Source: Halarchaeum grantii (lineage in GTDB: Archaea; Halobacteriota; Halobacteria; Halobacteriales; Halobacteriaceae). Taken from it: DNA of 64,000 bases. Both the position numbers and the translations under genes were made by a program. This document shows, piece after piece, positions 1 to 64,000 of this stretch (within the stretch, counting starts at the first letter, position 1; each line of letters starts with the position of its first letter). Below the pieces are notes generated by a model, which was not told the DNA's origin, made no database searches, and saw only the letters and a program-made list of their open reading frames with translations. Location: the NCBI RefSeq assembly GCF_014647455.2, contig NZ_BMPF01000009.1, forward strand, positions 1 through 64,000, given 5' to 3'.

Positions 1-158
1 ACCAATCTTACAAGAGACACTCGCTACCGCTACACAACCGAGGTGTGAGGCTTAACTAAAGACGGATGCATCTGAACGCTTTCGCAGTAGGAATAGGAAC
101 GCTATGTAGTGGAATAAACGGTCTGCTTGCAGTCGTATTCTCCTCTCTAAAAGCGGAC

Positions 159-318
159 GAACGAGGACCCGCTCCCAGTTCGTCCATTCGGCCGTGGTTC
201 CAATGGCCTCTCAACTCCCCCCAGAGTTGGCTTTGAGGTTGGATTCTCAATTACAGAGTTCTCCTCTGTTGCTCAGAGAGACCCAGTAATCACGCCTCCA
301 ACCGTGGGCACTCATATC
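159..318 (+). repeat. Structured ~165-nt element, copy C
   Basis: Third and most diverged copy of an element also present at 38049-38212 and 39093-39256. A first stem pairs GACGAAC with GTTCGTC. A later stem, CAACTC-CCCCCA-GAGTTG, is shared with the other copies. The order of blocks is kept: stem 1, a GGCCG-rich block, a TTCC(A/G)ATGG block, the CAACTC stem, a GGATT block, then ACGCCTCCA. No ORF explains it. It could be a small RNA, or a non-autonomous mobile element whose ends fold. Its identity is unknown to me; the similarity itself is directly visible. Confidence 0.6.
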
Positions 319-397
319 TGAATTCTCCAACCATAATGTTGTTCTGGTCTTCCACATACTGGACCCACTCCCGCTGTCGTGTTGGATAGAAGAATGA

Positions 398-675
398 GGC
401 ACTGTCTAGTTAAGCCAGTTTGAGAAGCGAGCAGTTCGTTGATTTCAGTGTCTATGCTCAACCAAGAACTGCTCAGAAAGACGTTGGAGACAGCGAATCT
501 TGAATGTTGGGAGCGCGAGTGGACGGCGACGCCCGTCAGGGCCTTTGCCGTTCGTCTCCACGAGACTGGTTGTTTACTCAGAGAGACAAAAGAGATTCTT
601 CGGCTATTCGGCGTGGAACGCTCGCGTCAAGCAATCCCAAAATCACTAGCGCATCTCCGTCCTACAGCCGGATAG
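398..675 (+). pseudogene. IS6-family transposase remnant joined to an RND exporter tail
   Basis: The stretch opens with an IS6 terminal repeat (GGCACTGTCTAGTT) like those at 22681 and 25426. The ORF from 439 encodes the start of an IS6-family transposase as far as the conserved GVERSR helix-turn-helix region. From about 637 the reading frame continues as PKSLAHLRPTAG and a stop. This matches the last residues (PKSLARLRPAAD) of the RND exporter ending at 33435, and the DNA stays similar through that stop. The ORF is therefore a chimera of two truncated genes, not a functional protein. The catalytic DDE part of the transposase is absent. Confidence 0.75.
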
Positions 676-930
676 ATTGAGGTGACTATATAACGTCTAA
701 ATCTCTGAAAGATGGGTGGCGTAACGTGCTTCCACACGACGAGAACGTCTGGGCTGACGACCAGACCAGGAAGCCGGGTATGAGGAGACAATAAGCGGGG
801 GAGCCGCAAGACGCTTTACGTCGTACCAACCATAGAATTAGTTTTATAAAACTGGAGATTAGACGACAAATGTCGGTAGTACGGTTTTCTGGACATCACC
901 GTGCTCACCGACGTGCCACTCGTCACTGAC

Positions 931-966
931 GATAACGAGAGCTGCCCCCACTACGCTCTCGTCCTC
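931..966. repeat. Hairpin shared with ~50.03 kb
   Basis: GATAACGAGAGC (931-942) pairs with GCTCTCGTCCTC (955-966) around a 12-nt loop. Nearly the same arms, GATAACGAGAGC and GCTCTCGTTCTC, occur near 50033-50068. In both places a CTGGACATC block lies about 40-60 nt upstream, so the two loci are diverged copies of one element, probably the end of an unidentified insertion sequence. The rest of 677-1317 holds no gene I can support. Confidence 0.5.
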
Positions 967-1317
967 TTGTCTTGATGTTCACCTGATCGATAGTGAAGTA
1001 CAGCCCCCACAACTCAGCTGCCCGCAGAGGAATCCACCGAACGAAAGACAATGACGGTGCGTTCGAACTTGACGTTTCGTTAACCGAGTGCGTCGAACCA
1101 GGGACAGTGACCGAATCCGCTACGATTCGCTCTGCGACGCCTGACTTAATGCAACATCTGACCTCGGTGCTGGCCCACCGGATAATCAGTCGAATATCAC
1201 TTAACCCAGTGGTTTAGGGACTTTTTTCAAATCTATGTAGAGTAGTGTTCACAAAAACCATCCACCTCTCGCTGTTACAGGAAAAGCTGTAGGCACTATC
1301 CGTGAGAGAATACCCCT

Positions 1318-1503
1318 ACGACCGTGTAGTAGAAACCTAGAGTAGAATTGAAACCAAACCACTAATCGTTGAGAGTGAGAAGCATACGGTAGTCGCAGTG
1401 CGGTAGATACCCAAATCGGGATTGAAACGCGGTGATGACAGTCGTTGCTGTGACCGGCTTGCAGCTGCCGCAGTGTAGTAGAAACTCATACCAGGACCAA
1501 AAA
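1318..1503 (+). CRISPR. Decayed CRISPR with 37-bp repeats
   Basis: Three repeat-like units start at 1318, 1392 and 1467, spacings of 74 and 75. Each is 37 bp, separated by 37-38 bp of unrelated sequence. Shared parts are a GTAGTAGAAAC-type block (GGTAGATAC in the middle unit) and, in the first two, an ATTGAAAC 3' end. Pairwise identity is only about two thirds by eye, and the third unit has lost the ATTGAAAC end, so the array is degenerate. The size and the ATTGAAAC end are typical of type I-D arrays and differ from the 30-bp array at 6249-8356. No cas gene is adjacent. Confidence 0.5.
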
Positions 1504-1678
1504 ATTAGATACCTGAGACTATGGGGGCGGGAGAGAGTAGTTGGCGGTATTTTCGCCCATGCCGAGTATAGTCAGATGAAATATAGCGGTGTGGTAGTAA
1601 TCTTTCCCTTTGATACTTCTATCTGATTTGACTATCCTCGTAAAGCTATTTTATATCGACTACCTGTGTCGAACACCG

Positions 1679-1783
1679 ATGTCACAGGCACAGAGTAATA
1701 CAGAGAGTTTGACGCGCTCAAACTCATCATCAGCATTCTCTTCGATCGTCCGTCTTCACGATGACGGTGGAGAACCTGCGTAA
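1679..1783 (+). other. Possible truncated gene start (34 codons)
   Basis: An ATG at 1679 opens a 34-codon frame rich in Ser and Gln. A TTTTATAT box lies about 25 nt upstream, the spacing expected for a leaderless haloarchaeal transcript. The frame ends where similarity to the 3' end of the DUF6735 gene begins (about 1797), so it may be the surviving 5' end of a gene cut off by recombination. It could also be a chance ORF. No family recognised. Confidence 0.3.
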
Positions 1784-1796
1784 CTCAAGTAGACGT

Positions 1797-1905
1797 GCAG
1801 TGAATGGAGTGCCGATACAGAAATTCACGTTACACTACGGGAATTGTAGTGGTCCTCTCATATTTCACGAGAAGTCACCGATCTACCCCCACTGTATCCG
1901 CATAA
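1797..1905 (+). pseudogene. Relic of the 3' end of a DUF6735-type gene
   Basis: This stretch matches the end of the gene at 16030-16671 and its downstream flank (about 16622-16728). Shared blocks include TGGAGTGCCGA, ACACTACGGGA, TTTCACGAGAAGTCACCGAT and TCCGCATAATG. About the last 18 codons and 80 nt of 3' flank survive, with substitutions. The copy shows that a second DUF6735 locus once existed here or that recombination moved its end. Confidence 0.65.
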
Positions 1906-1946
1906 TGAGGAAAGCGTTCACACTATAGACGCGGTACAAGCGGTCC

Positions 1947-2057
1947 TCAGTTGGTTTGGTCAATGTCTTCGGCGGTCTCCGACTCGCCCCCGGAAACAAA
2001 CTTGTAGACGAGGACAGTTAGAGCCAGTGCGAGGGCGAACTTGACGGTTGTACGCAT
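1947..2057 (-). CDS. Small haloarchaeal membrane protein (36 aa)
   Basis: The minus-strand ORF starts at ATG 2057 and encodes 36 residues. One hydrophobic segment follows a short basic start (MRTTVKFALALALTVL), and the tail is acidic (GGESETAEDID). This is the layout of many tiny single-span haloarchaeal proteins. A TATA-like box (GGTATAATGG on the minus strand) lies about 28-30 nt upstream, consistent with a leaderless transcript. The function is unknown; no family match can be claimed. Confidence 0.5.
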   Translation of the reverse strand: MRTTVKFALALALTVLVYKFVSGGESETAEDIDQTN

Positions 2058-2281
2058 AGGTCAGCGTACGTAACGGTCCATTATACCTTTTTGGGAGACA
2101 CTCCGGTGGCGAGCTTATGGATAATCTAGCTGACTGTTCGTCTTGGAGCGTTCTACGCGATTTTGTAGGTTATCTCTTCAGTTCCACACGGCCTTGTTTA
2201 GACGCTGGATACGTACTCTTTTAGTTCAGACAATAGTTTGACATATAATGTGCTCACTTGATGTTCGGTGTGGCGACGGTA

Positions 2282-2971
2282 GTGTTTAGTTAAGGCTGAA
2301 AAGTGAGGCGGGAGTGATTTTCAGCTGGTTCATGGCGAAAATCGCCCGCCTCAGCGGTCATAGCGACTGGATCGAGTTAGATTTTGTGGAGCGCGAGCGG
2401 ACACCGAGCGAGCTGATGGAGCTCGGTATTCGCCTCCATCTGTCCGGACTATCACTTTCGAATACCGTCTCAGAATTAGAGAAGTTCGGTGTCGAGCGGT
2501 CACGAAAAGCAGTTCACGACTGGGTACAGAAAGCCGATCTACAGCTAGCCACTGACGCGAGCCCGGATCACGTTGCGCTCGACGAAACTGTGATCCGAAT
2601 TAATGGTGAGCAGTTCTGGCTGTACGCTGCTGTCGAACCAGAGACAAACGAGTTCCTGCATTTGAGGCTCTTTACGACAACGACGACAGCATTAACGCAG
2701 AAGTTTTTGCGGGAGCTCCGTGAGAAACACGACGTCAAAGACGCCGTGTTTCTCGTCGATTCAGCTCAGCATCTAGCGACTGCGCTGCATCGAGAAGGGC
2801 TCCGATTTCAGACCGTTCGCCATGGAAATCGGAATGCAATCGAACGTGTCTTTAGAGAAATAAAACGACGTACTTCTTCGTTTAGCAATAGCTTCAGCCA
2901 CGTCAATCCAGAGACCGCAGAAACGTGGTTGCAAGCCTTCGCCGTCTGGTGGAATTCGCCTAACTAAACAC
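2282..2971 (+). mobile_element. IS6-family insertion sequence nested in the IS5-type element
   Basis: Short inverted ends GTGTTTAGTTA bound the unit at 2282 and 2971, with the transposase gene filling the space. The length (about 690 bp) suits IS6 elements of haloarchaea. I see no clean 8-bp target duplication next to the ends. Its ends differ from the GGCACTGTCTAGTT ends of the four IS6 remnants elsewhere in the window, so this is a different subgroup. Confidence 0.7.
2332..2967 (+). CDS. IS6-family DDE transposase
   Basis: The 211-residue transposase is close to the usual length for haloarchaeal IS6 enzymes. An N-terminal helix-turn-helix region ends in GVERSRKAVHDWV. The DDE catalytic triad is visible: Asp in VALDETVI (about residue 84), Asp in FLVDSAQH (about 142) and Glu in NAIERVFREIKRR (about 177). 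The start at 2332 (MAKIARLSG) is preferred over the upstream in-frame start at 2314 because it matches the family N-terminus. It appears intact and is the only complete IS6 transposase in the window. Confidence 0.85.
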   Translation: MAKIARLSGHSDWIELDFVERERTPSELMELGIRLHLSGLSLSNTVSELEKFGVERSRKAVHDWVQKADLQLATDASPDHVALDETVIRINGEQFWLYAAVEPETNEFLHLRLFTTTTTALTQKFLRELREKHDVKDAVFLVDSAQHLATALHREGLRFQTVRHGNRNAIERVFREIKRRTSSFSNSFSHVNPETAETWLQAFAVWWNSPN

Positions 2972-3023
2972 GATGGTGGCGACCGAGGAAATTATTAACT
3001 ATTTGTGCGACTGACTATTGTCT

Positions 3024-3419
3024 ATGAGTACCCTCCCCTCAATCCGTCTGACCGTCACGACTTTTGTGTATTTTACCGCAATCTCTCTCGGTGCTGGTAT
3101 CTTAGTGGTAAACCCTGCTCGGTTCCTTCTTATTGTACCACTTATTACCGGTGCTATTCTCCTCGGTCACGCTGTAAAAACTGCCAATCTCAACAAACTT
3201 GGATACGCAACGATGTGGTTATGGGCTGGTGTGATCGCCCTCGTCGTGATTGGAGCGGTAGCTGAGATTGTTCTTCAAGCAGATGTGCCTCCGTTAGCCG
3301 AAATCCCAGTTGCTCGCGTTCTTGGTACGTTCAGCCTTATCGCCATCGTTGTCGCAGCATACATACATGGTATACAGAGAGCAACAATAGAAGGGAGTCA
3401 ACGGTCAATTACAACCTAA
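3024..3419 (+). CDS. Small four-span membrane protein, possible transposon passenger
   Basis: The ORF encodes 131 residues with four predicted membrane segments: about residues 8-28, 30-45, 62-82 and 97-117. A short charged loop containing KTANLNK separates the second and third. It lies between the nested IS6 and the IS5-type transposase, inside the element bounded by perfect inverted repeats. It may thus be cargo, or host DNA trapped when the ends were assembled. No family is recognised. Base composition resembles the AT-richer accessory DNA. Confidence 0.6.
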   Translation: MSTLPSIRLTVTTFVYFTAISLGAGILVVNPARFLLIVPLITGAILLGHAVKTANLNKLGYATMWLWAGVIALVVIGAVAEIVLQADVPPLAEIPVARVLGTFSLIAIVVAAYIHGIQRATIEGSQRSITT

Positions 3420-3442
3420 ATACTAACATCTGGGTTGAACTG

Positions 3443-4266
3443 TTAGATAGCGACTTCAACATTTCTGACCGCCGCTTTCAAAACGAGTTCTCGGAACTCC
3501 CCAAACCACGTTCGAGCCCGGAGTGTGTCTCCATACCGCTGCTTAAGTGCGAAAAAGACGGACTCCACCACTGACAGTCGGTGATAGATGTCATCGTTAT
3601 GCCGAGCATTGTGAGCCACGTCAAGTGGAGAGAACTCTCGGTGTTTAATTACTGGTCGGATGTTAGCCTCCCGAAGTTCTTGACGCAGGTCGTCCCAGTC
3701 ATCCCCTTTGTCAGCGGTAACGGTCTGTAAGTGGCTAAGATTTCGTGTGAGTACCTGCTGCCCGACGTGGGTATCGTGCGGCTGCCTCGTCGAACAGTGA
3801 ATATCCAAGACAATACTGGTTTCGCAGTCTATCAACGCTGTCGTCTTCACCGATTTGAAGGTGTAGTCTGTCCGGTTTGCGTAGTGATGGCTGGCTGAAT
3901 GACGGTCGAAGCCAGTTGCATCGATGGCCTGCACTTCTCCGGTATCGTGAAGATCAGCGGAAAGCCGAAGAAGAACTCTCTAGACAGACATCTTGAGCTG
4001 CTGTTTCCGTGCGCAGACGGTTGTGAAGTCCGGCAGATCGCTCGACCTGAGATCCATCTTCTTGATGATTCCGTGCATTTCGTGAAGCACATCGAGGAGC
4101 CGTCGATACGGAAGGTCAAGGTATTCGCGTAGGCCGTGGATCGCAACGATTACCCAGTCGGCGTAGCCGCCGTCACCCTTCTTGACTGCTGGTGAAGGCT
4201 CGTCAGAGACTGAGCGTTTTGCCAGTGTTACGAGGCGATCTGTGAAGTGCGAGAGACGAGAAGACT
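3443..4266 (-). pseudogene. IS5-family transposase with an in-frame amber codon
   Basis: On the minus strand one reading frame runs from about 4266 to the stop at 3443. It encodes a typical haloarchaeal IS5-family transposase: an N-terminal part with DWVIVAIHGLREYLDLPYRR, then DFTTVCARKQQLKMSV. It next meets a TAG (about 3990), then RVLLRLSADLHD, QAIDATGFDRHSASHHY, LQTVTADKGDDWDDLR and the C-terminal Glu region YHRLSVVESVFFALKQRYG. The TAG sits where a Trp would fit. No ATG is left at the 5' end. The catalytic Asp, Asp and Glu motifs are still present, so decay is recent. Confidence 0.8.
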
Positions 4267-4337
4267 ACAACTGGTTCTGACTCAGAGGTCAGTTAGTTTA
4301 CCGGGTTATCTGCCCTTCAAAGCGTCTAAACAAGGCC

Positions 4338-4776
4338 GTTCCACACCATTTCACGGAGGATAACCTGCCAGACAGGTTGAGTACATCTCTGTGACCGTGC
4401 ACTATCAAGACCAGTAATAATACTCAGAAGTCAGCGAATGAAATCTATGTGTCGGTCTCATCTGGTCTGTTGTTGGTTGGCTTGTCGGTTTTCAGCTCCA
4501 GTCTGTCCACTTTGTCGGCTATTTCGGGGCAGATTTCGAGTGGACAGGAGTTATGTGCTACGGTGAGATTATGGATTGAATAGGCGATATTGTCATCCTT
4601 GTCGCGACTGCGCTCTCTACATCTGTGACCCCTGTCATGACGGATCTTTCGGAGAGAGCGAGCTGTGGTGTCACTGCTGCTCCACGTCTAGCCGTGATGT
4701 GGTCCGGAGGACTTGAGAGAGTTGTTAGAAGCGGTCGAAAAGGTTGATTGATAGAGTGCCCTACCCTAGATAGTCT
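4338..4776. other. No gene seen
   Basis: After the target duplication of the 2.15-kb transposon this AT-rich stretch holds only short unrelated frames. Its first 40 nt belong to the interrupted target region. No tRNA, repeat or promoter could be assigned apart from the region just ahead of the gene at 4777. Confidence 0.4.
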
Positions 4777-5031
4777 ATGGTGACTCCGAAGCCTGAAGAG
4801 CTCAGACAGCAAATCAAGCGGTATCTTATAGCTCAGGCTGAATCTGGCAATAAGTTTGTGAAGAGTAGGCATATTTCGGATTACCTCGATGTCTCGGCCA
4901 AGCGTGTTGGGCAAGCGATATGCGCACTTGAAGCAGAAGAGCAAGTGACGCTTGGACAACAAAGTATCTCGCTACATCGATGGGGTGGCAAGTCGGATGG
5001 TGTTACATGGTATATTGAGGTTTCAGAGTGA
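4777..5031 (+). CDS. DUF7123-like winged-helix protein
   Basis: The 84-residue protein carries the pattern KFVKSRHISDYLDVSAKRVGQ followed by a short beta hairpin and SDGVTWYI at the end. This resembles haloarchaeal DUF7123 proteins, which have a KSR-[hydrophobic]-x-LGLSAKEVG helix pair and end in W-G-x-S-x-x-TTW. The fold is expected to be a small winged helix, probably DNA binding. It stands alone between transposon debris. The family call is from memory of the pattern. Confidence 0.65.
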   Translation: MVTPKPEELRQQIKRYLIAQAESGNKFVKSRHISDYLDVSAKRVGQAICALEAEEQVTLGQQSISLHRWGGKSDGVTWYIEVSE

Positions 5032-5036
5032 CTTCT

Positions 5037-5056
5037 CCCACGACTAAAGCCGTGGG
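5037..5056. repeat. Solo IS200/IS605-type end hairpin
   Basis: CCCACG (5037-5042) pairs with CGTGGG (5051-5056) across ACTAAAGC, followed by CTTCC. The same hairpin layout occurs at 56611-56630 and 61449-61470, and with a YTTCAG loop at both ends of the complete IS605 element at 44243-46054. It is the left-over end of an excised or decayed element. The stretch 5061-5394 contains no gene I can support, although a weak fourth copy of the structured element may lie at about 5133-5230. Confidence 0.55.
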
Positions 5057-5394
5057 CTTCCCTTACTGAGGGTCGCGCCTCACGTCTAGTGGGGGGTCGC
5101 AGGTCCTATCTCGCCGTGAGTTCCCTTGAGTACGACCTGTGTTTCGCGCTGAGCCACAACAGCCCCCCACAGTTGATAGCGGGCTCTGAATGTCCATACC
5201 GACGGCTTGTTTCCCGATGTTCGACACTCCGTTTCTGTGAACCATATCGCCAACACGTCACTGACGTGTCTCACTCATCCATCGGGAGATATTCCCACCC
5301 ATCTAGATGAGCTTTGTACAGGAAGATCTTCACCATCTTCGCATACGGCATCTTGTGGACTTTATCGTTCACGTACCAACCCACATCATTGTCA

Positions 5395-5560
5395 AGATTG
5401 GAGCCAAGCGTATCGAGAGGAGCTTGCCACGTTCTTCGAGCAGCTCGGTGGCGGGGACAGTGACTATGAGCGAGTATGCAGTAACGCTGAGTGAGGACAT
5501 CGATTGAAACCTTGGGTTCGGTCGTGACGGCCCATATCGCGCGCACGCATAAGCAATTAG
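5395..5560 (+). pseudogene. Relic of a gene homologous to the one at the window's right edge
   Basis: In two plus-strand frames this stretch reads AYREELATFFEQLGGG, then GTVTMSEYAVTLSEDID, a stop, and NLGFGRDGPYRA. The intact gene at 63574-64000 ends with AYRRELADVFESLGGG, SVTFAGENALTLSAE and NLGFGREGPYRRDD. So the C-terminal third of a paralogue survives here, with a frameshift after the LGGG block and a stop codon. Confidence 0.65.
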
Positions 5561-5750
5561 TACGGCGACACAGACGCGGGTGGCTAGTTTCGATACGACG
5601 AGGCCGGGTTGTCGTCAAGCAGGTCGGTGAACTCGAGAATCCTGACCCGGCTCGACGTTGAGGAGGTCCTCGCGGAGGTCAACCCCGTCCTCGTCCGTAG
5701 TCATGGTTTCTGCCCGATGGATTCGGTTGCCTCGACGGAATTCATCTCTC

Positions 5751-5942
5751 TCATATCGATTGGCTCAGGACGCGTGACTTCGCCGCCCGGCACCAGAACA
5801 CGGTCTCGCCTGTCTGCCGCCGCTTGACTGTCCCCACCTCATGCAGCAACTCCAGATGGCGGCGTACGACGTCGAGAACACCCGCGTCCGTCACCGTCGG
5901 TTCCACCGGACGCTTCTCGCACACATCTACCCCATCACTCAT
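5751..5942 (-). pseudogene. C-terminal fragment of a winged-helix regulator
   Basis: The minus-strand frame ends with DVVRRHLELLHEVGTVKRRQ, a wing-and-helix pattern of small haloarchaeal regulators in which a recognition helix leads to a beta wing. The same fragment, diverged, appears on the minus strand at 33648-33749 (ARRHLESLYGVGTVKQRE). Both lack the N-terminal helices of a full winged helix and end within 100 bp of unrelated DNA, so I call them truncated copies. The start near 5942 is only the first ATG in frame. Confidence 0.5.
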
Positions 5943-6248
5943 GGGACACTTCACTCCTTTCCCCCAATACAGCGACCGGCACGAGTCACTCTCAACGGTC
6001 TCTCCTCCCTGTGGAAATCGGCGGTTACCCAACCGTATGAGCTCTCTCTGATCGGTGTGACGCGACGGTTCGCCGCGCGCGGCTGGACAGGGGCCGATGC
6101 GTCAAGCGCTCTCGCTCGCGCCCCACGGGGGCGCGAGGCGAAGGCGCGAAGGCGAGCGCGCCGAGCCGACGCGGGAGCCGCGTCACGGCACACCACCAAC
6201 GAGTTGCGCGAGCGCGGTCCCGACGAACCACGATGCAGCTCCGAGAGC

Positions 6249-8356
6249 GCTTCAACCCGACTAGGGTTCGGCTGTAACGCGACCATGGCGACGAGGATAT
6301 ACCACGCGTCGAGGCTTCAACCCGACTAGGGTTCGGCTGTAACAACGTCCGACCGTGACCCGCGGGACGAGTCTCCGTTCTCGCTTCAACCCGACTAGGG
6401 TTCGGCTGTAACGACACTTCAGATTCACGGACGGCGGCGGACACGGCCCGCTTCAACCCGACTAGGGTTCGGCTGTAACGGGAGTACTCCTCCGCCACGT
6501 CCGCGTCCGTCGTCTCGCTTCAACCCGACTAGGGTTCGGCTGTAACCCAGCGTCGAGGACGGACGCCTGTGGTTCTCCGGCATGCTTCAACCCGACTAGG
6601 GTTCGGCTGTAACAGCCTCGGAGAGCTCGCCCGCATGGTAGACTTCAACGACGAGCTTCAACCCGACTAGGGTTCGGCTGTAACCGAACGGACGGATAAG
6701 GCGTGGAGGCGGAGGCGCGTCGAGCTTCAACCCGACTAGGGTTCGGCTGTAACCTCTCTCTCCACTACGTCGAACGCCTCGACGACCCGGCTTCAACCCG
6801 ACTAGGGTTCGGCTGTAACGTTGCTAGCGCGGTTTCTTTATTCAGTTTGGAGCGTGCTTCAACCCGACTAGGGTTCGGCTGTAACTCGGCGGAGGTGGCG
6901 ACTGATGCCAGCGACCGATAAGCTTCAACCCGACTAGGGTTCGGCTGTAACGGGGAGCTCCGTGCTCTCCGGGGCTCAGGATCTCGTGCTTCAACCCGAC
7001 TAGGGTTCGGCTGTAACTTCCGTGTTCTCCGAGTGGTATGGGTCGCGTAGAAGGCTTCAACCCGACTAGGGTTCGGCTGTAACAACCGGCGACCTCGGAG
7101 ACGACGCGGTTACGACCGCGCTTCAACCCGACTAGGGTTCGGCTGTAACCCTCGTAGTAGACGACGAGGTGATTCTCTCCGTCCTCGCTTCAACCCGACT
7201 AGGGTTCGGCTGTAACACCTCATCGAGGATATTCAGGTTCAGTTCAACGGGCTTCAACCCGACTAGGGTTCGGCTGTAACGGCTCGTAGATCACGCCCTT
7301 CGCGGTGCCGCCGATGCTGCTTCAACCCGACTAGGGTTCGGCTGTAACATGACTTTCGACGGACCCATCAACACGACCTACGGTGCTTCAACCCGACTAG
7401 GGTTCGGCTGTAACCAGCTGAGTGATGCCCTCGTCGTCCCAGCGGAGCGTGCTTCAACCCGACTAGGGTTCGGCTGTAACACCAGCGGAGTCGTATATTA
7501 CTACCGGACCGATAACAGCTTCAACCCGACTAGGGTTCGGCTGTAACCGTCCACGCGGACGTGCGGGGAGGCACCGTCCTCGAGCTTCAACCCGACTAGG
7601 GTTCGGCTGTAACGGCGACAGTCGGAGCCGCAGGAGCCGGCTGCTGCCGACGCTTCAACCCGACTAGGGTTCGGCTGTAACGCGTCGTCGCCCTCGTTGA
7701 TACGGAGCGGCTGCGGGCTTCAACCCGACTAGGGTTCGGCTGTAACCCTCGACGGCCACCGGCTCGCCGCTCTGCGGGGCGCTTCAACCCGACTAGGGTT
7801 CGGCTGTAACACTAACTGTCCGTAGGCGTTCCGTCCGACCTCTACCAGCTTCAACCCGACTAGGGTTCGGCTGTAACTGGTCCTCGGTCCACTCGTGGCC
7901 GCAGCGGTGGCAGCGGCTTCAACCCGACTAGGGTTCGGCTGTAACTAGAGCCGTCCAGCTTCTCCCCGTTCGAGTCGCGGCTTCAACCCGACTAGGGTTC
8001 GGCTGTAACACTGTCCGACGTGCGGATGGACGCAGGACGTGAACGCTTCAACCCGACTAGGGTTCGGCTGTAACGCGGCGACAACGGCGGCAACGACTCC
8101 GGGGCGACCTGGGGCGACCTTCAAGCTTCAACCCGACTAGGGTTCGGCTGTAACCGTTCATCGACGAGCAGGACGTTCCTGCCGGCGACCCGCTTCAACC
8201 CGACTAGGGTTCGGCTGTAACCCGCGACGACGCTGTAAACCGCGTCACCTCCCTTCATCGCTTCAACCCGACTAGGGTTCGGCTGTAACAGGCCGACCTC
8301 CGCGTCTACTTCTCCGTCTCGGACGAGCTTCAACCCGACTAGGGTTCGGCTGTAAC
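6249..8356 (-). CRISPR. CRISPR array: 32 identical 30-bp repeats, 31 spacers
   Basis: The repeat on the plus strand begins GCTTCAACCCGACTAGG and ends GTTCGGCTGTAAC. On the minus strand it therefore begins GTTACAGCCGAAC and ends GTTGAAGC, the usual orientation and end of haloarchaeal type I-B repeats. I count 32 copies starting at 6249, 6314, 6383 and so on to 8327, with no substitutions seen. Spacers are 34-41 bp, except the one at 8075-8124. That spacer is 50 bp because GGGGCGACCT is duplicated in tandem at 8101-8120. The strand given is inferred from the repeat end. No cas gene lies within the window next to the array. Confidence 0.97.
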
Positions 8357-8573
8357 CATGGCCTGTTCGGCGGCCACAGCGCTGCTTCACTGTGGATCCA
8401 CATCAGTATTTTCGTCGACCGGCAATTCCGGGTGAACCCCCGGGGGGTCGACGACGAAACAAGAGGGGGTGTGTTGAATAGCGTGCTCTTCAGTCGGTAC
8501 TCATCGGATGCACGCACAGTAACTCTAACAGCAAGAACTGGACGACCTCCGAACCGGGGAGAGCCTGGGTTGG
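8357..8573 (-). promoter_or_regulatory. Candidate CRISPR leader
   Basis: If the array is transcribed on the minus strand, the leader must lie here, between the last plus-strand repeat and the stop of the gene at 8574. The stretch has no ORF of its own. It contains a GC-rich palindrome around the CCCCCGGGGG at about 8438 and a more AT-rich piece on either side. The opposite flank (6000-6248) is very GC-rich with CGCGAGCG-type runs, which is unlike a leader. The assignment is inference from repeat orientation. Confidence 0.45.
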
Positions 8574-9128
8574 TTAGTCGGCTTTGTGCGGCGGCTCTGT
8601 GGTGTCGTCGCAGTTGTGTGCGACGATTCGCTCGGGAAGACCGACGACGCCACAGACAGTGCATTCTGCAAGCCGAGTCTGCTCGGTCGTACTCAATGCT
8701 GTCTCGACGTCGTAGAGTCGGTTGGCGAGTGCGAGTAGGCGGTCGGCTGCCTCTCCGCCTCCCTGTGCGGCCGGTTGGGGTTGGATGACGACGGGGAATG
8801 TTTCGACGCCGCCACCCCAGAGACACGACGGCAGCACCGTACTCGAATCCTGGTGTTGGACGGCCTCATACGTTCGAACCACGACGTCGCGAGTCCTGGG
8901 TTGGACGTACTCGACGGCGAGCTCGCCCGCGTAGTAAAACGCAGACCCGTGCCGAATCGGCCCCGACCGAATCGACGTCGGCGCAAACCGCACCCGAACC
9001 GCATAGTAGTCTATGCCGTGTCCGTCTTCACGGCCGCCGTGCGCAGCCCAATTCCCCGGCAGATCAAACGACTCCACACACTCCACGCTGTCGATACCGT
9101 TTTCTGACTCTGGTCGCGTAGTAGCCAT
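8574..9128 (-). CDS. Haloarchaeal protein of unknown function with C-terminal zinc-binding motif
   Basis: The product has 184 residues. It has a mixed alpha/beta N-terminal part (GIDYYAVRVRF, then SAFYYAGELAVEYVQPRTRD, a likely beta sheet) and a C-terminal LAECTVCGVVG...HNCD stretch whose Cys and His residues could bind zinc. I do not recognise the family. It ends just beyond the CRISPR leader. Two palindromes with TAGACG arms lie 85-140 bp upstream of its start, next to the winged-helix gene, so that regulator may control it. Confidence 0.7.
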   Translation of the reverse strand: MATTRPESENGIDSVECVESFDLPGNWAAHGGREDGHGIDYYAVRVRFAPTSIRSGPIRHGSAFYYAGELAVEYVQPRTRDVVVRTYEAVQHQDSSTVLPSCLWGGGVETFPVVIQPQPAAQGGGEAADRLLALANRLYDVETALSTTEQTRLAECTVCGVVGLPERIVAHNCDDTTEPPHKAD

Positions 9129-9213
9129 TGGTCGTAGTCACCAGACGAAGACCAGCTCCGGTGTGCCAGCACCGGGGCATTCTACCGCGAAAATGCCCGA
9201 TGAGCCAGTGCTC

Positions 9214-9233
9214 CGTCTACTCTACGGTAGACG
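9214..9233. promoter_or_regulatory. Palindrome CGTCTAC-N6-GTAGACG
   Basis: CGTCTAC (9214-9220) is repeated inverted as GTAGACG (9227-9233). It is upstream of the minus-strand gene starting at 9128 and shares the GTCTA/TAGAC theme with the perfect palindrome at 9251. It is probably a second operator of the same regulator. Confidence 0.45.
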
Positions 9234-9250
9234 CTAGGTCCACTTAGTAA

Positions 9251-9268
9251 TTTCGTCTATAGACGAAA
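9251..9268. promoter_or_regulatory. Perfect 18-bp palindrome, candidate operator
   Basis: TTTCGTCTATAGACGAAA reads the same on both strands. It lies between the stop of the winged-helix gene (9270) and the promoter region of the gene starting at 9128. A half-copy, TTTCGTCTATT, occurs at 9643-9653, about 70 bp upstream of the winged-helix gene's own start. Sites near both genes suggest autoregulation. Confidence 0.55.
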
Positions 9269-9269
9269 A

Positions 9270-9575
9270 TTAATTGACTCGGTCTCGTCCCTCATCGGTG
9301 ATGTAGTAGTAGGATCGCCTGCTACTCGCGTCTTCAGGAAGTGGTTGAATTTCGCCTTGATCAAGCGCGTCCTTATTACACCGCATTACAAGACCTGCCT
9401 CCAAGAGCCGCTTCAAAATGTTCTGAACGGTCCGGTATCCGAAGGTGATACTCCGTTCGACTTTCAGTCCACGGAAGATAGCCTTCGGTGGGAGAGCAAT
9501 CCCATGGGATGCGAGGAAATCTAGTACTTCGTTCTCGCGATCCCGTGGTGGCATACATCCGTCTTCACCAGTCAC
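9270..9575 (-). CDS. Winged-helix transcriptional regulator
   Basis: This 101-residue protein has the order helix (ENEVLDFLASHG), helix (LPPKAIFRGL), recognition helix (TFGYRTVQNILKRLLEAGLV), then a wing with a long polar loop ending in SYYYITDEGR. The Y-x-x-T-D-x-G-R ending is typical of PadR/ArsR-like haloarchaeal regulators of phage and plasmid origin. In-frame starts exist at 9575 and 9554; the second loses nothing from the domain. A TTTCGTCTAT half-site upstream and the perfect palindrome downstream point to autoregulation. Confidence 0.75.
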   Translation of the reverse strand: MTGEDGCMPPRDRENEVLDFLASHGIALPPKAIFRGLKVERSITFGYRTVQNILKRLLEAGLVMRCNKDALDQGEIQPLPEDASSRRSYYYITDEGRDRVN

Positions 9576-10154
9576 GGTGTTATTTTCACCGGAATTGACG
9601 CTGTTGTTTTATTGGCGAATAAACGCGCTTCTAAGCGCATACTTTCGTCTATTAGCACAACCTATTTATGCTTTCTATCACTTGGCACCAGATAAGCGAC
9701 GCTACGAGGCGAAGCAGTGTCTGTGAGAACAGCGCCGAACGGATAGGGGCCGTTCGACGCCTCACGGTGTCGCTTCGAGGAACGACATGTACGAAGACAA
9801 CTTACACGCAAAAAGAACTTCCGCCACATCGGAGACACACGGGACACGGCGCGGCGATCCTGACGGAGTCGACGCTGACCGGATTCGAGTCTACCACTCA
9901 CCATCTTCGAACGCTGCCGAGGGTGGACACCGGGCTGGTCCGCTTCCCACGCGGGGGCGTTGCGCCGTCGTGATTGCTCGCCTTACGCAGTCTGGGTGGC
10001 GACGCGACGCCGCATAACGCCACGTCCTGATCCACTAGTGTGTGCGATGGCCGCCACTCCTCGCTTCACTGGTGGTGCTTCGGGACGCTACCCGGAGTCC
10101 CACACGCGGAGTGTCGCGGTCGTCGAGACTGAATTCCCCGATCACCGTCTTCCG
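9576..10154. other. Intergenic region without a supported gene
   Basis: The first part (9576-9670) is AT-rich and holds the TTTCGTCTATT half-site and likely promoter of the minus-strand regulator. The rest is GC-rich with short open frames in several phases, none with family features. The long frame that starts at 9960 is read here as the upstream extension of the gene whose likely start is 10155. Confidence 0.4.
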
Positions 10155-10934
10155 ATGAGTACGACCCACGATACGCCGACGCTTGAATCGCTCGCCGACC
10201 GCATCAGCCAACTCGAGGCCGAGTTAGAGGCCGAACGCGACGCCCGCGAAGAACTCGAGGAGCGCGTCGCCGACCTCGAGACAGAGAACCAGATCCTCCG
10301 CTCGCGCGTTGATGGGCTGCACACGACGACGGACAAGACCGAAGCCCGGCTCAACGAACTGCAAGCGCGTGAACTCGAGAAGGGCGCACACCTCCGGAAA
10401 GAACACGTCTACCCCTGGACGGACGACCTCGACGTCGCGACCGGCCGCCTCGAGACCTTCGAGAAAGACCACGGCACCTTCATGCGGATTCCCGACGCCG
10501 ACGACACCCTCAACCGTGGTGGAGCTACCCAGCTCGCTGAGCAGGACCTCCTCCCCATCCAGCAACTCGCCCGCCTTGACGACGATATGCTCCGTGGGAC
10601 TGTCGACAACCTCCCCAGTCGCCTCGCTGCTAAGGCTTGGGCCGAACGCCACGAGGATACCGGCCTCTGGCAGCACGGCAGTGGTGACGTCCGCGAATAC
10701 ATCGACGCGAGTGACCTCCGGCATTGGATCCGCCGCGAAGAGTCCGGTATCTCTGAGGCCTACGCGAAAAAACTCGTCTCCCGCACCATCGACGCCCTCC
10801 AAGAATACACTCATCATCGGCTCACCGTCATGAAACGCCGACGTCGGAAAGACGGCCTCCAGTACAAGGAACGCCGCATCGTCTTGAGAAGTGACGTCGA
10901 GGTTCCCGGCGAAACCACCCAGAGACAACAGTAG
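10155..10934 (+). CDS. Coiled-coil plasmid protein of unknown function
   Basis: The chosen start at 10155 (MSTTHDTPTLESL) gives 259 residues. The open frame continues upstream to 9960, but that extension has a different, Arg/Pro-rich composition. Residues about 8-75 form a heptad-like coiled coil (ADRISQLEAELEAERDAREE). The central part is acidic. The C-terminal third (about 175-245) is basic, with KKLVSRTIDALQ and KRRRRKDG, and may be a DNA-binding helix bundle. Its place upstream of the AbrB/restriction genes suggests a plasmid accessory role. I do not recognise a named family. Confidence 0.65.
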   Translation: MSTTHDTPTLESLADRISQLEAELEAERDAREELEERVADLETENQILRSRVDGLHTTTDKTEARLNELQARELEKGAHLRKEHVYPWTDDLDVATGRLETFEKDHGTFMRIPDADDTLNRGGATQLAEQDLLPIQQLARLDDDMLRGTVDNLPSRLAAKAWAERHEDTGLWQHGSGDVREYIDASDLRHWIRREESGISEAYAKKLVSRTIDALQEYTHHRLTVMKRRRRKDGLQYKERRIVLRSDVEVPGETTQRQQ

Positions 10935-11157
10935 TCCACAGACGAAGCCGTCCCCAGGGGGCTACAGCGACACAGAACCCACAGCCACGATAGGACGACA
11001 GGACGGCACAGAATCGGACTGCGGTGTTCGTGTGGGTTGCGTAGTCGTGGGTCTCTCTTCTCGAACGGTGTCGACGGTGGTAGACCAACGACTCCTGACT
11101 TGTGGTTCTCTGTGGACGACGGCTGTCACCGGGCCCTAGGTAACCTGCTAAGTTTGT

Positions 11158-11200
11158 ATAGTCTAGACAGTCTACTGTGGCACTATTAGGACAGTAGACG
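11158..11200. promoter_or_regulatory. Inverted repeat CAGTCTACTGT / ACAGTAGACGG
   Basis: The arms CAGTCTACTGT and ACAGTAGACGG are about 12 nt apart and again carry the GTCTAC/GTAGAC theme seen at 9214-9268. The site is roughly 150 bp upstream of the AbrB/restriction operon. It may bind the regulator encoded at 9270-9575. Confidence 0.4.
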
Positions 11201-11355
11201 GTTTCGTCGTCCACGATCTCGCCACGGTTAGCTATGCTGTCGGGCTGGCCAGTGACTGCTTATTCGACGCTACGGATTTGGATTCTACTCAAGCCCTGCT
11301 TGGTTAGTCTAGGTAAAGACTATATTATTGGGCTGAACAATCTCCGGTATTACCA

Positions 11356-11547
11356 ATGACCCGGAAACAAGTTGGTCGAAACACAGGGAACTCCGGCCGG
11401 ATTAACGTCTCCGGGTCTGAGTTGGAAGAACTCGGCGTGGAAATCGGCGACGAAGTAGATATCGACGTCGTCGACGCGAAGGAAGTCGCACACGCCATTA
11501 TCGACAGCAAAGATTCCGAGGAATTCCTTATCGTTACCCCCGCCTAG
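11356..11547 (+). CDS. AbrB/SpoVT-like swapped-hairpin DNA-binding protein
   Basis: The 63-residue protein fits the AbrB-type swapped-hairpin fold: strand (GRINVSGSELEELGVEIGDE) followed by a second strand (VDIDVVDAKEV) and a C-terminal extension. Its gene ends three nucleotides before the restriction gene begins, so the two are almost surely cotranscribed. A TATA-like ACTATATTA lies at about 11318-11326. By analogy with small regulators in restriction operons it may control expression of the enzyme. A role as antitoxin is possible but nothing shows it. Confidence 0.75.
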   Translation: MTRKQVGRNTGNSGRINVSGSELEELGVEIGDEVDIDVVDAKEVAHAIIDSKDSEEFLIVTPA

Positions 11548-11550
11548 CGC

Positions 11551-14500
11551 ATGCAAACGGCACTCACCTACCGGACGAATCGCGACCTGTTCTCCAACCA
11601 CTACCTCGACGAGCACCTCCGCGAGACCGAAGAATGGGACGAGGTTAGCGACGACGAGATCCAAGAGGCCTACGACGACATTATGGCACTCTGGGAGCGC
11701 GAGAAGAGCACCGCTCCTAAACGGAATGAGTCCCAGCTCGAGGAGAAATTCATCCGGCCAATGTTCCGGAAACTGGGTATTCCGTTCGAAGTCGAAGAAA
11801 GCACTAGTAGGACGCAGCGCCGACCGGACTACGGGTTCTTCGAGACTGAGGAAGCAGCACGTGATGCGTTTGAACGGCGTGAGGAAGGCGGAGACTTCTA
11901 CGAGAACGCTGTTGCCGTCGCGGACGCGAAACGCTGGGGGCGCGCCCTTGACACTCGTGGGAGTGGCGAACACGAACGGGACTTCGAGAACCCCTCCTAC
12001 CAGATCCACGTCTATCTCCAAGAGACGCCAGCCGAGTGGGCCGTCCTCACCAACGGGAAGAAGTGGCGGCTCTACTACGCGCCAACCAGCCACCGTCTCG
12101 ACTCCTACTACGAGATCGACCTCCCGACCGTTCTCGAAAACGGTGACCTGGAGGACTTCAAGTACTTCTACCTCTTCTTCCGCCAAGAGGCGTTCCGCCC
12201 GGACACGAGTGGCGACTCCTTCCTCGACGACGTCTACGACCAATCGAACAGATTCGCACAGGAGCTCGGCGAGGATCTCCAAGACAACATCTATGAGGCG
12301 ATTAAGGTTCTCTCCGAGGGATTTCTCGAGTATCCCGAGAACAACCTCGATGAGGACGACCTTGACCGCATCCACGACAGCTCGCTCATCTATCTCTACC
12401 GGCTCATCTTCGTCCTCTACGCGGAGAGTGAGGGACGTGACCTCTTGGACACGAGCAACGAGATCTACGAGCAGTCCTACAGCCTCAATACACTGAAGGA
12501 GGACGTCGCCGAGGAACTCGACAGCTCGAACCCGTCCTATCGTGCGTGGCAGGACACCCTCTGGTCGCGGCTGGACGAACTTTTCAAACTCATCGACCAA
12601 GGGAGCGAGTCTCGTGGCATCCCCAAAGACGACCTCTACGTCCCTGCGTACAACGGCGGACTCTTCCGAACGAATCCAGACGAGGACGGGAGTGAAGAGG
12701 CCGTTTTCCTCGCAAACCATGAGGTCGGCGACGCGTATCTCGCTCGCGTGATCGACCTCCTTGCACGGAGTCAGACCGAGGAGGGCGGGAAGACGTTCGT
12801 TGACTACTCTTCGCTCGGCGTCCGCCACCTCGGGTCCGTCTACGAGGGACTGCTCGAGTATCAACTCCACGTCGCGGACGAGCCGCTCGCGCTTGAGGAC
12901 GGTGAGTACGTTCCCGCTGACGAGGGTGAGGACGTCGCGGTCGAGGAGGGCAAGGTCTATCTCACGACGGACGGTGGTGAGCGTAAGGCCACAGGGTCCT
13001 ACTATACGCCCGAATACGTCGTTGAGTACATCGTCGAGGAGACGCTCGGCCCGCTCGTCGACGACATCCGCGAGGACCTAGTCGCGCAGAGTGCGCGCGG
13101 TGACCAGGGGTTCGCGGAGGAGTTCGCTGAGCGCGTCTTTGAGCTCAAAGTCCTCGACCCAGCAATGGGGTCAGGGCATTTCCTCACGAGCGCGGTCGAC
13201 TACCTCGCTCGCGAGATCATCGACGCTCAGGAGAAGCAGGCTGCTCAGCAGGGTGTCGAGACGATTGACGAAGATCATGACATCAATTGGGCGCGACGGA
13301 AGGTTGCCCAGCGCTGTATCTACGGTGTCGACCTGAACCCGCTCGCCGTCGAACTGGCCAAGGTCTCGCTATGGCTGCGAACGCTCGCTGCCGAACAACC
13401 GCTCGCGTTCCTCGACCACCACCTGAAAGCTGGGAATTCACTTGTTGGCAGCGACATCAAGGACGTCCTCGCACAGGGCGAAGACGCGACGTCGGAGGGC
13501 GGACAGCTCACTCTCCAGCAGTCCTTCGACCACACGCGCCAGCAGGCCCTCGAGCACGTCATGGAGCGCTTCACCGACCTCCTCGCCATCGACAACGAGA
13601 CCCTCTCGGACATCAAGGAGATGGAGGAAGTCTACGAAGAGGTTCGAGAAGATGACCTCTATCAGCACTTGCTCGCGATGGCGAACGTACAGACAGCTGC
13701 CGAGTTCGGCCTTGACGTCCCTGACGACGCTGAGGAGCGGATGGCGGAATCCCTCCGTAGTGGGTCATGGGACGAAATTGAGAACCAGGATTGGTTCAAG
13801 AACGCGCAGGCGATGGCCGACGACGAGAGTTTCTTCCATTGGGAACTTGAGTATCCCGTCGCGTTCTACGGAGATGACGGTAAGCGATTGGATGATGCCG
13901 GCTTCGACGTCGTCATCGGGAATCCACCTTATGTTCGGATATATGGTGACCGGATCCCAGAGCAGACAGTAGAGTATTGGCGACAGAAGTACGAAGAAGT
14001 CGCCCACATGAAGTTTGATTTATATGTTCTATTCCTCGCTGAATCCATCAACCTCGTACGGTCAGGAGGACTTGTTTCTGAGATTGTACCGGACAAATTC
14101 CTAATGACACCTTATGGTGAGCCACTGCGTGAGAAAATTCTCAATGAGACAGATATCCGATCTATCGGCGACCTTCGTAATATCCGAGTCTTTGAGTCGG
14201 CGAGCGTATCGAACGTTATCCCTACCCTAGAGAAGTCAAACAAGCACTCTACTGAGTTCGAGATCCACGAGTGGATATCCGGGAATATTCAGGCTGTTGG
14301 AACTGTCCCTACCACTGCTGTAGTTTCTGACGACGATTCCTCCTTCCGACTTGAACGCCGACCCATCGATGTTCAGATATCACAAAAGATTGAGGAGCAG
14401 TCGATTCGGTTCGATGAGATATACTATTCGAACTGGGGTCTTCGGACAGGGACCGCGGAGAAAACAGAGAAGTTCGTAGTTGAGGAGAAAACAGACACCG

Positions 14501-15696
14501 AGGATGCCCATCCAATGATTCGTGGGCAAGATATCGCAGGCCGATACGTCCTTGAACAACCATCTGAGTATATAATTTATCAGCCAGAGGAGCTATACAA
14601 CCCGATGTTTCCGGAGCTCTTTGAGAATCCAAAAATTGTCTTCCGGAAAATAAGTGGGGAGGGTCTGATGGCCGTTGTCGATGAGGATGGATACTACTGC
14701 TTCTCCACACTCATTCCGTGCGTAAACCTGACCGATATCCAGGATGTCGAAAGACAGGGGATTCAGTCAGCCACGAAGAGAGCACACCAGTACGACGACC
14801 CATATTTCGTTCTCGCCTTGGTGAATTCGAACCTTCTCCATTGGTACTATCAAATCAACTTATCTGATGACCTTAGTGTCGTCCCAGGACACATTCAGCA
14901 ACTTCCGGTTTATGACGTCAACTTCGAGGGAGATAGTATTGAGAGCGAAGAGACCTTCCTCAGCTACGAACAGTACCTTCAAGGTAAACAGGGCTTAGAG
15001 CAGACGGTATCTCTTGTCAGCGATCATAGCTCATCTCACGTCTTCTACCAAGTACTTGGATTCCTTGCCGAGTCCATGATGGAGTATAACCGGAGACATA
15101 CATCACTCAACTTGGATCTTCTTGACTATCTTGGGAACTACATGGAGGGGTCGGAACTCCCAGATATCGGCCTTTTCAAACCCGCCTCCTCGAATATCCT
15201 TGACGCCACCACTGAGGAATACGAGAAGTTACGTGTTGGGGACGTGAAGACAAAGCGCGACAGACATAGCGTCACTATCTTCGCGAGGGCACGGTACAAA
15301 CCTGAAGACGAGGACGAGTTTGAGACGGATCAGTGGGGATACAGGGAGACGGACTTCTACGAGGCGTTCACGCTTACAGACCTATCTAAGGAAGAGGCAT
15401 CTCTCGTTGAGGAGTTCGTCCCGGTCGCCGTTGAGGAAGCCGATGGATTCGCGGGCTTCCGCGACAACGCGACGAAGACGAATTCCCCGATCGACCGCCT
15501 GAAGGCCATCACGCTACCCGACCCCGACGACGTCGCGGACGACCTCGAACGCTACATCGAGGTCAAAGAACGCGCCGACGAGCTCGACGAGAAGATCAAG
15601 AAGACCGACGAGCTCATCGACGAAATCGTCTACGACCTCTACGGGCTGACCGACGAGGAGATCGAGATCGTCGAAGAGGCTGTGCAGGACGACTAA
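11551..15696 (+). CDS. Fused restriction endonuclease-methyltransferase (Eco57I/type IIG-like)
   Basis: This 1381-residue protein has the order expected of type IIG enzymes. The N-terminal nuclease-like segment has RRPDYGFF (about residue 90) and VADAKRW (about 123-129), which fit a PD-(D/E)xK site. A long helical linker follows. The N6-adenine methyltransferase has YYTPEYVVEYIV (about 486), LDPAMGSGHFL (about 535, SAM binding), GVDLNPLAVELAK and IGNPPYVRI (about 790, catalytic). The C-terminal half probably holds target recognition and ends in a coiled coil (ERADELDEKIKKTDELIDE). Single-gene action is inferred: no separate specificity subunit is nearby. BREX PglX is the closest alternative, but no other BREX gene is present. 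Confidence 0.85.
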   Translation: MQTALTYRTNRDLFSNHYLDEHLRETEEWDEVSDDEIQEAYDDIMALWEREKSTAPKRNESQLEEKFIRPMFRKLGIPFEVEESTSRTQRRPDYGFFETEEAARDAFERREEGGDFYENAVAVADAKRWGRALDTRGSGEHERDFENPSYQIHVYLQETPAEWAVLTNGKKWRLYYAPTSHRLDSYYEIDLPTVLENGDLEDFKYFYLFFRQEAFRPDTSGDSFLDDVYDQSNRFAQELGEDLQDNIYEAIKVLSEGFLEYPENNLDEDDLDRIHDSSLIYLYRLIFVLYAESEGRDLLDTSNEIYEQSYSLNTLKEDVAEELDSSNPSYRAWQDTLWSRLDELFKLIDQGSESRGIPKDDLYVPAYNGGLFRTNPDEDGSEEAVFLANHEVGDAYLARVIDLLARSQTEEGGKTFVDYSSLGVRHLGSVYEGLLEYQLHVADEPLALEDGEYVPADEGEDVAVEEGKVYLTTDGGERKATGSYYTPEYVVEYIVEETLGPLVDDIREDLVAQSARGDQGFAEEFAERVFELKVLDPAMGSGHFLTSAVDYLAREIIDAQEKQAAQQGVETIDEDHDINWARRKVAQRCIYGVDLNPLAVELAKVSLWLRTLAAEQPLAFLDHHLKAGNSLVGSDIKDVLAQGEDATSEGGQLTLQQSFDHTRQQALEHVMERFTDLLAIDNETLSDIKEMEEVYEEVREDDLYQHLLAMANVQTAAEFGLDVPDDAEERMAESLRSGSWDEIENQDWFKNAQAMADDESFFHWELEYPVAFYGDDGKRLDDAGFDVVIGNPPYVRIYGDRIPEQTVEYWRQKYEEVAHMKFDLYVLFLAESINLVRSGGLVSEIVPDKFLMTPYGEPLREKILNETDIRSIGDLRNIRVFESASVSNVIPTLEKSNKHSTEFEIHEWISGNIQAVGTVPTTAVVSDDDSSFRLERRPIDVQISQKIEEQSIRFDEIYYSNWGLRTGTAEKTEKFVVEEKTDTEDAHPMIRGQDIAGRYVLEQPSEYIIYQPEELYNPMFPELFENPKIVFRKISGEGLMAVVDEDGYYCFSTLIPCVNLTDIQDVERQGIQSATKRAHQYDDPYFVLALVNSNLLHWYYQINLSDDLSVVPGHIQQLPVYDVNFEGDSIESEETFLSYEQYLQGKQGLEQTVSLVSDHSSSHVFYQVLGFLAESMMEYNRRHTSLNLDLLDYLGNYMEGSELPDIGLFKPASSNILDATTEEYEKLRVGDVKTKRDRHSVTIFARARYKPEDEDEFETDQWGYRETDFYEAFTLTDLSKEEASLVEEFVPVAVEEADGFAGFRDNATKTNSPIDRLKAITLPDPDDVADDLERYIEVKERADELDEKIKKTDELIDEIVYDLYGLTDEEIEIVEEAVQDD

Positions 15697-15970
15697 TTAC
15701 GGGGGGAGGACACGTCAAGATCGTCGACAAGCAGGATGGGTTGCGAAGACTATCGCGAGAGCTACTGTCGTCAGCTTTCTACTCCCCACAGTAGAGAGGG
15801 GTAGCCAGTCGCAACAATCCAAATACCCTCTTTTTACCCAGATTAACAGGTTGTGTGAATCGCGTATCGATCCAGTACCTCGTCAAGCAATAGTCGCAGC
15901 AACTGCATACCCCAACGTTATGTTCCGGGTATGTCCTCGAAAAAACAATCTCCACGCTGTCTATCGGTTG
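15697..15970. other. Intergenic, no gene seen
   Basis: Between the restriction gene and the DUF6735 leader I see only short frames. A TACTCCCCACAGTAGAGAGGGGTA stretch near 15780 can fold into a small hairpin and might terminate the restriction transcript. An A-rich box (CGAAAAAACAAT, about 15938-15949) sits 25-30 nt upstream of the GTTTTTGTC box and may be the promoter of the DUF6735 gene. Confidence 0.4.
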
Positions 15971-16029
15971 CGTTTTTGTCGCCCCCGAGAGGGGTGCGGG
16001 GCGTCTTGAGAGGCGTCGCGCGGAGTCGT
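15971..16029 (+). promoter_or_regulatory. Hairpin leader element, copy 1
   Basis: GTTTTTGTCG is followed by a perfect stem CCCC-GAGA-GGGG (15983-15994), then TGCGGGG and a weaker CGTC/GGCG stem-loop just before the start codon at 16030. The same order (GTTTGTC, CCCC-GRGA-GGGG, TGCGG, second stem, start codon) precedes the genes at 43278 and 47848. Related single- or double-hairpin leaders precede 38362, 44011 and 47022. The GAGA loop is a GNRA-type RNA tetraloop. Confidence 0.65.
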
Positions 16030-16671
16030 ATGGGTCATCGTGCTCTTGTTGCGTACGAACGGCCGGACGGACAGTACAACCTCCACTACTCGCATCGTGG
16101 GGCGAAGCATCTCCAGTTGAAGCAGGTACTCACGCTCGGAACGCCATTTGGAGAGGACACAAGCGAAAACGAATGGACGAAACGCGTCTACGAATGCCTG
16201 CAGACGGCCTCAGACACGTCGATTCCGACGCCTGGGCGTGGGGAGTCACGGACGCCGACGCGCGTCTGGGTTGAGCCCTGCGCCGTCAGCGTGACGCTCG
16301 AAGAGATTCGGCGAGCGTATCTTGACTACCTCGCGCATGAAGCGTTCTACGTCGTGGGCTGTGACGACTGGCAGCTGCGGGTGACGGCGTATCGCGTGTT
16401 CTGGTTTGGCTTGGCGGACGTCGCGACGACGGCGCGCCGTACGCCGACCGTCGGCCATGGTGCGTTACGCACGGTTGCGTGGCGCGACGGCGACCCAGTC
16501 AATGACGAGTATGTGCGTGGGGAGTTCGACGCGCTCAAAGCCGTCGTCGGCGATCTTCTCGATTGCGGCGTCTTCGCGAGCGACGGCGAGGCACTCGCGT
16601 ATCTCGAACGACTGTTCCGTGAGTGGAGTGCCGACGCCGACAGCCACGTCACACTACGGGAGTCACAGTAG
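16030..16671 (+). CDS. DUF6735 family protein
   Basis: The 213-residue product starts with MGHRALVAYERPDGQYNLHY, the signature opening of haloarchaeal DUF6735 proteins. The ATG at 16030 is preferred to the frame's first ATG at 15931, because the intervening codons overlap the hairpin leader and have a different composition. The middle has WVEPCAVSVTLEEIRRAYLD and a Trp/Phe-rich core. Function is unknown; the family is common on haloarchaeal plasmids. A relic of a second copy's 3' end lies at 1797-1905. Confidence 0.8.
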   Translation: MGHRALVAYERPDGQYNLHYSHRGAKHLQLKQVLTLGTPFGEDTSENEWTKRVYECLQTASDTSIPTPGRGESRTPTRVWVEPCAVSVTLEEIRRAYLDYLAHEAFYVVGCDDWQLRVTAYRVFWFGLADVATTARRTPTVGHGALRTVAWRDGDPVNDEYVRGEFDALKAVVGDLLDCGVFASDGEALAYLERLFREWSADADSHVTLRESQ

Positions 16672-17015
16672 GGGACCCCCCACATTTCACGAGAAGTCAC
16701 CGATACATACCCCACCGTGTCCGCATAATGTGGGACTCTGTCACAGTGTAGTGTATCGAAGCGTGCGAGTCCACCCCTCCACTGTTTCCGGAGTTAGCGA
16801 TGGACCGCCCATTCTGAGCAGAGTACACGAGAGGGAGAGAGTACCGTTTCCGGTGGGGCAAGAAAACACGAGCGGGGGAACTGTATGAAGCCAAATCCTA
16901 CCACAAGACTCGTAATTGAAATTGCAGTACGGGTGCTATTTTTGTCGTACTATCTTAGTCTTTTCTCCATTATACTTCACTAATTGTGGATGGTGACGCG
17001 ACGCCTGATCGCCTG

Positions 17016-17258
17016 CACTGGAAATACCACTCTCTCCCTCTCCATCGGATTTCGTCGGCTATTCTGTCAATGCCTCCTCATTCAACTGATCTCGACGTCG
17101 GTGTAGGACCAGCTATGCACTGGAAATACCACTCACCACTGGAAACACTACCCGACGATGAGCGGGCACTACGACGAGAACAACGGCATCTTGCACCGGA
17201 AATACTACTCACCACCGGAAACACTACCCGGGGTGGTAGCACTGGAAACTCCACTCCC
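17016..17258 (+). repeat. Origin-type iterons upstream of orc1/cdc6
   Basis: Six direct repeats share the core CAC(C/T)GGAAA. Full-length units CACTGGAAATACCACTC lie at 17016 and 17118, and CACCGGAAATACTACTC at 17194. Shorter partners with CACTGGAAACACTACCC or close variants begin at 17137, 17213 and 17240. They come in pairs about 19 nt apart. An AT-rich stretch (about 16905-16985) stands just to the left and could be the duplex unwinding element. Iterons beside an orc1/cdc6 gene are the usual layout of a haloarchaeal replication origin. Confidence 0.75.
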
Positions 17259-17313
17259 GAAGCGTTATGGTGCTACCGCAGAGAACCACAGTAAGTCCGA
17301 AGGATAGCGCGTT

Positions 17314-18645
17314 ATGCCTCAAGAAAATTCAGGCGGTGACTCAGACGGAAACCCACACCCAAACTCCGGTACTCCCGACAGCGCACCGCTCTTCACGCCA
17401 GACACGAACGTCTACAAGAACCGGGACGCTGTCAAAGACTCATATTCACCGGACAAAATCGTCGGTCGAGACGATGAAATTGAAGACTACATGCAGTCGC
17501 TACAACCCGTCATAAACGGTGAAGAACCGGACAACATCTTCGTCTACGGGAAAACTGGTGTCGGGAAAACTGCAGTCACCGAATATCTCACGAACGAACT
17601 CTCACAATCAGCCTCCCACTACGATATCGACCTCTCGATTCTCACAATCAGCTGTAAGGGGGCAAATACATCGTACCAGACAGCGATACGTCTCGTCAAC
17701 GAACGTCGGTCATCCGACGAACAGCTGAGTCAAGCCGGCCACGCCGAGTGGAAGGTCTACGACGCCCTCTGGGAGGAACTCGACGCACTCGGTGGAACGA
17801 TCCTCATCGTCCTCGACGAGATCGACAATATTCGAGACGACGAACTGCTCTACCAGTTAAGTCGCGCCCGAAGTGAGAACAACATCACAGAGTGCAAGCT
17901 CGGCGTCATCGGGATTAGCAACGACCTCACCTATCGGGATCGACTGAACGCCGAAGTCCGCTCGTCCCTCGGTGAGAAGACCGTCTTCTTCCCACCCTAC
18001 GACGCAAACGAACTCCGAGATGTCCTCCAACGACGCGCCAATCTCGCGTTCCAAGACGGCGCACTCGCACCTGGCGTCCTCCAACTCTGTGCGGCCTTCG
18101 GTGCAAAAGATAGCGGTGACGCGCGAAAAGCTATCACACTCCTACGCGAATCTGGCGACCTTGCCAGAAACGAAAACGCGGATCAAGTAACCGAAGACCA
18201 CGTCGAGCGAGCGCGCGAAACCGTCGAAACCGAAGAAGTCGTCGAGGGAATTGGCGAGAATCTCTCCGAGAACGAGCAGCTAACTCTCTACGCTCTCGCA
18301 ACTCTCACCGCCCAATCAGCCACACCCGCCCGAACACGCCGAGTATATGAGCGATATACACAGCTTGCGAATGCTGCCGGACGCGAACCAGTAAGCAACC
18401 GGCGAATCCGCGACTTCCTCGCTGAACTTGAGTCAATGAACATCGTACAGCAACAACAGCAGAGCGGCGGGACAAACGGCAATTACAACGAACACGAAAT
18501 CGTCCACGACGTCGACGATGTGCTTCGTGGGCTCACCGAGGTCCTCGAAGCCGTCGGCGTCCATGATTCCGTAACTCAGCACGTCACCTTCCATGGGGGA
18601 GGAGACGGCGACACCTTCACAACTGGAACTAACACCACCTCATAA
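17314..18645 (+). CDS. Orc1/Cdc6 family replication initiator
   Basis: This 443-residue AAA+ initiator is about the normal length for haloarchaeal Orc1/Cdc6. Walker A is VYGKTGVGKTAV (about residues 77-88), Walker B is LIVLDEIDN (about 163) and sensor 1 lies in LGVIGISND (about 199). FFPPYDANELRDVLQRRA marks the lid region, and a C-terminal winged helix (about 340-420) should bind the iterons. The protein is expected to bind the repeats at 17016-17258 and load the MCM helicase. A degraded relative is found on the minus strand at 55970-56610. This is the only intact initiator in the window. Confidence 0.93.
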   Translation: MPQENSGGDSDGNPHPNSGTPDSAPLFTPDTNVYKNRDAVKDSYSPDKIVGRDDEIEDYMQSLQPVINGEEPDNIFVYGKTGVGKTAVTEYLTNELSQSASHYDIDLSILTISCKGANTSYQTAIRLVNERRSSDEQLSQAGHAEWKVYDALWEELDALGGTILIVLDEIDNIRDDELLYQLSRARSENNITECKLGVIGISNDLTYRDRLNAEVRSSLGEKTVFFPPYDANELRDVLQRRANLAFQDGALAPGVLQLCAAFGAKDSGDARKAITLLRESGDLARNENADQVTEDHVERARETVETEEVVEGIGENLSENEQLTLYALATLTAQSATPARTRRVYERYTQLANAAGREPVSNRRIRDFLAELESMNIVQQQQQSGGTNGNYNEHEIVHDVDDVLRGLTEVLEAVGVHDSVTQHVTFHGGGDGDTFTTGTNTTS

Positions 18646-18872
18646 TCGCTCACAACGTGCAGCGACGAGTTCCCTACATAACTTGGCGCTCTGATGTCTC
18701 AACATTCTCTACTACTACGAGATGAAACCGCCAGCACCTACAAACAGAGCACTTGAAACGACCTCCCCCCCTCAATCAACGGGCACGCAATATTGAGAGC
18801 CATACTGACCTCCATCACTATTCCCCACGTTTCTGTCCACACGAACATTCCAAACGACCCCTCTCCGGGTCA

Positions 18873-18916
18873 GTTAACCAACAGACTGTGCAATCTGACT
18901 CAAATTGTTGGTTAAG
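18873..18916. repeat. Dyad TTAACCAACAG, copy 1
   Basis: GTTAACCAACAG at 18873-18884 is matched by inverted TTGTTGGTTAAG ending at 18916. The 60 nt upstream (ACGAACATTCCAAACGACCCCTC-like) also recur before the second copy at 19537. A third copy overlaps a promoter at 43152. It may be a partition or operator site for a plasmid-encoded DNA-binding protein. Confidence 0.55.
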
Positions 18917-18951
18917 ATCTGACGACACCACGCGCCCGAACGACGCAGGAA

Positions 18952-19152
18952 ACGCATAGAACGTCACACGAGCGTCATCAACGCGGACGCCCTTGCTATC
19001 CGTTCGATCCCGACCGCCTGAGCGACCTACGCTTGAAAGGTATCCTTGACGACGAAGAGCGGAACGACGGCCGTGGTCGTGGGGCGTACTACCAGTATCA
19101 GCTCGGCGACCGTGAAGACATCATCGGCGAAATCCTCCAAGAAGACGGGTAA
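18952..19152 (+). pseudogene. C-terminal fragment of an unknown protein
   Basis: The frame ending at TAA 19150 reads DRLSDLRLKGILDDEERND, GRGRGAYYQYQLGDREDI and IGEILQEDG. The acidic, Tyr-rich ending looks like a genuine haloarchaeal C-terminus, but there is no start codon or promoter in front of it. Upstream the frame runs into the TTAACCAACAG dyad region. I do not recognise the family. Confidence 0.45.
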
Positions 19153-19536
19153 CTCTCTACTCTCTGTTAGCCAACTATTGAATAGCCACCTCGTGTGGTC
19201 TAACAGCCAATTTGCGGAGGTTTACACTCGACACCTGGTGTGTCTCCCTCACCGGTCTCCCGATCCACGATTGGCTTCGAGCTTCCTGGGCACACGTCAC
19301 GCCGCACAGGACTCCGTACCAGTACGGGACCACCGGCAATCCGACCGGGGTTCGAGAAGGAAGCAATGACTACTGTCGTTTCCAGTTATTTCACTAGTGC
19401 CAGTTGCAGTAGTGGATCCAAAACGGATTCTCTCGCTGGCTAGCCATCACTGAACACTCAAAATGGGTGGTGTCGGTGGATCCGTCTGATTCGCATCCAC
19501 GCGAACACTCCAAACAACCCCTCTCTCCCCCGATTA

Positions 19537-19580
19537 GTTAACCAACAGGCTAGGTCAGGTTGCACAGTCTGTTGGTTAAG
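19537..19580. repeat. Dyad TTAACCAACAG, copy 2
   Basis: GTTAACCAACAG (19537-19548) faces CTGTTGGTTAAG (19569-19580) across 20 nt. The inner part of the right arm (TTGCACAGTCTGTTGG) is the inverse of the left arm of copy 1. The two copies therefore share sequence both as direct and as inverted repeats, 664 bp apart. Confidence 0.55.
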
Positions 19581-19664
19581 CCGATGGTACCGCACTCTGG
19601 TTTTGTGCGAGCGTGCCATCGTACAGTTGTCACGTCCTATCAAGAAATAATTAGTCTAGGTGGC

Positions 19665-19850
19665 TTAGGTCGCAGCATAGAATCGAGCAAGGCCACACTC
19701 TGGACAGACGTAGCAGGTCAGATAGTCGCCTTTGAGATCGAGGGCACCTAAGAGACCACCCCCTGAATCGATACGGATACCATCACCCTTGTATGACGTT
19801 TTGTGTTCCGTCTCGCTCATCTCTACCTCACAATCGGGGCAGGACGGCAT
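19665..19850 (-). CDS. Small zinc-ribbon protein (61 aa)
   Basis: Two knuckles, CPDC at residues 4-7 and CPEC near residue 51, frame a beta-rich core (IRIDSGGGLLGALDLKGDYL). This is a small zinc ribbon of the kind seen in many haloarchaeal nucleic-acid-binding proteins. The start at 19850 places the first knuckle at the very N-terminus, as is usual. It is convergent with the gene at 19965. The partner and target are unknown. Confidence 0.7.
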   Translation of the reverse strand: MPSCPDCEVEMSETEHKTSYKGDGIRIDSGGGLLGALDLKGDYLTCYVCPECGLARFYAAT

Positions 19851-19964
19851 ATACCAAGATACTTAGCCGGGATACAATAGTGGTAGGTTCAGGTTGTGGA
19901 CGAACCGGTGGAGAGCATTCTATGTGGAGAGAAAACTGAAGAAGATGGTATCTGATAATATGGT

Positions 19965-20192
19965 ATGGGACTAGGCTGGGACGATCTATCCGATGATCCG
20001 TGGGAACTTCCCATTTCTAAACCTAAAGCAACGTCATGGGTGGATCTCATTCAGCACCTCAATGGGGCGGGACCACGAGAAACCAAACCTTCTGAGCTTA
20101 GAAGACGGCATAAAGAAAAATACGGAAGCGTGATGGCTATCAGTGCAAAAGGCAGAGTTGTTCGTCAGGATTCGACCACTCCTCACCTATAG
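19965..20192 (+). CDS. Hypothetical small protein (75 aa)
   Basis: The frame encodes 75 residues with an aromatic N-terminal part (WDDLSDDPWELP) and a basic helix (SELRRRHKEKYGSV). A GATAATATGG box lies close upstream of the start, somewhat nearer than a typical promoter. No domain is recognised. The composition is plausible for a haloarchaeal protein, but the evidence is only coding potential. Confidence 0.4.
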   Translation: MGLGWDDLSDDPWELPISKPKATSWVDLIQHLNGAGPRETKPSELRRRHKEKYGSVMAISAKGRVVRQDSTTPHL

Positions 20193-20637
20193 GTGAGTAT
20201 TGGATTGGAGAGGGTGGACAGATACAACGCCCTCAGAACCAGAGTCGTCGAGAGCTCAGCGACAGCATCTGCATGTATCTCATCGAGCGTGCGGGTGGAG
20301 ACCAAAACGTCCCCTCTAACCAGATAACCCTGTGTAAATCTTGCTATAGGTATCTCCATAGACAGTGTGGCGAGCAAATACCGGAGTGGGAATAGTTTAC
20401 TGGGCTTGGTGGGAGTGATCGCGATCTACTTAATTGGTAGGCAGACCTTCCTAACAGTTGTTCCAGCAGGTGTAGTGCCGACCTAATTGGATTTCAACAG
20501 AGCCATATATCTCAGTACTTTATCATTTGTTATACTAAATCATTATTAAGATGATGATGTGTTAGTTTGTTGGTTGTGGCAATAGCGACAACTACACAAG
20601 TTCTTATACTTATGTGTGACAGTCAACTAATTGCTCT

Positions 20638-21582
20638 ATGACAGAGCAATCCCCGACTCGGAGAAAGGTTCTCAGGAGTATCGGAGCTGCCGGAGCACTC
20701 AGTCTATTACCAAGACAGGCTCTGGGAGCGTCAAAAACTGAAGTTGGTACTCCTCTAAAGAATCTTGGGCCGTATAAAGAGGCGACAGTAGAAGAAATGT
20801 CAGCAATATACCAAAGGCGGCCTAATACTGACCAATTTGCAATTAGTACTGGGGCCTTTGGCAACGGAATTGAATTCTACTTGGTATCAGGAGCCCCCTC
20901 ACCACAGAAGAGTCCTAAAGAAGTAATTCCCCTCACCAACAGCTCGGAAATTGGCGTCTTTGCTCCCCAGTGGAGAGGAGAGAGTGAAATTGAGTACACC
21001 CAGGATTATAAACGAAAGGTAGCAAATGTTTCTGCAGATAATAATCTGGAAGATCCAACTATCGTTGATAAAGATGTGAGTCAGAGTGATGGGGAGTTTA
21101 GCACTATGCTGTCAGTTCCGTTCCCCATTCCAAGTAGCCTCCCAATTGATCTTTGTACCCCTATGCCGAATGGGAATCAAATCTGTATACAAACCGGAAA
21201 AATTATCGATAACTTCGGACAGCCACGAGACTGTCGAGACGGCGAAAGCGCCCCTGTTGTCTCAGTTGATGTAAAGATAACAGAAAAAGAGAGTTTTGGC
21301 GCTGGAGATGTAGTTGCTAGTGTCTCCCCTTGGATCGGACTTGAAACAGATGGAAGTGCAGTATGGGTTGGAGAAGAGATATCCGGGGAATGTACTCGGT
21401 ATCCGATAAAAATACAGGATTTCACTGCTGCTCCAGCAGATTTAGTTGATCAGCTGGGTGAAGTATCAGGTGATATTGTTGAAAAATTAGGATATAGTCG
21501 CAACAATGGTGTTCTTGTAGCTGCTGTCGCAGTTGTGATTGCGCTGCTAATTGCCGCACCCCCAACAGGAGTGCCAGCATAA
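20638..21582 (+). CDS. Tat-exported protein of unknown function with C-terminal anchor
   Basis: The product has 314 residues. Residues 1-32 form a twin-arginine signal (RRKVLRSIGAAGALSLLPRQ), and the last 25 (VLVAAVAVVIALLIAAPPTG) form a membrane segment, so the protein is probably exported folded and held at the membrane. The central part has four Cys residues (DLCTP, QICIQ, RDCRD, GECTR), which may pair as disulfides. A CTTATACT box about 30 nt upstream of the ATG fits a leaderless start. The gene is AT-rich compared with the plasmid core. No family recognised; a secreted antimicrobial precursor is one guess without proof. Confidence 0.75.
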   Translation: MTEQSPTRRKVLRSIGAAGALSLLPRQALGASKTEVGTPLKNLGPYKEATVEEMSAIYQRRPNTDQFAISTGAFGNGIEFYLVSGAPSPQKSPKEVIPLTNSSEIGVFAPQWRGESEIEYTQDYKRKVANVSADNNLEDPTIVDKDVSQSDGEFSTMLSVPFPIPSSLPIDLCTPMPNGNQICIQTGKIIDNFGQPRDCRDGESAPVVSVDVKITEKESFGAGDVVASVSPWIGLETDGSAVWVGEEISGECTRYPIKIQDFTAAPADLVDQLGEVSGDIVEKLGYSRNNGVLVAAVAVVIALLIAAPPTGVPA

Positions 21583-21596
21583 AAGAAAGAACCATC

Positions 21597-22198
21597 GGCA
21601 CTGTCTCGTTGAGCCAACTTCAGGAATAAGCAGGTCATTGGGAGTTTGTTCAAGATGCTCGCAGACCTGCTCAACGAAACTGTGGTACGGATTTTTGTTT
21701 ACTCAGGGAGCCAACAACGATCTTGGCGGAATTAGGCGTTGAACACTCACATGGAGCAGTCTAGAATTGGGTGCACCGGGTGGCTGACAGCGAGCAATCT
21801 TGATTATATGCTGCAATTGACCTAGACTCCATACTCATTCTTGATGTCGCATTGTTTGGGTCGCATGGTACCGATCCGGCAGCTGCGTTTCTGCACCGAT
21901 TCACCGAGAAACACGATCTCCCCGGGGCTGAGTTGCTCGTCGATCAATTTGACTATCGGACTGCCCTCTCTCGATTAGAATTGAGCGGTCGGATTAACTA
22001 TACCGAGCGAAAGCTCATTGAAAAGTGATTTCAGACCCTCAAAATGCGCGTCGACCGCTTCCATAATTCGTGGGTGGGCAGTCGGTCAAGCGTTCGCAAA
22101 CATCTTGAACAATTTATGCATTACTACAACCACCAGAGACCGTACCAAGCTCTTAATGGAAAGACATCGGTTGAGGAGGGGCTGAACTAGACAGTACC
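21597..22198 (+). pseudogene. Degraded IS6-family element with both ends
   Basis: The left end GGCACTGTCTCGTTGAG (21597) and the right end CTGAACTAGACAGTACC (to 22198) are imperfect inverted copies. Between them, in broken frames, are the familiar IS6 pieces: GVEHSHGAV, AAFLHRFTEKHDLPGAELLVDQ and a C-terminal YYNHQRPYQALNGKTSVEEG. Many stops interrupt it. It inserted directly behind the Tat-protein gene. No target duplication remains. Confidence 0.75.
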
Positions 22199-22230
22199 AT
22201 TTATTATCATGTGCTCAATTACCGTACAGT

Positions 22231-22650
22231 ATGAGTGACCCTGACCAACATCAGACCGACAAGTCATATTGGTGGTACGGGATCGCATTCTTTGTAACGG
22301 CACTTCCCCTGACTTGGATATCATATGGAATACTACAGTCTGTGAGTGAGACACATTCTTCTTCAGCTGCTCTAGTCCCAACTTCTCCAGAATTTAGTGG
22401 AATTTTCTTGTTCTCTGCTGTAATAAGTGCAATCCTTGTACTCATGACTAGCTTATTAGCTCCTGTTTATTCACTTTGCCTATATTTAGATGTTCGATCT
22501 CTGCAGACAAGTGAATACTGGAAACCAAATAAGACAGTTTGGGCAGTAATCGGTCTACTACATTTATTCACATTTATATCTTCACTAGTTCAATTAGTCA
22601 CAATTCCTGCTGGTGGTTTCTATCTCTATATTCGACATAAGAAAACATAG
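22231..22650 (+). CDS. Small membrane protein (139 aa)
   Basis: Three long hydrophobic segments (about residues 14-36, 50-80 and 98-132) and a basic C-terminus (YIRHKKT) suggest a polytopic membrane protein. The gene sits between two IS6 remnants in AT-rich DNA, 650 bp after the Tat-exported protein gene. No domain is recognised. It could be a partner or immunity-type protein of that gene, but the remnant between them breaks any operon. Confidence 0.55.
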   Translation: MSDPDQHQTDKSYWWYGIAFFVTALPLTWISYGILQSVSETHSSSAALVPTSPEFSGIFLFSAVISAILVLMTSLLAPVYSLCLYLDVRSLQTSEYWKPNKTVWAVIGLLHLFTFISSLVQLVTIPAGGFYLYIRHKKT

Positions 22651-22680
22651 TGTCCAGATGAGCTTGAAAATGAGGTATGA

Positions 22681-23095
22681 GGCATAGTCTAGTTGAGTCA
22701 GTTTGAGAAGTGAGCAGGTCGGTGAGTTTCTTGTCCAAAATGCTCGTAGACCTGCTCAGCGAGAGCTACGAACCGAATTTAGAAGCACCTTGGGAGAACG
22801 AGCGGACGGCGACGCCCGTTAGGGCGTTCGCCGTCCTCCTCCATCAGACCGGTTGTTCACTCAGGGAGCCAACAACGCTCTTGGCGGATTTAGGCGTTGA
22901 ATGCTCGTATGGAGCCTTCTGGGATTGATTCATCGCTAGATAACATCAGGTATAATCCGCCGACGGCATCGCCGTCGCGGGTCGCTGTTGACGAAACCGC
23001 TGTCAAGATTAACGGTGAATGGTCGTGACTGTATGCTGCAATAGACACCGAGACAAAGCTGATTCTTTGTCTATGTGAAGAACATGCACATAGGA
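22681..23095 (+). pseudogene. IS6-family remnant, 5' half
   Basis: An IS6-type left end (GGCATAGTCTAGTTGAG) is followed by an N-terminal transposase frame (22710-22928). After frameshifts comes the first catalytic block (VAVDETAVKINGEW, then AAIDTETKLIL). The element is cut off before the second Asp. The minus-strand remnant at 24782-25426 carries the same subgroup in reverse, so the segment between them is flanked by two inverted IS6 pieces. Confidence 0.75.
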
Positions 23096-23122
23096 TAGGG
23101 CGCAAGTGACAATCGCCGGCGG

Positions 23123-23251
23123 GTGCACTTTCAGTCGCCCGAGTATCTCGTCGACCGGCTCGACGTGATTGCCGAGCTCTTCGATAAAGACTGGACGGAT
23201 GTCCTCGTCGAGGCTATCCGCGCGTACATCGAAAAGACCGCTGACAGCTGA
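23123..23251 (+). pseudogene. Ribbon-helix-helix protein fragment
   Basis: The frame reads VHFQSPEYLVDRLDVIAELF then DKDWTDVLVEAIRAYIEKT. A short beta strand followed by two helices is the ribbon-helix-helix pattern of CopG-type regulators common in haloarchaea. The C-terminal extension is missing and there is no ATG; a GTG at 23123 is the only possible start. It stops exactly where the next fragment begins. Confidence 0.5.
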
Positions 23252-23682
23252 TTGAACAGCTGAGCCAGAACTTCGATCCAGACGTCCAGTTCGGTGTTCA
23301 GACACTCTCGTTCTACAAGCTACAGGATAACGAGGCAGAGTTCCAGTTCTTCAACTTCTTCTTCGGATTGGCCATCGCGGCGTCGATGGGGACACGCGTG
23401 TACATTTCTCAGTTGCCGCTTCCCGACATCCGTGGACGCGATTTCGAGGGTTTCCTCAGAAGGGGGAGGACCTCGGTGGAACATGCCATCCCACCGACCC
23501 CCCTCAACCCTTGGAGGGTGACAAACACAGGCGACGTCGTGTTTCTAGTCTGTCTAGAAGGTGCTGGCGGTCCTCGATTTCCTCGAAAACAGCGGCAAGG
23601 ACATCAACTATCACTGCTCAGGCTGTCGTCAAGATTCCACCCAGGGGCGCTGGCGTTAGCTACAAGATATGGATCTCGCTGA
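23251..23682 (+). pseudogene. Gene fragment resembling type I-D Cas10d (Csc3)
   Basis: One open frame, without start, reads QFGVQTLSFYKLQDNEAEF, then FFGLAIAASMGTRVYISQLP and PDIRGRDFEGF. A conserved hydrophobic stretch ending in TRVYIS-x-x-P is what I recall from the C-terminal half of Cas10d/Csc3, the large subunit of type I-D CRISPR complexes. After residue 70 the frame loses haloarchaeal character. The identification rests on pattern memory only. It is made more interesting by the decayed 37-bp CRISPR at 1318-1503. Confidence 0.35.
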
Positions 23683-23771
23683 CGTATACCGGTGCCGCGG
23701 TGTACGTAACCTGGTTCCTCGTCATTGAGATAAAAACGAAACGATAGAGAAGACTGAGAGCGGGAAACCGA

Positions 23772-24701
23772 ATGGTTACCCAAAGAAACATTACCACCAC
23801 GTGTATAATTAGGAATATGAAAGATACCATTATCGAGGCTATCCGCCAGCCAGAATATACTGGTGAAAATCGGTGTGAGCCGTGTACAGCACTAAACTTG
23901 GTTATTGCAGGAGTCGTCGGATCAGCTATTGCTCGGAAATCAAAGTTGGGGGGTACTGCGGCTTTCGGTGTCTCAGCTGGTCTAATCTACCTCCGTGGAT
24001 ATCTAGTTCCTGGTACCCCAACGCTAACGAAGCAGTATCTCCCACGGGCAGTCCTTCGTTGGTTCGGTAAGCAACCGGAACTAGAAGCTCGAGATGGCCT
24101 TGGCAGCGTACCAGACGAAACGGTGAGTGCAAACAATCAGTCTCCAAAATCTACGATTTCTGAATCAAATAAGCCAGTCGAAGAAATTGACCCTCATGAT
24201 TTCCTTCTCACTGAAGGGATTATTGAACCATGTGAAGCTCGAGATGATCTCTGTCTTACTAAGGATTTTAGTAACCAATGGGATGCTGAGATATCTACCC
24301 TATCTGAAAAGGAACTGGATGCAAGTGAAGCTGTTTCCATCCTTGGAGTTCAGGTTGAGGGAGATGGATTTGAGATAGAACAGTATGGTGAAGCACGTAC
24401 ATTAGTAGCCGGTTCGCAGACAATTGGGAAGTGGCCATCTCAGGGAGCGCTCTTAGCTGACGTTGGAGCAGCACACGTGTTGGATGAGTGGTCAGATGAA
24501 TGGAATGATATTGGACCGGCACAGAAGGGAGAGATTCTTAATGGGCTTCGGCTGTTCTTAGAGCACTGTCCAGGGAGCAAGGGTTCAGTGAGTATGAGTC
24601 AAGAGACGGTAGAATCGTGCTGTTCCTCTCATGAGGTAATCACAGTTTCCTGTGATGATACAGGAGAACGGCTCTTCGAACAGCGGTTGAGCGAGATATG
24701 A
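23772..24701 (+). CDS. Conserved-looking haloarchaeal protein with an N-terminal membrane segment
   Basis: In this 309-residue product a Cys pair (RCEPCTALN, about residues 36-42) precedes one or two membrane segments (LVIAGVVGSAIARK, AAFGVSAGLIYLRGYLV). A long acidic domain follows, ending in a Cys-containing SCCSSHEV motif. A later in-frame Met (MKDTIIEAIRQP) at residue 16 is an attractive alternative start. It lies between inverted IS6 remnants. The function is unknown. The Cys pair beside a membrane span might bind metal or form a disulfide. Confidence 0.65.
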   Translation: MVTQRNITTTCIIRNMKDTIIEAIRQPEYTGENRCEPCTALNLVIAGVVGSAIARKSKLGGTAAFGVSAGLIYLRGYLVPGTPTLTKQYLPRAVLRWFGKQPELEARDGLGSVPDETVSANNQSPKSTISESNKPVEEIDPHDFLLTEGIIEPCEARDDLCLTKDFSNQWDAEISTLSEKELDASEAVSILGVQVEGDGFEIEQYGEARTLVAGSQTIGKWPSQGALLADVGAAHVLDEWSDEWNDIGPAQKGEILNGLRLFLEHCPGSKGSVSMSQETVESCCSSHEVITVSCDDTGERLFEQRLSEI

Positions 24702-24781
24702 TATTCGAATCAATTCAGACGATGTTGCACTAACGACGTAACCCACTTCTCTCGCGGACAATATCCGATACTACTGAACTT

Positions 24782-25426
24782 AGAGTAACGCAGCCATCGA
24801 ACTGCCCACCCACGAGTGGTAAAAGCGGCCGATCCACATTTGGAGGGTATGGAACCATTTTTCGACGTGGCCCCGGTCAGTATAGTCGAGATGACCGCTC
24901 AATCCTAATCGAAAGAGGGTAGTTCGAGAACCGAGTTGATCGACGAGCAACTCAGCCCCGGGGAGATCGTGTTTCTCGGTGAATCGGTGCAGAAACGCAG
25001 CTGCCGGATGTACCATGTGATCCAAACAACGCGACGTCAAGAATCAGCTTTGTCTCGATGTCTATTGCAGCCTACAGCCACGACCATTCACCGTTAATCT
25101 TGACAGCGGTTTCGTCAACAGCGACCAGCTTCGGCTGTGCCTCAGGCGGGTCGCAGCCGCTATCAGCCAGCCGATGCATCCAATTCAAGCCCGCTCCATG
25201 CGAGCGTTCAGCGCCTAAGTCCTCCAAGATCGTTGTTGTCTCCCTGAGCGAACAACCGGTCTGGTGGAGGCGGACGGCGAACGCCTAATGGGCGTCGCCG
25301 CCCGCTCGTTCTCCCAAGCTTCTTCTAAATTCGGGTCGTAGCTCTCGCTGAGCAGGTCTGCGAGCATCTTGGTCGACCAACTCAACGACCTGCTCACTTC
25401 TCAAACTGACTCAACTAGACAGTGCC
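24782..25426 (-). pseudogene. Degraded IS6-family element, minus strand
   Basis: The 5' end (GGCACTGTCTAGTTGAG read on the minus strand, ending at 25426) is intact. Transposase pieces follow in several frames: LLSESYDPNLEEAWENERA, then AVDETAVKINGEW and AAFLHRFTEKHDLPGAELLVDQ. The distal inverted repeat was not found, so the 3' end is truncated near 24782. It belongs to the same subgroup as the remnants at 398, 21597 and 22681. Confidence 0.75.
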
Positions 25427-25586
25427 TACAAATAGGACTTGTAGAATAAATATACAAAATAATACTCTGTCGGAGCTCTGGGATCAGCTACTGGACTGAG
25501 GTTTCAATATATAACTATAAATATATTATTTCTATGAATAGTTCCGTACCACAATCTATTTTTATATTGGCTATTATACACCATGT

Positions 25587-25910
25587 ATGACTACACAGGA
25601 CTTAAGATGGAATATTGCAAGTCTTGGCCTAATTGTAGCTGGTGTAGTTGGAGCGGTTCTTACGTCGCTTCAATTAGGAGCGTATCTCGCGAGTGGACTC
25701 CTCCTATTAGTTGCTATTGCTGGGGTGTTATTGTTACTCCAGAAGCAAAAAGCATACTCAGTTGTCCTATTGGTCTCGGGAATTTTAGCTCTTATATTTG
25801 CCGCTGTTGGTTATCTGAACCAGGGCTTTACCACACTAACTATTCTATATGTTCTCCTTGCTATCGTCGGCCTTATTCGTGGTGGGCAAGCGTTAAGTCA
25901 AGTTGAGTGA
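25587..25910 (+). CDS. Small multi-span membrane protein (107 aa)
   Basis: Nearly the whole protein is hydrophobic, with four likely spans (about residues 10-31, 32-50, 60-78 and 84-100) and short polar links (QKQKAYS, YLNQGF). TTTTTATATT about 30 nt upstream is a good TATA box for a leaderless start at 25587. The gene stands alone after an IS6 remnant. No family recognised. Confidence 0.65.
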   Translation: MTTQDLRWNIASLGLIVAGVVGAVLTSLQLGAYLASGLLLLVAIAGVLLLLQKQKAYSVVLLVSGILALIFAAVGYLNQGFTTLTILYVLLAIVGLIRGGQALSQVE

Positions 25911-26090
25911 TGGACTAATTGCTACTGCGGTATCTACGTCGAGGATTAGTCGGACGCTCTTGTGGCGTAGATTGTTGGTAGATCACAGCACAGTTTTGAG
26001 GATAGTTTTCAGCGCTTCTTTACCTGGTTTTCTGAAGACCTCACGGCGGAGCTGAAGCGCTCAGAGATACGGTGTGAGTCGATCTTTGGT

Positions 26091-26888
26091 GGCGACGCCG
26101 AGCAAGCCGAAGAAGAGTATCTCGTCGATACCTACGGCGATCGGTTGAACGTAACCGTACTCAAGGCCGGCCACCACGGCAGTGCGTCCAGCACCGGAAC
26201 CGCGTTGCTTGATGCAGCTTCCCCGAAGGCCGTCATTGTCTCGAGCAGCTGGAACAACCAGTATGGGCATCCCGCTAACGAGACGCTTGAGCGACTCGCA
26301 GCGCGGAACCTCCCGACGTATTGGACGGCGACACACGGCGATATCGTCTTGACGAGCAACGGCACACAGGTCGCCGTCAAGACCCAGCAGGCCGCCCCGA
26401 CTGCCCCCATGGAGCTTCGTGAGGGCGAACCAGTCGAGCCCGGAACATCCTCACCTGTTGAGGTGCGGACAGTCCTCCGTGGAAGCGGCGATTGGCAGGC
26501 ACCAACCACGACGACGAGTCCGACCAGCACGACGACCGTCGCTGATGGTGGCGTTGACCCGACGGCGCTCAACGTCGTCGACATCCAGGCTGAGCCACCC
26601 GCGAATCAGTCATCGACTGACGAATACGTCGTCTTCAAGAACACCGGAAACGCCACACTCGACCTGAGTGGCTGGACCGTCTCCGATAGCGCCGACCACA
26701 CCTACACGATTCCCGACGGTGTCACACTCGACGCCGGGGAGACGCTCACACTCCATACGGGCAGCGGGACGAACACAGACACCGACCTCTACTGGAACCG
26801 CGGGTCGGCCATCTGGAACAACGGCGGGGACACGATCATCGTGACAACCGACACCGGAACCGAAGCCGTTCGCACAACCTACGAATGA
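26091..26888 (+). pseudogene. 5'-truncated ComEC/Rec2-like metallo-beta-lactamase protein with lamin-tail domain
   Basis: The frame opens abruptly with GGDAEQAEEEYLVDTYG, which belongs inside a metallo-beta-lactamase domain. It continues with VTVLKAGHHGSASSTGTALL and AVIVSSSWNNQYGHP, the classic ComEC-C features. A Thr/Pro-rich linker follows, then a lamin-tail domain (about the last 100 residues: DEYVVFKNTGNATLDLSGWT, LDAGETLTLHTGSG). The first half, including the signal peptide and the HxHxDH metal site, is missing, so the enzyme should be inactive. The gene overlaps DUF3006 by four bases. The in-frame region just upstream comes from an unrelated sequence. Confidence 0.8.
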
Positions 26889-27166
26889 TTGACGATGGCA
26901 CCTACACAGCAGTCCTAGATCGCTTCGAAGGCGAGCAAGCCGTCCTCGTCCTTGAGCAGGACGGCGCCGACGTCGCCGACTATCCAGTCCCGCGTGAGCA
27001 GCTTCCCAAGGCGGGTCGACAACAAGACGCAGTCTTTGAGGTCGTCATCGAAGACGGCGACCTCGTCGACATCACATACAACCCAGCTGAAACCGAGTCC
27101 CGTCGTGAGTCCGCACAGAACCGCTTCGACCGCCTCTCGAAGCGTCCTCCGAACCGCGATGAGTGA
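26885..27166 (+). CDS. DUF3006 domain protein
   Basis: The 93-residue protein opens with DDGTYTAVLDRFEGEQAVL, the DUF3006 pattern, and continues with VADYPVPREQLP and a charged tail. Its ATG overlaps the stop of the ComEC-like gene (ATGA). DUF3006 genes are commonly paired with ComEC-like metallo-beta-lactamase genes in archaea and bacteria, so this pairing is expected. The gene looks intact although its partner is truncated. Confidence 0.8.
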   Translation: MIDDGTYTAVLDRFEGEQAVLVLEQDGADVADYPVPREQLPKAGRQQDAVFEVVIEDGDLVDITYNPAETESRRESAQNRFDRLSKRPPNRDE

Positions 27167-27257
27167 CTGCTCTGGGAAGACGCCGTCATCTAGGTAGCCC
27201 GGTGGCTAGTCGTCTCAGCTCCAGTGGTTGAAGTAGGAAGGCGAGGATACGGGGGGT

Positions 27258-27842
27258 GTGACGCGAGACTCTGATCGCCGTCGCGACAAGGACGCGTTTC
27301 GTCCCCGGGGCGAAGCAACCAGAGAGCCGGACCACGTACTCGAACAGGACGAAGAGTCCCACGACCAGTTGGCGAGTACCGACTATCCGGAGTCAGAAGA
27401 GGCGTCGTCACTGTGTCTCGACTGCGGTCGGTCTGTGCCACCAGCAAGTGAGCGGTGTGCGTCGTATCGCCCTGAACACGCGGCGTCGAAGGCACCGACT
27501 CAGGACACAGAGGAGACAGAGATGGAGTTCCTCCATCTCGTCTTCGCGGTCGTGACGGCACGCACGGAGATGGCGGCGCTCGCGAAAGGGACGGCTGCGC
27601 ACTCACTCCTTGCTAAGAAGGGCGACACCGCGATTACCGAGACCGAGCTCGTCGCGGATAATGATGGGTCGCCGTCGCGAACGCTCACCGAGCAGTGGGG
27701 CGACCTGCCCGGTGTCGCCCAGCTCGAAAGCGACGCTGGCGAACGACTCCTCCAGCAGGCGTCCATCGAGCAGTGGGCAGGACAGCCAATTTGGGAGTGC
27801 AAGGTTTGTGAAATGCCACGCTACGGACTTGCTCCAGCATAA
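27258..27842 (+). CDS. Plasmid protein of unknown function with zinc-finger-like motifs
   Basis: A GTG start at 27258 gives 194 residues. The N-terminal third is highly charged. A CLDC-GRSVPPASERC stretch at about residues 54-70 looks like a degenerate zinc knuckle. The middle is helical (LVFAVVTARTEMAALAKGTA), and the C-terminus has WECKVCEMPRYG, a second Cys pair. I do not recognise the family. Its GC content and acidic bias match the plasmid core rather than the AT-rich island. Confidence 0.55.
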   Translation: MTRDSDRRRDKDAFRPRGEATREPDHVLEQDEESHDQLASTDYPESEEASSLCLDCGRSVPPASERCASYRPEHAASKAPTQDTEETEMEFLHLVFAVVTARTEMAALAKGTAAHSLLAKKGDTAITETELVADNDGSPSRTLTEQWGDLPGVAQLESDAGERLLQQASIEQWAGQPIWECKVCEMPRYGLAPA

Positions 27843-28410
27843 GCACTCTATCGCAAATCCATTAGCTAGACGTATCGTTCGGTCACGCTTAGTAGGTCTA
27901 AGAACGCTTGCAACCCAAGAATCGAGCTGTAGAAAGTCCGACACAGAGCTATAGTGAGAGGATACGGGTAGAGAAACCGTCTACATCTCCTCCTTTTATG
28001 ATATTTGACAACACATCATTATCGACTAATTCCTCTGTATTACTCCGGTCTAGTATCATCGGAGGAATAGCCGTTCTAACTATCAACTATCTCAGCGGTG
28101 GAAATATTGAATTAATAGGATTTAAACAGAGCCGACACTGCCTAATTGAACCGTATCGGTTGGTTTCGTCTAATTAAGAAGTGGAGGTGAATTCGGAGAA
28201 GTCGATCTTGTTGATTTCCAGATGAACGGCAGAGAGAGGTCATCAACAGTTCAGTTACGAGCTTCGTCCAACTTCGGATGGGTAGTTCGGTGCTGGGATA
28301 CCCGTTCACTGAAATCCGCTCATCCGGACAGGGCCAGCTTATGAACGGTCAAGATATTTGAAGTTCCCAGATATCCACAGTACAGGACTATCAATTTGAT
28401 TCATCGACAG
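27843..28410. other. Non-coding stretch with an IS-end-like motif
   Basis: No gene is supported here. GGATTTAAACAGAGCC near 28117 resembles GGATTTCAACAGAGCC near 20488 and GGTTTCAACAGAGCC near 34779. These may be solo termini of one insertion-sequence family. The stretch is downstream of the TetR gene, which is read towards it. Confidence 0.35.
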
Positions 28411-29022
28411 TTAGTTCGGCTGGTCAGCCAAAAGACGGGTTTCAATATAGCTGTCGAGCTCGGAGCGGACCATCCGGTTCGAATTCATTGTGAGTCGGTC
28501 GAAGATCTCGCCACTGACAAGTGTCATTACGAAATCTGCGACTAGCTCTGGATCGACCTCGTTAAAGTCGCCTGTTTCAATACCAGCCTCAATTATCTCT
28601 CGGACGGTTTCTCGGAAGCCTTGGTGTGATCGATTGAAACACTCTCGGTAGTCTTCATCATGAATTGCCTGTGTTCGTAATTCGATTAGCACCTTCTCAT
28701 AATCTCGTTCCTGTGTTTCATCAGCGGAAGGTAGGGTCTTGTCAAGGAGTGTTCGAAGATGAGTTTTTGGAGAGGCCTCATTAGAGAGTTGAATTGCACC
28801 GTTCTCAACGCGTTCAAGCAGGTAATTAAGGAGATCAAGTAGGAGCTCGTCTTTCCCATCATAATGATAGAAAATAATACCCTCTGATTTGTCGAAGTGT
28901 TGGCTGACTCGGTTAATCGTAAGATCACTATATCCATATTCGGCTAGCGCATCAAATGTCGCCTCCATGATTGATGTCTGGGTTTCGTCGGGATTCTTTG
29001 GGAAAAGCGGCTCATTCGCCAT
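28411..29022 (-). CDS. TetR/AcrR family transcriptional repressor
   Basis: The 203-residue protein begins with a tetracycline-repressor-type DNA-binding domain: IMEATFDALAEYGYSDLTI, then NRVSQHFDKSEGIIFYHYDG. This is the helix-turn-helix with the conserved F/Y-Y-H-F/Y ending. The all-helical C-terminal part would bind an effector. The gene is divergent from the COG1361/RND operon at 29309, and a TetR-like palindrome lies between them at 29211-29228. The likely role is repression of the exporter until a substrate binds. Confidence 0.9.
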   Translation of the reverse strand: MANEPLFPKNPDETQTSIMEATFDALAEYGYSDLTINRVSQHFDKSEGIIFYHYDGKDELLLDLLNYLLERVENGAIQLSNEASPKTHLRTLLDKTLPSADETQERDYEKVLIELRTQAIHDEDYRECFNRSHQGFRETVREIIEAGIETGDFNEVDPELVADFVMTLVSGEIFDRLTMNSNRMVRSELDSYIETRLLADQPN

Positions 29023-29210
29023 ACTAGTTATTTCTCGTGTTCACCAATAGATGTATCCCTTCAGGGGAACTGCCTCCGCTAATTTGGCCTAATGTATTAC
29101 TGGGTCCCCATTTCTGCGTGGTTTAGAGCAAGCTTCTTATCAGCACACAAGAATAGCATGATTTTGGGTCATCTTATCCAAATCAGTAGATTAATATACT
29201 ATCCGATAAG

Positions 29211-29228
29211 ACTGAGTAAACACTCAGT
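29211..29228. promoter_or_regulatory. Palindromic operator ACTGAGT-AAAC-ACTCAGT
   Basis: Perfect 7-bp arms flank AAAC. The site lies between the divergent tetR gene and the exporter operon, just downstream of an AT-rich TTAATATACT (29190-29199) that may be the TATA box. TetR-type repressors usually bind such short palindromes next to their own gene. The inner AGTAAACACT recurs upstream of the second COG1361/RND operon at 57036-57045. Confidence 0.7.
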
Positions 29229-29308
29229 TCAAAAGATGAGCGCGCAATACAATATAACGATCGGCTCTACAACCTCATTCAATTCACCAACGCTAACGCA
29301 ATCCACAT

Positions 29309-30961
29309 ATGAAACAAGATAACCATCATTGTCATCACTCATCACGCCTCGTTCTTACCGTTATCCTCGTTATGGGTCTTGTAGTTGGTAGTCTCCCCGC
29401 TCTCGCAGTAGCTCAAAGTGCAGAGTCTGGAGACGTCATCGGACGTCCGGACATCTCGTTCGCGACAGGATCTGGAGCGGTTTCAGCTGGTACCACTAGT
29501 GAGATGGAAATTTCGGTCGTCAATCGTGGTATGATCATTCAGCATGGGCCATCGCAGTATGAAGATTCAGTTATGACCGCGAGAGGGCTGACATTCGAAC
29601 CTCAGGATGACAATATACCGATTGACATCCATGCTGGGCAGGTATCAGTCGGCAATTTCCAGACCGGAAGTACACAACAGACAGTCTCCGTCACTGTCCC
29701 AAGTGATACCGAACCAGGGAAATATCAAATACCGATTAAATACACGTATTCTCATACACGACATATCAGCTACGACGCCAGTGGACAAGATGAAGGAGCT
29801 GACTCAACGCGGACGGAAACGGGTTCGATAACGATCCGTGTTAAGGAGGACGCTAGATTCGAAGTTGTCGAGACAAATGCGACGGCACAGATTGGTGACG
29901 ATAGCGATATCTCGATGGCGATTCGAAATACTGGCTCGGAAGTCGCAAAGGGGTCAAGCGTGACTGCAGAATCCAAAAGCAGCTCATTGACGTTTGAATC
30001 CGGAGATACGTCCTCGACTACCTACGTCGGCGACTGGCAGCCCGGTGAGGTACGGAACGTCACCTATAATGTCAAACTAGAATCCGATGCTATTATCCGT
30101 GGATACACGGTCGATTTGGCCGTCGGTTACAACGATATTGACGGGATCAGTCACACATCCGAACCATTACCGACTGTCGTCCAGTCGACCCCTGAGCAAT
30201 CATTCGCCTTCAAGGACATCTCGTCGTCGCTTCGCGTCGGAGAAAACGGCCAAATCACGGGAGCCATCAAGAATACTGGTCCAAATCCCGTCAAAAGCGT
30301 CTCGGTCCACCCGGCCGAAAATCTCTCGTCAATCGTTCCCAGTGAAGAATCTGTTGTCGTCGGCTCACTTGCTCCCAGTGAGTCTAGGGCGTTCCGTCTC
30401 CCGATAGAGGTCACCAGTGAGGGGGAGCCTGGAGAGAAATTAATCGGACTTAATGTCCAATACCGAGACGGGGACGGTGATCGGAAAATATTCGATAAAC
30501 GAGATATCTCAGCCGCTGTTGGGCCTAGTCGTGACGCATTCAAACTCGCGTTTTCCGACAAAACTATCACTGTTGGAAGCTCGCGAACGCTTTCGGTTGA
30601 AGTGACGAACAACCTCAACCAGACTGTCACCGATATTGATGCGCGGATGTTCGCAGATGATCCGCTTAACACCGGTAAGACGGATACGAGTTACATCAAG
30701 TCACTAGAACCCGGTGAATCGACAACAGTAAAATTCGATGTGTCTGCGTCGTCTGCAGCGACTGCGGAGAACACGTATCCGGTTTCGTTCGACTTCCGGT
30801 ACACAGACCGCCGTGGAAACACCCATCTCTCGGACACGTTCCGGTATCCGCTCAACGCGGTCCAGTCTACCGGCGGTAGCGGCCCGCCGCTTGCGTTAAT
30901 TGGTGGGGTAATTATCGTCGTCCTCGGAGGTGCAGCGGTCGTCTATCGGAGGTATAACTGA
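29309..30961 (+). CDS. COG1361-type secreted, membrane-anchored protein
   Basis: The product has 550 residues. A Sec signal peptide (about residues 11-35, VLTVILVMGLVVGSLPALAV) is followed by a string of beta-sandwich CARDB-like repeats, visible as recurring motifs such as TVSVTVPSDTEPG and SLEPGESTTVKFDVS. A C-terminal span (LALIGGVIIVVLGGAAVVYRR) ends the protein. Such proteins stand outside the membrane and in haloarchaea accompany RND or ABC exporters. The gene overlaps the RND gene by one base (TGATG). A paralogue starts at 57105 and a more distant one is on the minus strand at 53058-54305. Confidence 0.85.
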   Translation: MKQDNHHCHHSSRLVLTVILVMGLVVGSLPALAVAQSAESGDVIGRPDISFATGSGAVSAGTTSEMEISVVNRGMIIQHGPSQYEDSVMTARGLTFEPQDDNIPIDIHAGQVSVGNFQTGSTQQTVSVTVPSDTEPGKYQIPIKYTYSHTRHISYDASGQDEGADSTRTETGSITIRVKEDARFEVVETNATAQIGDDSDISMAIRNTGSEVAKGSSVTAESKSSSLTFESGDTSSTTYVGDWQPGEVRNVTYNVKLESDAIIRGYTVDLAVGYNDIDGISHTSEPLPTVVQSTPEQSFAFKDISSSLRVGENGQITGAIKNTGPNPVKSVSVHPAENLSSIVPSEESVVVGSLAPSESRAFRLPIEVTSEGEPGEKLIGLNVQYRDGDGDRKIFDKRDISAAVGPSRDAFKLAFSDKTITVGSSRTLSVEVTNNLNQTVTDIDARMFADDPLNTGKTDTSYIKSLEPGESTTVKFDVSASSAATAENTYPVSFDFRYTDRRGNTHLSDTFRYPLNAVQSTGGSGPPLALIGGVIIVVLGGAAVVYRRYN

Positions 30962-33435
30962 TGGACATCGCGGCGTCGGTGGAACGGGCGATAAAACGTC
31001 TTAACAGTGTTATTGTAGACCGACCACGCGCAATAATCATCCTCTTTGTCCTGTTGACCGTCGTCCTCGCTGGCGGGCTGACTTCTGTCGGCATGGGCCA
31101 GGGCGGCCTCGATGCCTTTACTGAGGGGCTCCCCGCGCAGAATGCCTTAGATGAGGTCAATCAGAATTTCCAGCAACCATTCGAACCGGATACTGAAACG
31201 ACCCAGCTCATCCGAACGGATGATAACGTCCTGACGAAAGAATCACTGATTCGCGAAGTACGTGTTCTTGAGGAAATCAATTCACGGAGCGATCTGTGGA
31301 TGGATACAGCCAGTGGTCCCTCGACACTCATCGCGAAGCAGTTGAATCCGTCAGCATCGACGCCAACAGAATATCGGCAGACGCTCGAACGAGCTAGCCC
31401 GACTGAAATCCGCCAGACCGTTCGCGAACTCAAGGATAACCCACGGTTTACAGGATCGCTTGCTAATGATTTCAACCCGACGAGCGTTTCGGCTTCCGCA
31501 TCGATCACGACTGTCTCTCATACGCTCCCGAAAAGCTACGGGAGCGACGAATTAACAACGGTCCAGACGGAAATCCAATCAATAGTCAAACAAGCGCCGC
31601 TCGATATGCGCGCGTTTGGGTCTGGAACGACCGAGTCCGAGATCAGACAGTCCATGACGGACTCTCTCTCACTTGTGATGCCGATCGTCATCCTCCTGCT
31701 GCTGTTTTTCCTCGTTGTCGCCTACCGTGACCCCATTGACGTCGTCCTCGGCCTGATTGCGCTGGTAATGACGATCATTTGGACATTTGGATTTATCGGC
31801 TATGCCGGGATTCCGTTCAGCCAGCAGATGATCTCCGTCCCCGTGTTACTGCTCGCTGTCGGCGTTGACTTCGGCATCCACATCATCAACCGCTACCGCG
31901 AAGAAACCGAGCGTGGATTTGAGGGAATCGAGGCAATGCGGGCAGCGAACGGCCAACTCATGGTCGCGTTCATCATCGTCACCGTGACCGCCGTATTCGG
32001 GTTCGGCGCAAACATCATTTCGAGCCTCCCCCCAATCAAGAACTTGGGTATCGCTTCCGCGATGGGGATCATCTTCACGTACCTCATCTTTGGGCTGTTT
32101 TTGCCCGCTGCGAAGCTGGTGACAGATGATCTCCGAGCTCGGGTTGGCGTGCCGGAGTTTAACTCGAAACCGATTGCGTCCGACGAATCAGCGCTGGGAC
32201 GAGCGTTGGCGTTCCCCGCACAAGTAAGCCAATACGCACCCACAGTGATCGTCGCCGGGCTACTGTTGTCCGGCGCCGTCATGGGTGCGTACGGTTCTGG
32301 AGTAGGGACGTCCTTCGAGAACGAGGATTTCCTGCCGCCTGAGGACCTCCCAGACTATGTTGAGATGCTGCCTGCGCAGCTCAGTCCCGGTGAGTACACG
32401 ATTACGGAGACGATGAACCTCCTGAACGACAAGTTTGGGCAAGGTGATTCGGTGAAAATATATCTTGAAGGGAACTTCCAAGAAGACCACGCACTCGAAG
32501 CCATGGCTGCTGCAGACGATAATCCGCCAGATCCACTTGCCGTCGGCTCGGGCGGGCAGGCTGAGACCCAGAGCATCATCACAGTCCTCAAATCCCACGC
32601 GAACCAGAACCCGGAGTTCGCGGCTCTAGTCGCTCGCAACGACCAAAATGACAACGGGATTCCCGACCAGAATCTGGAACGCGTCTACGACGTGTTGTTT
32701 GCCTCTTCAGCAAGTGGGCAAGCCAAGCAATACCTCACGGAAGACCGCCGAACTGCACAAGTCGTGTATACGGTTGACGCAGACGCAACCCAGTCAGAAG
32801 TTTCCACTGCTGCAGCAAGCTTAGCAGACCGATTCCCGATGAAAGCGACTGCAACAGGGAATACCGTTGTGCTTGCAGCGGTCATGGATTTGATCTTCCA
32901 GTCGGCGATTCAAGGGTTAGCAATTGCGGTCGTATTGACAGCGGCATTCCTCGTGCTGGTGTATGGCCTGCTTGAACGGAAGCCACTGCTGGGAGTGGTG
33001 AACGTCTTCCCAATCTTGGTATCGCTTGCGTTACTCTTGGGTACAATGCGGTATCTGGGAATGTCGCTAAATGCATTGACCTCAACAATTCTCTCAATCT
33101 CAGTCGGGGTTGGGATTGCCTACTCAGTGCACACCACTCATCGGTTTATTGACGAGTACGACCGAGCAACTGGCGCACATGAGGCGATGATGGTGACGTT
33201 GACGGGAACTGGTGGTGCACTGTTCGGGAGTATGCTCACCACGACACTCGGGACTGGTGCGCTTGCTCTCGCAATTACGCCACTGCTCAAGAACTTCGGC
33301 GTCCTCATTGCGCTCAGCGTGACGTATTCGTTCCTCATGTCGATCATCGCGCTGCCACCAGCTGTATTACTATGGGAGCGCATCCGACAGTGGGGCCCGA
33401 AATCGCTAGCACGTCTCCGTCCTGCAGCCGACTAA
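30961..33435 (+). CDS. RND/MMPL family exporter (HAE3-like)
   Basis: This 824-residue transporter shows the internal duplication of the RND superfamily. Each half has one N-terminal span, an extracellular loop, and a block of five spans. Conserved motifs are GVDFGIHIINRYREE (about residue 300) and GVGIAYSVHTTHRFIDEY (about 718). Archaeal members of this HAE3 group are thought to move hydrophobic compounds. It is cotranscribed with the COG1361 gene and probably repressed by the neighbouring TetR. Its last residues, PKSLARLRPAAD, are copied in the chimera at 637-675. Confidence 0.9.
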   Translation: MDIAASVERAIKRLNSVIVDRPRAIIILFVLLTVVLAGGLTSVGMGQGGLDAFTEGLPAQNALDEVNQNFQQPFEPDTETTQLIRTDDNVLTKESLIREVRVLEEINSRSDLWMDTASGPSTLIAKQLNPSASTPTEYRQTLERASPTEIRQTVRELKDNPRFTGSLANDFNPTSVSASASITTVSHTLPKSYGSDELTTVQTEIQSIVKQAPLDMRAFGSGTTESEIRQSMTDSLSLVMPIVILLLLFFLVVAYRDPIDVVLGLIALVMTIIWTFGFIGYAGIPFSQQMISVPVLLLAVGVDFGIHIINRYREETERGFEGIEAMRAANGQLMVAFIIVTVTAVFGFGANIISSLPPIKNLGIASAMGIIFTYLIFGLFLPAAKLVTDDLRARVGVPEFNSKPIASDESALGRALAFPAQVSQYAPTVIVAGLLLSGAVMGAYGSGVGTSFENEDFLPPEDLPDYVEMLPAQLSPGEYTITETMNLLNDKFGQGDSVKIYLEGNFQEDHALEAMAAADDNPPDPLAVGSGGQAETQSIITVLKSHANQNPEFAALVARNDQNDNGIPDQNLERVYDVLFASSASGQAKQYLTEDRRTAQVVYTVDADATQSEVSTAAASLADRFPMKATATGNTVVLAAVMDLIFQSAIQGLAIAVVLTAAFLVLVYGLLERKPLLGVVNVFPILVSLALLLGTMRYLGMSLNALTSTILSISVGVGIAYSVHTTHRFIDEYDRATGAHEAMMVTLTGTGGALFGSMLTTTLGTGALALAITPLLKNFGVLIALSVTYSFLMSIIALPPAVLLWERIRQWGPKSLARLRPAAD

Positions 33436-33647
33436 ATTGAACCATCTATACATCACCTAACCGACAATAAAAGAGATTGACGACCAGATTACTGGACTAC
33501 TGATAAACTGTATGCATCCGTTCCACCACCCCGCTACCGTGAGTTTCTGTCAAAGTAGGCGAGGGCCCGATAGCTGTCTCACCGTCTTTTAAAATTGAAA
33601 TAGTCAGTAGATATCATCTCCCGTATATTAGTTGGGGGAAAGACACG

Positions 33648-33749
33648 TTACTCCGCTACGCGGACGCCGCAAGAATACAACCCGCTCGTCTCCCGTTGCT
33701 TGACCGTCCCCACCCCATACAGCGACTCGAGGTGGCGGCGCGCAACGTC
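33648..33749 (-). pseudogene. Winged-helix fragment, second copy
   Basis: Read on the minus strand: DVARRHLESLYGVGTVKQRE, then TSGLYSCGVRVAE and a stop. It matches the fragment at 5751-5942 at both DNA and protein level (the CTTGAC(T/C)GTCCCCACC block is shared). Only the wing and last helix remain. Confidence 0.5.
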
Positions 33750-33755
33750 GCACGA

Positions 33756-34254
33756 TAGTCCGTGAGATCGAGCCGAGCTATCCGGATGCCGAGCTGGTGA
33801 TCGTTCCGAAGTGACGTGCAGCGATTGAGGCGATTCCCGACGATATCGTCCTTGGGTACTCGCGTGGCTACGCCGACCGACTCACGCACGAATTCTCCGA
33901 TCCGCGAGACTGGCGTGGCCGTCGCGTCCACATCCTCTCGGTGGCAGTCCACCGAAGCAACGCGACATCGTCGCCCAGCTCACCCGCCCAACCTTCATGG
34001 GCGACCCACCTGCGGACATCGTCGGCCTTGACTGGAACGGCGCACATCGCGGCGCACAATTCGGCGAGTTCTGGACGACAGACGGCTGGGATGACAGTGG
34101 TCGCGACGCCGACCACGTCACCGTCAGCGAAACCACCTCGAAGAACTCGCCGGCGAGCAAAGCGTCGTCTTCCCAGACCGATGACTCAGCTCTATTGGAA
34201 TCGGCTCTATTGAAATCCTCACCCACCGACAAAATGGAGGGGGCTATTCGTTAG
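33756..34254 (+). pseudogene. DUF6610-like gene with stop codon and frameshift
   Basis: The first frame reads PSYPDAELVIVPK, then TGA (33812), then AIPDDIVLGYSRGYADRLTH and DPRDWRGRRVHIL. The product continues in a second frame from about 33940 as GGSPPKQRDIVAQLTRPTF, PPADIVGLDWNGAHRGAQFG and DGWDDSGRDADHVTV. The order and motifs resemble haloarchaeal DUF6610 proteins found on plasmids and viruses. The stop replaces a Cys or Trp codon, and a one-base change shifts the frame, so the gene is dead. It lacks its 5' part. Confidence 0.6.
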
Positions 34255-34319
34255 ATGTTGAAGCCAAGTCAACCGATTCCGGCGTCAAGGCGGGAGGTAG
34301 ATGGTGGTGAGCCGGCGGA

Positions 34320-34655
34320 TTAGCCGGGGGATGGAGTATTTGGCTGGTTGTCTATCCGGAGGATGACAGTCGCGGCCACGAGGACGGCGACGACGGGGAG
34401 GATGAACATCCAGAGGGTGACGGCCAGCGAGACACCTAACAGGAACAGGCCCGTGGCACCGACGGCGACCACTCGCGTTCGCTGATACCAAACCCCGGCT
34501 GTCCCGATAACAGCGAGCGCACCAAGACCCACGAACAACGCGAGTCGCGTCCAGCTGTACCCGGGTTGGAACAGATACCACCCTAACACGCCGAGAAACG
34601 CGGTGCCAATAACCGCAGAGACACCACGCACGAAAGACAGCCTCCTTGTGGTCAT
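34320..34655 (-). CDS. Small four-span membrane protein
   Basis: From the ATG at 34655 (MTTRRLSFVRGVSAVIG) the protein has 111 residues with hydrophobic segments at about 8-24, 30-50, 55-70 and 74-98. The open frame extends upstream to 34742, but those residues are polar and less conserved-looking. It is convergent with the DUF6610 relic. Function unknown; likely a housekeeping-type membrane protein of unknown family. Confidence 0.6.
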   Translation of the reverse strand: MTTRRLSFVRGVSAVIGTAFLGVLGWYLFQPGYSWTRLALFVGLGALAVIGTAGVWYQRTRVVAVGATGLFLLGVSLAVTLWMFILPVVAVLVAATVILRIDNQPNTPSPG

Positions 34656-34934
34656 TGTATTCATAGTATTTATTGTGCTGACAGATAAGTGGTTCTCCCG
34701 CTCAATGAACCGGAGTAACTGCGACTTCGGGAGGGCTTGCATCTGGTCAAACTATCGGACGGACGTGTAACTCTCTGAGGGTTTCAACAGAGCCAATATA
34801 GTCTAAAACCGTTGAGGCGGTCGTTTTTCGGATATAGAGAACTCAGAAAACGCGCCACCTCGTCCTTTATTCTCATCTGAACACCGCCACGCTCTCACCA
34901 CATACTTAACACAGTACCATGTGATTTTCAGACG

Positions 34935-36050
34935 ATGGGCCTTCTTCTTCAGTCTACGGTAGATCCTACAAAGACCCTCATCGTTGTTGTTAGTGCCGTT
35001 ACCCTCGGTGTAGTAATTTGGGTTCTTGGAAAAAACCTAAAATCACGTATTCAATCAGCTAACGCTGAGGTAATTCGTGCATCTCTAGTCTTAATTTTGA
35101 CATCAATAGTTACTGGTATACTTATCGTTCAATGGGGTGCTACTGGAACAGCGCTGTCTGTTGTTGGATTGCTTGAATTCGGGATTGGAGTTAGTGTCCG
35201 AATCCTACTAACGATACTCTTTGTTGTCGCTGTGTATGCTTTCTCTCGGATTCTGAAGCGTCTCTTGTTAGGTGGTAACGGTTATAGCAGGGTCACTTCG
35301 GCGTATCAGCGTCGGGTCAGTTACTACGTTAGCCAAGTTGCGGTCTATATTTTCTCTGTATTTGGGATTCTCTCTTTGTGGGGCGTCCAACTTGCTGATT
35401 TGCTATTAGGTGCTGGTGTCCTCGGTATCGTACTGGGGTTTGCAGCCAAGGAGACGCTCGGCTCAATTCTCGCTGGGTTTATCCTGATGCTTTCGCGCCC
35501 TTTTTCTGTGGGTGATTGGGTGCAAATTGGTGAGCATGAAGGATTTATTACAGAGATAACGATCAACAACGTCCGATTACGAAATCTAGATGGAGAGCAT
35601 ATCGTACTACCAAACGAAGCCGTGCAGAACCGAACGATCATCAACCGAAGTCGGGAGGGAAAGCTTAGGTTGCGGATTGAGGTCGGGATCGATTACGATG
35701 TTGACCTAGATCACGCTGAGACTGTTGCACAGGATTCGATTTCAGAACTTGATGACGTTATGAATCAACCTGAACCACAGGTACTTCCAGTTCGATTTGA
35801 TGACTCGGCAGTTGTTTTTGAGCTTCGTTTCTGGATAGATTCTCCAACGCCACAGCGAAAATGACATGCTATCAAGAGCGTTATCAATAACGTAAAGTCC
35901 GCATTTCGTGAAGAAAGTATAAAAATACCATTCCCACAGCGGGAACTCACTGGACGGAGCGAAACTAACGAGTTTCAAATCACACAAGGTATCCACGGAG
36001 CCAGTGAGGGATCCAGCCAGACTGGGTCACCTGATCGTTCACGCAATTGA
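34935..36050 (+). pseudogene. MscS-type mechanosensitive channel interrupted by an in-frame TGA
   Basis: The frame encodes four N-terminal spans, then the pore-lining helix and MscS core (LLGAGVLGIVLGFAAKETLG and ILMLSRPFSVGDWVQIGEHE, residues about 155-205) and the beta domain. At 35862 a TGA follows PTPQRK. The same frame then continues as HAIKSVINNVKSAFREESI and KIPFPQRELTGR to a stop at 36048. The TGA stands where family members have a Trp, so a single TGG-to-TGA change is the simplest reading. The truncated 309-residue product would still contain the pore and most of the beta domain. Confidence 0.8.
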
Positions 36051-36240
36051 CCCCTTGGTACTGTCTAGATAAGCATACCCCCCCTAACATTTTTCCCATC
36101 GAGAGTGGTGTCGAACTAATAAGGTTCTAACAGATCCTTAGAACTCCAATCTGCTTGTCGTATTCGTGTATTTCGAGATTGGTCTATCAATGACTCCGGA
36201 GTGCGATGCTTTCGATAAGGGTGGCGTCTGACCCTCGCAC

Positions 36241-36474
36241 ATGACCCAAGAAAACGCCGGTCAGCGTGCCGTCTCCGTCGGAGTTGGTTTAGTCATGGTC
36301 GTGTTGGTTGTGGTAACTCTCCAGCCGCTATTTCAAGTAGCTGTCACAGGCCCGTTCGGCGACTTGGCCCGATGGTTTCTGTCGATCGTCCTGTGGGTCC
36401 TCATACGGTTCGTGGGTGCTCTCGTGTTCGTCCTGTTCGCGTGGTTTGCGTTCACAGGCGGTACGAGGCGGATG
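36241..36474 (+). CDS. Small two-span membrane protein, C-terminus disrupted by an IS end
   Basis: The frame begins with MTQENAGQRAVSVGVGLVMV and has two spans (about residues 10-32 and 48-72), ending with FTGGTRR. At 36475 it runs into the left end hairpin of the TnpB element, and the remaining codons to the stop at 36558 are IS-derived. The native last residues are therefore lost or were very short. The function is unknown. Confidence 0.5.
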
Positions 36475-37843
36475 CCCCGACCCTTGAGGTCGGGGAGGAA
36501 GCCGACAACCGATGACACAAACCACGTTACGATGGCAGGCCGACTCCCGACCCTATAAGTAACACCGACTGTATATGTGAAAGCACAGTGGAATACCGTC
36601 GTACTGCCGTCATCAAACTCGACACGCCCGAAGGAGCTGACGACTCCCTTCGAGAGACTGTCGAGCAGTTCAAACACTGCGCCAACACCGCGAGTGAATG
36701 GTGCTGGCACGGCGACGACGGCTACCACGTCACCTCAAAAGCCAAAGCCGAACGCGCCCTCTACGACCGACTCCGCGACGAAACCGACCTGACCGCAAAC
36801 CTCGTCCAGAAAGGAATTCGCAGGGCAGTCGAAGCCGTCAAAAGCGGAGTCTCACGTCTCAAACGTGGTGAGAACACATCGCAACCGCACTTTTCTGCTG
36901 ATAGCGCGGTGTACGACAAGCGGAGCGCAACGTTCCACCGCGACCACGTATCGCTGTCCACCGTAGACGGGCGCGTCGAGTGCGATTACATCCTTCCCGA
37001 CGACTCGGAGACACCGCCGACAAAGTACGTCTCCGACGAGGACTTCGAGTTTCGGATGGCACACTTGCAGTACTGCGACGGTGACTGGTATCTCCACGCC
37101 TCGATGCGGAAAGTCGAAGCAGACGACGAACCCAAATCCGAGTCCAAGCACAGAACAGTCCTTGGTGTGGATGTAGGCGTGAACAACCTCGCCGTCGCTT
37201 CGACGGGGCAATTCTGGTCAGCAGACGAGTTCAACCACTGGCGTCGAGAGTACGAGAAACGCCGTGGGTCGCTTCAGCAGTGTGGGTCTCGACACGCCCA
37301 CGAGAACATCGAATCAGTCGGACAGAAAGAGACCGGGCGGTTCAAGATATACCTACACACGGTGGCGAACGAACTTCTTGAGGAAGCCGTCGAGAACGAC
37401 TGTTCGCACATCGTGTTCGAGGATTTGACCCACATTCGGGAGAACATTCCCGAGGCGACGTGGCAACACGTGTGGGCGTTCCGACGCCTCTACGAGTACG
37501 TCGAATACAAGGCCGAAGAACACGGTATCGAGGTCGTCCAGGTTGACCCGCGCAACACGTCGAAGCGTTGCTCGACGTGTGGGTTTACCCACGACGACAA
37601 TCGCCACCAAGAGTCGTTCGAGTGTCAGAAGTGTGGGTATGAGAACCACGCGGACTACAACGCCTCGAAGAATATCGGTTTGCAGTATCTCCGTCGTCGG
37701 CAAAACGCAGGCGATGGAGGCGCACCCGTAGATGTGCGCTTGAATCGCGGGACGCTGAACGTGAGCGGGGAGTACGTCCCCCCTGCCTCTACCGAGGCAT
37801 AGAACGGGAGTCCACGCGAAAGCCTCGGGGCTTGACCCCGAGG
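36475..37843 (+). mobile_element. IS1341-type element with TnpB only
   Basis: Hairpins with the same loop bound the unit: CCCCGACC-CTTGA-GGTCGGGG (36475-36495) on the left and CCTCGGGG-CTTGA-CCCCGAGG (37823-37843) on the right. Between them is only tnpB. IS200/IS605-group elements have subterminal hairpins and no terminal inverted repeats. Without tnpA it would need a transposase in trans, perhaps from the element at 44243. Confidence 0.8.
36588..37802 (+). CDS. tnpB: TnpB RNA-guided nuclease
   Basis: The enzyme has 404 residues, of usual length. The RuvC-like nuclease residues are visible: Asp in LGVDVGVNNLAV (about 192), Glu in IVFEDLTHIRE (about 276) and Asp in ENHADYNASKN (about 354). 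A four-Cys zinc finger, CSTCG...CQKCG, sits between the last two. TnpB proteins cut DNA guided by an RNA made from the element's right end and help the element persist. The start is a GTG at 36588. All catalytic residues are intact. Confidence 0.92.
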   Translation: MEYRRTAVIKLDTPEGADDSLRETVEQFKHCANTASEWCWHGDDGYHVTSKAKAERALYDRLRDETDLTANLVQKGIRRAVEAVKSGVSRLKRGENTSQPHFSADSAVYDKRSATFHRDHVSLSTVDGRVECDYILPDDSETPPTKYVSDEDFEFRMAHLQYCDGDWYLHASMRKVEADDEPKSESKHRTVLGVDVGVNNLAVASTGQFWSADEFNHWRREYEKRRGSLQQCGSRHAHENIESVGQKETGRFKIYLHTVANELLEEAVENDCSHIVFEDLTHIRENIPEATWQHVWAFRRLYEYVEYKAEEHGIEVVQVDPRNTSKRCSTCGFTHDDNRHQESFECQKCGYENHADYNASKNIGLQYLRRRQNAGDGGAPVDVRLNRGTLNVSGEYVPPASTEA

Positions 37844-37850
37844 CGATTTA
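37700..37850 (+). ncRNA. Candidate guide RNA (omega RNA) of TnpB
   Basis: TnpB guide RNAs overlap the 3' end of tnpB and run through the right end of the element, with the guide taken from flanking DNA. Here that would be the last 100 nt of tnpB plus the GAACGGGAGTCC-to-hairpin stretch ending at 37843. The assignment follows from the family, not from a promoter seen in the sequence. Confidence 0.35.
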
Positions 37851-38048
37851 CTGCTTTACCGTCGTACGGGAGGCGATGAACAACACGGAACCTCCTATGC
37901 TTGATCGACTAGATCTGTCGGCAACTATGGATTTCGACATTAGCTAGCTAATAACAGGTCGCTGTGAGCTAGAAATCCGTCGAAACGATCCCGATTACGG
38001 ATGCTTGTGATAGGTACACTTTACTGTGCCAACCAAATACGCCTCATC

Positions 38049-38212
38049 GAACCGGAGAGTAGAGCTCCGGTTCACTGGCCGCGGCCAGCAGTTCCGATGG
38101 GTCGGCAACTCCCCCACGGAGTTGCCTGCCGTGGCCGGATTTCCGAGCACCGGGTCGCCCCATGCGGAAAGCCCGATGGTCGACGCCTCCAGCCGAGGGC
38201 GGCTAGTTCTCA
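38049..38212 (+). repeat. Structured ~165-nt element, copy A
   Basis: Stem 1 is GAACCGGAG/CTCCGGTTC, stem 2 is the palindrome CTGGCCGCGGCCAG, and stem 3 is GGCAACTCC-cccac-GGAGTTGCC. These are followed by CCGTGGCCGGATTT and GTCGACGCCTCCAGC. Copy B at 39093 keeps the same order, but its stems differ on both sides at once (for example GTCAACTC/GAGTTGAC), so pairing is conserved while sequence is not. Copies A and B flank the two genes at 38362-39058. Confidence 0.75.
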
Positions 38213-38302
38213 GGCACTGGATACCTAACGTCCTTTTGGCTCCCAGAGTACATCCTCAAAGCCGGGAGACTGGGGTAGATAGCGGCTCTCGACAGCAGTT
38301 CG

Positions 38303-38361
38303 GTTTGTCGCGCGGAGAGCGGCGGCGCGCGCCGCACAGAGTGCGTGCGTCAGACACAGCG
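38303..38361 (+). promoter_or_regulatory. Hairpin leader element, copy 4 (variant)
   Basis: GTTTGTC (38303-38309) is followed by a short CGC-GGAGA-GCG stem, a GC palindrome and a CGCAC-AGA-GTGCG stem, then the start at 38362. The distance from box to start (53 nt) equals that of copies 1 and 2. The first stem is shorter than in copies 1-3, so this copy is less certain. Confidence 0.5.
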
Positions 38362-38853
38362 ATGCATATGCTCATCTACGCGCTGGTGGAGGCATCGAGC
38401 GAAGACGAAGCACTCGCAGCGGGGAAATCGGTGTTCGACCGATTGGTCGGCATCTCCCCCCACGCCGACGGCGTCTTTGACTACTACGTGACGTTCGACG
38501 AGGCAGACGTCACGTGCGCTGGGCACGCCCGCTGGGGTGAGCGGCCGGCTGCCGCACCGGTTGAATCCGACGCCGGCGACGCACTCCTCGAAGCAGGGTG
38601 GGAAGCGACTGTCGAGGAGTTCGAGCAGACCCTCGCCGACGTTCGCGAGGCACTACCCAAGCTTAGTGATGAGGCAGTGATGCGTGATGAGGGCCTCGTG
38701 CGGCACGCCTGCCACAAACTCGGCGCGTACCGTGGCCCATCAGTCGTCCTCTACGACGAACATGGACACGGAATTCGCGACCGGGAGCGTCTCAACCTGA
38801 TTCTCGACGACACTCGAGAGTGCTGGATCGTCCCGGCGGACGTCCACTACTGA
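38362..38853 (+). CDS. Haloarchaeal plasmid protein of unknown function (163 aa)
   Basis: The start at 38362 (MHMLIYALVEASSEDEALAA) is chosen because the upstream part of the frame overlaps the structured element and leader. The N-terminal half looks like an alpha/beta domain (ALAAGKSVFDRLV, FDYYVTFDEADVT). The C-terminal half is helical and ends SVVLYDEHGHGIRDRERLN. The N-terminal pattern is one I associate with small plasmid-borne haloarchaeal proteins, but I cannot name the family. It is followed 55 bp later by a small zinc-finger gene. Confidence 0.65.
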   Translation: MHMLIYALVEASSEDEALAAGKSVFDRLVGISPHADGVFDYYVTFDEADVTCAGHARWGERPAAAPVESDAGDALLEAGWEATVEEFEQTLADVREALPKLSDEAVMRDEGLVRHACHKLGAYRGPSVVLYDEHGHGIRDRERLNLILDDTRECWIVPADVHY

Positions 38854-38908
38854 CGATGCCAGAGCCGACTCGTCGTCGACGTCGCAACCCGGCGTGGAGG
38901 TCGTGGAG

Positions 38909-39058
38909 ATGATTGGCCATCGACAGCCGCCGTGGGAGAAGCCAATCCCGAAAACCGCCTTCGGTTACTGTACGAGTTGCAAGGAGGTCCCGGCAGATCC
39001 GGTCTACGCCGCACACGGCGACCAACGCTGTGCGGATTGCTACTATAAAACCGGCTAG
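38909..39058 (+). CDS. Small zinc-finger protein (49 aa)
   Basis: The ATG at 38909 opens a 49-codon frame: PPWEKPIPKTAFGYCTSCKE, then DPVYAAHGDQRCADCYYKTG. Two CxxC pairs (CTSC and CADC) about 22 residues apart make a compact zinc finger. The fit between Cys spacing and reading frame supports a real gene despite its size. It follows the 163-residue gene and is probably cotranscribed with it. Confidence 0.6.
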   Translation: MIGHRQPPWEKPIPKTAFGYCTSCKEVPADPVYAAHGDQRCADCYYKTG

Positions 39059-39092
39059 GCGTGATTTGCTGTATCTCCACGGCACTGCCGGT

Positions 39093-39256
39093 GAACCGGG
39101 GACGGACTCCGGTTCACCGGCCTGCGGCCGGTGGATTCCGATGGGTTGTCAACTCCCCCCAGAGTTGACCGCCGTGGCCGGATTTGCGACACTGGGTATT
39201 CTCCCCACGAGGGGGAGGTCCAGTGGTCAACGCCTCCAGCTGTGGGCAGTTCTCTA
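39093..39256 (+). repeat. Structured ~165-nt element, copy B
   Basis: Stem 1 is GGTGAACCGG/CCGGTTCACC (starting 39091), stem 2 is CCGGCC-TGC-GGCCGG, and stem 3 is GTCAACTC-CCCCCA-GAGTTGAC. TGGCCGGATTTGCGACACTG, a CCCCACGAGGGGG hairpin and GTCAACGCCTCCAGC follow. It is the most regular of the three copies. No ORF spans it in a convincing way. Confidence 0.75.
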
Positions 39257-39583
39257 TAGCTTTCTGAGACATAATGACCTTCTGGCCTAGACATGACATC
39301 AAATCCAGAGAATTCAGTGACTACCGTTCAACGAACCGACTATGATTTCCTCCGAACAAGTCAGCTATTCTGTTGCTGGACCGGATTCTCAGACCAACAG
39401 ACAGCGTATATCCACAAATCTAGAGCAATGATTCAGTTCCCATGGCACTGCTAATATTCGTGCTGGATACTGCGGATCACCAGCTATCCGTAATCCACCG
39501 TATTCCAGTCTCCTCTATCTGAGAGACTGGTTTATATATCGCTGATACGGGGGTTTAATGATTAACGGGGTTAACTGGCAAGT

Positions 39584-41077
39584 ATGTCTCGGGCCATTGA
39601 TGTTCTCCATGTCGACGACGACCTCAGCTTTGGAGAGCTAGTGGCCACCTTCCTCGAACGCGAGAACGAGGAGTTCACTGTGACCACGGAAACAAGCGTC
39701 ACAGACGGCCTCAAAGTCCTCAACCACGAGCGGCCGGACTGTATCGTAAGCGACTACGAAATGCCCGAGCAGGATGGATTAGACTTTCTCAAGCAGGTTC
39801 GCGATACCTATCCAGAGCTTCCCTTTATTCTCTACACCGGCAAGGGGAGTGAAGAAGTCGCCAGCGACGCCATTTCTGCGGGCGCGACCGACTATCTACA
39901 AAAACAGTCTGGGACAGACCAATACACGCTGCTTGCAAATCGAATCCGAAATGCAGTTGATCGATATCACTCTCAGTCTGAGCTGGAACGCGAACGCTCC
40001 CGGATGGAATTCGCGTTAAACGCTACAACTGCAGCGGTCTGGACACGCAACATTACAACAGATACGATGGATATTTATCCAACTATCTGTCCCGTATTCG
40101 AGGTTCGTATCACCTCCCTCCAGGAGTTTCTTGATGAAGTCCATCCCGCAGATCGCAAGGCCACAGAGCAGGAAATCCGTACAGCAGCGCAGTCAGGAGA
40201 CACATATACAGTCCAGTTCCGCTTCCACAAAGACAACGCTCTTTGCTGGGGTGAAATGTCTGGCCGAACACTGCAGGAGGAGAGAGAAGAGCCGATCCAA
40301 ACGGGGATCACGCGCGAAATCACCGAGCAAAAAGAGCGCAAGCGACGATTTGACACGCTTGTTCGGAACCTCCCCGGGATCGTCTATCGCTGCCGGCATA
40401 CGCCTCAGTGGCCAATGATAGATGTTCGCGGAGACGTCGAGACAGTTACGGGCTACACTGCAGCAGACTTCAAGACGAATACTCTCTCTTGGGGTGACGA
40501 TGTTATCCATCCAGAAGACCGGGAGGAAGTCTGGAACACGATTAACGACACACTTGCAACAGCAGACTCATTTGAGGTCTCGTATCGGATTGTTACTGCA
40601 GATGAGTCGGTTAAATGGGTCTGGGAGCGAGGACAATGTATTGCGACCGCTGACGGCCGTCCTGACGTGCTTGAGGGTGTGATTGACGATATTACGGCAC
40701 ATAAGCAACAAGAGGAAGCCTTGCAGCGGAACGAACGGCGCTTCAAATCACTATTTCACGACCCTAATCTACTTGTTGCACTGCTTGACCGCGAAGGGGT
40801 CGTTCAAGATGTGAATACAACTGCAGTAAGCTATATTGACGCCGATCGTGAGTCCATCCGTGGTGAGGTCTTTTGGGAGACACCATGGTGGACATCAGAT
40901 CAGAAATCAGCGCTCAAGCAATGGGTTAGGCGAGCCGCTACCGGTGAGTACGTTGAGTACGAAGCTACACATACGCAATCAACTGGAGCACCGATTGCTG
41001 TCTCTGGAGTGATTCGGCCAGTAACGGACGACGCTGGAAACGTCCTCTCGCTCATTGCCTCGGCACGCGAAATATAG
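39584..41077 (+). CDS. Receiver-PAS signalling protein lacking a kinase domain
   Basis: In this 497-residue protein residues 1-120 form a response-regulator receiver (VLHVDDD acidic pocket, phosphoacceptor Asp in CIVSDYEMPEQDG, Lys in LYTGKGSEE). Three PAS domains follow (about 130-255, 260-375, 380-497). The protein stops right after SLIASAREI, the point where haloarchaeal proteins of this type usually continue into a histidine kinase, so it may be truncated or may act as a phospho-relay sink. The complete sensor kinase is convergent, only 20 bp away. TATA-like TTTATATATC precedes the gene by about 50 nt. Confidence 0.85.
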   Translation: MSRAIDVLHVDDDLSFGELVATFLERENEEFTVTTETSVTDGLKVLNHERPDCIVSDYEMPEQDGLDFLKQVRDTYPELPFILYTGKGSEEVASDAISAGATDYLQKQSGTDQYTLLANRIRNAVDRYHSQSELERERSRMEFALNATTAAVWTRNITTDTMDIYPTICPVFEVRITSLQEFLDEVHPADRKATEQEIRTAAQSGDTYTVQFRFHKDNALCWGEMSGRTLQEEREEPIQTGITREITEQKERKRRFDTLVRNLPGIVYRCRHTPQWPMIDVRGDVETVTGYTAADFKTNTLSWGDDVIHPEDREEVWNTINDTLATADSFEVSYRIVTADESVKWVWERGQCIATADGRPDVLEGVIDDITAHKQQEEALQRNERRFKSLFHDPNLLVALLDREGVVQDVNTTAVSYIDADRESIRGEVFWETPWWTSDQKSALKQWVRRAATGEYVEYEATHTQSTGAPIAVSGVIRPVTDDAGNVLSLIASAREI

Positions 41078-41097
41078 CTGAGAAAGAATAGCCTGCG

Positions 41098-42990
41098 TTA
41101 GTCGTGCATACGGTCATCGACCGCAACTTCGAATCGTGCACCGCCGTCTCTTCCCTCCGTAATAGAAATCGACCAGTTATGCGCATCTGCAATCTCTTTG
41201 ACGATTGTGAGTCCGAGCCCGGATCCATCTGCCGCAGATGTATATCCCGACTCAAAGATTTGGTCTCGGTCCGCTGGCTCAATACCGGGCCCAGTGTCCT
41301 CAACCGCGAATCCATCTTCCGTCGATTCAACGAAAGCCGTGATATCGTCCCCACCGTGTGTGATCGCATTCGTAAAGAGGTTCTCCAAGAGTTGCTGGAG
41401 TCGATTCTGGTCTGCCTGAAACTCACAGGAGCTCTTCACCTGCAGATCAGCGTCAGCAGTCGCAACGTGCTCCCACGCAACTCTCGCAGCCGTCGCAAGA
41501 TTGACCTTTGTAAGGGAGTTGATCTCCTCTCCTTGCCGCGCAAGTGTTGACAGCTCATCCACGAGTTGATCCATTCGCTCAAGTGCGCTCTCAACACGAC
41601 CAAATGCCTCATCATCACCGGCACGGCCAAGGTCAAGATACCCCTGAGCGACCGTAAGCGGATTCTGCAGATCATGTGAAATCACACTCGCAAAACGCTC
41701 CAGCCGCTCATTCTGCTCCATCAGCTGTGCCTCCCGTTCCGCACGCTCTAACGCGGTATTAATATTCGCCGCGAGAATCCTCGCTAGCGAATAATCAGTC
41801 TCGGCAAACGCATCACGAGTCGTTGAGCCAATCATCATGACGCCCCAGTCACCGAGAGGGAGAATCAACTCACTCGCGATCAGCGACGTCGGGTTATATG
41901 CATCCGGATGCTCCGCCACGTTCTGAATGAGTTGCGACTCTCCCGTTTCGAAGACGGTCCATGCAATCGCCTCACCACGAGGGAAACTTGGTGGATCGGA
42001 GAGCGATCCGTCAGCGGTCGTATACGCTTCCGGAACAAGGTGATCAGTCTCGGAATCATATTGGTAGATTCCCGCAAAATCAAACTGAAAGAGATCGGTT
42101 GTCGCATTAACGGCGTCCTCAACAACCGTGGTCGTCGAGTCAGCCATGAGCAGATTGCGTGTTGTTTCGTGGAGGGCAGTGAGCTGCTCATTATATCGAT
42201 ATTCATCTGTGATATCGGTGTAGACAGCGTAGCCATCCGTTTCGGTGGTATTCGTCCGAAGGGGGATCGCTTGAAGACGAAACATTCGCAGTTCACCAGA
42301 GGCAGTCTGGCGACAGATCTCCGACTCCTCAAACTGCTCATAAGCGTGTGCACGCTGACTGATGCCGGACGCACTGTCTTGCAGGGATGGTGGCACAATC
42401 AGCTCGTCAATTGACCTCCCTTGAATGTCTTCTTCCTCAAACCCGAACGTCCGCTCAAACGCTGGGTTAACAGCCTGAATCATTGGATCCTGGTGGATGA
42501 ACTCGATTTCAGCGATGCAGTCAGAACTGTTCTCGAGCAGTGCAGTGATTTTGGTATTCTCGTCCTGAAGCTGCCGTCGGTGGCGGCGACGCCGACTATC
42601 ATAGACTCCAACACCGAGCCCAGTCAGGGTAGCGACAGTAATTGTATGCGTGAAAAGAAGATATGGCTTAAAGACACCTTCAATGAGCTGAATCATATAT
42701 ACCCAGCCGAGGAGCAGACAGACCGTAACCGCACTCAGAATACTCCATCCCGCGATGAGGTACGCGGTCTGCGGTGAAATCGGCCGATAAGCAAGGAGGA
42801 GAATCCCTGATCCGACAAGCAAGAGGTTGAGGAGAATCGGGAGAGAATTCTCAAAGAGAGTCAAATATAGGGGGACGCCTTGGTGGAAAACGTCTGCGGG
42901 GATATCGTAGAGAGTGAGTGTGAGAAAAACGAGGCCAAGTAGTAAGATTGCACCCCCGCTCAATACCCGTTTCCAACGGTTCCGATTCAT
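41098..42990 (-). CDS. Membrane sensor histidine kinase (PAS-GAF-HisKA-HATPase)
   Basis: The product has 630 residues. Four N-terminal spans (about 10-30, 42-68, 78-102, 110-130) lead to a PAS domain (about 145-260) and a GAF domain (about 270-410). The HisKA dimerisation helix carries the phosphorylated His in ASVISHDLQNPL (about 435). HATPase motifs are LENLFTNAITHG (N box), VEDTGPGIEP (G1) and GSGLGLTIVKEI (G2). All catalytic motifs are intact. It ends 20 bp from the convergent receiver-PAS gene, which suggests but does not prove they form a pair. Confidence 0.92.
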   Translation of the reverse strand: MNRNRWKRVLSGGAILLLGLVFLTLTLYDIPADVFHQGVPLYLTLFENSLPILLNLLLVGSGILLLAYRPISPQTAYLIAGWSILSAVTVCLLLGWVYMIQLIEGVFKPYLLFTHTITVATLTGLGVGVYDSRRRRHRRQLQDENTKITALLENSSDCIAEIEFIHQDPMIQAVNPAFERTFGFEEEDIQGRSIDELIVPPSLQDSASGISQRAHAYEQFEESEICRQTASGELRMFRLQAIPLRTNTTETDGYAVYTDITDEYRYNEQLTALHETTRNLLMADSTTTVVEDAVNATTDLFQFDFAGIYQYDSETDHLVPEAYTTADGSLSDPPSFPRGEAIAWTVFETGESQLIQNVAEHPDAYNPTSLIASELILPLGDWGVMMIGSTTRDAFAETDYSLARILAANINTALERAEREAQLMEQNERLERFASVISHDLQNPLTVAQGYLDLGRAGDDEAFGRVESALERMDQLVDELSTLARQGEEINSLTKVNLATAARVAWEHVATADADLQVKSSCEFQADQNRLQQLLENLFTNAITHGGDDITAFVESTEDGFAVEDTGPGIEPADRDQIFESGYTSAADGSGLGLTIVKEIADAHNWSISITEGRDGGARFEVAVDDRMHD

Positions 42991-43151
42991 AGACAGAAAA
43001 CGACCTGAGTTGCGTCAAATGTTTCGGTTGCTCTCGCGAAGACGCATCGAGATCTGGTCAATAGACACACCCCGTGTGCAAAATGTAGATATCTGTTCTA
43101 CAGGCGGTTCACAGCCTTAGAGCTGTAAACCGGAATCTGAGTTCATCTTCC

Positions 43152-43193
43152 TTAACCAACAGGGTACGAAGAAAGCGCGACTGTGTTAGTTAA
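43152..43193. repeat. Dyad TTAACCAACAG, copy 3, over a promoter
   Basis: TTAACCAACAG (43152-43162) faces CTGTGTTAGTTAA (43181-43193), a weaker form of the dyads at 18873 and 19537. The right arm contains GTTAGTTAAAC, which could be the TATA box for the DUF6166 gene. TATA spacing would put the start of transcription near the GTTTGTC box at 43221. A protein bound here would block the promoter. Confidence 0.5.
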
Positions 43194-43220
43194 ACAAGAT
43201 GTGCCGCGAACCGCAGTGTG

Positions 43221-43277
43221 GTTTGTCGACCCCGAGAGGGGTGCGGGAGTGCCTAGATGGCGCTCTCGAAACCGACT
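43221..43277 (+). promoter_or_regulatory. Hairpin leader element, copy 2
   Basis: GTTTGTCGA precedes CCCC-GAGA-GGGG (43230-43241), TGCGG, and a perfect 7-bp stem GAGTGCC-TAGAT-GGCGCTC (43247-43265, one G-T pair). The start codon of the DUF6166 gene follows at 43278. In copy 3 the second stem has a different sequence, CGCGCC/GGCGCG, but the same position, so pairing is conserved. Confidence 0.7.
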
Positions 43278-43661
43278 ATGAGTGGAATATTCGACGACGG
43301 CGCAATCGCACAGACAACACACGCCGAGGGCGAGATTCGGTACGTCGGGTCTCGCGAATACGGACAGGTGCTAGTGACGAAGCACCCAGAGGGCGAGCGA
43401 CTCACCCCCGAGCGTAGCCTCACCATTGCCCGTCACAGTCCTGGTGGGTTCGCCGTCGGATATCGTGGGAGTGGGCCGGCGCAGCTCGCACTCGCCATCC
43501 TCCTGGACTACACCGACAACGCCTCCCTCGCCCGTGACCATTACCAGACGTTCACAGACGAGGTCATCAGCCAACTCGAGTACGGCGCCGATGGAACCTG
43601 GACGATCACCGACGCCGACATCGAGCAGGCTCTCCCCGACGACGTCGCACTACCCGCGTAA
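43278..43661 (+). CDS. DUF6166 domain protein
   Basis: The start at 43278 (MSGIFDDGAIAQTTHAEGEI) gives 127 residues. An earlier in-frame ATG at 43257 lies inside the second leader hairpin. The core GGFAVGYRGSGPAQLALAIL, followed by YQTFTDEVISQL, is the DUF6166 signature, in which a G-Y-x-G-S-G-P-x-Q-L-A loop is invariant. Function is unknown; the family is found on plasmids and phages. It begins a run of small genes with 43681 and 44011. Confidence 0.8.
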   Translation: MSGIFDDGAIAQTTHAEGEIRYVGSREYGQVLVTKHPEGERLTPERSLTIARHSPGGFAVGYRGSGPAQLALAILLDYTDNASLARDHYQTFTDEVISQLEYGADGTWTITDADIEQALPDDVALPA

Positions 43662-43680
43662 CCAACCTCACTCACCGACA

Positions 43681-43944
43681 ATGTCCGACACTACTGACGC
43701 TTCGAGCGACGCGGCCGCCGAACAGCCCACCGAAACCAAGCACGTCGAGCGCACCGACGTCGGCGTCTCGATCACCGTCCAACTCAAGCGTGGCTCCGGA
43801 ACTCGCGACGAGGACAAAATCAAGGGCAAAGTGAAAGCTCAGACACTTGAGGACGCCAAGGAGGACATGGAGGTGCTTCGATCGTACCTCCACACGCTCG
43901 CCGAGGACGCACGCCAAATCCAACCGGAAGTCGAGACCGAGTAG
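43681..43944 (+). CDS. Small haloarchaeal protein (87 aa), DUF7389-like
   Basis: The ATG at 43681 lies 19 bp after the DUF6166 stop. The protein has an acidic disordered start, then HVERTDVGVSITVQLKRGSG and DEDKIKGKVKAQTLEDA, and ends in a helix. The HVERTDxGVSxTVxLKRGxGTRD segment recalls a conserved small plasmid family that I believe is DUF7389. The family number is uncertain. Cotranscription with DUF6166 is likely. Confidence 0.7.
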   Translation: MSDTTDASSDAAAEQPTETKHVERTDVGVSITVQLKRGSGTRDEDKIKGKVKAQTLEDAKEDMEVLRSYLHTLAEDARQIQPEVETE

Positions 43945-43975
43945 AACGAGAGGCGCACAGTACGTCTTCAGGTCG

Positions 43976-44010
43976 GTTTATCGTCGCCGAGAAGGGCGAG
44001 GCGACAACCA
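43976..44010 (+). promoter_or_regulatory. Hairpin leader element, copy 6 (short form)
   Basis: GTTTATC (43976-43982) is followed directly by GTCGCC (43983-43988), a GAGAAGGGCGA loop and GGCGAC (44000-44005), then the ATG at 44011. It is a single-hairpin version whose box-to-start distance is 29 nt, like copy 5 (32 nt). Confidence 0.55.
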
Positions 44011-44223
44011 ATGTCCGAGCAGACAACGACCGACGAGACCCCGCTCACGCCCGAACAGCGACTCACCCCAGAAAACCTCGACCTCCTCCGTGCCGGTATC
44101 GTAACCATTCCCAACGTCGAGACTGTCCGGGAATGCGTCGCCTACGAGAACGCACACCAGAATCGGGAGCCGGTACTTCGCTGGCTCGCACAGCAAGCAG
44201 CAGAACTTCGAGACGAGAAGTGA
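44011..44223 (+). CDS. Small conserved-looking haloarchaeal protein (70 aa)
   Basis: The protein has an acidic start and two helices (LTPENLDLLRAGIVTIPNVE and TVRECVAYENAHQNREPVLR). It ends nearly at the left end of the IS605 element, with a natural-looking stop. The pattern is that of short haloarchaeal plasmid proteins of unknown function. It has its own hairpin leader even though it lies 66 bp behind the previous gene, which suggests separate control. Confidence 0.6.
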   Translation: MSEQTTTDETPLTPEQRLTPENLDLLRAGIVTIPNVETVRECVAYENAHQNREPVLRWLAQQAAELRDEK

Positions 44224-44367
44224 TACAGACCGATATCGCATACCTCCGTCTTCAGGCGGAGGTCAAGCGGTAAGCATAGTGCGTCAATCCACAATTCCCT
44301 TCATTACCGGATTTCCTACGCTTTACCAAGGTATTAAGACGCCAACGAACCATAGTGTGCAGTACGG

Positions 44368-44757
44368 ATGAAGACCACACGGCACGCGACCTACACCCTC
44401 AACTACCACCTCGTGTGGCTGCCGAAGTACCGCAACCCGGTACTCAACGGTGAGGTCGCCGACCGTGTACGAGACATCCTCCACGAAATCGCCGACGAAA
44501 AAGGATTGGAGATTATCGACCTGACCGTCCAACCCGACCACATCCATCTATTCGTTAGTAGCCCGCCGAAACACGCCCCCTCGCTTCTCACTAATTGGTT
44601 CAAGGGCATCAGCTCGCGGAAATACAACCACCGCTATGCCGACCACGACGGCGAGAAAATCAAGTGGGCCCGCGGCTACTACGCAGGGACGGCAGGCCAC
44701 GTTTCCAGCGAAACAGTCCAGGACTACATCCAGCGTCACGAGGAAGCCGACACATGA
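44368..44757 (+). CDS. tnpA: IS200/IS605 transposase TnpA (Y1 HUH)
   Basis: At 129 residues it is of normal length. The HUH metal motif is in VQPDHIHLFVSSP (about 55-62), and a candidate catalytic Tyr lies in SETVQDYIQRH near the C-terminus. The N-terminus TYTLNYHLVWLPKYRNPVL is typical. The enzyme works as a dimer that excises and inserts single-stranded DNA. Its stop overlaps the tnpB start (ATGA). Confidence 0.93.
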   Translation: MKTTRHATYTLNYHLVWLPKYRNPVLNGEVADRVRDILHEIADEKGLEIIDLTVQPDHIHLFVSSPPKHAPSLLTNWFKGISSRKYNHRYADHDGEKIKWARGYYAGTAGHVSSETVQDYIQRHEEADT

Positions 44758-45992
44758 CGGAACTCACCAAAACGCTGGAACTGAAACTCGTCGACCCGAA
44801 TACCCACAAGCGGCAGAAACTCCGCGAGACGCGCGACGCCTACCAGCAGGCCCTCCAAGAGGCCTTCAATGCTGGTTGTACGACGCAGACCGAAGCGAAC
44901 GACGTGGTAGTCACCTACGACCTGTCGGGGTACGCGAAAAACGCCCTCAAGAAGTACGTCCCACAGTTGACGACGACCTACAACGCAGGCGACCTACACG
45001 AGGACCACCCCGTCAGATTCACCAACGAGGGACTACGCCTCGACCACAACCCCGAGAACACTATCGAGTGGTACGTCAAAATCCCGCACCACGAGGACTA
45101 CCACCTCTGGATGCCCGCCCAACCGAACCCCAACCAACGGGATTGGCTAGAAGCGTTGAACGCGGGGGACGCCACGATGGGTGAGAGTCGGCTATTCCAG
45201 CGGGACGGAACGTGGTATCTCCACGTGACCGCAACCCGCGACGTGGAGGAGCGTTCCGAAGTGTCCGCTGAAGAACGGACACTCATCGGAGTGGACATCG
45301 GGGAAGCGTCGCTCGTCACGGTGTGTCACCGCGACGACCACGGTTCTCCGACCCACCCCGAATTATGGGCCGACGAAGGCAAGACCGTCCGTCGGCTGCG
45401 CAAGACCTACTTCACCGCCACACGGCGACTCCAAGAACGCGGAAGTGACCGCATTGCCGAATCCTACGGCGACGACGTGTGGAACCAGATCGACGACGTG
45501 TTCCACACCGTCACCCGTGAAGTCGTGGAGTACGCCGAATCCGTCGAGAATCCCGTGCTGGTTCTCGAAGACCTGACGTATATTCGAGAGTCGATGGACT
45601 ACGGCGAATACATGAACCGCCGTCTCCACGGATGGGGGTTCGCCAAACTCCACACCCAGATCCGATACAAGGCCGTCGAAAAGGGAATTCCCGTCGCAAC
45701 AGTGAACCCGCGAAACACCTCGAAAGAGTGCCATTCGTGTGGTGAAGTTGGGTATCGCCCAAAGCAGGCGACGTTCAAATGCACGAACGACGACTGCTGG
45801 ATGGGCGAGTACCAAGCCGACGTGAACGGGGCGATAAATATTGCAGACCGCTACCGCAGTGGAGAGAGTCGTTCCAGAAAACACGAGAACGACGATGACT
45901 CGGCTGCGGATGGGGCGCGTTTGACCGCGCCACAAGACAGCCACGCCGATGCTGACACCCAGCAAAAGACGCGTGGCACGAATGCGTCTTGA
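44754..45992 (+). CDS. tnpB: TnpB RNA-guided nuclease of the IS605-type element
   Basis: The 412-residue product is distinct in sequence from the TnpB at 36588. RuvC residues: Asp in IGVDIGEASLV (about 179), Glu in LVLEDLTYIRES (about 269) and Asp in EYQADVNGAINIA (about 360). The zinc finger is CHSCG...CTNDDC. The C-terminal tail is long, charged and probably disordered (SRSRKHENDDDSAADGAR). Its ATG at 44754 overlaps the tnpA stop, so the two are translationally coupled. Confidence 0.92.
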   Translation: MTELTKTLELKLVDPNTHKRQKLRETRDAYQQALQEAFNAGCTTQTEANDVVVTYDLSGYAKNALKKYVPQLTTTYNAGDLHEDHPVRFTNEGLRLDHNPENTIEWYVKIPHHEDYHLWMPAQPNPNQRDWLEALNAGDATMGESRLFQRDGTWYLHVTATRDVEERSEVSAEERTLIGVDIGEASLVTVCHRDDHGSPTHPELWADEGKTVRRLRKTYFTATRRLQERGSDRIAESYGDDVWNQIDDVFHTVTREVVEYAESVENPVLVLEDLTYIRESMDYGEYMNRRLHGWGFAKLHTQIRYKAVEKGIPVATVNPRNTSKECHSCGEVGYRPKQATFKCTNDDCWMGEYQADVNGAINIADRYRSGESRSRKHENDDDSAADGARLTAPQDSHADADTQQKTRGTNAS

Positions 45993-46064
45993 AACCATAG
46001 GGCCACGCCCGGCCTGAAATCCCGTGGCGGGATTCCCGCGTCTTCAGGCGCGGGAGGAGGTCAA

Positions 46065-46326
46065 GCCACCCACAGTGGAATTCCGTGTTTGGATCTGCGT
46101 AGTCAATTCTGAACTCGTCATGTGGCGGTGTTAATTTCCAGTGTACCTCCAACCGTGGTGGCTCAGGGCCAGTTGGTGGGGTGACGCGGTTTGGGTCTAC
46201 CTCAGTGGCCAAGTATCGTTTCTGTATTGCGTCAGGTTCGAACCAAACGGAGACGACTTCTGCCTGCCGCTCGAGGACATCTCGAAGTGTTCGATAGAGA
46301 GCCGGGTTTTCTGCGTCCGGGTTCAT
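46065..46326 (-). pseudogene. Gene truncated by the IS605-type insertion
   Basis: The minus-strand frame from ATG 46326 gives about 86 native residues (TLRDVLERQAEVVSVWFEPD, PPRLEVHWKLTPPHDEFRID, DPNTEFHCGW) before it enters the right end of the IS. The rest of the gene is not found on the other side of the element at 44242, so material was lost or the IS carried a deletion. The start lies 12 bp behind the stop of the upstream regulator gene, so the two formed an operon. Family unknown to me. Confidence 0.6.
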
Positions 46327-46337
46327 GCTGGTGCCGT

Positions 46338-46841
46338 CTACTGTTCTCCAGGGAACCGATCGTAGAGCCGAAGCGCATCTTCAACGAGACGACGGCGCGT
46401 CTGGAGGTGTTCCCACTCGCGTGCGGCTTCGCGGCGAGCGCGCTCGTCCTCACGGTCTGGTGCACTACTCAGGCTTGCACGCAGCTCGTTGGGAGTTTCG
46501 ACGTCGTATTCCGTCTTCCACGACCGAATCTGGTCGTTCATCTCCTCAAGACTCGTGGCGAGCTCGTCAGGCGAGTGATTTTCGTAGAGCTCGCGCATCT
46601 CAATGAGGTATTGCCCGACGGGATCTGGTGCATATGTTGTTTGCTGTCCGCGTGTATCAGCACTCAGCTTGCCATCGTCAACGAGTCGTGTGAGATACTT
46701 TGTCGCCGTCTCGTGGGCAACATCAGCTTCCCCCGCAATCCAATTGGCTGTTCGTGGCTCACTGACGGAGAGAGCGACGGCCTCGACACGCTCGGCTGCC
46801 GACAATTTAGTAGCCCAGTCGCGCTCCGATTCTTCACTCAT
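46338..46841 (-). CDS. DUF7342-like helix-turn-helix regulator
   Basis: From MSEESERDW (46841) the protein has 167 residues. A winged-helix N-terminus (SAAERVEAVALSVSEPRTAN, WIAGEADVAHETATKYLTRL, VDDGKLS) is followed by a long helical region (ELYENHSPDELATSLEEMND and DEDERARREAAREWEHLQTR). This layout matches haloarchaeal DUF7342/TrmB-like regulators. It is the first gene of a two-gene operon whose second gene is broken by the IS605-type insertion. Confidence 0.75.
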   Translation of the reverse strand: MSEESERDWATKLSAAERVEAVALSVSEPRTANWIAGEADVAHETATKYLTRLVDDGKLSADTRGQQTTYAPDPVGQYLIEMRELYENHSPDELATSLEEMNDQIRSWKTEYDVETPNELRASLSSAPDREDERARREAAREWEHLQTRRRLVEDALRLYDRFPGEQ

Positions 46842-46983
46842 ATACCACTCTACCACCTCAGGGTAGAAATAAGTTGAGGTCGTCAGAATAATATCGAGTA
46901 TAGGGATTGCAGGAATAAGAACAGGTTCAGTACTAATTGGAAATGAGTGTGCGGATGAAAAGGTGTGCTATCCATCTGGTTCA

Positions 46984-47021
46984 GTTTGTCGAGCCTCCGG
47001 AGAGGATGGAGGCTCTCAGCA
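46984..47021 (+). promoter_or_regulatory. Hairpin leader element, copy 5
   Basis: GTTTGTC (46984-46990) is followed by a perfect 8-bp stem GAGCCTCC (46991-46998) and GGAGGCTC (47008-47015) around GGAGAGGAT, then the ATG at 47022. An alternative inner stem CCTC-CGGA-GAGG resembles the first stem of copies 1-3. An A-rich GATGAAAAGG box about 25 nt upstream of GTTTGTC fits a transcript starting at that box. Confidence 0.6.
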
Positions 47022-47324
47022 ATGAGCGACACACCAGACCTGGATGTTCATCATCAAGCAGCGTTCGATGACGACGGCGAGCTCGAAGTGCAGGAATCGA
47101 GCGTCGAGACGTCCCTCGAGGACTTCGGCGCCGACGTTGACCATCGCGAGCGCGAACCGCGTCGGGACCAGCCGGAGGCGAGTGAGTTCGGCGTCGACGA
47201 CTGTCCCGAAGTACAGGACGCAGTCGAGGACGACGAGCAGGCCGCCCTCTTCCCCGATACCGACGACGACCAGCAGACGCTGACTGGCGAGAGCGCGGCA
47301 ACACGCTGTCTCTTCGAGAAGTGA
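47022..47324 (+). CDS. Acidic protein of unknown function (100 aa)
   Basis: The start at 47022 (MSDTPDLDVHHQAAFDDDGE) follows the hairpin leader. The protein is strongly acidic throughout, low in hydrophobic residues, and ends with a short, more conserved-looking tail (GESAATRCLFEK). It is probably disordered. Such acidic small proteins occur on haloarchaeal plasmids without known role. Confidence 0.55.
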   Translation: MSDTPDLDVHHQAAFDDDGELEVQESSVETSLEDFGADVDHREREPRRDQPEASEFGVDDCPEVQDAVEDDEQAALFPDTDDDQQTLTGESAATRCLFEK

Positions 47325-47391
47325 ACCACCTTCGAGCTGAGTAGTTCGAAATCCGCCGGCGTCTCGCCATCACGAAAGCCATCGCGTCCGC

Positions 47392-47643
47392 TCAATATAC
47401 GTCATCTCGCTCAATCTCGATCGACGAGATACCCCCAATTGAGCAGAGAGCATTGACCACGGATTCAGGTGCTGTCACTCGAAGCGTCGCACGTCCAAGT
47501 GTCGAATCGACAGTCGCACTCTCCTGCTCAACTCGTTCGATGACCGCCTCTTGATCGCCGGAAACACCGAGAAGAAGGGATACTGTCGTCTCGCACTCAC
47601 TCCCACGAATCTTCTCGACTTGCGAATCAACGTAGGCCGGCAT
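47392..47643 (-). CDS. Small alpha/beta protein (83 aa)
   Basis: A pattern of strand, helix, strand, strand, helix, strand is visible: TTVSLLLGVSGDQEAVIERV, ESATVDSTLGRATLRVTAPE, SVVNALCSIGGISSIEIERD. This looks like the ferredoxin-type fold of protease propeptides and I9-type inhibitors, where a first strand beginning VSVLLxVxGD is usual. That resemblance is inference. It is convergent with the acidic gene at 47022. No protease partner is adjacent. Confidence 0.6.
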   Translation of the reverse strand: MPAYVDSQVEKIRGSECETTVSLLLGVSGDQEAVIERVEQESATVDSTLGRATLRVTAPESVVNALCSIGGISSIEIERDDVY

Positions 47644-47785
47644 ACTATCTGGACCATCGATACCGAGCGATTTGATTCTACTCTATGAGAGCAGCTGGCA
47701 CGTATCGAGCGGACGCACACTCCTTCAGGAGAGGGGTCCGAACCAAGCATCAAGACAATCGAAAGACGCCCGCTCTCACGAATCG

Positions 47786-47847
47786 GTTTGTCAGCCCCCG
47801 GGAGGGGTGCGGCGCGCGCCCGAGAGGCGCGTTGTCGCGACTAATCT
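47786..47847 (+). promoter_or_regulatory. Hairpin leader element, copy 3
   Basis: GTTTGTCAG precedes CCCC-GGGA-GGGG (47796-47807), TGCGG, and the stem CGCGCC-CGAGA-GGCGCG, then the ATG at 47848. The first loop is GGGA instead of GAGA, still a GNRA-type loop. The second stem differs in sequence from copy 2 while keeping pairing and place. Confidence 0.7.
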
Positions 47848-48792
47848 ATGAGTGACGCAGAGACAGAGTCAGCAGTCACGTTCGACGAATCGGACTCACG
47901 AGATGATGCGATGGCGGAGACGATCGAGGCGTGGATTGAGGACCTCATCGAACACGTAGAAGACGCACGCGGGAGCGAGGCGTTCCAAGAGTGGCTGGAC
48001 GTGCAGAGCCAGTTCCACGACTACTCCTACCGAAATACGCTTCTCATCAATCTGCAGTGTCCAGAGGCGACGAAGGTTGCGGGGTATCGGACGTGGCAGG
48101 AAGAGTTCGACCGGCACGTCCAAGCCGGCGAGAGTGCGATCTGGATCTGGGCACCCATCATCGCGAAGCAATGTCCGGAGTGCGGGAACGCGCCGAGCTA
48201 CCACGAGCAACGCGAGTGTGGGTACGACGAGACCCCGCCCGAAGAGTGGGAGCAAAGGCTGGTGGGGTTCCGGCCGGCGTCGGTCTTCGACGTCTCCCAG
48301 ACCGACGGCGAGCCACTCCCGGAACTCGATACTGCGGCGACAGGCGATGCTGGCGACCTCGTCGACGTCCTCGAAAACGCAGCTGCAACCCTCGACGTCG
48401 CGGTGCGTATCGTCGACGCCGACGAGTGGCCTCATGGGAAGGCCGAGGGCATCTGCAAGCCACGTAGCGCGGACGAACGGCCGCTCGTCGAGGTTCGTGA
48501 CCGGGCGAACGAGGCGGACCTCGCGGTGACGCTCGTCCACGAACTCGCACACGCCCTCCTCCACGGCGCTATCAGCGACCCCCTAGCGCGCTCAGAGCAA
48601 GAGTTTGAGGCTGAGGCCGTCGCGTACATCGTCGGCCGGCACTGTGGCCTCGATACGCGCAACTCCTCGTTCTACCTCGCCGCCTGGGCCGGCGACGACC
48701 CCGAGGCAATTCGCGACCGGCTTGGTCGGATTAGTCAGACGGCACAGCAGCTCATCGAAGCCATCGGTAGACCGATCGAGAGCGAAGACTGA
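47848..48792 (+). CDS. ArdC-like protein with C-terminal zinc metallopeptidase domain
   Basis: In this 314-residue protein residues about 25-150 resemble the ArdC N-terminal single-stranded-DNA-binding domain (DYSYRNTLLINLQCPEATKV, WQEEFDRHVQAGESAIWIWA). An inserted zinc knuckle is present (CPECG at about 110, then a Cys-containing RECGYDE). Residues about 220-300 form an ImmA/IrrE-type peptidase with the metal-binding HELAHALLH (about 231) and a downstream Glu in FEAEAVAYIVGRH. ArdC proteins protect incoming plasmids from restriction, so this gene may counter host enzymes, including the one at 11551. The role is inferred from the family. Confidence 0.8.
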   Translation: MSDAETESAVTFDESDSRDDAMAETIEAWIEDLIEHVEDARGSEAFQEWLDVQSQFHDYSYRNTLLINLQCPEATKVAGYRTWQEEFDRHVQAGESAIWIWAPIIAKQCPECGNAPSYHEQRECGYDETPPEEWEQRLVGFRPASVFDVSQTDGEPLPELDTAATGDAGDLVDVLENAAATLDVAVRIVDADEWPHGKAEGICKPRSADERPLVEVRDRANEADLAVTLVHELAHALLHGAISDPLARSEQEFEAEAVAYIVGRHCGLDTRNSSFYLAAWAGDDPEAIRDRLGRISQTAQQLIEAIGRPIESED

Positions 48793-48930
48793 TCGATTGA
48801 GGATCGTTAACTCAGTAAATCTTTTCAATATTCTGAATATAAAGTAGCGGGTGTGGCTCGATATGAGAAGAGCAACGTCGAGAAAACGATATCCGATACA
48901 CTCATACGTCGACATATCCAAGGAAACACC

Positions 48931-49206
48931 ATGCACGATTTAACTGGCTTTCAGCGGGACCTCTTGTACGTTATCGGTGGCCTTAACGAGCCGAACGGGC
49001 TCGAGGTCAAGGACGAGCTTGAGGGGTACTACGAGACAGAGATCCACCACGGACGCCTCTATCCAAACCTCGATACCCTCGTCGACAAAGGCCTAGTCGA
49101 GAAAGGCGAGATCGACAAGCGCACTAATTTCTACGCACTCACCCGGCGTGGTCGGCGCGAACTCGAAGCCCGCCGTGAGTGGGAGAACCAGTACGTCGAG
49201 CTATAG
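48931..49206 (+). CDS. PadR family transcriptional regulator
   Basis: The start at 48931 (MHDLTGFQRDLLYVIGGLNE) gives 91 residues. The PadR winged helix is complete: NGLEVKDELEGYYETEIHHG then RLYPNLDTLVDKGLVEKGEI and TNFYALTRRGRRELEARREW. Haloarchaeal PadR genes of exactly this length are very common. The in-frame extension to 48853 is not needed for the domain. Its targets are unknown. Confidence 0.9.
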   Translation: MHDLTGFQRDLLYVIGGLNEPNGLEVKDELEGYYETEIHHGRLYPNLDTLVDKGLVEKGEIDKRTNFYALTRRGRRELEARREWENQYVEL

Positions 49207-49380
49207 GATGACTTCAACGTCTGACCGGGAAGCAGTTAGGAAGACGTCGGTACTGCATCGGAGGAGACACCCTGTTTGCTTTAATCAGAGCCGGATGAAT
49301 CAGCTGTTCAATACAGTAGGTGCATCTATCGTCAGAATATAGATACACATATTTCCTATTAGATTATGTATGTTTAATTG

Positions 49381-49569
49381 ATGACGGGTAATTTCTCTCA
49401 ACGTCGGTGGTGGGTCCTTGTTATCTCAGCATATATTGCAGGGGCAATACAGGCTTATCGAGTAATTATTGGTAAAGGGGAAAGAGTCGGTATGGTTGCC
49501 TCTATTGCATGGTTGCTCGTGATTCTCATCTCTAGTTGGAATCTCTATCAGTCTCATCATAATCGATAG
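49381..49569 (+). CDS. Small two-span membrane protein (62 aa)
   Basis: From the ATG at 49381 there are two hydrophobic stretches (WWVLVISAYIAGAIQ and GMVASIAWLLVILISSW) with a short basic loop (GKGERVG). AT-rich composition and an AT-rich promoter region around 49355-49375 fit the accessory DNA. No family recognised. Confidence 0.45.
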   Translation: MTGNFSQRRWWVLVISAYIAGAIQAYRVIIGKGERVGMVASIAWLLVILISSWNLYQSHHNR

Positions 49570-49651
49570 TGGTCGACACGTACTGTTCAACGGCCATACT
49601 TTTCATACTATTTCACCTGAAATATAATGAATGTCCGCGCAGGTCTCGCTC

Positions 49652-49715
49652 GGCTATTCTCTACCGGCGGAGCAGGCCGAGTGCCTTGGGGGTTGATCCC
49701 AAGGCGGTTCACCGA
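49652..49715 (+). repeat. Solo IS-end hairpin element, copy 1
   Basis: A block GCAGGCCGAGTGCC leads into the hairpin CCTTGGGG-GTTGA-TCCCAAGG and GCGGTTCACC. The same order occurs inverted at 54484-54545 and again at 61014-61065. The YTTGA loop matches the ends of the TnpB element at 36475-37843. These are probably ends left by related IS1341-type elements. The remaining 49716-50213 has no supported gene besides the repeat near 50.0 kb. Confidence 0.6.
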
Positions 49716-49970
49716 AGCAGTGGAGGTAGTAGTTGAGTGTCGATATTTCGGGACAAACATCTCTGCAGGCACTGAAGAATACCCTGAGTGTAGCTCAGAC
49801 AAAATCGCGTACTACCGAATTCCCTTCTAAGCCTCCCGAACACCTAAGTCATGCTACCAAGAGTTTGGAAGCGGTGACCCCCACTTCACCAAGAAGTTCG
49901 CACAACTACCTAATAGCGATTTGTGATAGTTGAGAGCTAGTTTTATGCGTCTAGAGGTGGTCGGATAGGA

Positions 49971-50068
49971 TGTTGGCAGCGCGGCTCCCATCACTGGACA
50001 TCGCCACGCTGCCAACATTCCGATTATGCGTCGATAACGAGAGCCATCCCTGTTTCGCTCTCGTTCTC
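49971..50068. repeat. Nested inverted repeats, partner of 931-966
   Basis: ATGTTGGCAGCG and CGCTGCCAACAT form a 12-bp inverted pair about 30 nt apart. They are followed by GATAACGAGAGC/GCTCTCGTTCTC (about 50033-50068). The second hairpin and the CTGGACATCGCC block between the first arms recur at about 880-966. Probably the end of an unidentified mobile element. Confidence 0.5.
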
Positions 50069-50213
50069 TTGCCTCACCCCTGAGTGTGTCAATTAGTACT
50101 ACCAGAACCAGATGTCGTTCACGAGCGCGTCAGCTAGCTGTGTGAGTGATGCGACTGTCTGCCAGGTGTGACGTTCATGTCGTGACTTGGCGGAGGCGAG
50201 CAAGATAAACGAC

Positions 50214-50738
50214 TCAGGTATATCTGTCCCGTATCACTGCAGTAGCCCCACCAACAACTGCGGCGATTATGCAAGAAATGAATAGCGGGACAATAGCAGA
50301 GGGTATCGAGAATGATTGACCAGTCCCACCACCAATTAGAGGTATTGCAGCTGCTAAAATACTCATTATGAATGTGCCAGCGCCACTCCCAATTGCTCCA
50401 ACAACCATTCGATCAAATGTCGAGTCAAGAACGAACCCAAAGACAATACTGAAAATAGCTGCGAGCACTGTCCCAAAAATGAATACTATTCCGACAAGCT
50501 GAAAGAATACTAGCCCGACAAAAATCGGACCAAACACCGCAATATTCTGTCCTTGTGCTGCAGAAATATATGTTGTTCGCGCCCAATTAATGAGTAGGTA
50601 CTGAAGAACTCCAATTGCGATTCCGAGACTACTGTATGTTACTACGTATAGTGCGATTGTTTTACGATATTTCCCCATCGTATACCGATACAAAATGTAG
50701 ACGAATAAATAACCTAGACATCTTCCGAACACCACCAA
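50214..50738 (-). CDS. Polytopic membrane protein of unknown function
   Basis: In this 174-residue product four or five spans cover most of the protein (YVVTYSSLGIAIGVLQYLLI, IFVGLVFFQLVGIVFIFGTV, AIFSIVFGFVLD, AIGSGAGTFIMSILAAAI, VPLFISCIIAAVVGGATAVI). A Lys/Arg-rich N-terminal loop (GKYRKTIAL) sits before the first main span. The gene is AT-rich like the Tat-protein island. No family recognised. Confidence 0.6.
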   Translation of the reverse strand: MVVFGRCLGYLFVYILYRYTMGKYRKTIALYVVTYSSLGIAIGVLQYLLINWARTTYISAAQGQNIAVFGPIFVGLVFFQLVGIVFIFGTVLAAIFSIVFGFVLDSTFDRMVVGAIGSGAGTFIMSILAAAIPLIGGGTGQSFSIPSAIVPLFISCIIAAVVGGATAVIRDRYT

Positions 50739-50948
50739 GAAGTAGATCCCTCTTCACGTGCGATAGACAGAATCCAGCCCAAATAGTGCACACAGCGGCA
50801 CCAGTGTTGCTGTCGAGAAGAAGAGTTTCACGGCAACAAGGAGACCGAAGACACATGGCGATAGTGCGGGAAGAGAAGCGTCGGTACAACGATGACGACA
50901 GCCGCTGAGACTACAGCAGTAACGGTGCAGAGTCGACACCTGGTGTGC

Positions 50949-51258
50949 TCACTCATCTACCTCATCCGTCCCATCCATTCCCGTATCGACGTCCACACCG
51001 AGACGCTCGACGTGCAACGCCACGCATTCTGACAGGAAATACATCTTCCTGTACTCCCCCTTCGTCGTCACTGCGCCGCGCTCGTCAAGCCGCCGTAGGT
51101 AGTGCTCGACTGTCGGGTAGTTGATACCGACCATATCTACGAGTTAATACCGGTTCCGTGGGCGCTCACTGAGTCCATCAACAATGCGTCGACGGTTCTC
51201 GTTGTCAGCGATCCGCCAGGGGAGCCGGCGGATGTGCTCTCATAGGCAAGACGTGTCA
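50949..51258 (-). pseudogene. Winged-helix regulator gene with two in-frame stops
   Basis: One minus-strand frame reads MSDTSCL, stop, EHIRRLPWRIADNENRRRIV, DGLSERPRNRY, stop, LVDMVGINYPTVEHYLRRLD and ERGAVTTKGEYRKMYFLSEC. The helix-turn-helix and wing are recognisable, but TGA and TAA codons break the first 35 residues. An internal start at 51134 would give only the last helix and wing. It abuts the 3' end of the ABC exporter operon (stop at 51260). Confidence 0.65.
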
Positions 51259-51259
51259 C

Positions 51260-52402
51260 TCATCCGCGGAGTGCTTCTACGGGGGACTCGTTGGCAGCTT
51301 TCCACGCGGGGTAGAAGCCGCTCAAGACGCTCGCAATGACGGCGAACGCGATCCCGTAGACAAGATATTTTACGCTCGCCCACTGGAACGCGAGTGTTGC
51401 GTCGCCGGCCAGCACCTGAAACAGTATCAGCCCGACGGCGAGCGAGCCGAGCGCGCCGACGAGCCCGCCCAGCACGCCGAGGAACGCCGCTTCGGCCAGT
51501 ATCATGCGCAGCACTTCGCCGCGACGGATGCCGACGGCGCGCAGCACGCCGATTTCGCCCCGGCGCTCGATGACGCTCATCAGCATGACGTTCAGGATGG
51601 CGACGCTCGCGACGACGAGCGAGATGCCCCCGATACCGAGCAGCGCCGTCTGGAGCGTGTCCATGAAGCCGCCGATGTTCTCCTGAATGTTTGCGTAGCT
51701 TTGAATCTGTACGTCCGTCTCGTCATCAGTATTAAAGTACGCGTCCAACTCGTCTGCGAGCTCGCTCGCGGCGTCACCGTCCGCGGCGATAATCGTCACC
51801 GAATCGTAGTAGTTCTGGTCGGAGAGTGCCGACATCGGCAGGACGAGTTCGCCCCGGCCGCCGCCCAGCCCGAAGCCGCTCTCGGACTCGATGAGGCCGC
51901 GAATCCGATAGAGCTGACCGTCATACTCGATGGGGTCGCCGAGTTCAAGGCCGAGCGTCTGGGCAGTGCTGTTGGTGATGAGCGCGCCTGTCGTGAGCCG
52001 GGTCGGGGACTCGCCTTCGGCGACGTCGTAGAGCGCCGAGGCGTTCGTCACCCCCGTGACGCTCACCCATGCCGATTCCCCGCTACGCGACGTGAGCTCC
52101 GTACTGTTCGACTTCTGCGGGACAACCGTTGCATCCGTCGCAATACTCTCCATCGACGATATTTGGTCGTCAGTGAGCCCATCTGTATCAAGGTCGTCAC
52201 CAGCAGAGGCGGACACCTGATTCGTCAGGCTGCCGAGCTGCGAGGACGCCTGCTGCTGGAGCGCGACGGTCGCCATGCCGAGCGAGGCGATGGCTATCAC
52301 GCCGATGATGATGCCGAGCGCGGCGAGCGCGGTGCGCATCCGGTTGCGCCCGAGGTTCCGCCACGCCATCAGGACGCTCGGGAAGCGATGGAGGAGGCTC
52401 AC
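51260..52402 (-). CDS. ABC exporter permease, FtsX/MacB type
   Basis: The protein has 380 residues. One N-terminal span (TALAALGIIIGVIAIASLGM) is followed by a large extracytoplasmic domain (about residues 45-245, MacB-PCD-like). Three C-terminal spans follow (GIGGISLVVASVAILNVMLM, GVLGGLVGALGSLAVGLILF, YGIAFAVIASVLSGFYPAWK). The motif ERRGEIGVLRAVGIRRGEVL between the spans is typical of FtsX-like permeases. It overlaps the ATPase gene by four bases, so the two are coupled. Together they should form a MacB-like exporter or extractor of membrane-associated molecules. Confidence 0.92.
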   Translation of the reverse strand: MSLLHRFPSVLMAWRNLGRNRMRTALAALGIIIGVIAIASLGMATVALQQQASSQLGSLTNQVSASAGDDLDTDGLTDDQISSMESIATDATVVPQKSNSTELTSRSGESAWVSVTGVTNASALYDVAEGESPTRLTTGALITNSTAQTLGLELGDPIEYDGQLYRIRGLIESESGFGLGGGRGELVLPMSALSDQNYYDSVTIIAADGDAASELADELDAYFNTDDETDVQIQSYANIQENIGGFMDTLQTALLGIGGISLVVASVAILNVMLMSVIERRGEIGVLRAVGIRRGEVLRMILAEAAFLGVLGGLVGALGSLAVGLILFQVLAGDATLAFQWASVKYLVYGIAFAVIASVLSGFYPAWKAANESPVEALRG

Positions 52403-53061
52403 TGTATCACCCCATCAACGATGCGGACGACGCGGTCGGCGTACTGCACGAGCTGTTCGTCGTGCGTGATGGCGACGATAGCGATGTTCTCCGTCTCCTT
52501 CAGGCGCGTCATCTCCTCGAGGATGGTCCGGCCGGTCTCCTGGTCGAGGTTCCCGGTGGGCTCGTCCGCGAGGAGGACGTCCGGCTCGTTGATGAGCGCG
52601 CGGGCGATGGCGACGCGCTGCTGTTGGCCGCCGGAGAGTTCGTCGGGAGTGTGGGTGAGGCGCTCGCCGAGGCCGACGCGACGGAGGAGGTCGACGGCGC
52701 GCTCGCGGCGGTCGACGGTCGTGTCCCACATCGAGGGGAGTTCGACGTTCTCGACGGCGTTCAACATCGGGAGCAGGTGGAAGTCCTGGAAGACGAACCC
52801 GAGCTCCGAGCGCCGCTCCTCGGTGCGTTCGTCCTCGCTCGCCTCCGTGACGTCGCGGCCCTCGAGCCGGACGACGCCCTCGGTCGGCGAGTCGAGCAGG
52901 CCGATCATGTTCAGCATCGTGCTCTTGCCGCTCCCCGAGGGACCGGTGACGACGACCATCTCGCCGCGCTCGGCGTGGAAGTCGACATCCTTGAGCGCGA
53001 CGACGGTCTCCGCGCCGCTCTCGTAGCGCTTGACGACGGAGTCGAGTTCGATGATGCTCAT
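52399..53061 (-). CDS. ABC transporter ATP-binding protein, LolD/MacB type
   Basis: This 220-residue ATPase has Walker A GPSGSGKSTM (about 39-48), a Q loop in FVFQDFHLLP, the signature LSGGQQQRVAIARAL (about 140), Walker B VLLADEPTGNLD (about 160) and the switch His in IVAITHD. The LLADEPTGNLDQETG segment is characteristic of the LolD/MacB group. It overlaps both neighbours by four bases (53058-53061 and 52399-52402). It powers the FtsX-type permease downstream. Confidence 0.95.
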   Translation of the reverse strand: MSIIELDSVVKRYESGAETVVALKDVDFHAERGEMVVVTGPSGSGKSTMLNMIGLLDSPTEGVVRLEGRDVTEASEDERTEERRSELGFVFQDFHLLPMLNAVENVELPSMWDTTVDRRERAVDLLRRVGLGERLTHTPDELSGGQQQRVAIARALINEPDVLLADEPTGNLDQETGRTILEEMTRLKETENIAIVAITHDEQLVQYADRVVRIVDGVIQ

Positions 53062-54305
53062 TCGCGGTTCCAGAGGTAGTAGAGGCCACCCCCTGCGGCG
53101 ACAAGTACAACCACGCCGATCGCGATCGGGACGACCGGGAGCCCGGAGCCGGACTGGCCGGGCGCGCCGCTGGGCGCGCCGCTGGACGCGTCGGCCTGCT
53201 GGCTTCCGCTCGCGGCCGCCGCGCCGCCCGCCGAGTCGAGGGGGACCTGCTGCGTGGTGGTGACGCGCTCGCCGTCGACGATGTACGTGATTTCGACGGG
53301 AATCGAGGAGACGCCCGAGTCGACGGTCGCGCCGAGCTCGAACGTCGCGAACTCGCTGGCGTCCACGGAGCCGACGAAGTACTCGCCGGAGCCGCTCGTG
53401 GGCGTCACGCCGTCGGCGTCCTCGACGCTCACGAGCACGGAGTCGACATCCGTCCCACCAATGTTTGCAGCGTCTCCTTCAAGTGTGACTGTTGACCCAG
53501 TCTGTGTTGATGAGACACTAGCCAGCTGAACTTCACCTTCGATTTCTTGTTTGAGTGTGACAGTGCGTGTCGTCTGATAAGAGTCCCCACTAGCGGTATA
53601 GGAGGCCTCGAATGTAATATTTTCCGTATTGTAGTCCTCGGTATCAAAGGTAGTCGATGCGCTTGATCCCGCCTCAATATTCGGAAGGTGACGTTGATCA
53701 AGTGTCTCAGACCCGTCAATGGCAGAAACTTTAACATTAGTGAAGTTCATATTTCCATAATTGCTCAGCGAAACTTTCGTCGAATCAGACATATTTGTTG
53801 TGACTGAAAGGTCTGGAGAATGGCTTGCGGAATCAATAGTAACATAGACTGGCTTCCGATTGACGAAAAGATGCCCATCAGCATCGTATCCTCGGACAGT
53901 AACCGTCAGCCGCTTTTGATCCGGGGATTCAAATGAAGTTGATAGTGGAATTTCAACAGAATCTCCCGGCCCAATAGTTCCGATATCATCAGCAGTAACG
54001 AACGTTGAGGGACCAGTTATACTAACCTCCGTGATTTCTGCACCCGCATTAGCTGATTCAGAATTAGTAATTGACGTGGTGAGAACAACGTTTGATTCAG
54101 TAGACGGATCTTCTGGGGAGACTTGAACATCGTCAATAACGACGAATGATTGAGAATTAGTCACATTCTCTCTCGTCGTATCCGACACATCTGCAGTAAC
54201 CGAGGTATCAGACATATCAGCTGAAACAGCTGTAACGCCCATCGCTAACGATGCAACGACGATGAAGGCAACGACAATTCCAGAGGACAGTTGAGAACGG
54301 TTCAT
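53058..54305 (-). CDS. COG1361-type secreted protein of the ABC exporter operon
   Basis: The product has 415 residues. A signal peptide (GIVVAFIVVASLAMGVTAVS) is followed by at least three CARDB-like beta-sandwich repeats (for example EDPSTESNVVLTTSITNSES and VTLEGDAANIGGTDVDSVLV). A Gly/Ser/Ala-rich linker precedes the C-terminal anchor (VVPIAIGVVVLVAAGGGLYY). First gene of the operon with the ATPase and permease. It plays the same positional role as the COG1361 genes in front of the two RND exporters, so it probably captures or passes substrate outside the membrane. Confidence 0.88.
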   Translation of the reverse strand: MNRSQLSSGIVVAFIVVASLAMGVTAVSADMSDTSVTADVSDTTRENVTNSQSFVVIDDVQVSPEDPSTESNVVLTTSITNSESANAGAEITEVSITGPSTFVTADDIGTIGPGDSVEIPLSTSFESPDQKRLTVTVRGYDADGHLFVNRKPVYVTIDSASHSPDLSVTTNMSDSTKVSLSNYGNMNFTNVKVSAIDGSETLDQRHLPNIEAGSSASTTFDTEDYNTENITFEASYTASGDSYQTTRTVTLKQEIEGEVQLASVSSTQTGSTVTLEGDAANIGGTDVDSVLVSVEDADGVTPTSGSGEYFVGSVDASEFATFELGATVDSGVSSIPVEITYIVDGERVTTTQQVPLDSAGGAAAASGSQQADASSGAPSGAPGQSGSGLPVVPIAIGVVVLVAAGGGLYYLWNRE

Positions 54306-54483
54306 TTAGTCCCCTCAGCCGAACGATGATATGCCGCAACTAGTGACGTGGAGGTTGCTCGCTGATGAGGTGATACGACTGTTAGAGATGGAGGTCTCGT
54401 CTTCACACTCCCGGATTAGATCTCTATACTTAAATCTCATTTCCAAAAAGACACATTACTCGGGCCCAGATAAGGTACAAATT

Positions 54484-54545
54484 CAGTGAACTACCTCGGG
54501 GTCAAGCCTCGAGGCACTCGGCCTGCCCCGCCTGTAGATTCGACA
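54484..54545 (-). repeat. Solo IS-end hairpin element, copy 2
   Basis: On the minus strand: GGCGGGGCAGGCCGAGTGCC, the hairpin CCTCGAGG-CTTGA-CCCCGAGG, then TAGTTCAC. Same order as 49652-49715 and 61014-61065. It lies in the intergenic region upstream of the ABC exporter operon. Confidence 0.6.
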
Positions 54546-54759
54546 CCATACCACTAATCAGACACACTGTCTCGACCACGCTCAAGACGTTCTCGTTCGA
54601 GACCTGAGTGACTTCACGACGAAGGAATGACGATAATGTACGTGGGCGACCTCACCGACATACTCTCCGAATATTGGTCGACACAGATGAACGAAAATAC
54701 CCATCAATTCTGGGTATTCTGCTCGTTCATCAACCAGTCTGCCACACCTATCGAGGAGT

Positions 54760-54912
54760 ATGCCATCTATATTGAAATATATTGAAAATATCACAACCAC
54801 AGAGTGCGCAGCATGTGGCGAGCGGGAGAATACAGAGTGGAACAGCGATGTATTCCGCTATCTGTGTGGCTACGAAGGCTACGCACCTCAAAGCCTCGCA
54901 GACGTCCCTTGA
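54760..54912 (+). CDS. Possible small Cys-rich protein (50 aa)
   Basis: ATG 54760, preceded by GAGGAGT, opens a frame with TECAACGERENTEWNSDVFR and YLCGYEGYAPQ. CAAC and a later Cys could bind zinc. Coding is plausible but weakly supported. The nearby 54546-54759 holds no other candidate. Confidence 0.3.
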   Translation: MPSILKYIENITTTECAACGERENTEWNSDVFRYLCGYEGYAPQSLADVP

Positions 54913-55176
54913 ACGGCAGACTGGCGAACATACAGTCAGGTTGATGGCACGTAAACCTCGCGTGGGACGAACATTTGGTCGGAGCTATCAGACTTTCTAA
55001 AAAAGGATAGCTCAACGAGGAGCGCACAAATCAGAGTACTTACGAGACGAAAAGTTGCCTCCGTGAGGACAGTATAGCCAACAATCCTATCGGAGGAATC
55101 CCATCGGAGAGAGGGTGACAAATCAGCGAGTTGGATGAAGAGATACCACCCATACGATATCACGTATCAGATATAA

Positions 55177-55389
55177 ATGGTATTTCTGAGTGTGTTTGAA
55201 GAGGGTACCCGAGTCCAGATAGACATTCCTGATGAGATCGATCCTGACTTCGAGATATACCATGGAGCATGCGGGATAATCATCTCCGTGACAGAAGAGG
55301 GGAACAATTCGGTCCTCTATCGGGTCAAACTTGACTCAGGGGAGGTCCAAGACTCTCCATGGCGAAATCTCCAGACAACGAGTAAATGA
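55177..55389 (+). CDS. DUF8139-like small protein (70 aa)
   Basis: The core FEEGTRVQIDIPDEIDPD, then YHGACGIIISVTEEG and YRVKLDSGEVQDSPWRNLQ, follows the pattern of haloarchaeal DUF8139 proteins, which look like small SH3-type beta barrels (xGDRVRVDIPDExDPDHExYHGxxG...YRVELDxGExxDxRWRDLRP). The true start may be one of several codons just before FEEG. Function unknown. The DUF number is from memory. Confidence 0.7.
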   Translation: MVFLSVFEEGTRVQIDIPDEIDPDFEIYHGACGIIISVTEEGNNSVLYRVKLDSGEVQDSPWRNLQTTSK

Positions 55390-55969
55390 CACGTAGGAAT
55401 TAGAATCCACTCCTGAAGGAGTATAGTGTGAGCGACAATACAACGTGACCGCCTTCGTATTGTGACTCAGAACCGATTCGGAATACACTAACTTACCCTC
55501 TGTAGGAAATATAGAATATCAAGGAGAAATCCCACGACATTAGTCGTAGAATTAATCCGATAGTATTCAACATAACTATGTTGTCGTAGTTTGTTGAGTT
55601 GAATACCGAGTCCGAGGAAAGGATACGTGCTCCATTATGGAGGTAATGAATCCCGCTATCTCGGTCGGGAGCCGTACTGGCCCGGCCCAGAACTCAACCG
55701 TATAGTGCGTTGAGTTGAGGACTTCCCGAAATCGGGGCACGGTCTGTGACCGTGGACCCCATGACTTCAGTTGTGGGAGGGTGTCCGGCCACTATCAACA
55801 CGCTGTCCCACCTGCCACTGTGAGTGTTTGTCATCCCTTGCACCGCTACTGGCAAACGACACCCAACTGTCTAATTCAACGGGTGTCGTTCACAACACAG
55901 CTAAGCTGTGCCTGTATGAATACAGGATAGCCGTCACAAAAATCCTGATTAACTATCAAACATTAGTCC
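55390..55969. other. No gene; contains an IS605-type end hairpin
   Basis: AT-rich and without a convincing frame. CCCATGACTTCAGTTGTGGG near 55757-55780 is another hairpin with the ACTTCAG loop of IS200/IS605 ends. Pyrimidine/GC blocks around 55640-55700 may be its guide-RNA-like flank. Confidence 0.4.
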
Positions 55970-56610
55970 CATAGGTCGCCGGTACGGTTGTCGGCTTTGA
56001 GGACATCGCGGGCAAGGCCGGAACGGATGCTGAATTCGTATTCGTAGTAGCTGCCACTTCGGCCCTTCGTTTTGTTCGTTGACGTCAAGGAAGCCTTTGA
56101 GGTAAGCTGGCTGAGATTGTCGTGGATAGTGCGGTCGGAGACGACATCGGTACTGGGTTTCTTTGCGACGACGCATAGCGCTCTTAGATGTGGGAGCGCT
56201 TCGCAGGCGTCTGCTCGTCGTCGTGGAGGGCAAAAAGTCCGTAGAGGGCAAGTTTCGCTTGGGTAGGGAGTTTGGAGAGTTCATTCTGAACTTTGTCGCG
56301 CTCAACAGAATCGTCGGCGCGCTAGATGTGTTCTTCAGTTACTGTATCGACGCCGTCGTCGCGGGCAAAATCACCGGCCTTGTAGAGGCGCTTCAGTGCT
56401 TGGCGCGCACTCCCGTATTTCTATGCGGTCTGGCGCGGCACAGAGCGGGATGACGACGTCTTGGAGGACGTCATCGTGGAAGGCGTCGTCGGCACGCTGG
56501 CTGAGAATCTTCCGGAGTTGTTTTGCGTCGTAGGGCGGGAAATGAATCTCCTCGTCACAGAGACTGTCGGTAACGCGTGCACTGAGGTTTTCGCAGAAGG
56601 TCGGATTCCT
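55970..56610 (-). pseudogene. Orc1/Cdc6 pseudogene, C-terminal half
   Basis: Minus-strand frames read CENLSARVTDSLCDEEIHF, then PPYDAKQLRKILSQRADDAF and DVLQDVVIPLCAA. Further on in another frame come GFLDVNEQNEGPKWQLLRI and SAPTSKSAMRRRKETQYR, read through shifts. The FPPYDAxQLRxIL block and the winged-helix ending identify it as an Orc1/Cdc6 initiator. Its AAA+ N-terminal half with Walker A is gone, cut at the IS200-type hairpin (56611). It is not simply a copy of the intact gene at 17314; the residues differ in many places. Confidence 0.8.
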
Positions 56611-56922
56611 CCCACGTCTAAAGCCGTGGGCTTCCTCCTCACATCTCTGTGAGACTGCCAATCACTTCGGTCACGAGATTTTGGCGTTGGAGATTGCAGA
56701 CGACCGCGTACATTCGTTCAATGCGATCCGAAACATAGTCCAGCAGACATCGTTCGACAGTTCAAGTCGTATTCGGGGAAGCACTTGCTGGAGCGGTATC
56801 CCGAAATTCGAGGATCGTATTTCTGGGGTGGTGGGTTCTGGAAGGTTGGGTACTACGTGGGAACAACGGGCGCGGTGTCGGAAGAAGTAGTTGAACGGTA
56901 TATCGAGGAGACAGAACACTGA
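56611..56922 (+). pseudogene. IS200-type tnpA remnant with end hairpin
   Basis: The hairpin CCCACG-TCTAAAGC-CGTGGG (56611-56630) is followed by a broken tnpA frame: NHFGHEILALEIADDRVHSF, then after a one-base shift CDPKHSPADIVRQFKSYSGK, ERYPEIRGSYFWGGGFWKVG and TTGAVSEEVVERYIEETEH. The last part includes the conserved W-G-x-G-x-W-x-x-G-Y-Y-x-x-T block of TnpA. The N-terminus is missing and the HUH region (RVHSF) is damaged. Confidence 0.85.
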
Positions 56923-57033
56923 GTTGAGTGTCGGGCTTCACCCCTGTCCGGTAACGCGGGGAACTCGCCCTCGAAAATCGTTTAGAACTACTCACTCTCC
57001 AGATATCAAGTCTCCAAGGAACACGTTTCGGCG

Positions 57034-57049
57034 ACTAGTAAACACTAGT
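57034..57049. promoter_or_regulatory. Palindrome ACTAGT-AAAC-ACTAGT, candidate shared TetR operator
   Basis: The inner AGTAAACACT is identical to that of the operator at 29211-29228, including the AAAC spacer. The site lies 55 bp upstream of the second COG1361/RND operon. No regulator gene is adjacent here, so control by the TetR protein at 28411-29022 is an attractive inference. Confidence 0.5.
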
Positions 57050-57104
57050 AAATTTGGATACCGTTCCCACGTCTTTATCTTGAATCCAGAGTTATCACTG
57101 TCCG

Positions 57105-58724
57105 ATGCGTCGAGCAATTATACTACTTGTGGTAGGGTTACTGCTAGTAGCACCAGTACAGATAACAGCAGCGGAGAACTCAGTCTATGGCAGCCCTGAC
57201 ATTTCACTCTCAGTATCAGATAATACATTTAAATCGAGTGAGTCTGCCACAATCTCGATCTCAGCAACAAATAGTGGGGAGGTTCAACAGGGTGGACCAG
57301 CACAATATGAAGAAAAGGTCCAGACTGCACAGAACATCCGAATGACGATACTTGAGGATCAAATATCTGCACCAATTGATGTGAAGACATCAACTGTTAC
57401 TGCAGGATCGCTTCCCAACACCGGCACGTCTCAATTTGATTTTAATGTCGAATTCGGGGACATGGAACCGGGAACATATCGCATCCCAGTCAAAGTTGAA
57501 TATAAGTATGCCCGAATGGTTACGTATGATGACACTCAACAGCCAGAATACGTCTGGAGAACGACAGACGAACAAAAATACGTCACTATCAAGATTGAAG
57601 ACCGACCACAGTTCAAGCTCACCTCAGAGGGGGAAAATGACGTTTTCGCGGGCGATACTGGTAATCTCTCCTTCACGATGAAGAATACAGGCACACGGAC
57701 CGCGTCCAACGCGTCCATCCAGCTCTCCACACACTCGTCATCGGTATACTTCGGCTCGCCGTCGAGTGCGTCGTCCTCGACCAGCCTCTACGTTCCAACG
57801 CTTGAACCAGGTGAACGCACGACCGTCTCCGCACAAGTCGGTGCAGGTGCCGAGACCGCCGCAGGCGAGTATCCCGTAGACGCCGCCGTCTCGTACAAGA
57901 ACCAGAACGGCGTCACTGAGCAGTCTGACACGATGACGACGGGCGTAACGGTTCGTCCGGAGCGCTCGTTTGAGCTACGTGATGTCTCCACCGAGAACTT
58001 CCGCGTCGACGAAGACGAGGCGCAGATCAACGCAACGCTTGTCAACACCGGACCTGGTGACGCGCAGAACATTGCGGTGCAACTCGGCCAGACATCGACC
58101 GTGACGGCGACAAACGGCGAGTCATCAGTCGGCAGCCTCGCAGTCGGGGAGTCCGCACCGGTCTCGTTCACTGTGACGATTCCGGACAGCGCCGAACCCG
58201 GAACGAACACCTTCCCATTTACTGTGCAGTATGAGAACAACGATGGTGACATCCGAACGACGGACACACCCATCCGGAAATCTATCACGATTGGTTCCGA
58301 GCGCGATCCCTTCACGATTACCAACGTCTCGACCGATGTCTCGCCCGGTGGGAGCGATTCAGTGACAGTTGGTGTCCGCTATAACGGCGAGAAGCCGGTC
58401 TCAGCGACGAACGCGAAAATCTTCGTGAGCGATCCGATATCGTCGTCGGACGACGGCGCATATCTCGGGACGATACAGCCCGGTGAGACGAAGAATGCGA
58501 CGTTCACCGTCAGTGCCGGCTCGTCCGCCCTCGTCAAGGATTATGCGGCTTCTGTCGAGGTGCGCTACGACACCGTCGACGGCGACACGAAGTACACCGA
58601 CGGGCTTCCGATTGGTATCTCGGTCTCGCCCGCAAGCGGCGGCCTCCCGGTCCCGCTTCCGGTGATCGTCGTCGCCCTGCTCGTCGTCGCTGGCGGTGCC
58701 TACGTCCTCTACCGTCGCCGATGA
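57105..58724 (+). CDS. COG1361-type secreted protein, second RND operon
   Basis: The 539-residue protein has a Sec signal (AIILLVVGLLLVAPVQITAA). After the signal come S-x-PDISLSVSDNTFKSSES and a QQGGPAQYEEKVQTAQNIR-like segment that mirrors the first paralogue (GPSQYEDSVMTARG), so the two proteins are clear homologues along their length. Several CARDB-like repeats and a C-terminal anchor (LPVIVVALLVVAGGAYVLYR) follow. It is 27 bp from the RND gene. The 5' part of the gene is more AT-rich than its 3' part, which hints at recombination between copies. Confidence 0.87.
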   Translation: MRRAIILLVVGLLLVAPVQITAAENSVYGSPDISLSVSDNTFKSSESATISISATNSGEVQQGGPAQYEEKVQTAQNIRMTILEDQISAPIDVKTSTVTAGSLPNTGTSQFDFNVEFGDMEPGTYRIPVKVEYKYARMVTYDDTQQPEYVWRTTDEQKYVTIKIEDRPQFKLTSEGENDVFAGDTGNLSFTMKNTGTRTASNASIQLSTHSSSVYFGSPSSASSSTSLYVPTLEPGERTTVSAQVGAGAETAAGEYPVDAAVSYKNQNGVTEQSDTMTTGVTVRPERSFELRDVSTENFRVDEDEAQINATLVNTGPGDAQNIAVQLGQTSTVTATNGESSVGSLAVGESAPVSFTVTIPDSAEPGTNTFPFTVQYENNDGDIRTTDTPIRKSITIGSERDPFTITNVSTDVSPGGSDSVTVGVRYNGEKPVSATNAKIFVSDPISSSDDGAYLGTIQPGETKNATFTVSAGSSALVKDYAASVEVRYDTVDGDTKYTDGLPIGISVSPASGGLPVPLPVIVVALLVVAGGAYVLYRRR

Positions 58725-58751
58725 GACGATCTATAGACGGAGGGATCACCC

Positions 58752-60998
58752 ATGGCTAAGCTCGGCAACGCCTTTGCGTCTATCGGCGACCGGGTGCAGG
58801 AGCACCCAGTAGCAACGCTGCTACTTGCCGTTCTTCTGATCCTTATGTCGGTGGGCGGCGCAGCCCAAATTACAAGCGTCACAGGCAATTCAGCGTTTGT
58901 CGCCGGCGACCCGACGTTTGAGGCCTACTCTGAGTCATTCGATCATGGTAGCGTTGCCGTTCTCATCCGAGGCGACGTCACAGAACCCTCGACAATTCAT
59001 GCGATCGATAGATTCGATCGCCGGATGAGCGAGACAGAGAACGTCTACAGCGTTACCAGTCCAGCTGACCAAGTCAGAGCCGAGTACGGCCGTATCCCAG
59101 ATTCTGAGCGGAAGATCGAGGCCGTGCTCGGCTCGCCCGACTACACGATCGTCAGCGTCACTATGGATACGGGGCTCTCTCAGCAGGAGGAACGCCCGAT
59201 CTACGATCGCGCGGTCGACGTCAAGCAGTGGGCGAACTTCCCTGCCGGTGTCACCGTGACTGTCACTGGGAGCGCTGCGTTCTCCGCGCAAATGTCGAGC
59301 GTCATCCAGCAAAGTACCTCTCAGCTCCTTGGGCTGGCGGTCGGACTGATGATTGTGGCGCTGTTCTTCCTCTTCCGGGGGGTTCGGCTACGTCTCTTGC
59401 CAATCGTCGCAGTCTTCATCGGCGTTATCTACACCTTCGGCGCGATCGGATACGCTGGCATCCCGAACTCAACATTGACGAGCGCGGTGTTCCCCATCCT
59501 CATCGGGCTGGGAATCGACTACTCCGTTCAATTCCACGAGCGCTACGAGGAGGAGCTCGAACGATTCCCGCCCCGGACAGCGCTCCCAATCGCACTCGGC
59601 GGCGTCGGCCCGCCGGTGCTCATCGCGATGCTCGCAGCTGCGCTCGGCTTCGCCGCGACGTGGGTGTCAACGTCGTCGCCCGCGACGATCTGGTTCGCCC
59701 AGACATCCATCCTCGGTGTCATGCTCACCTACGCTGCGGGAATCCTCGTGCTGCTCTCTCTGCTGACCATCTACGTCCGCTGGCGCTACGACGGCAAACT
59801 CGAATCAAAGTCAGACACGGACGACGAGGCGTCCACGGAAGACCGCCTTGCCAGCGTTGGTACTGTTGGGCAGCTCCTCGGGCGCTCCTCACGCGTGTTC
59901 GCCTCGCATCCGAAGACCGTGCTCGTGCTCGCGCTCGTGCTCGCCGGTGCCGGCTTCCAGGTGAGTTCATCGCTAGACACGATGACGGACACGAACGATT
60001 TCATCCCGCAGGATCTCCCGGCGTACGTCGATCTCCAGCAGTTCCAGTCGGTCACCGGCGGCGGGTCAAGTGCGAGCTACAGTATGCTCGTCACCGGCAC
60101 CGACCTGCGTGACCCCGAGGTGTTACACTGGATGCTACGCTTCGGCGACATCGCAAGCGGGACCCCCCTCATCCAGAGCGTTGACTCACCCGCCACGCTT
60201 GTCAAGCAGCACAACGGCGGCGAGATCCCGCAGACCGAAGCCGGGGTTGAACGCGTCCTCGCGGACGTCCCGGATGATACTCGTGAACAATACTACAATG
60301 ACGGGCGCGCACACATAACAATCTTAACGGTCCAGAACATGGATACCGCCGAGGTACTCTCGTTTCTTGACAATGCCGAGAGTGCAATCGACCACAGCAA
60401 TCCACCGCCCGGCGTCCACGCCGAGGTCACTGGGACTGCCGCAATTGCGACACCCTCGATCGTCTCGCAGATCGATTCGCGGAACGTCACGACAGGCCTG
60501 GGTGTGCTGTTCGTCCTCGGACTGTTGTTACTTTACTACCGCGACATCGTGAAGGCCGTCGCGCCGCTCGTTCCGATGATGTTCGTGCTCGGCTGGCAGA
60601 ACATCTATATGTACGAGCTCGGTATTTCGGTATCACCACTAGGCGCAAGCCTCGGCGCGATGACCGTCGGGATCGGTGCCGAGTACACCATCATCGTGAT
60701 GGAACGCTACTACGAAGAGAAGGCCCGCGAAGGTGTGAGTAAACTTGATGCCGTGCAGATTGCTTCAGCACGCGTCGGGAAGGCAATCAGCGTCTCCGGG
60801 ATGACAACTGTCTTCGGTTTCTCCGCGCTAATCCTCTCGCCATTCCCCATCCTTAGCGGGTTCGGCTTCCTCACCGTCGGCGTTATCTTCCTGACGCTGC
60901 TTGCATCACTCGCTACGCTCCCACCGACGCTCGTCTTCCTTGACGGGCTCGCCGAGCGCGTCCACGACTACCGGGCGGCACGCAGTCAGCCCACCTGA
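58752..60998 (+). CDS. RND/MMPL family exporter, second copy
   Basis: In this 748-residue protein the two RND halves are visible, with IGLGIDYSVQFHERYEEEL (about residue 251) and GIGAEYTIIVMERYYEEKA (about 640). N-terminal span HPVATLLLAVLLILMSVGG; large loops between span 1 and the block of spans 2-6 in each half. It is shorter than the 824-residue copy because its loops are smaller. Probably exports hydrophobic compounds together with the COG1361 protein upstream. Confidence 0.9.
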   Translation: MAKLGNAFASIGDRVQEHPVATLLLAVLLILMSVGGAAQITSVTGNSAFVAGDPTFEAYSESFDHGSVAVLIRGDVTEPSTIHAIDRFDRRMSETENVYSVTSPADQVRAEYGRIPDSERKIEAVLGSPDYTIVSVTMDTGLSQQEERPIYDRAVDVKQWANFPAGVTVTVTGSAAFSAQMSSVIQQSTSQLLGLAVGLMIVALFFLFRGVRLRLLPIVAVFIGVIYTFGAIGYAGIPNSTLTSAVFPILIGLGIDYSVQFHERYEEELERFPPRTALPIALGGVGPPVLIAMLAAALGFAATWVSTSSPATIWFAQTSILGVMLTYAAGILVLLSLLTIYVRWRYDGKLESKSDTDDEASTEDRLASVGTVGQLLGRSSRVFASHPKTVLVLALVLAGAGFQVSSSLDTMTDTNDFIPQDLPAYVDLQQFQSVTGGGSSASYSMLVTGTDLRDPEVLHWMLRFGDIASGTPLIQSVDSPATLVKQHNGGEIPQTEAGVERVLADVPDDTREQYYNDGRAHITILTVQNMDTAEVLSFLDNAESAIDHSNPPPGVHAEVTGTAAIATPSIVSQIDSRNVTTGLGVLFVLGLLLLYYRDIVKAVAPLVPMMFVLGWQNIYMYELGISVSPLGASLGAMTVGIGAEYTIIVMERYYEEKAREGVSKLDAVQIASARVGKAISVSGMTTVFGFSALILSPFPILSGFGFLTVGVIFLTLLASLATLPPTLVFLDGLAERVHDYRAARSQPT

Positions 60999-61013
60999 CG
61001 CCCGCATCTACTT

Positions 61014-61065
61014 TTCTACAGGCAGGCCGAATACCTCAGGGTTTGACTCCAAAGCGGTTCACGCC
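61014..61065 (+). repeat. Solo IS-end hairpin element, copy 3
   Basis: ACAGGCAGGCCGAATACC is followed by a weakened hairpin (CTCAGGG-TTTGA-CTCCAAA) and GCGGTTCACG. It matches the copies at 49652 and 54484. It lies 16 bp after the second RND gene. Confidence 0.5.
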
Positions 61066-62440
61066 ACACAGTTATTGTCATCGAATCAACCGCATATTTT
61101 AATATCTCATGTGGTTCGCTGAGAGGTTCACAGCTCTATCTAACAGTAGTTCCACCGCGCTATCGACCACCGGTGAACTGCCTCGAGGTCAAACCCCGAG
61201 GCTTCCCGTGGATTAGTCGGACACTCCCACTCGACCATCGGCTTGGTAGCGTGGAATGGGAGATGATGCAAGCGTCAGTTCATCCGCGTGCCGTAGTCGA
61301 TACTGTTGCACTTCTGTCGCTAGACTTTCGACGCCTGCTGTTTGGTCGCGGAGTGGAGGTAACGGCTTCGTAGCGGAGCCAGCGCTGTCGGTCGCAAAGC
61401 TTCAATGACCAACCTTCAAAATTGACCTGTCCGACCAATACCAGGTGGGAAGCCCACGACTACAGTCGTGGGAGCACGTCACATCTAACAGATACTCCTA
61501 ATTCCGATTAGTAGCTGAGAATTTCAATATCACCGTTTCACTGAGATGAGATCTCCCTGCATACCGCTATCGCGGTGTGATAGAAGCGGATTAGGTCCGC
61601 TAAACCACTCCTTCCTGACGAGAAGGCGGCTTAAGCTATTGCCGTATCCGAGCCGTACGCTGGGTTCCCAATCCCCAGCACTCCTACTGCTCACGAGATA
61701 TGTGAATACTTTTTGGTCCGATGGTAAGTTGGATTCCTGACTACAGTCGCAACACCGGTCTACGGCGAGTTAAGCGTCTATCAATTCATTATGCCGTCGA
61801 GCACGCCTCTTAGAGGAGGTACTTAGCATCCTCCCACCCCTTCAGGGGTGGGCTTCCGCTCGCTACGTCAACACTAAATTCCACCCCTTGAGCGGTGGGT
61901 GACTCAACGAGCGGGTACGGACCAGAAAAGGTTGCAGCGATACCTATGGGTGTTCACCTCGGTTCCACAGGCTGGAGGAGATCTGAACAACACCTACAGT
62001 TGCCAGTTCCTTGAGTGGATAGTTTCTTCTTGGCATGTTTGGTTGAATCGCAGTATAGATACAAACTGCTCATCTCTATATTAAAGCCGACCATCACCAG
62101 CAACAGCTGTGGCAACTATCACAGAACCATAAATAAAAACATGTCGATATATGACCGATACATTTACATATCTATAGGATATAATTTATGATGCTGGTAG
62201 TCATGGTTTCCAGATATCGATTAGGAACTCCATGACACTATCCAAGTGAGGGTGAGTCTCAGTTACCTTCTGGTGACTGAGGGAGGTTGGAATCCATACT
62301 CTCACTTTCAGCAGGATTCTGTAGTAGGTTCTACAGCCTGAGCAGACTTAACTTGAAGGCGATTCACAGTTTGGAAGAGCAAACGGGGTTGTGCGTAGCA
62401 AGGTACAACGTCTAAGTTCCAAGACAGTACTGACGGCATT
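61066..62440. other. Non-coding, IS-hairpin-rich stretch
   Basis: No gene is supported over 1.4 kb. Four more end-type hairpins are present. GCCTCGAGG-TCAAA-CCCCGAGGC lies at about 61170-61193, CCCACGA-CTACAG-TCGTGGG at about 61449, CCCACCC-CTTCAG-GGGTGGG at about 61834, and CCACC-CCTTGAG-CGGTGG at about 61881. They look like successive insertion or decay of IS200/IS605-type elements, leaving only ends. Confidence 0.5.
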
Positions 62441-62500
62441 GGCCCGGGCTAATTGAGGGCATGAGGGCGATCCTGAGGGAGGGGCAGCTTAGCCCGAGCC
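62441..62500. other. Long hairpin with four G-runs in its loop
   Basis: GGCCCGGGCTAA (62441-62452) pairs with TTAGCCCGAGCC (62489-62500) with one G-T or mismatch. The 36-nt loop has three GAGGG runs and a GGGG on the plus strand, spaced so that a four-stranded G structure is possible. It is 150 bp beyond the stop of the minus-strand gene at 62650. It may be a terminator, an IS end, or a structural element. Confidence 0.4.
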
Positions 62501-62649
62501 ATATAATCCATCGTTCTATTACCATATAAATAGTTGTCATCACTAACTCGGATGAAAATAGACGGGTTATCCAGAAAAGAGTGCAAGTATGGCTATCGTT
62601 GATTTGTCCAATAAATGTTCGGTGGGAACACGACCAGTCGGTGTGAAGA

Positions 62650-63384
62650 TTATCCCTCATTCTCTTCCGAGAGGGCAATCTCAACTGCTTTTGACCAAGA
62701 CCCAAATCGGTTCGAGTACGTCGTAGGGGAGTGCTTTCCGAATTCGTCCATTTCCTTCATTGTCGGCTCCCCACCGACTCGTTCAGAAAGCCGTTGTAAT
62801 TCCGCAATTAGTTCGTCTTCACGTATTCTCGCAGTCTTCCCGACTCGAGTCGATTCAAAGCCGGCAGTAGTTAGTGCTCGATTCCATGATCCGAACCGTC
62901 GTCGATACGAATCGGCACTATATCTCCCATATTCGTCTAACTGCTCTCGACTGGGCTGTTCACCGAGTTCATCTGCGAGCCGATGCAATTCTTCGACAAG
63001 CTCGTCTTTCGTTATTTTTCGAGGGCTCTCTGTCTTAATCCCCGCAGCCTTGAGAGCGCTTTCCCAAGAGCCGAATTGTCGACGATAGGTCGCAGCCGAA
63101 TACTCCCCAATCTCATCCATATCACGGACCTTCGGTCTTCCATCCACTTCCTGGTCTAACCGACGCAGTTCCTGAAGTAAGTCCTCTTGCTCAACTCTCC
63201 TCGCATTCGATCGAGGGTTAAACCCCGCTCTCTCTAACGCTCCTTTCCAAGACCCAAATCTGTTAAAATAGGTAGTTGTAGAATACTCCCCATTGTTTTG
63301 CATCTCACTAAGTGAAGGAGGAGATGAATTGTCGTCCGCTAGCCGTTGTATTTCTGCCAGAAGATCCGTATCCGAAATACCCAT
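62650..63384 (-). CDS. Protein of four HNH-endonuclease-associated repeats
   Basis: The protein has 244 residues. Four tandem units of about 58-60 residues share the pattern (L..E[LI].RL....G..P....M...G.YS..TYR.RFGSW..AL..AG). Clear copies end at FGSWKGALERAG, FGSWESALKAAG, FGSWNRALTTAG and FGSWSKAVEIAL. This is the homing-endonuclease-associated repeat, thought to bind DNA like a helix-turn-helix array. Here it occurs without any HNH nuclease domain, so it may be a regulator or a remnant targeting protein. Length and repeats appear intact. Confidence 0.85.
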   Translation of the reverse strand: MGISDTDLLAEIQRLADDNSSPPSLSEMQNNGEYSTTTYFNRFGSWKGALERAGFNPRSNARRVEQEDLLQELRRLDQEVDGRPKVRDMDEIGEYSAATYRRQFGSWESALKAAGIKTESPRKITKDELVEELHRLADELGEQPSREQLDEYGRYSADSYRRRFGSWNRALTTAGFESTRVGKTARIREDELIAELQRLSERVGGEPTMKEMDEFGKHSPTTYSNRFGSWSKAVEIALSEENEG

Positions 63385-63573
63385 GTCAATATACTATTCG
63401 ATATTAAGGAGTTAATGTGTTGCGCCCGATTGGTTCGGTCGGTCGATAGAGGCGGAGAGATATTTCACAACGGCTTCGACGACTACTACGATACACTTGC
63501 CATCATTCCCGATCTTCAGCGGAGCCTTGTTCCGCGTTGGTACCTGACCTGGGCGACCCGGCCACATCCTCGG

Positions 63574-64000
63574 TTAGTCGTCGCGCCGGTACGGCCCCTC
63601 ACGCCCGAACCCGAGGTTTCGCGCTGTTTCCGCACTCAACGTCAGCGCATTCTCACCAGCGAATGTCACTGACCCGCCACCCAACGACTCAAATACATCT
63701 GCAAGCTCGCGCCGATATGCCTTGGAACGGTTTTGCTCGTGAATCTGTACGAGGTCTTGCTCTGGCCGCCCAACTGCCCGATTCAACAGGTAGAGTTCCG
63801 CCCACTCAGCACGCACAGAAAGTGGCGTCGCCAGCAACCACTCCGGTATCGACACATCCACCTCAGACTTCGACCCTTGGGGAAGCCCAAGCGCGACTAA
63901 TGCCCGTCCGAGCAGCGCCCCATGGTTCTGTGGGGCAAGCTCAGTCGCACGCGCCTCTACGTCAGCGTGAACCAAACGACTTCTACACCCAAGGACGTCA
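63574..64000 (-). CDS. Haloarchaeal protein of unknown function, partial at window edge
   Basis: The frame is open to the right edge of the window, so the start may lie outside. The visible part reads RATELAPQNHGALLGRALVA, PEWLLATPLSVRAEWAELYL and AYRRELADVFESLGGG near the end, then NLGFGREGPYRRDD. It is helical, acidic and without a recognised domain. A damaged copy of its C-terminal third is at 5395-5560, so this family is repeated on the replicon. Confidence 0.65.
   Translation of the reverse strand, partial: DVLGCRSRLVHADVEARATELAPQNHGALLGRALVALGLPQGSKSEVDVSIPEWLLATPLSVRAEWAELYLLNRAVGRPEQDLVQIHEQNRSKAYRRELADVFESLGGGSVTFAGENALTLSAETARNLGFGREGPYRRDD

Follow-up and report, generated by a model that had tools for sequence, protein, structure and literature searches.

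What are the three diverged 37-bp units that lie between positions 1318 and 1503 of a Halarchaeum grantii contig? They were noticed in a sequence-only reading of the first 64,000 nucleotides of this contig (the window), which took them for a decayed CRISPR array with a type I-D-like repeat, and which proposed a comparison with known 37-bp repeats and a search for targets of the two spacers. In live type I systems, Cas1, Cas2 and Cas4 insert new spacers at the leader side of the array and Cas6 cleaves the repeat transcript, and in type I-D a complex of Cas10d, Cas7d and Cas5d destroys matching DNA together with Cas3d. The biology of type I-D has been reviewed (PMC7694759), and a CRISPR remnant without cas genes, explained by deletion, has been described in Haloquadratum walsbyi HBSQ001 (PMC3119063).

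Results

All three units lie on the forward strand, repeat 1 (leader-proximal) at 1318-1354, repeat 2 at 1392-1428 and repeat 3 (leader-distal) at 1467-1503. Their start-to-start distances of 74 and 75 bp leave two mutually different spacers of 37 bp (1355-1391) and 38 bp (1429-1466), an arrangement that agrees with the definition of a CRISPR array, in which direct repeats 23-50 bp long alternate regularly with unique spacers of about the same size. When every 37-mer of the window was scored on both strands against an external Halarchaeum repeat consensus, GTCGCAATGCGGTAGAAACCCAGAACGGGATTGAAAC, these units, with 24, 33 and 25 of 37 positions identical, were the three best matches, which confirms them as first delimited; the next match reached 21, and none of 300 mononucleotide-shuffled versions of the window gave a single score above 25. 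Summed at offsets 0/74/149 the score amounts to 82; frames in which two of the units recur reach 55, and among unrelated frames the highest sum is 47. In addition, the pattern GTAGTAGAAAC-N10-ATTGAAAC with up to three mismatches occurs at two sites in the window and at none in 100 dinucleotide shuffles. Additional decayed units were sought upstream and downstream of the three and none was found, the top score there being 17.

The block and the end that the units had been said to share hold in part. Units 1 and 3 carry the block GTGTAGTAGAAAC exactly, and unit 2 has the counterpart GTGCGGTAGATAC, but the 3' end ATTGAAAC terminates only units 1 and 2, that of unit 3 being degraded to ACCAAAAA. 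Likewise, the units are diverged from each other as claimed (23-25 of 37 positions identical in pairwise comparison) and lack the near-identity of repeats in a functional array, for which reason the array is regarded as a fossil; the middle unit, however, is nearly intact, with 33 of 37 positions shared with the Halarchaeum and Halostella I-D repeats and 35 of 37 with the repeat of the Haloferax mediterranei plasmid pHME132. This unevenness, with repeat 2 almost intact and repeats 1 and 3 not, was counted against the fossil reading, although by a hand-estimated p of about 0.08 it is not significant. The repeats did not fold better as RNA than their shuffles; folding shows a short CCC/GGG stem that is kept in repeat 2 and lost in repeats 1 and 3. 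In an Rfam search only the 30-bp array was detected and the fossil array was missed.

Neither spacer has a credible target. Searches of phages, of viral contigs with four half-spacer patterns and of plasmids returned only bacterial matches at chance level, and a single viral 19-mer match of spacer 2 does not extend into the rest of the spacer, an outcome to be expected since old, mutated spacers should fail to find their source. Thus the proposed comparison succeeded for the repeats, which strongly resemble known haloarchaeal 37-bp I-D repeats, but not for the spacers. Deletion of the cas genes through self-targeting, as proposed in Haloquadratum, was also considered as the cause of their loss and is not supported here, because the spacers match none of the I-D cas genes of the relatives that were fetched (best 23 of 37, outside the window).

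The relic is larger than the span first reported, as a cas2 pseudogene and a leader extend it to position 992. The type I-D cas2 pseudogene (992-1204, forward strand) was recognized by tblastn with Cas2 of Halarchaeum sp. CBA1220 (E 2.65e-11) as two pieces in different frames, which correspond to Cas2 residues 5-45 and 58-89, and its nucleotide alignment gives z values of 12-14 against dinucleotide shuffles. The region of the start codon is lost, internal deletions change the frame between about 1097 and 1103, an in-frame TGA stands at 1142-1144, ahead of the ancestral stop at 1202-1204, and in the N-terminal part the conserved YDV motif of Cas2 has become YSP. Between cas2 and repeat 1, directly beside the latter, lies a decayed leader (1205-1317, forward strand) that is homologous to intact leaders at five loci; it is 69-72% identical to those of four intact type I-D loci (Halarchaeum and the same-genus genomes), with z values against shuffles of 17.7 for the two Halarchaeum plasmid loci and 7.9 for Halostella. 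The relic is 66-71% identical to intact I-D loci, whereas intact loci across families are 75-81% identical to each other, and in comparison with intact loci the substitutions from G/C to A/T exceed the reverse (51 to 34, 45 to 24 and 39 to 21). From cas2 through the leader to repeat 1, spacer 1, repeat 2, spacer 2 and repeat 3, the original order has been kept, all on one strand and with native spacing. Upstream of cas2, the genes cas1, cas4, cas3d, cas5d, cas7d, cas10d, cas6 and csa3 are all gone from the site, and tblastn with the other I-D proteins within the window gave no fragment, all matches having E values above 0.2.

Intact counterparts of this arrangement are found in related haloarchaea. 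In a blastn search of plasmids, window positions 1093-1428, from the interior of cas2 through the leader to the first repeats, align with pCBA1220-02 of Halarchaeum sp. CBA1220, and the second plasmid of the pCBA1220-01/-02 pair gives the same kind of alignment. A pattern search within the order matched 15 of 392 genomes, all three same-genus genomes among them, where repeat numbers run into the hundreds, with many repeats in two of the three. By the same approach, contig 3 of Halostella pelagica (CP040680.1) was found to carry 35 repeats of the type GTCGCAAGGCGGTAGAAACCCACATCGGGATTGAAAC at a period of about 74 bp directly after cas2, the last two slightly degenerate. The intact loci with the same repeat, leader and cas2 carry csa3, cas6, Cas10d, Cas7d/Csc2, Cas5d/Csc1, Cas3d, cas4, cas1 and cas2; their subtype markers were recognized by PADLOC (Cas10d, Cas7d, Cas5d, Cas3d) and by NCBIfam (Csc2/Cas3d), and Cas2 relatives score highest with the PADLOC Cas2d model. 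An assignment of the Halostella operon to type I-B was rejected, as family searches show Cas10d/Cas7d.

The claim of type I-D is therefore upheld, since this repeat family, leader and cas2 adjoin Cas10d, Cas7d, Cas5d and Cas3d genes in intact relatives. The relic belongs to I-D by the lineage of its repeat, leader and cas2, and is a relic-only member, the signature genes cas10d (Csc3), cas7d (Csc2), cas5d (Csc1) and Cas3d being absent from the window; the subtype is thus supported by association, which is consistent in every locus typed. No match was obtained between the sequences flanking the relic and those beside the I-D loci of the same-genus genomes, which leaves vertical descent of the site unsupported. 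The same-genus genomes hold a second, distant I-D effector set, with Cas7d 27-29% identical to that of CBA1220; Cas1d, Cas2d and the type of repeat are the same. The two effector modules (6084-14804 and 8228-16113 of the compared loci, Cas7d about 27-29% identical) go with one type of cas1, cas2, leader and 37-bp repeat, and in one of them a 146-aa protein is split off that matches the C-terminal part of Cas10d. Judged from these comparisons, two effector modules with a common adaptation part would represent module exchange within I-D.

Cas1 was absent from the Halarchaeum grantii genome in a search whose controls matched in Haloferax volcanii and in three same-genus genomes, each of which has two Cas1 genes; with cas2 a pseudogene, the pair cas1 and cas2 of a working system is lacking. 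Cas6 (PF01881) and the I-B Cas7 (PF05107) were likewise absent, with positive H. volcanii controls. PF10040 was discarded as a Cas6 probe, being uninformative because its control gives no match in a haloarchaeon. Cas7d of the CBA1220 type was not found either, but this probe matched even the same-genus I-D effectors, 27-29% identical, only weakly (E 1e-5 to 1e-7), and the argument for absence consequently rests on Cas1 and Cas6. All these searches cover an assembly of 13 contigs that is 96.8% complete and, owing to this incompleteness, partner cas genes of the fossil may possibly lie on a missing plasmid or an unassembled piece.

The 30-bp array on the same contig (6249-8356, Rfam CRISPR-DR24) comprises 32 repeats, all identical, and 31 unique spacers, in agreement with the earlier claim that the fossil is of a second CRISPR type on the contig that bears this array. 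It is apparently an orphan but undecayed, Cas1, Cas6 and the I-B Cas7 not being found in the genome. Another contig (C3, 236383-236478; 8384-8479 of the fetched stretch) carries a remnant with two repeats of the 30-bp type, which has the leader motif ATTTTCGTCGACC...CCGGGGGGTCGA in common with the array. The fossil itself is flanked by IS240-type (IS6 family) transposases, a decayed copy at 439-675 and a longer one with an IS240-type DDE domain at 2314-2967, and another DDE transposase piece is found at 3443-3934. Positions 1705-1928 are 73% identical to 16522-16751, at the end of a DUF6735 gene, and are on this resemblance probably a gene fragment. A 1381-aa protein similar to Eco57I/MmeI restriction-methylases is encoded at 11551-15696 of the contig.

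Discussion

We conclude, with a probability of roughly 0.96, that positions 992-1503 are what is left of a haloarchaeal type I-D CRISPR-Cas locus at its adaptation end. The diverged repeats, the cas2 pseudogene, the decayed leader and the cas genes not found bear out the idea of a fossil array. A repeat of another kind with a chance resemblance to a CRISPR, such as IS ends or a MITE family, might be suspected from the IS transposase remnants nearby (439-675, 2314-2967 and 3443-3934); nevertheless, this is already refuted by the collinearity of the repeat, the leader and cas2 with intact CRISPR-Cas loci, and the patterns used turned up no further copies in the genome, unlike what is seen for an IS or a MITE, so that the probability of this reading is practically negligible. 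An origin from another subtype with 37-bp repeats, for instance I-B, deserves slightly more attention, as only cas2 and the array are left, adaptation modules are exchangeable between subtypes, and in this group two different I-D effector modules already use one type of cas2, leader and repeat. All intact loci typed with this repeat are, however, I-D, and the Cas2 relatives fit the PADLOC Cas2d model best, which makes such an origin very improbable.

The array might also be a short CRISPR that is still usable, repeat 2 being processed in trans into crRNA by Cas6 of an I-D system on another replicon. Repeat 2 does keep the CCC/GGG stem and the ATTGAAAC tag, it matches the repeats of a two-repeat array on pHME132 at 35 of 37 positions, and the assembly is not closed. 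Yet searches with working controls found neither Cas1 nor Cas6 in the genome, cas2 is broken, and the stem is gone from repeats 1 and 3, so that a single processing site would remain; we hold this explanation to be very unlikely. Hardly more can be said for the related proposal that selection keeps repeat 2 as a guide RNA for an I-D system acting in trans, on another replicon or in a mating partner, with solitary mini-arrays like that of pHME132 as a recurrent form. With the stem lost in repeats 1 and 3, cas2 broken and the cas genes missing, the type I-D relic is at present most likely inert.

With regard to how the relic arose, we may hypothesize that the cas genes disappeared, possibly by the action of IS elements, that the array shrank to three repeats through recombination between repeats, and that the remainder is decaying with a bias from G:C to A:T. 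The IS remnants on either side would suggest the route by which the operon was lost. This genome offers a clear snapshot of CRISPR loss, in which an I-D locus has been reduced to a relic and the 30-bp array still has its 32 perfect repeats although Cas1, Cas6 and Cas7 were not found, and it shows that cas2, the leader and the first repeats can be the pieces that go last. A decayed cas2 beside a leader serves as a search signature for CRISPR fossils whose repeats have diverged beyond the reach of repeat finders.

Among the closest known systems are the I-D loci of pCBA1220-01 and pCBA1220-02, which share with the relic the 37-bp repeat family, the period of about 74 bp and the order of leader and cas2, and are collinear with 1093-1428; they are, however, intact operons, whose near-identical repeats number about 40 or more, whereas the window retains a broken cas2, a leader and three diverged repeats. 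Likewise, the Halostella pelagica locus has the same gene order and a repeat, GTCGCAAGGCGGTAGAAACCCACATCGGGATTGAAAC, identical to repeat 2 at 33 of 37 positions, but it is intact, with its 35 repeats straight after cas2. The two-repeat array of H. mediterranei pHME132 (NZ_CP039142.1, at about 59.5 kb) resembles the relic in its 35 of 37 identities to repeat 2 and in its location on a plasmid with no cas genes annotated close by, and differs in having a single spacer and repeats still near the consensus; this solitary I-D-type array (3002-3109 of the fetched stretch) has repeats with 33-34 of 37 positions identical to the Halarchaeum consensus. The residual CRISPR of HBSQ001 (PMC3119063) is also haloarchaeal and consists of a leader and a small number of spacers without cas genes, but its leader hardly differs from the one in its intact relative, while in H. 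grantii leader and repeats have decayed strongly and a cas2 pseudogene has survived. The H. grantii relic is real but ordinary genome decay, a further and more decayed example of the CRISPR remnants already known.
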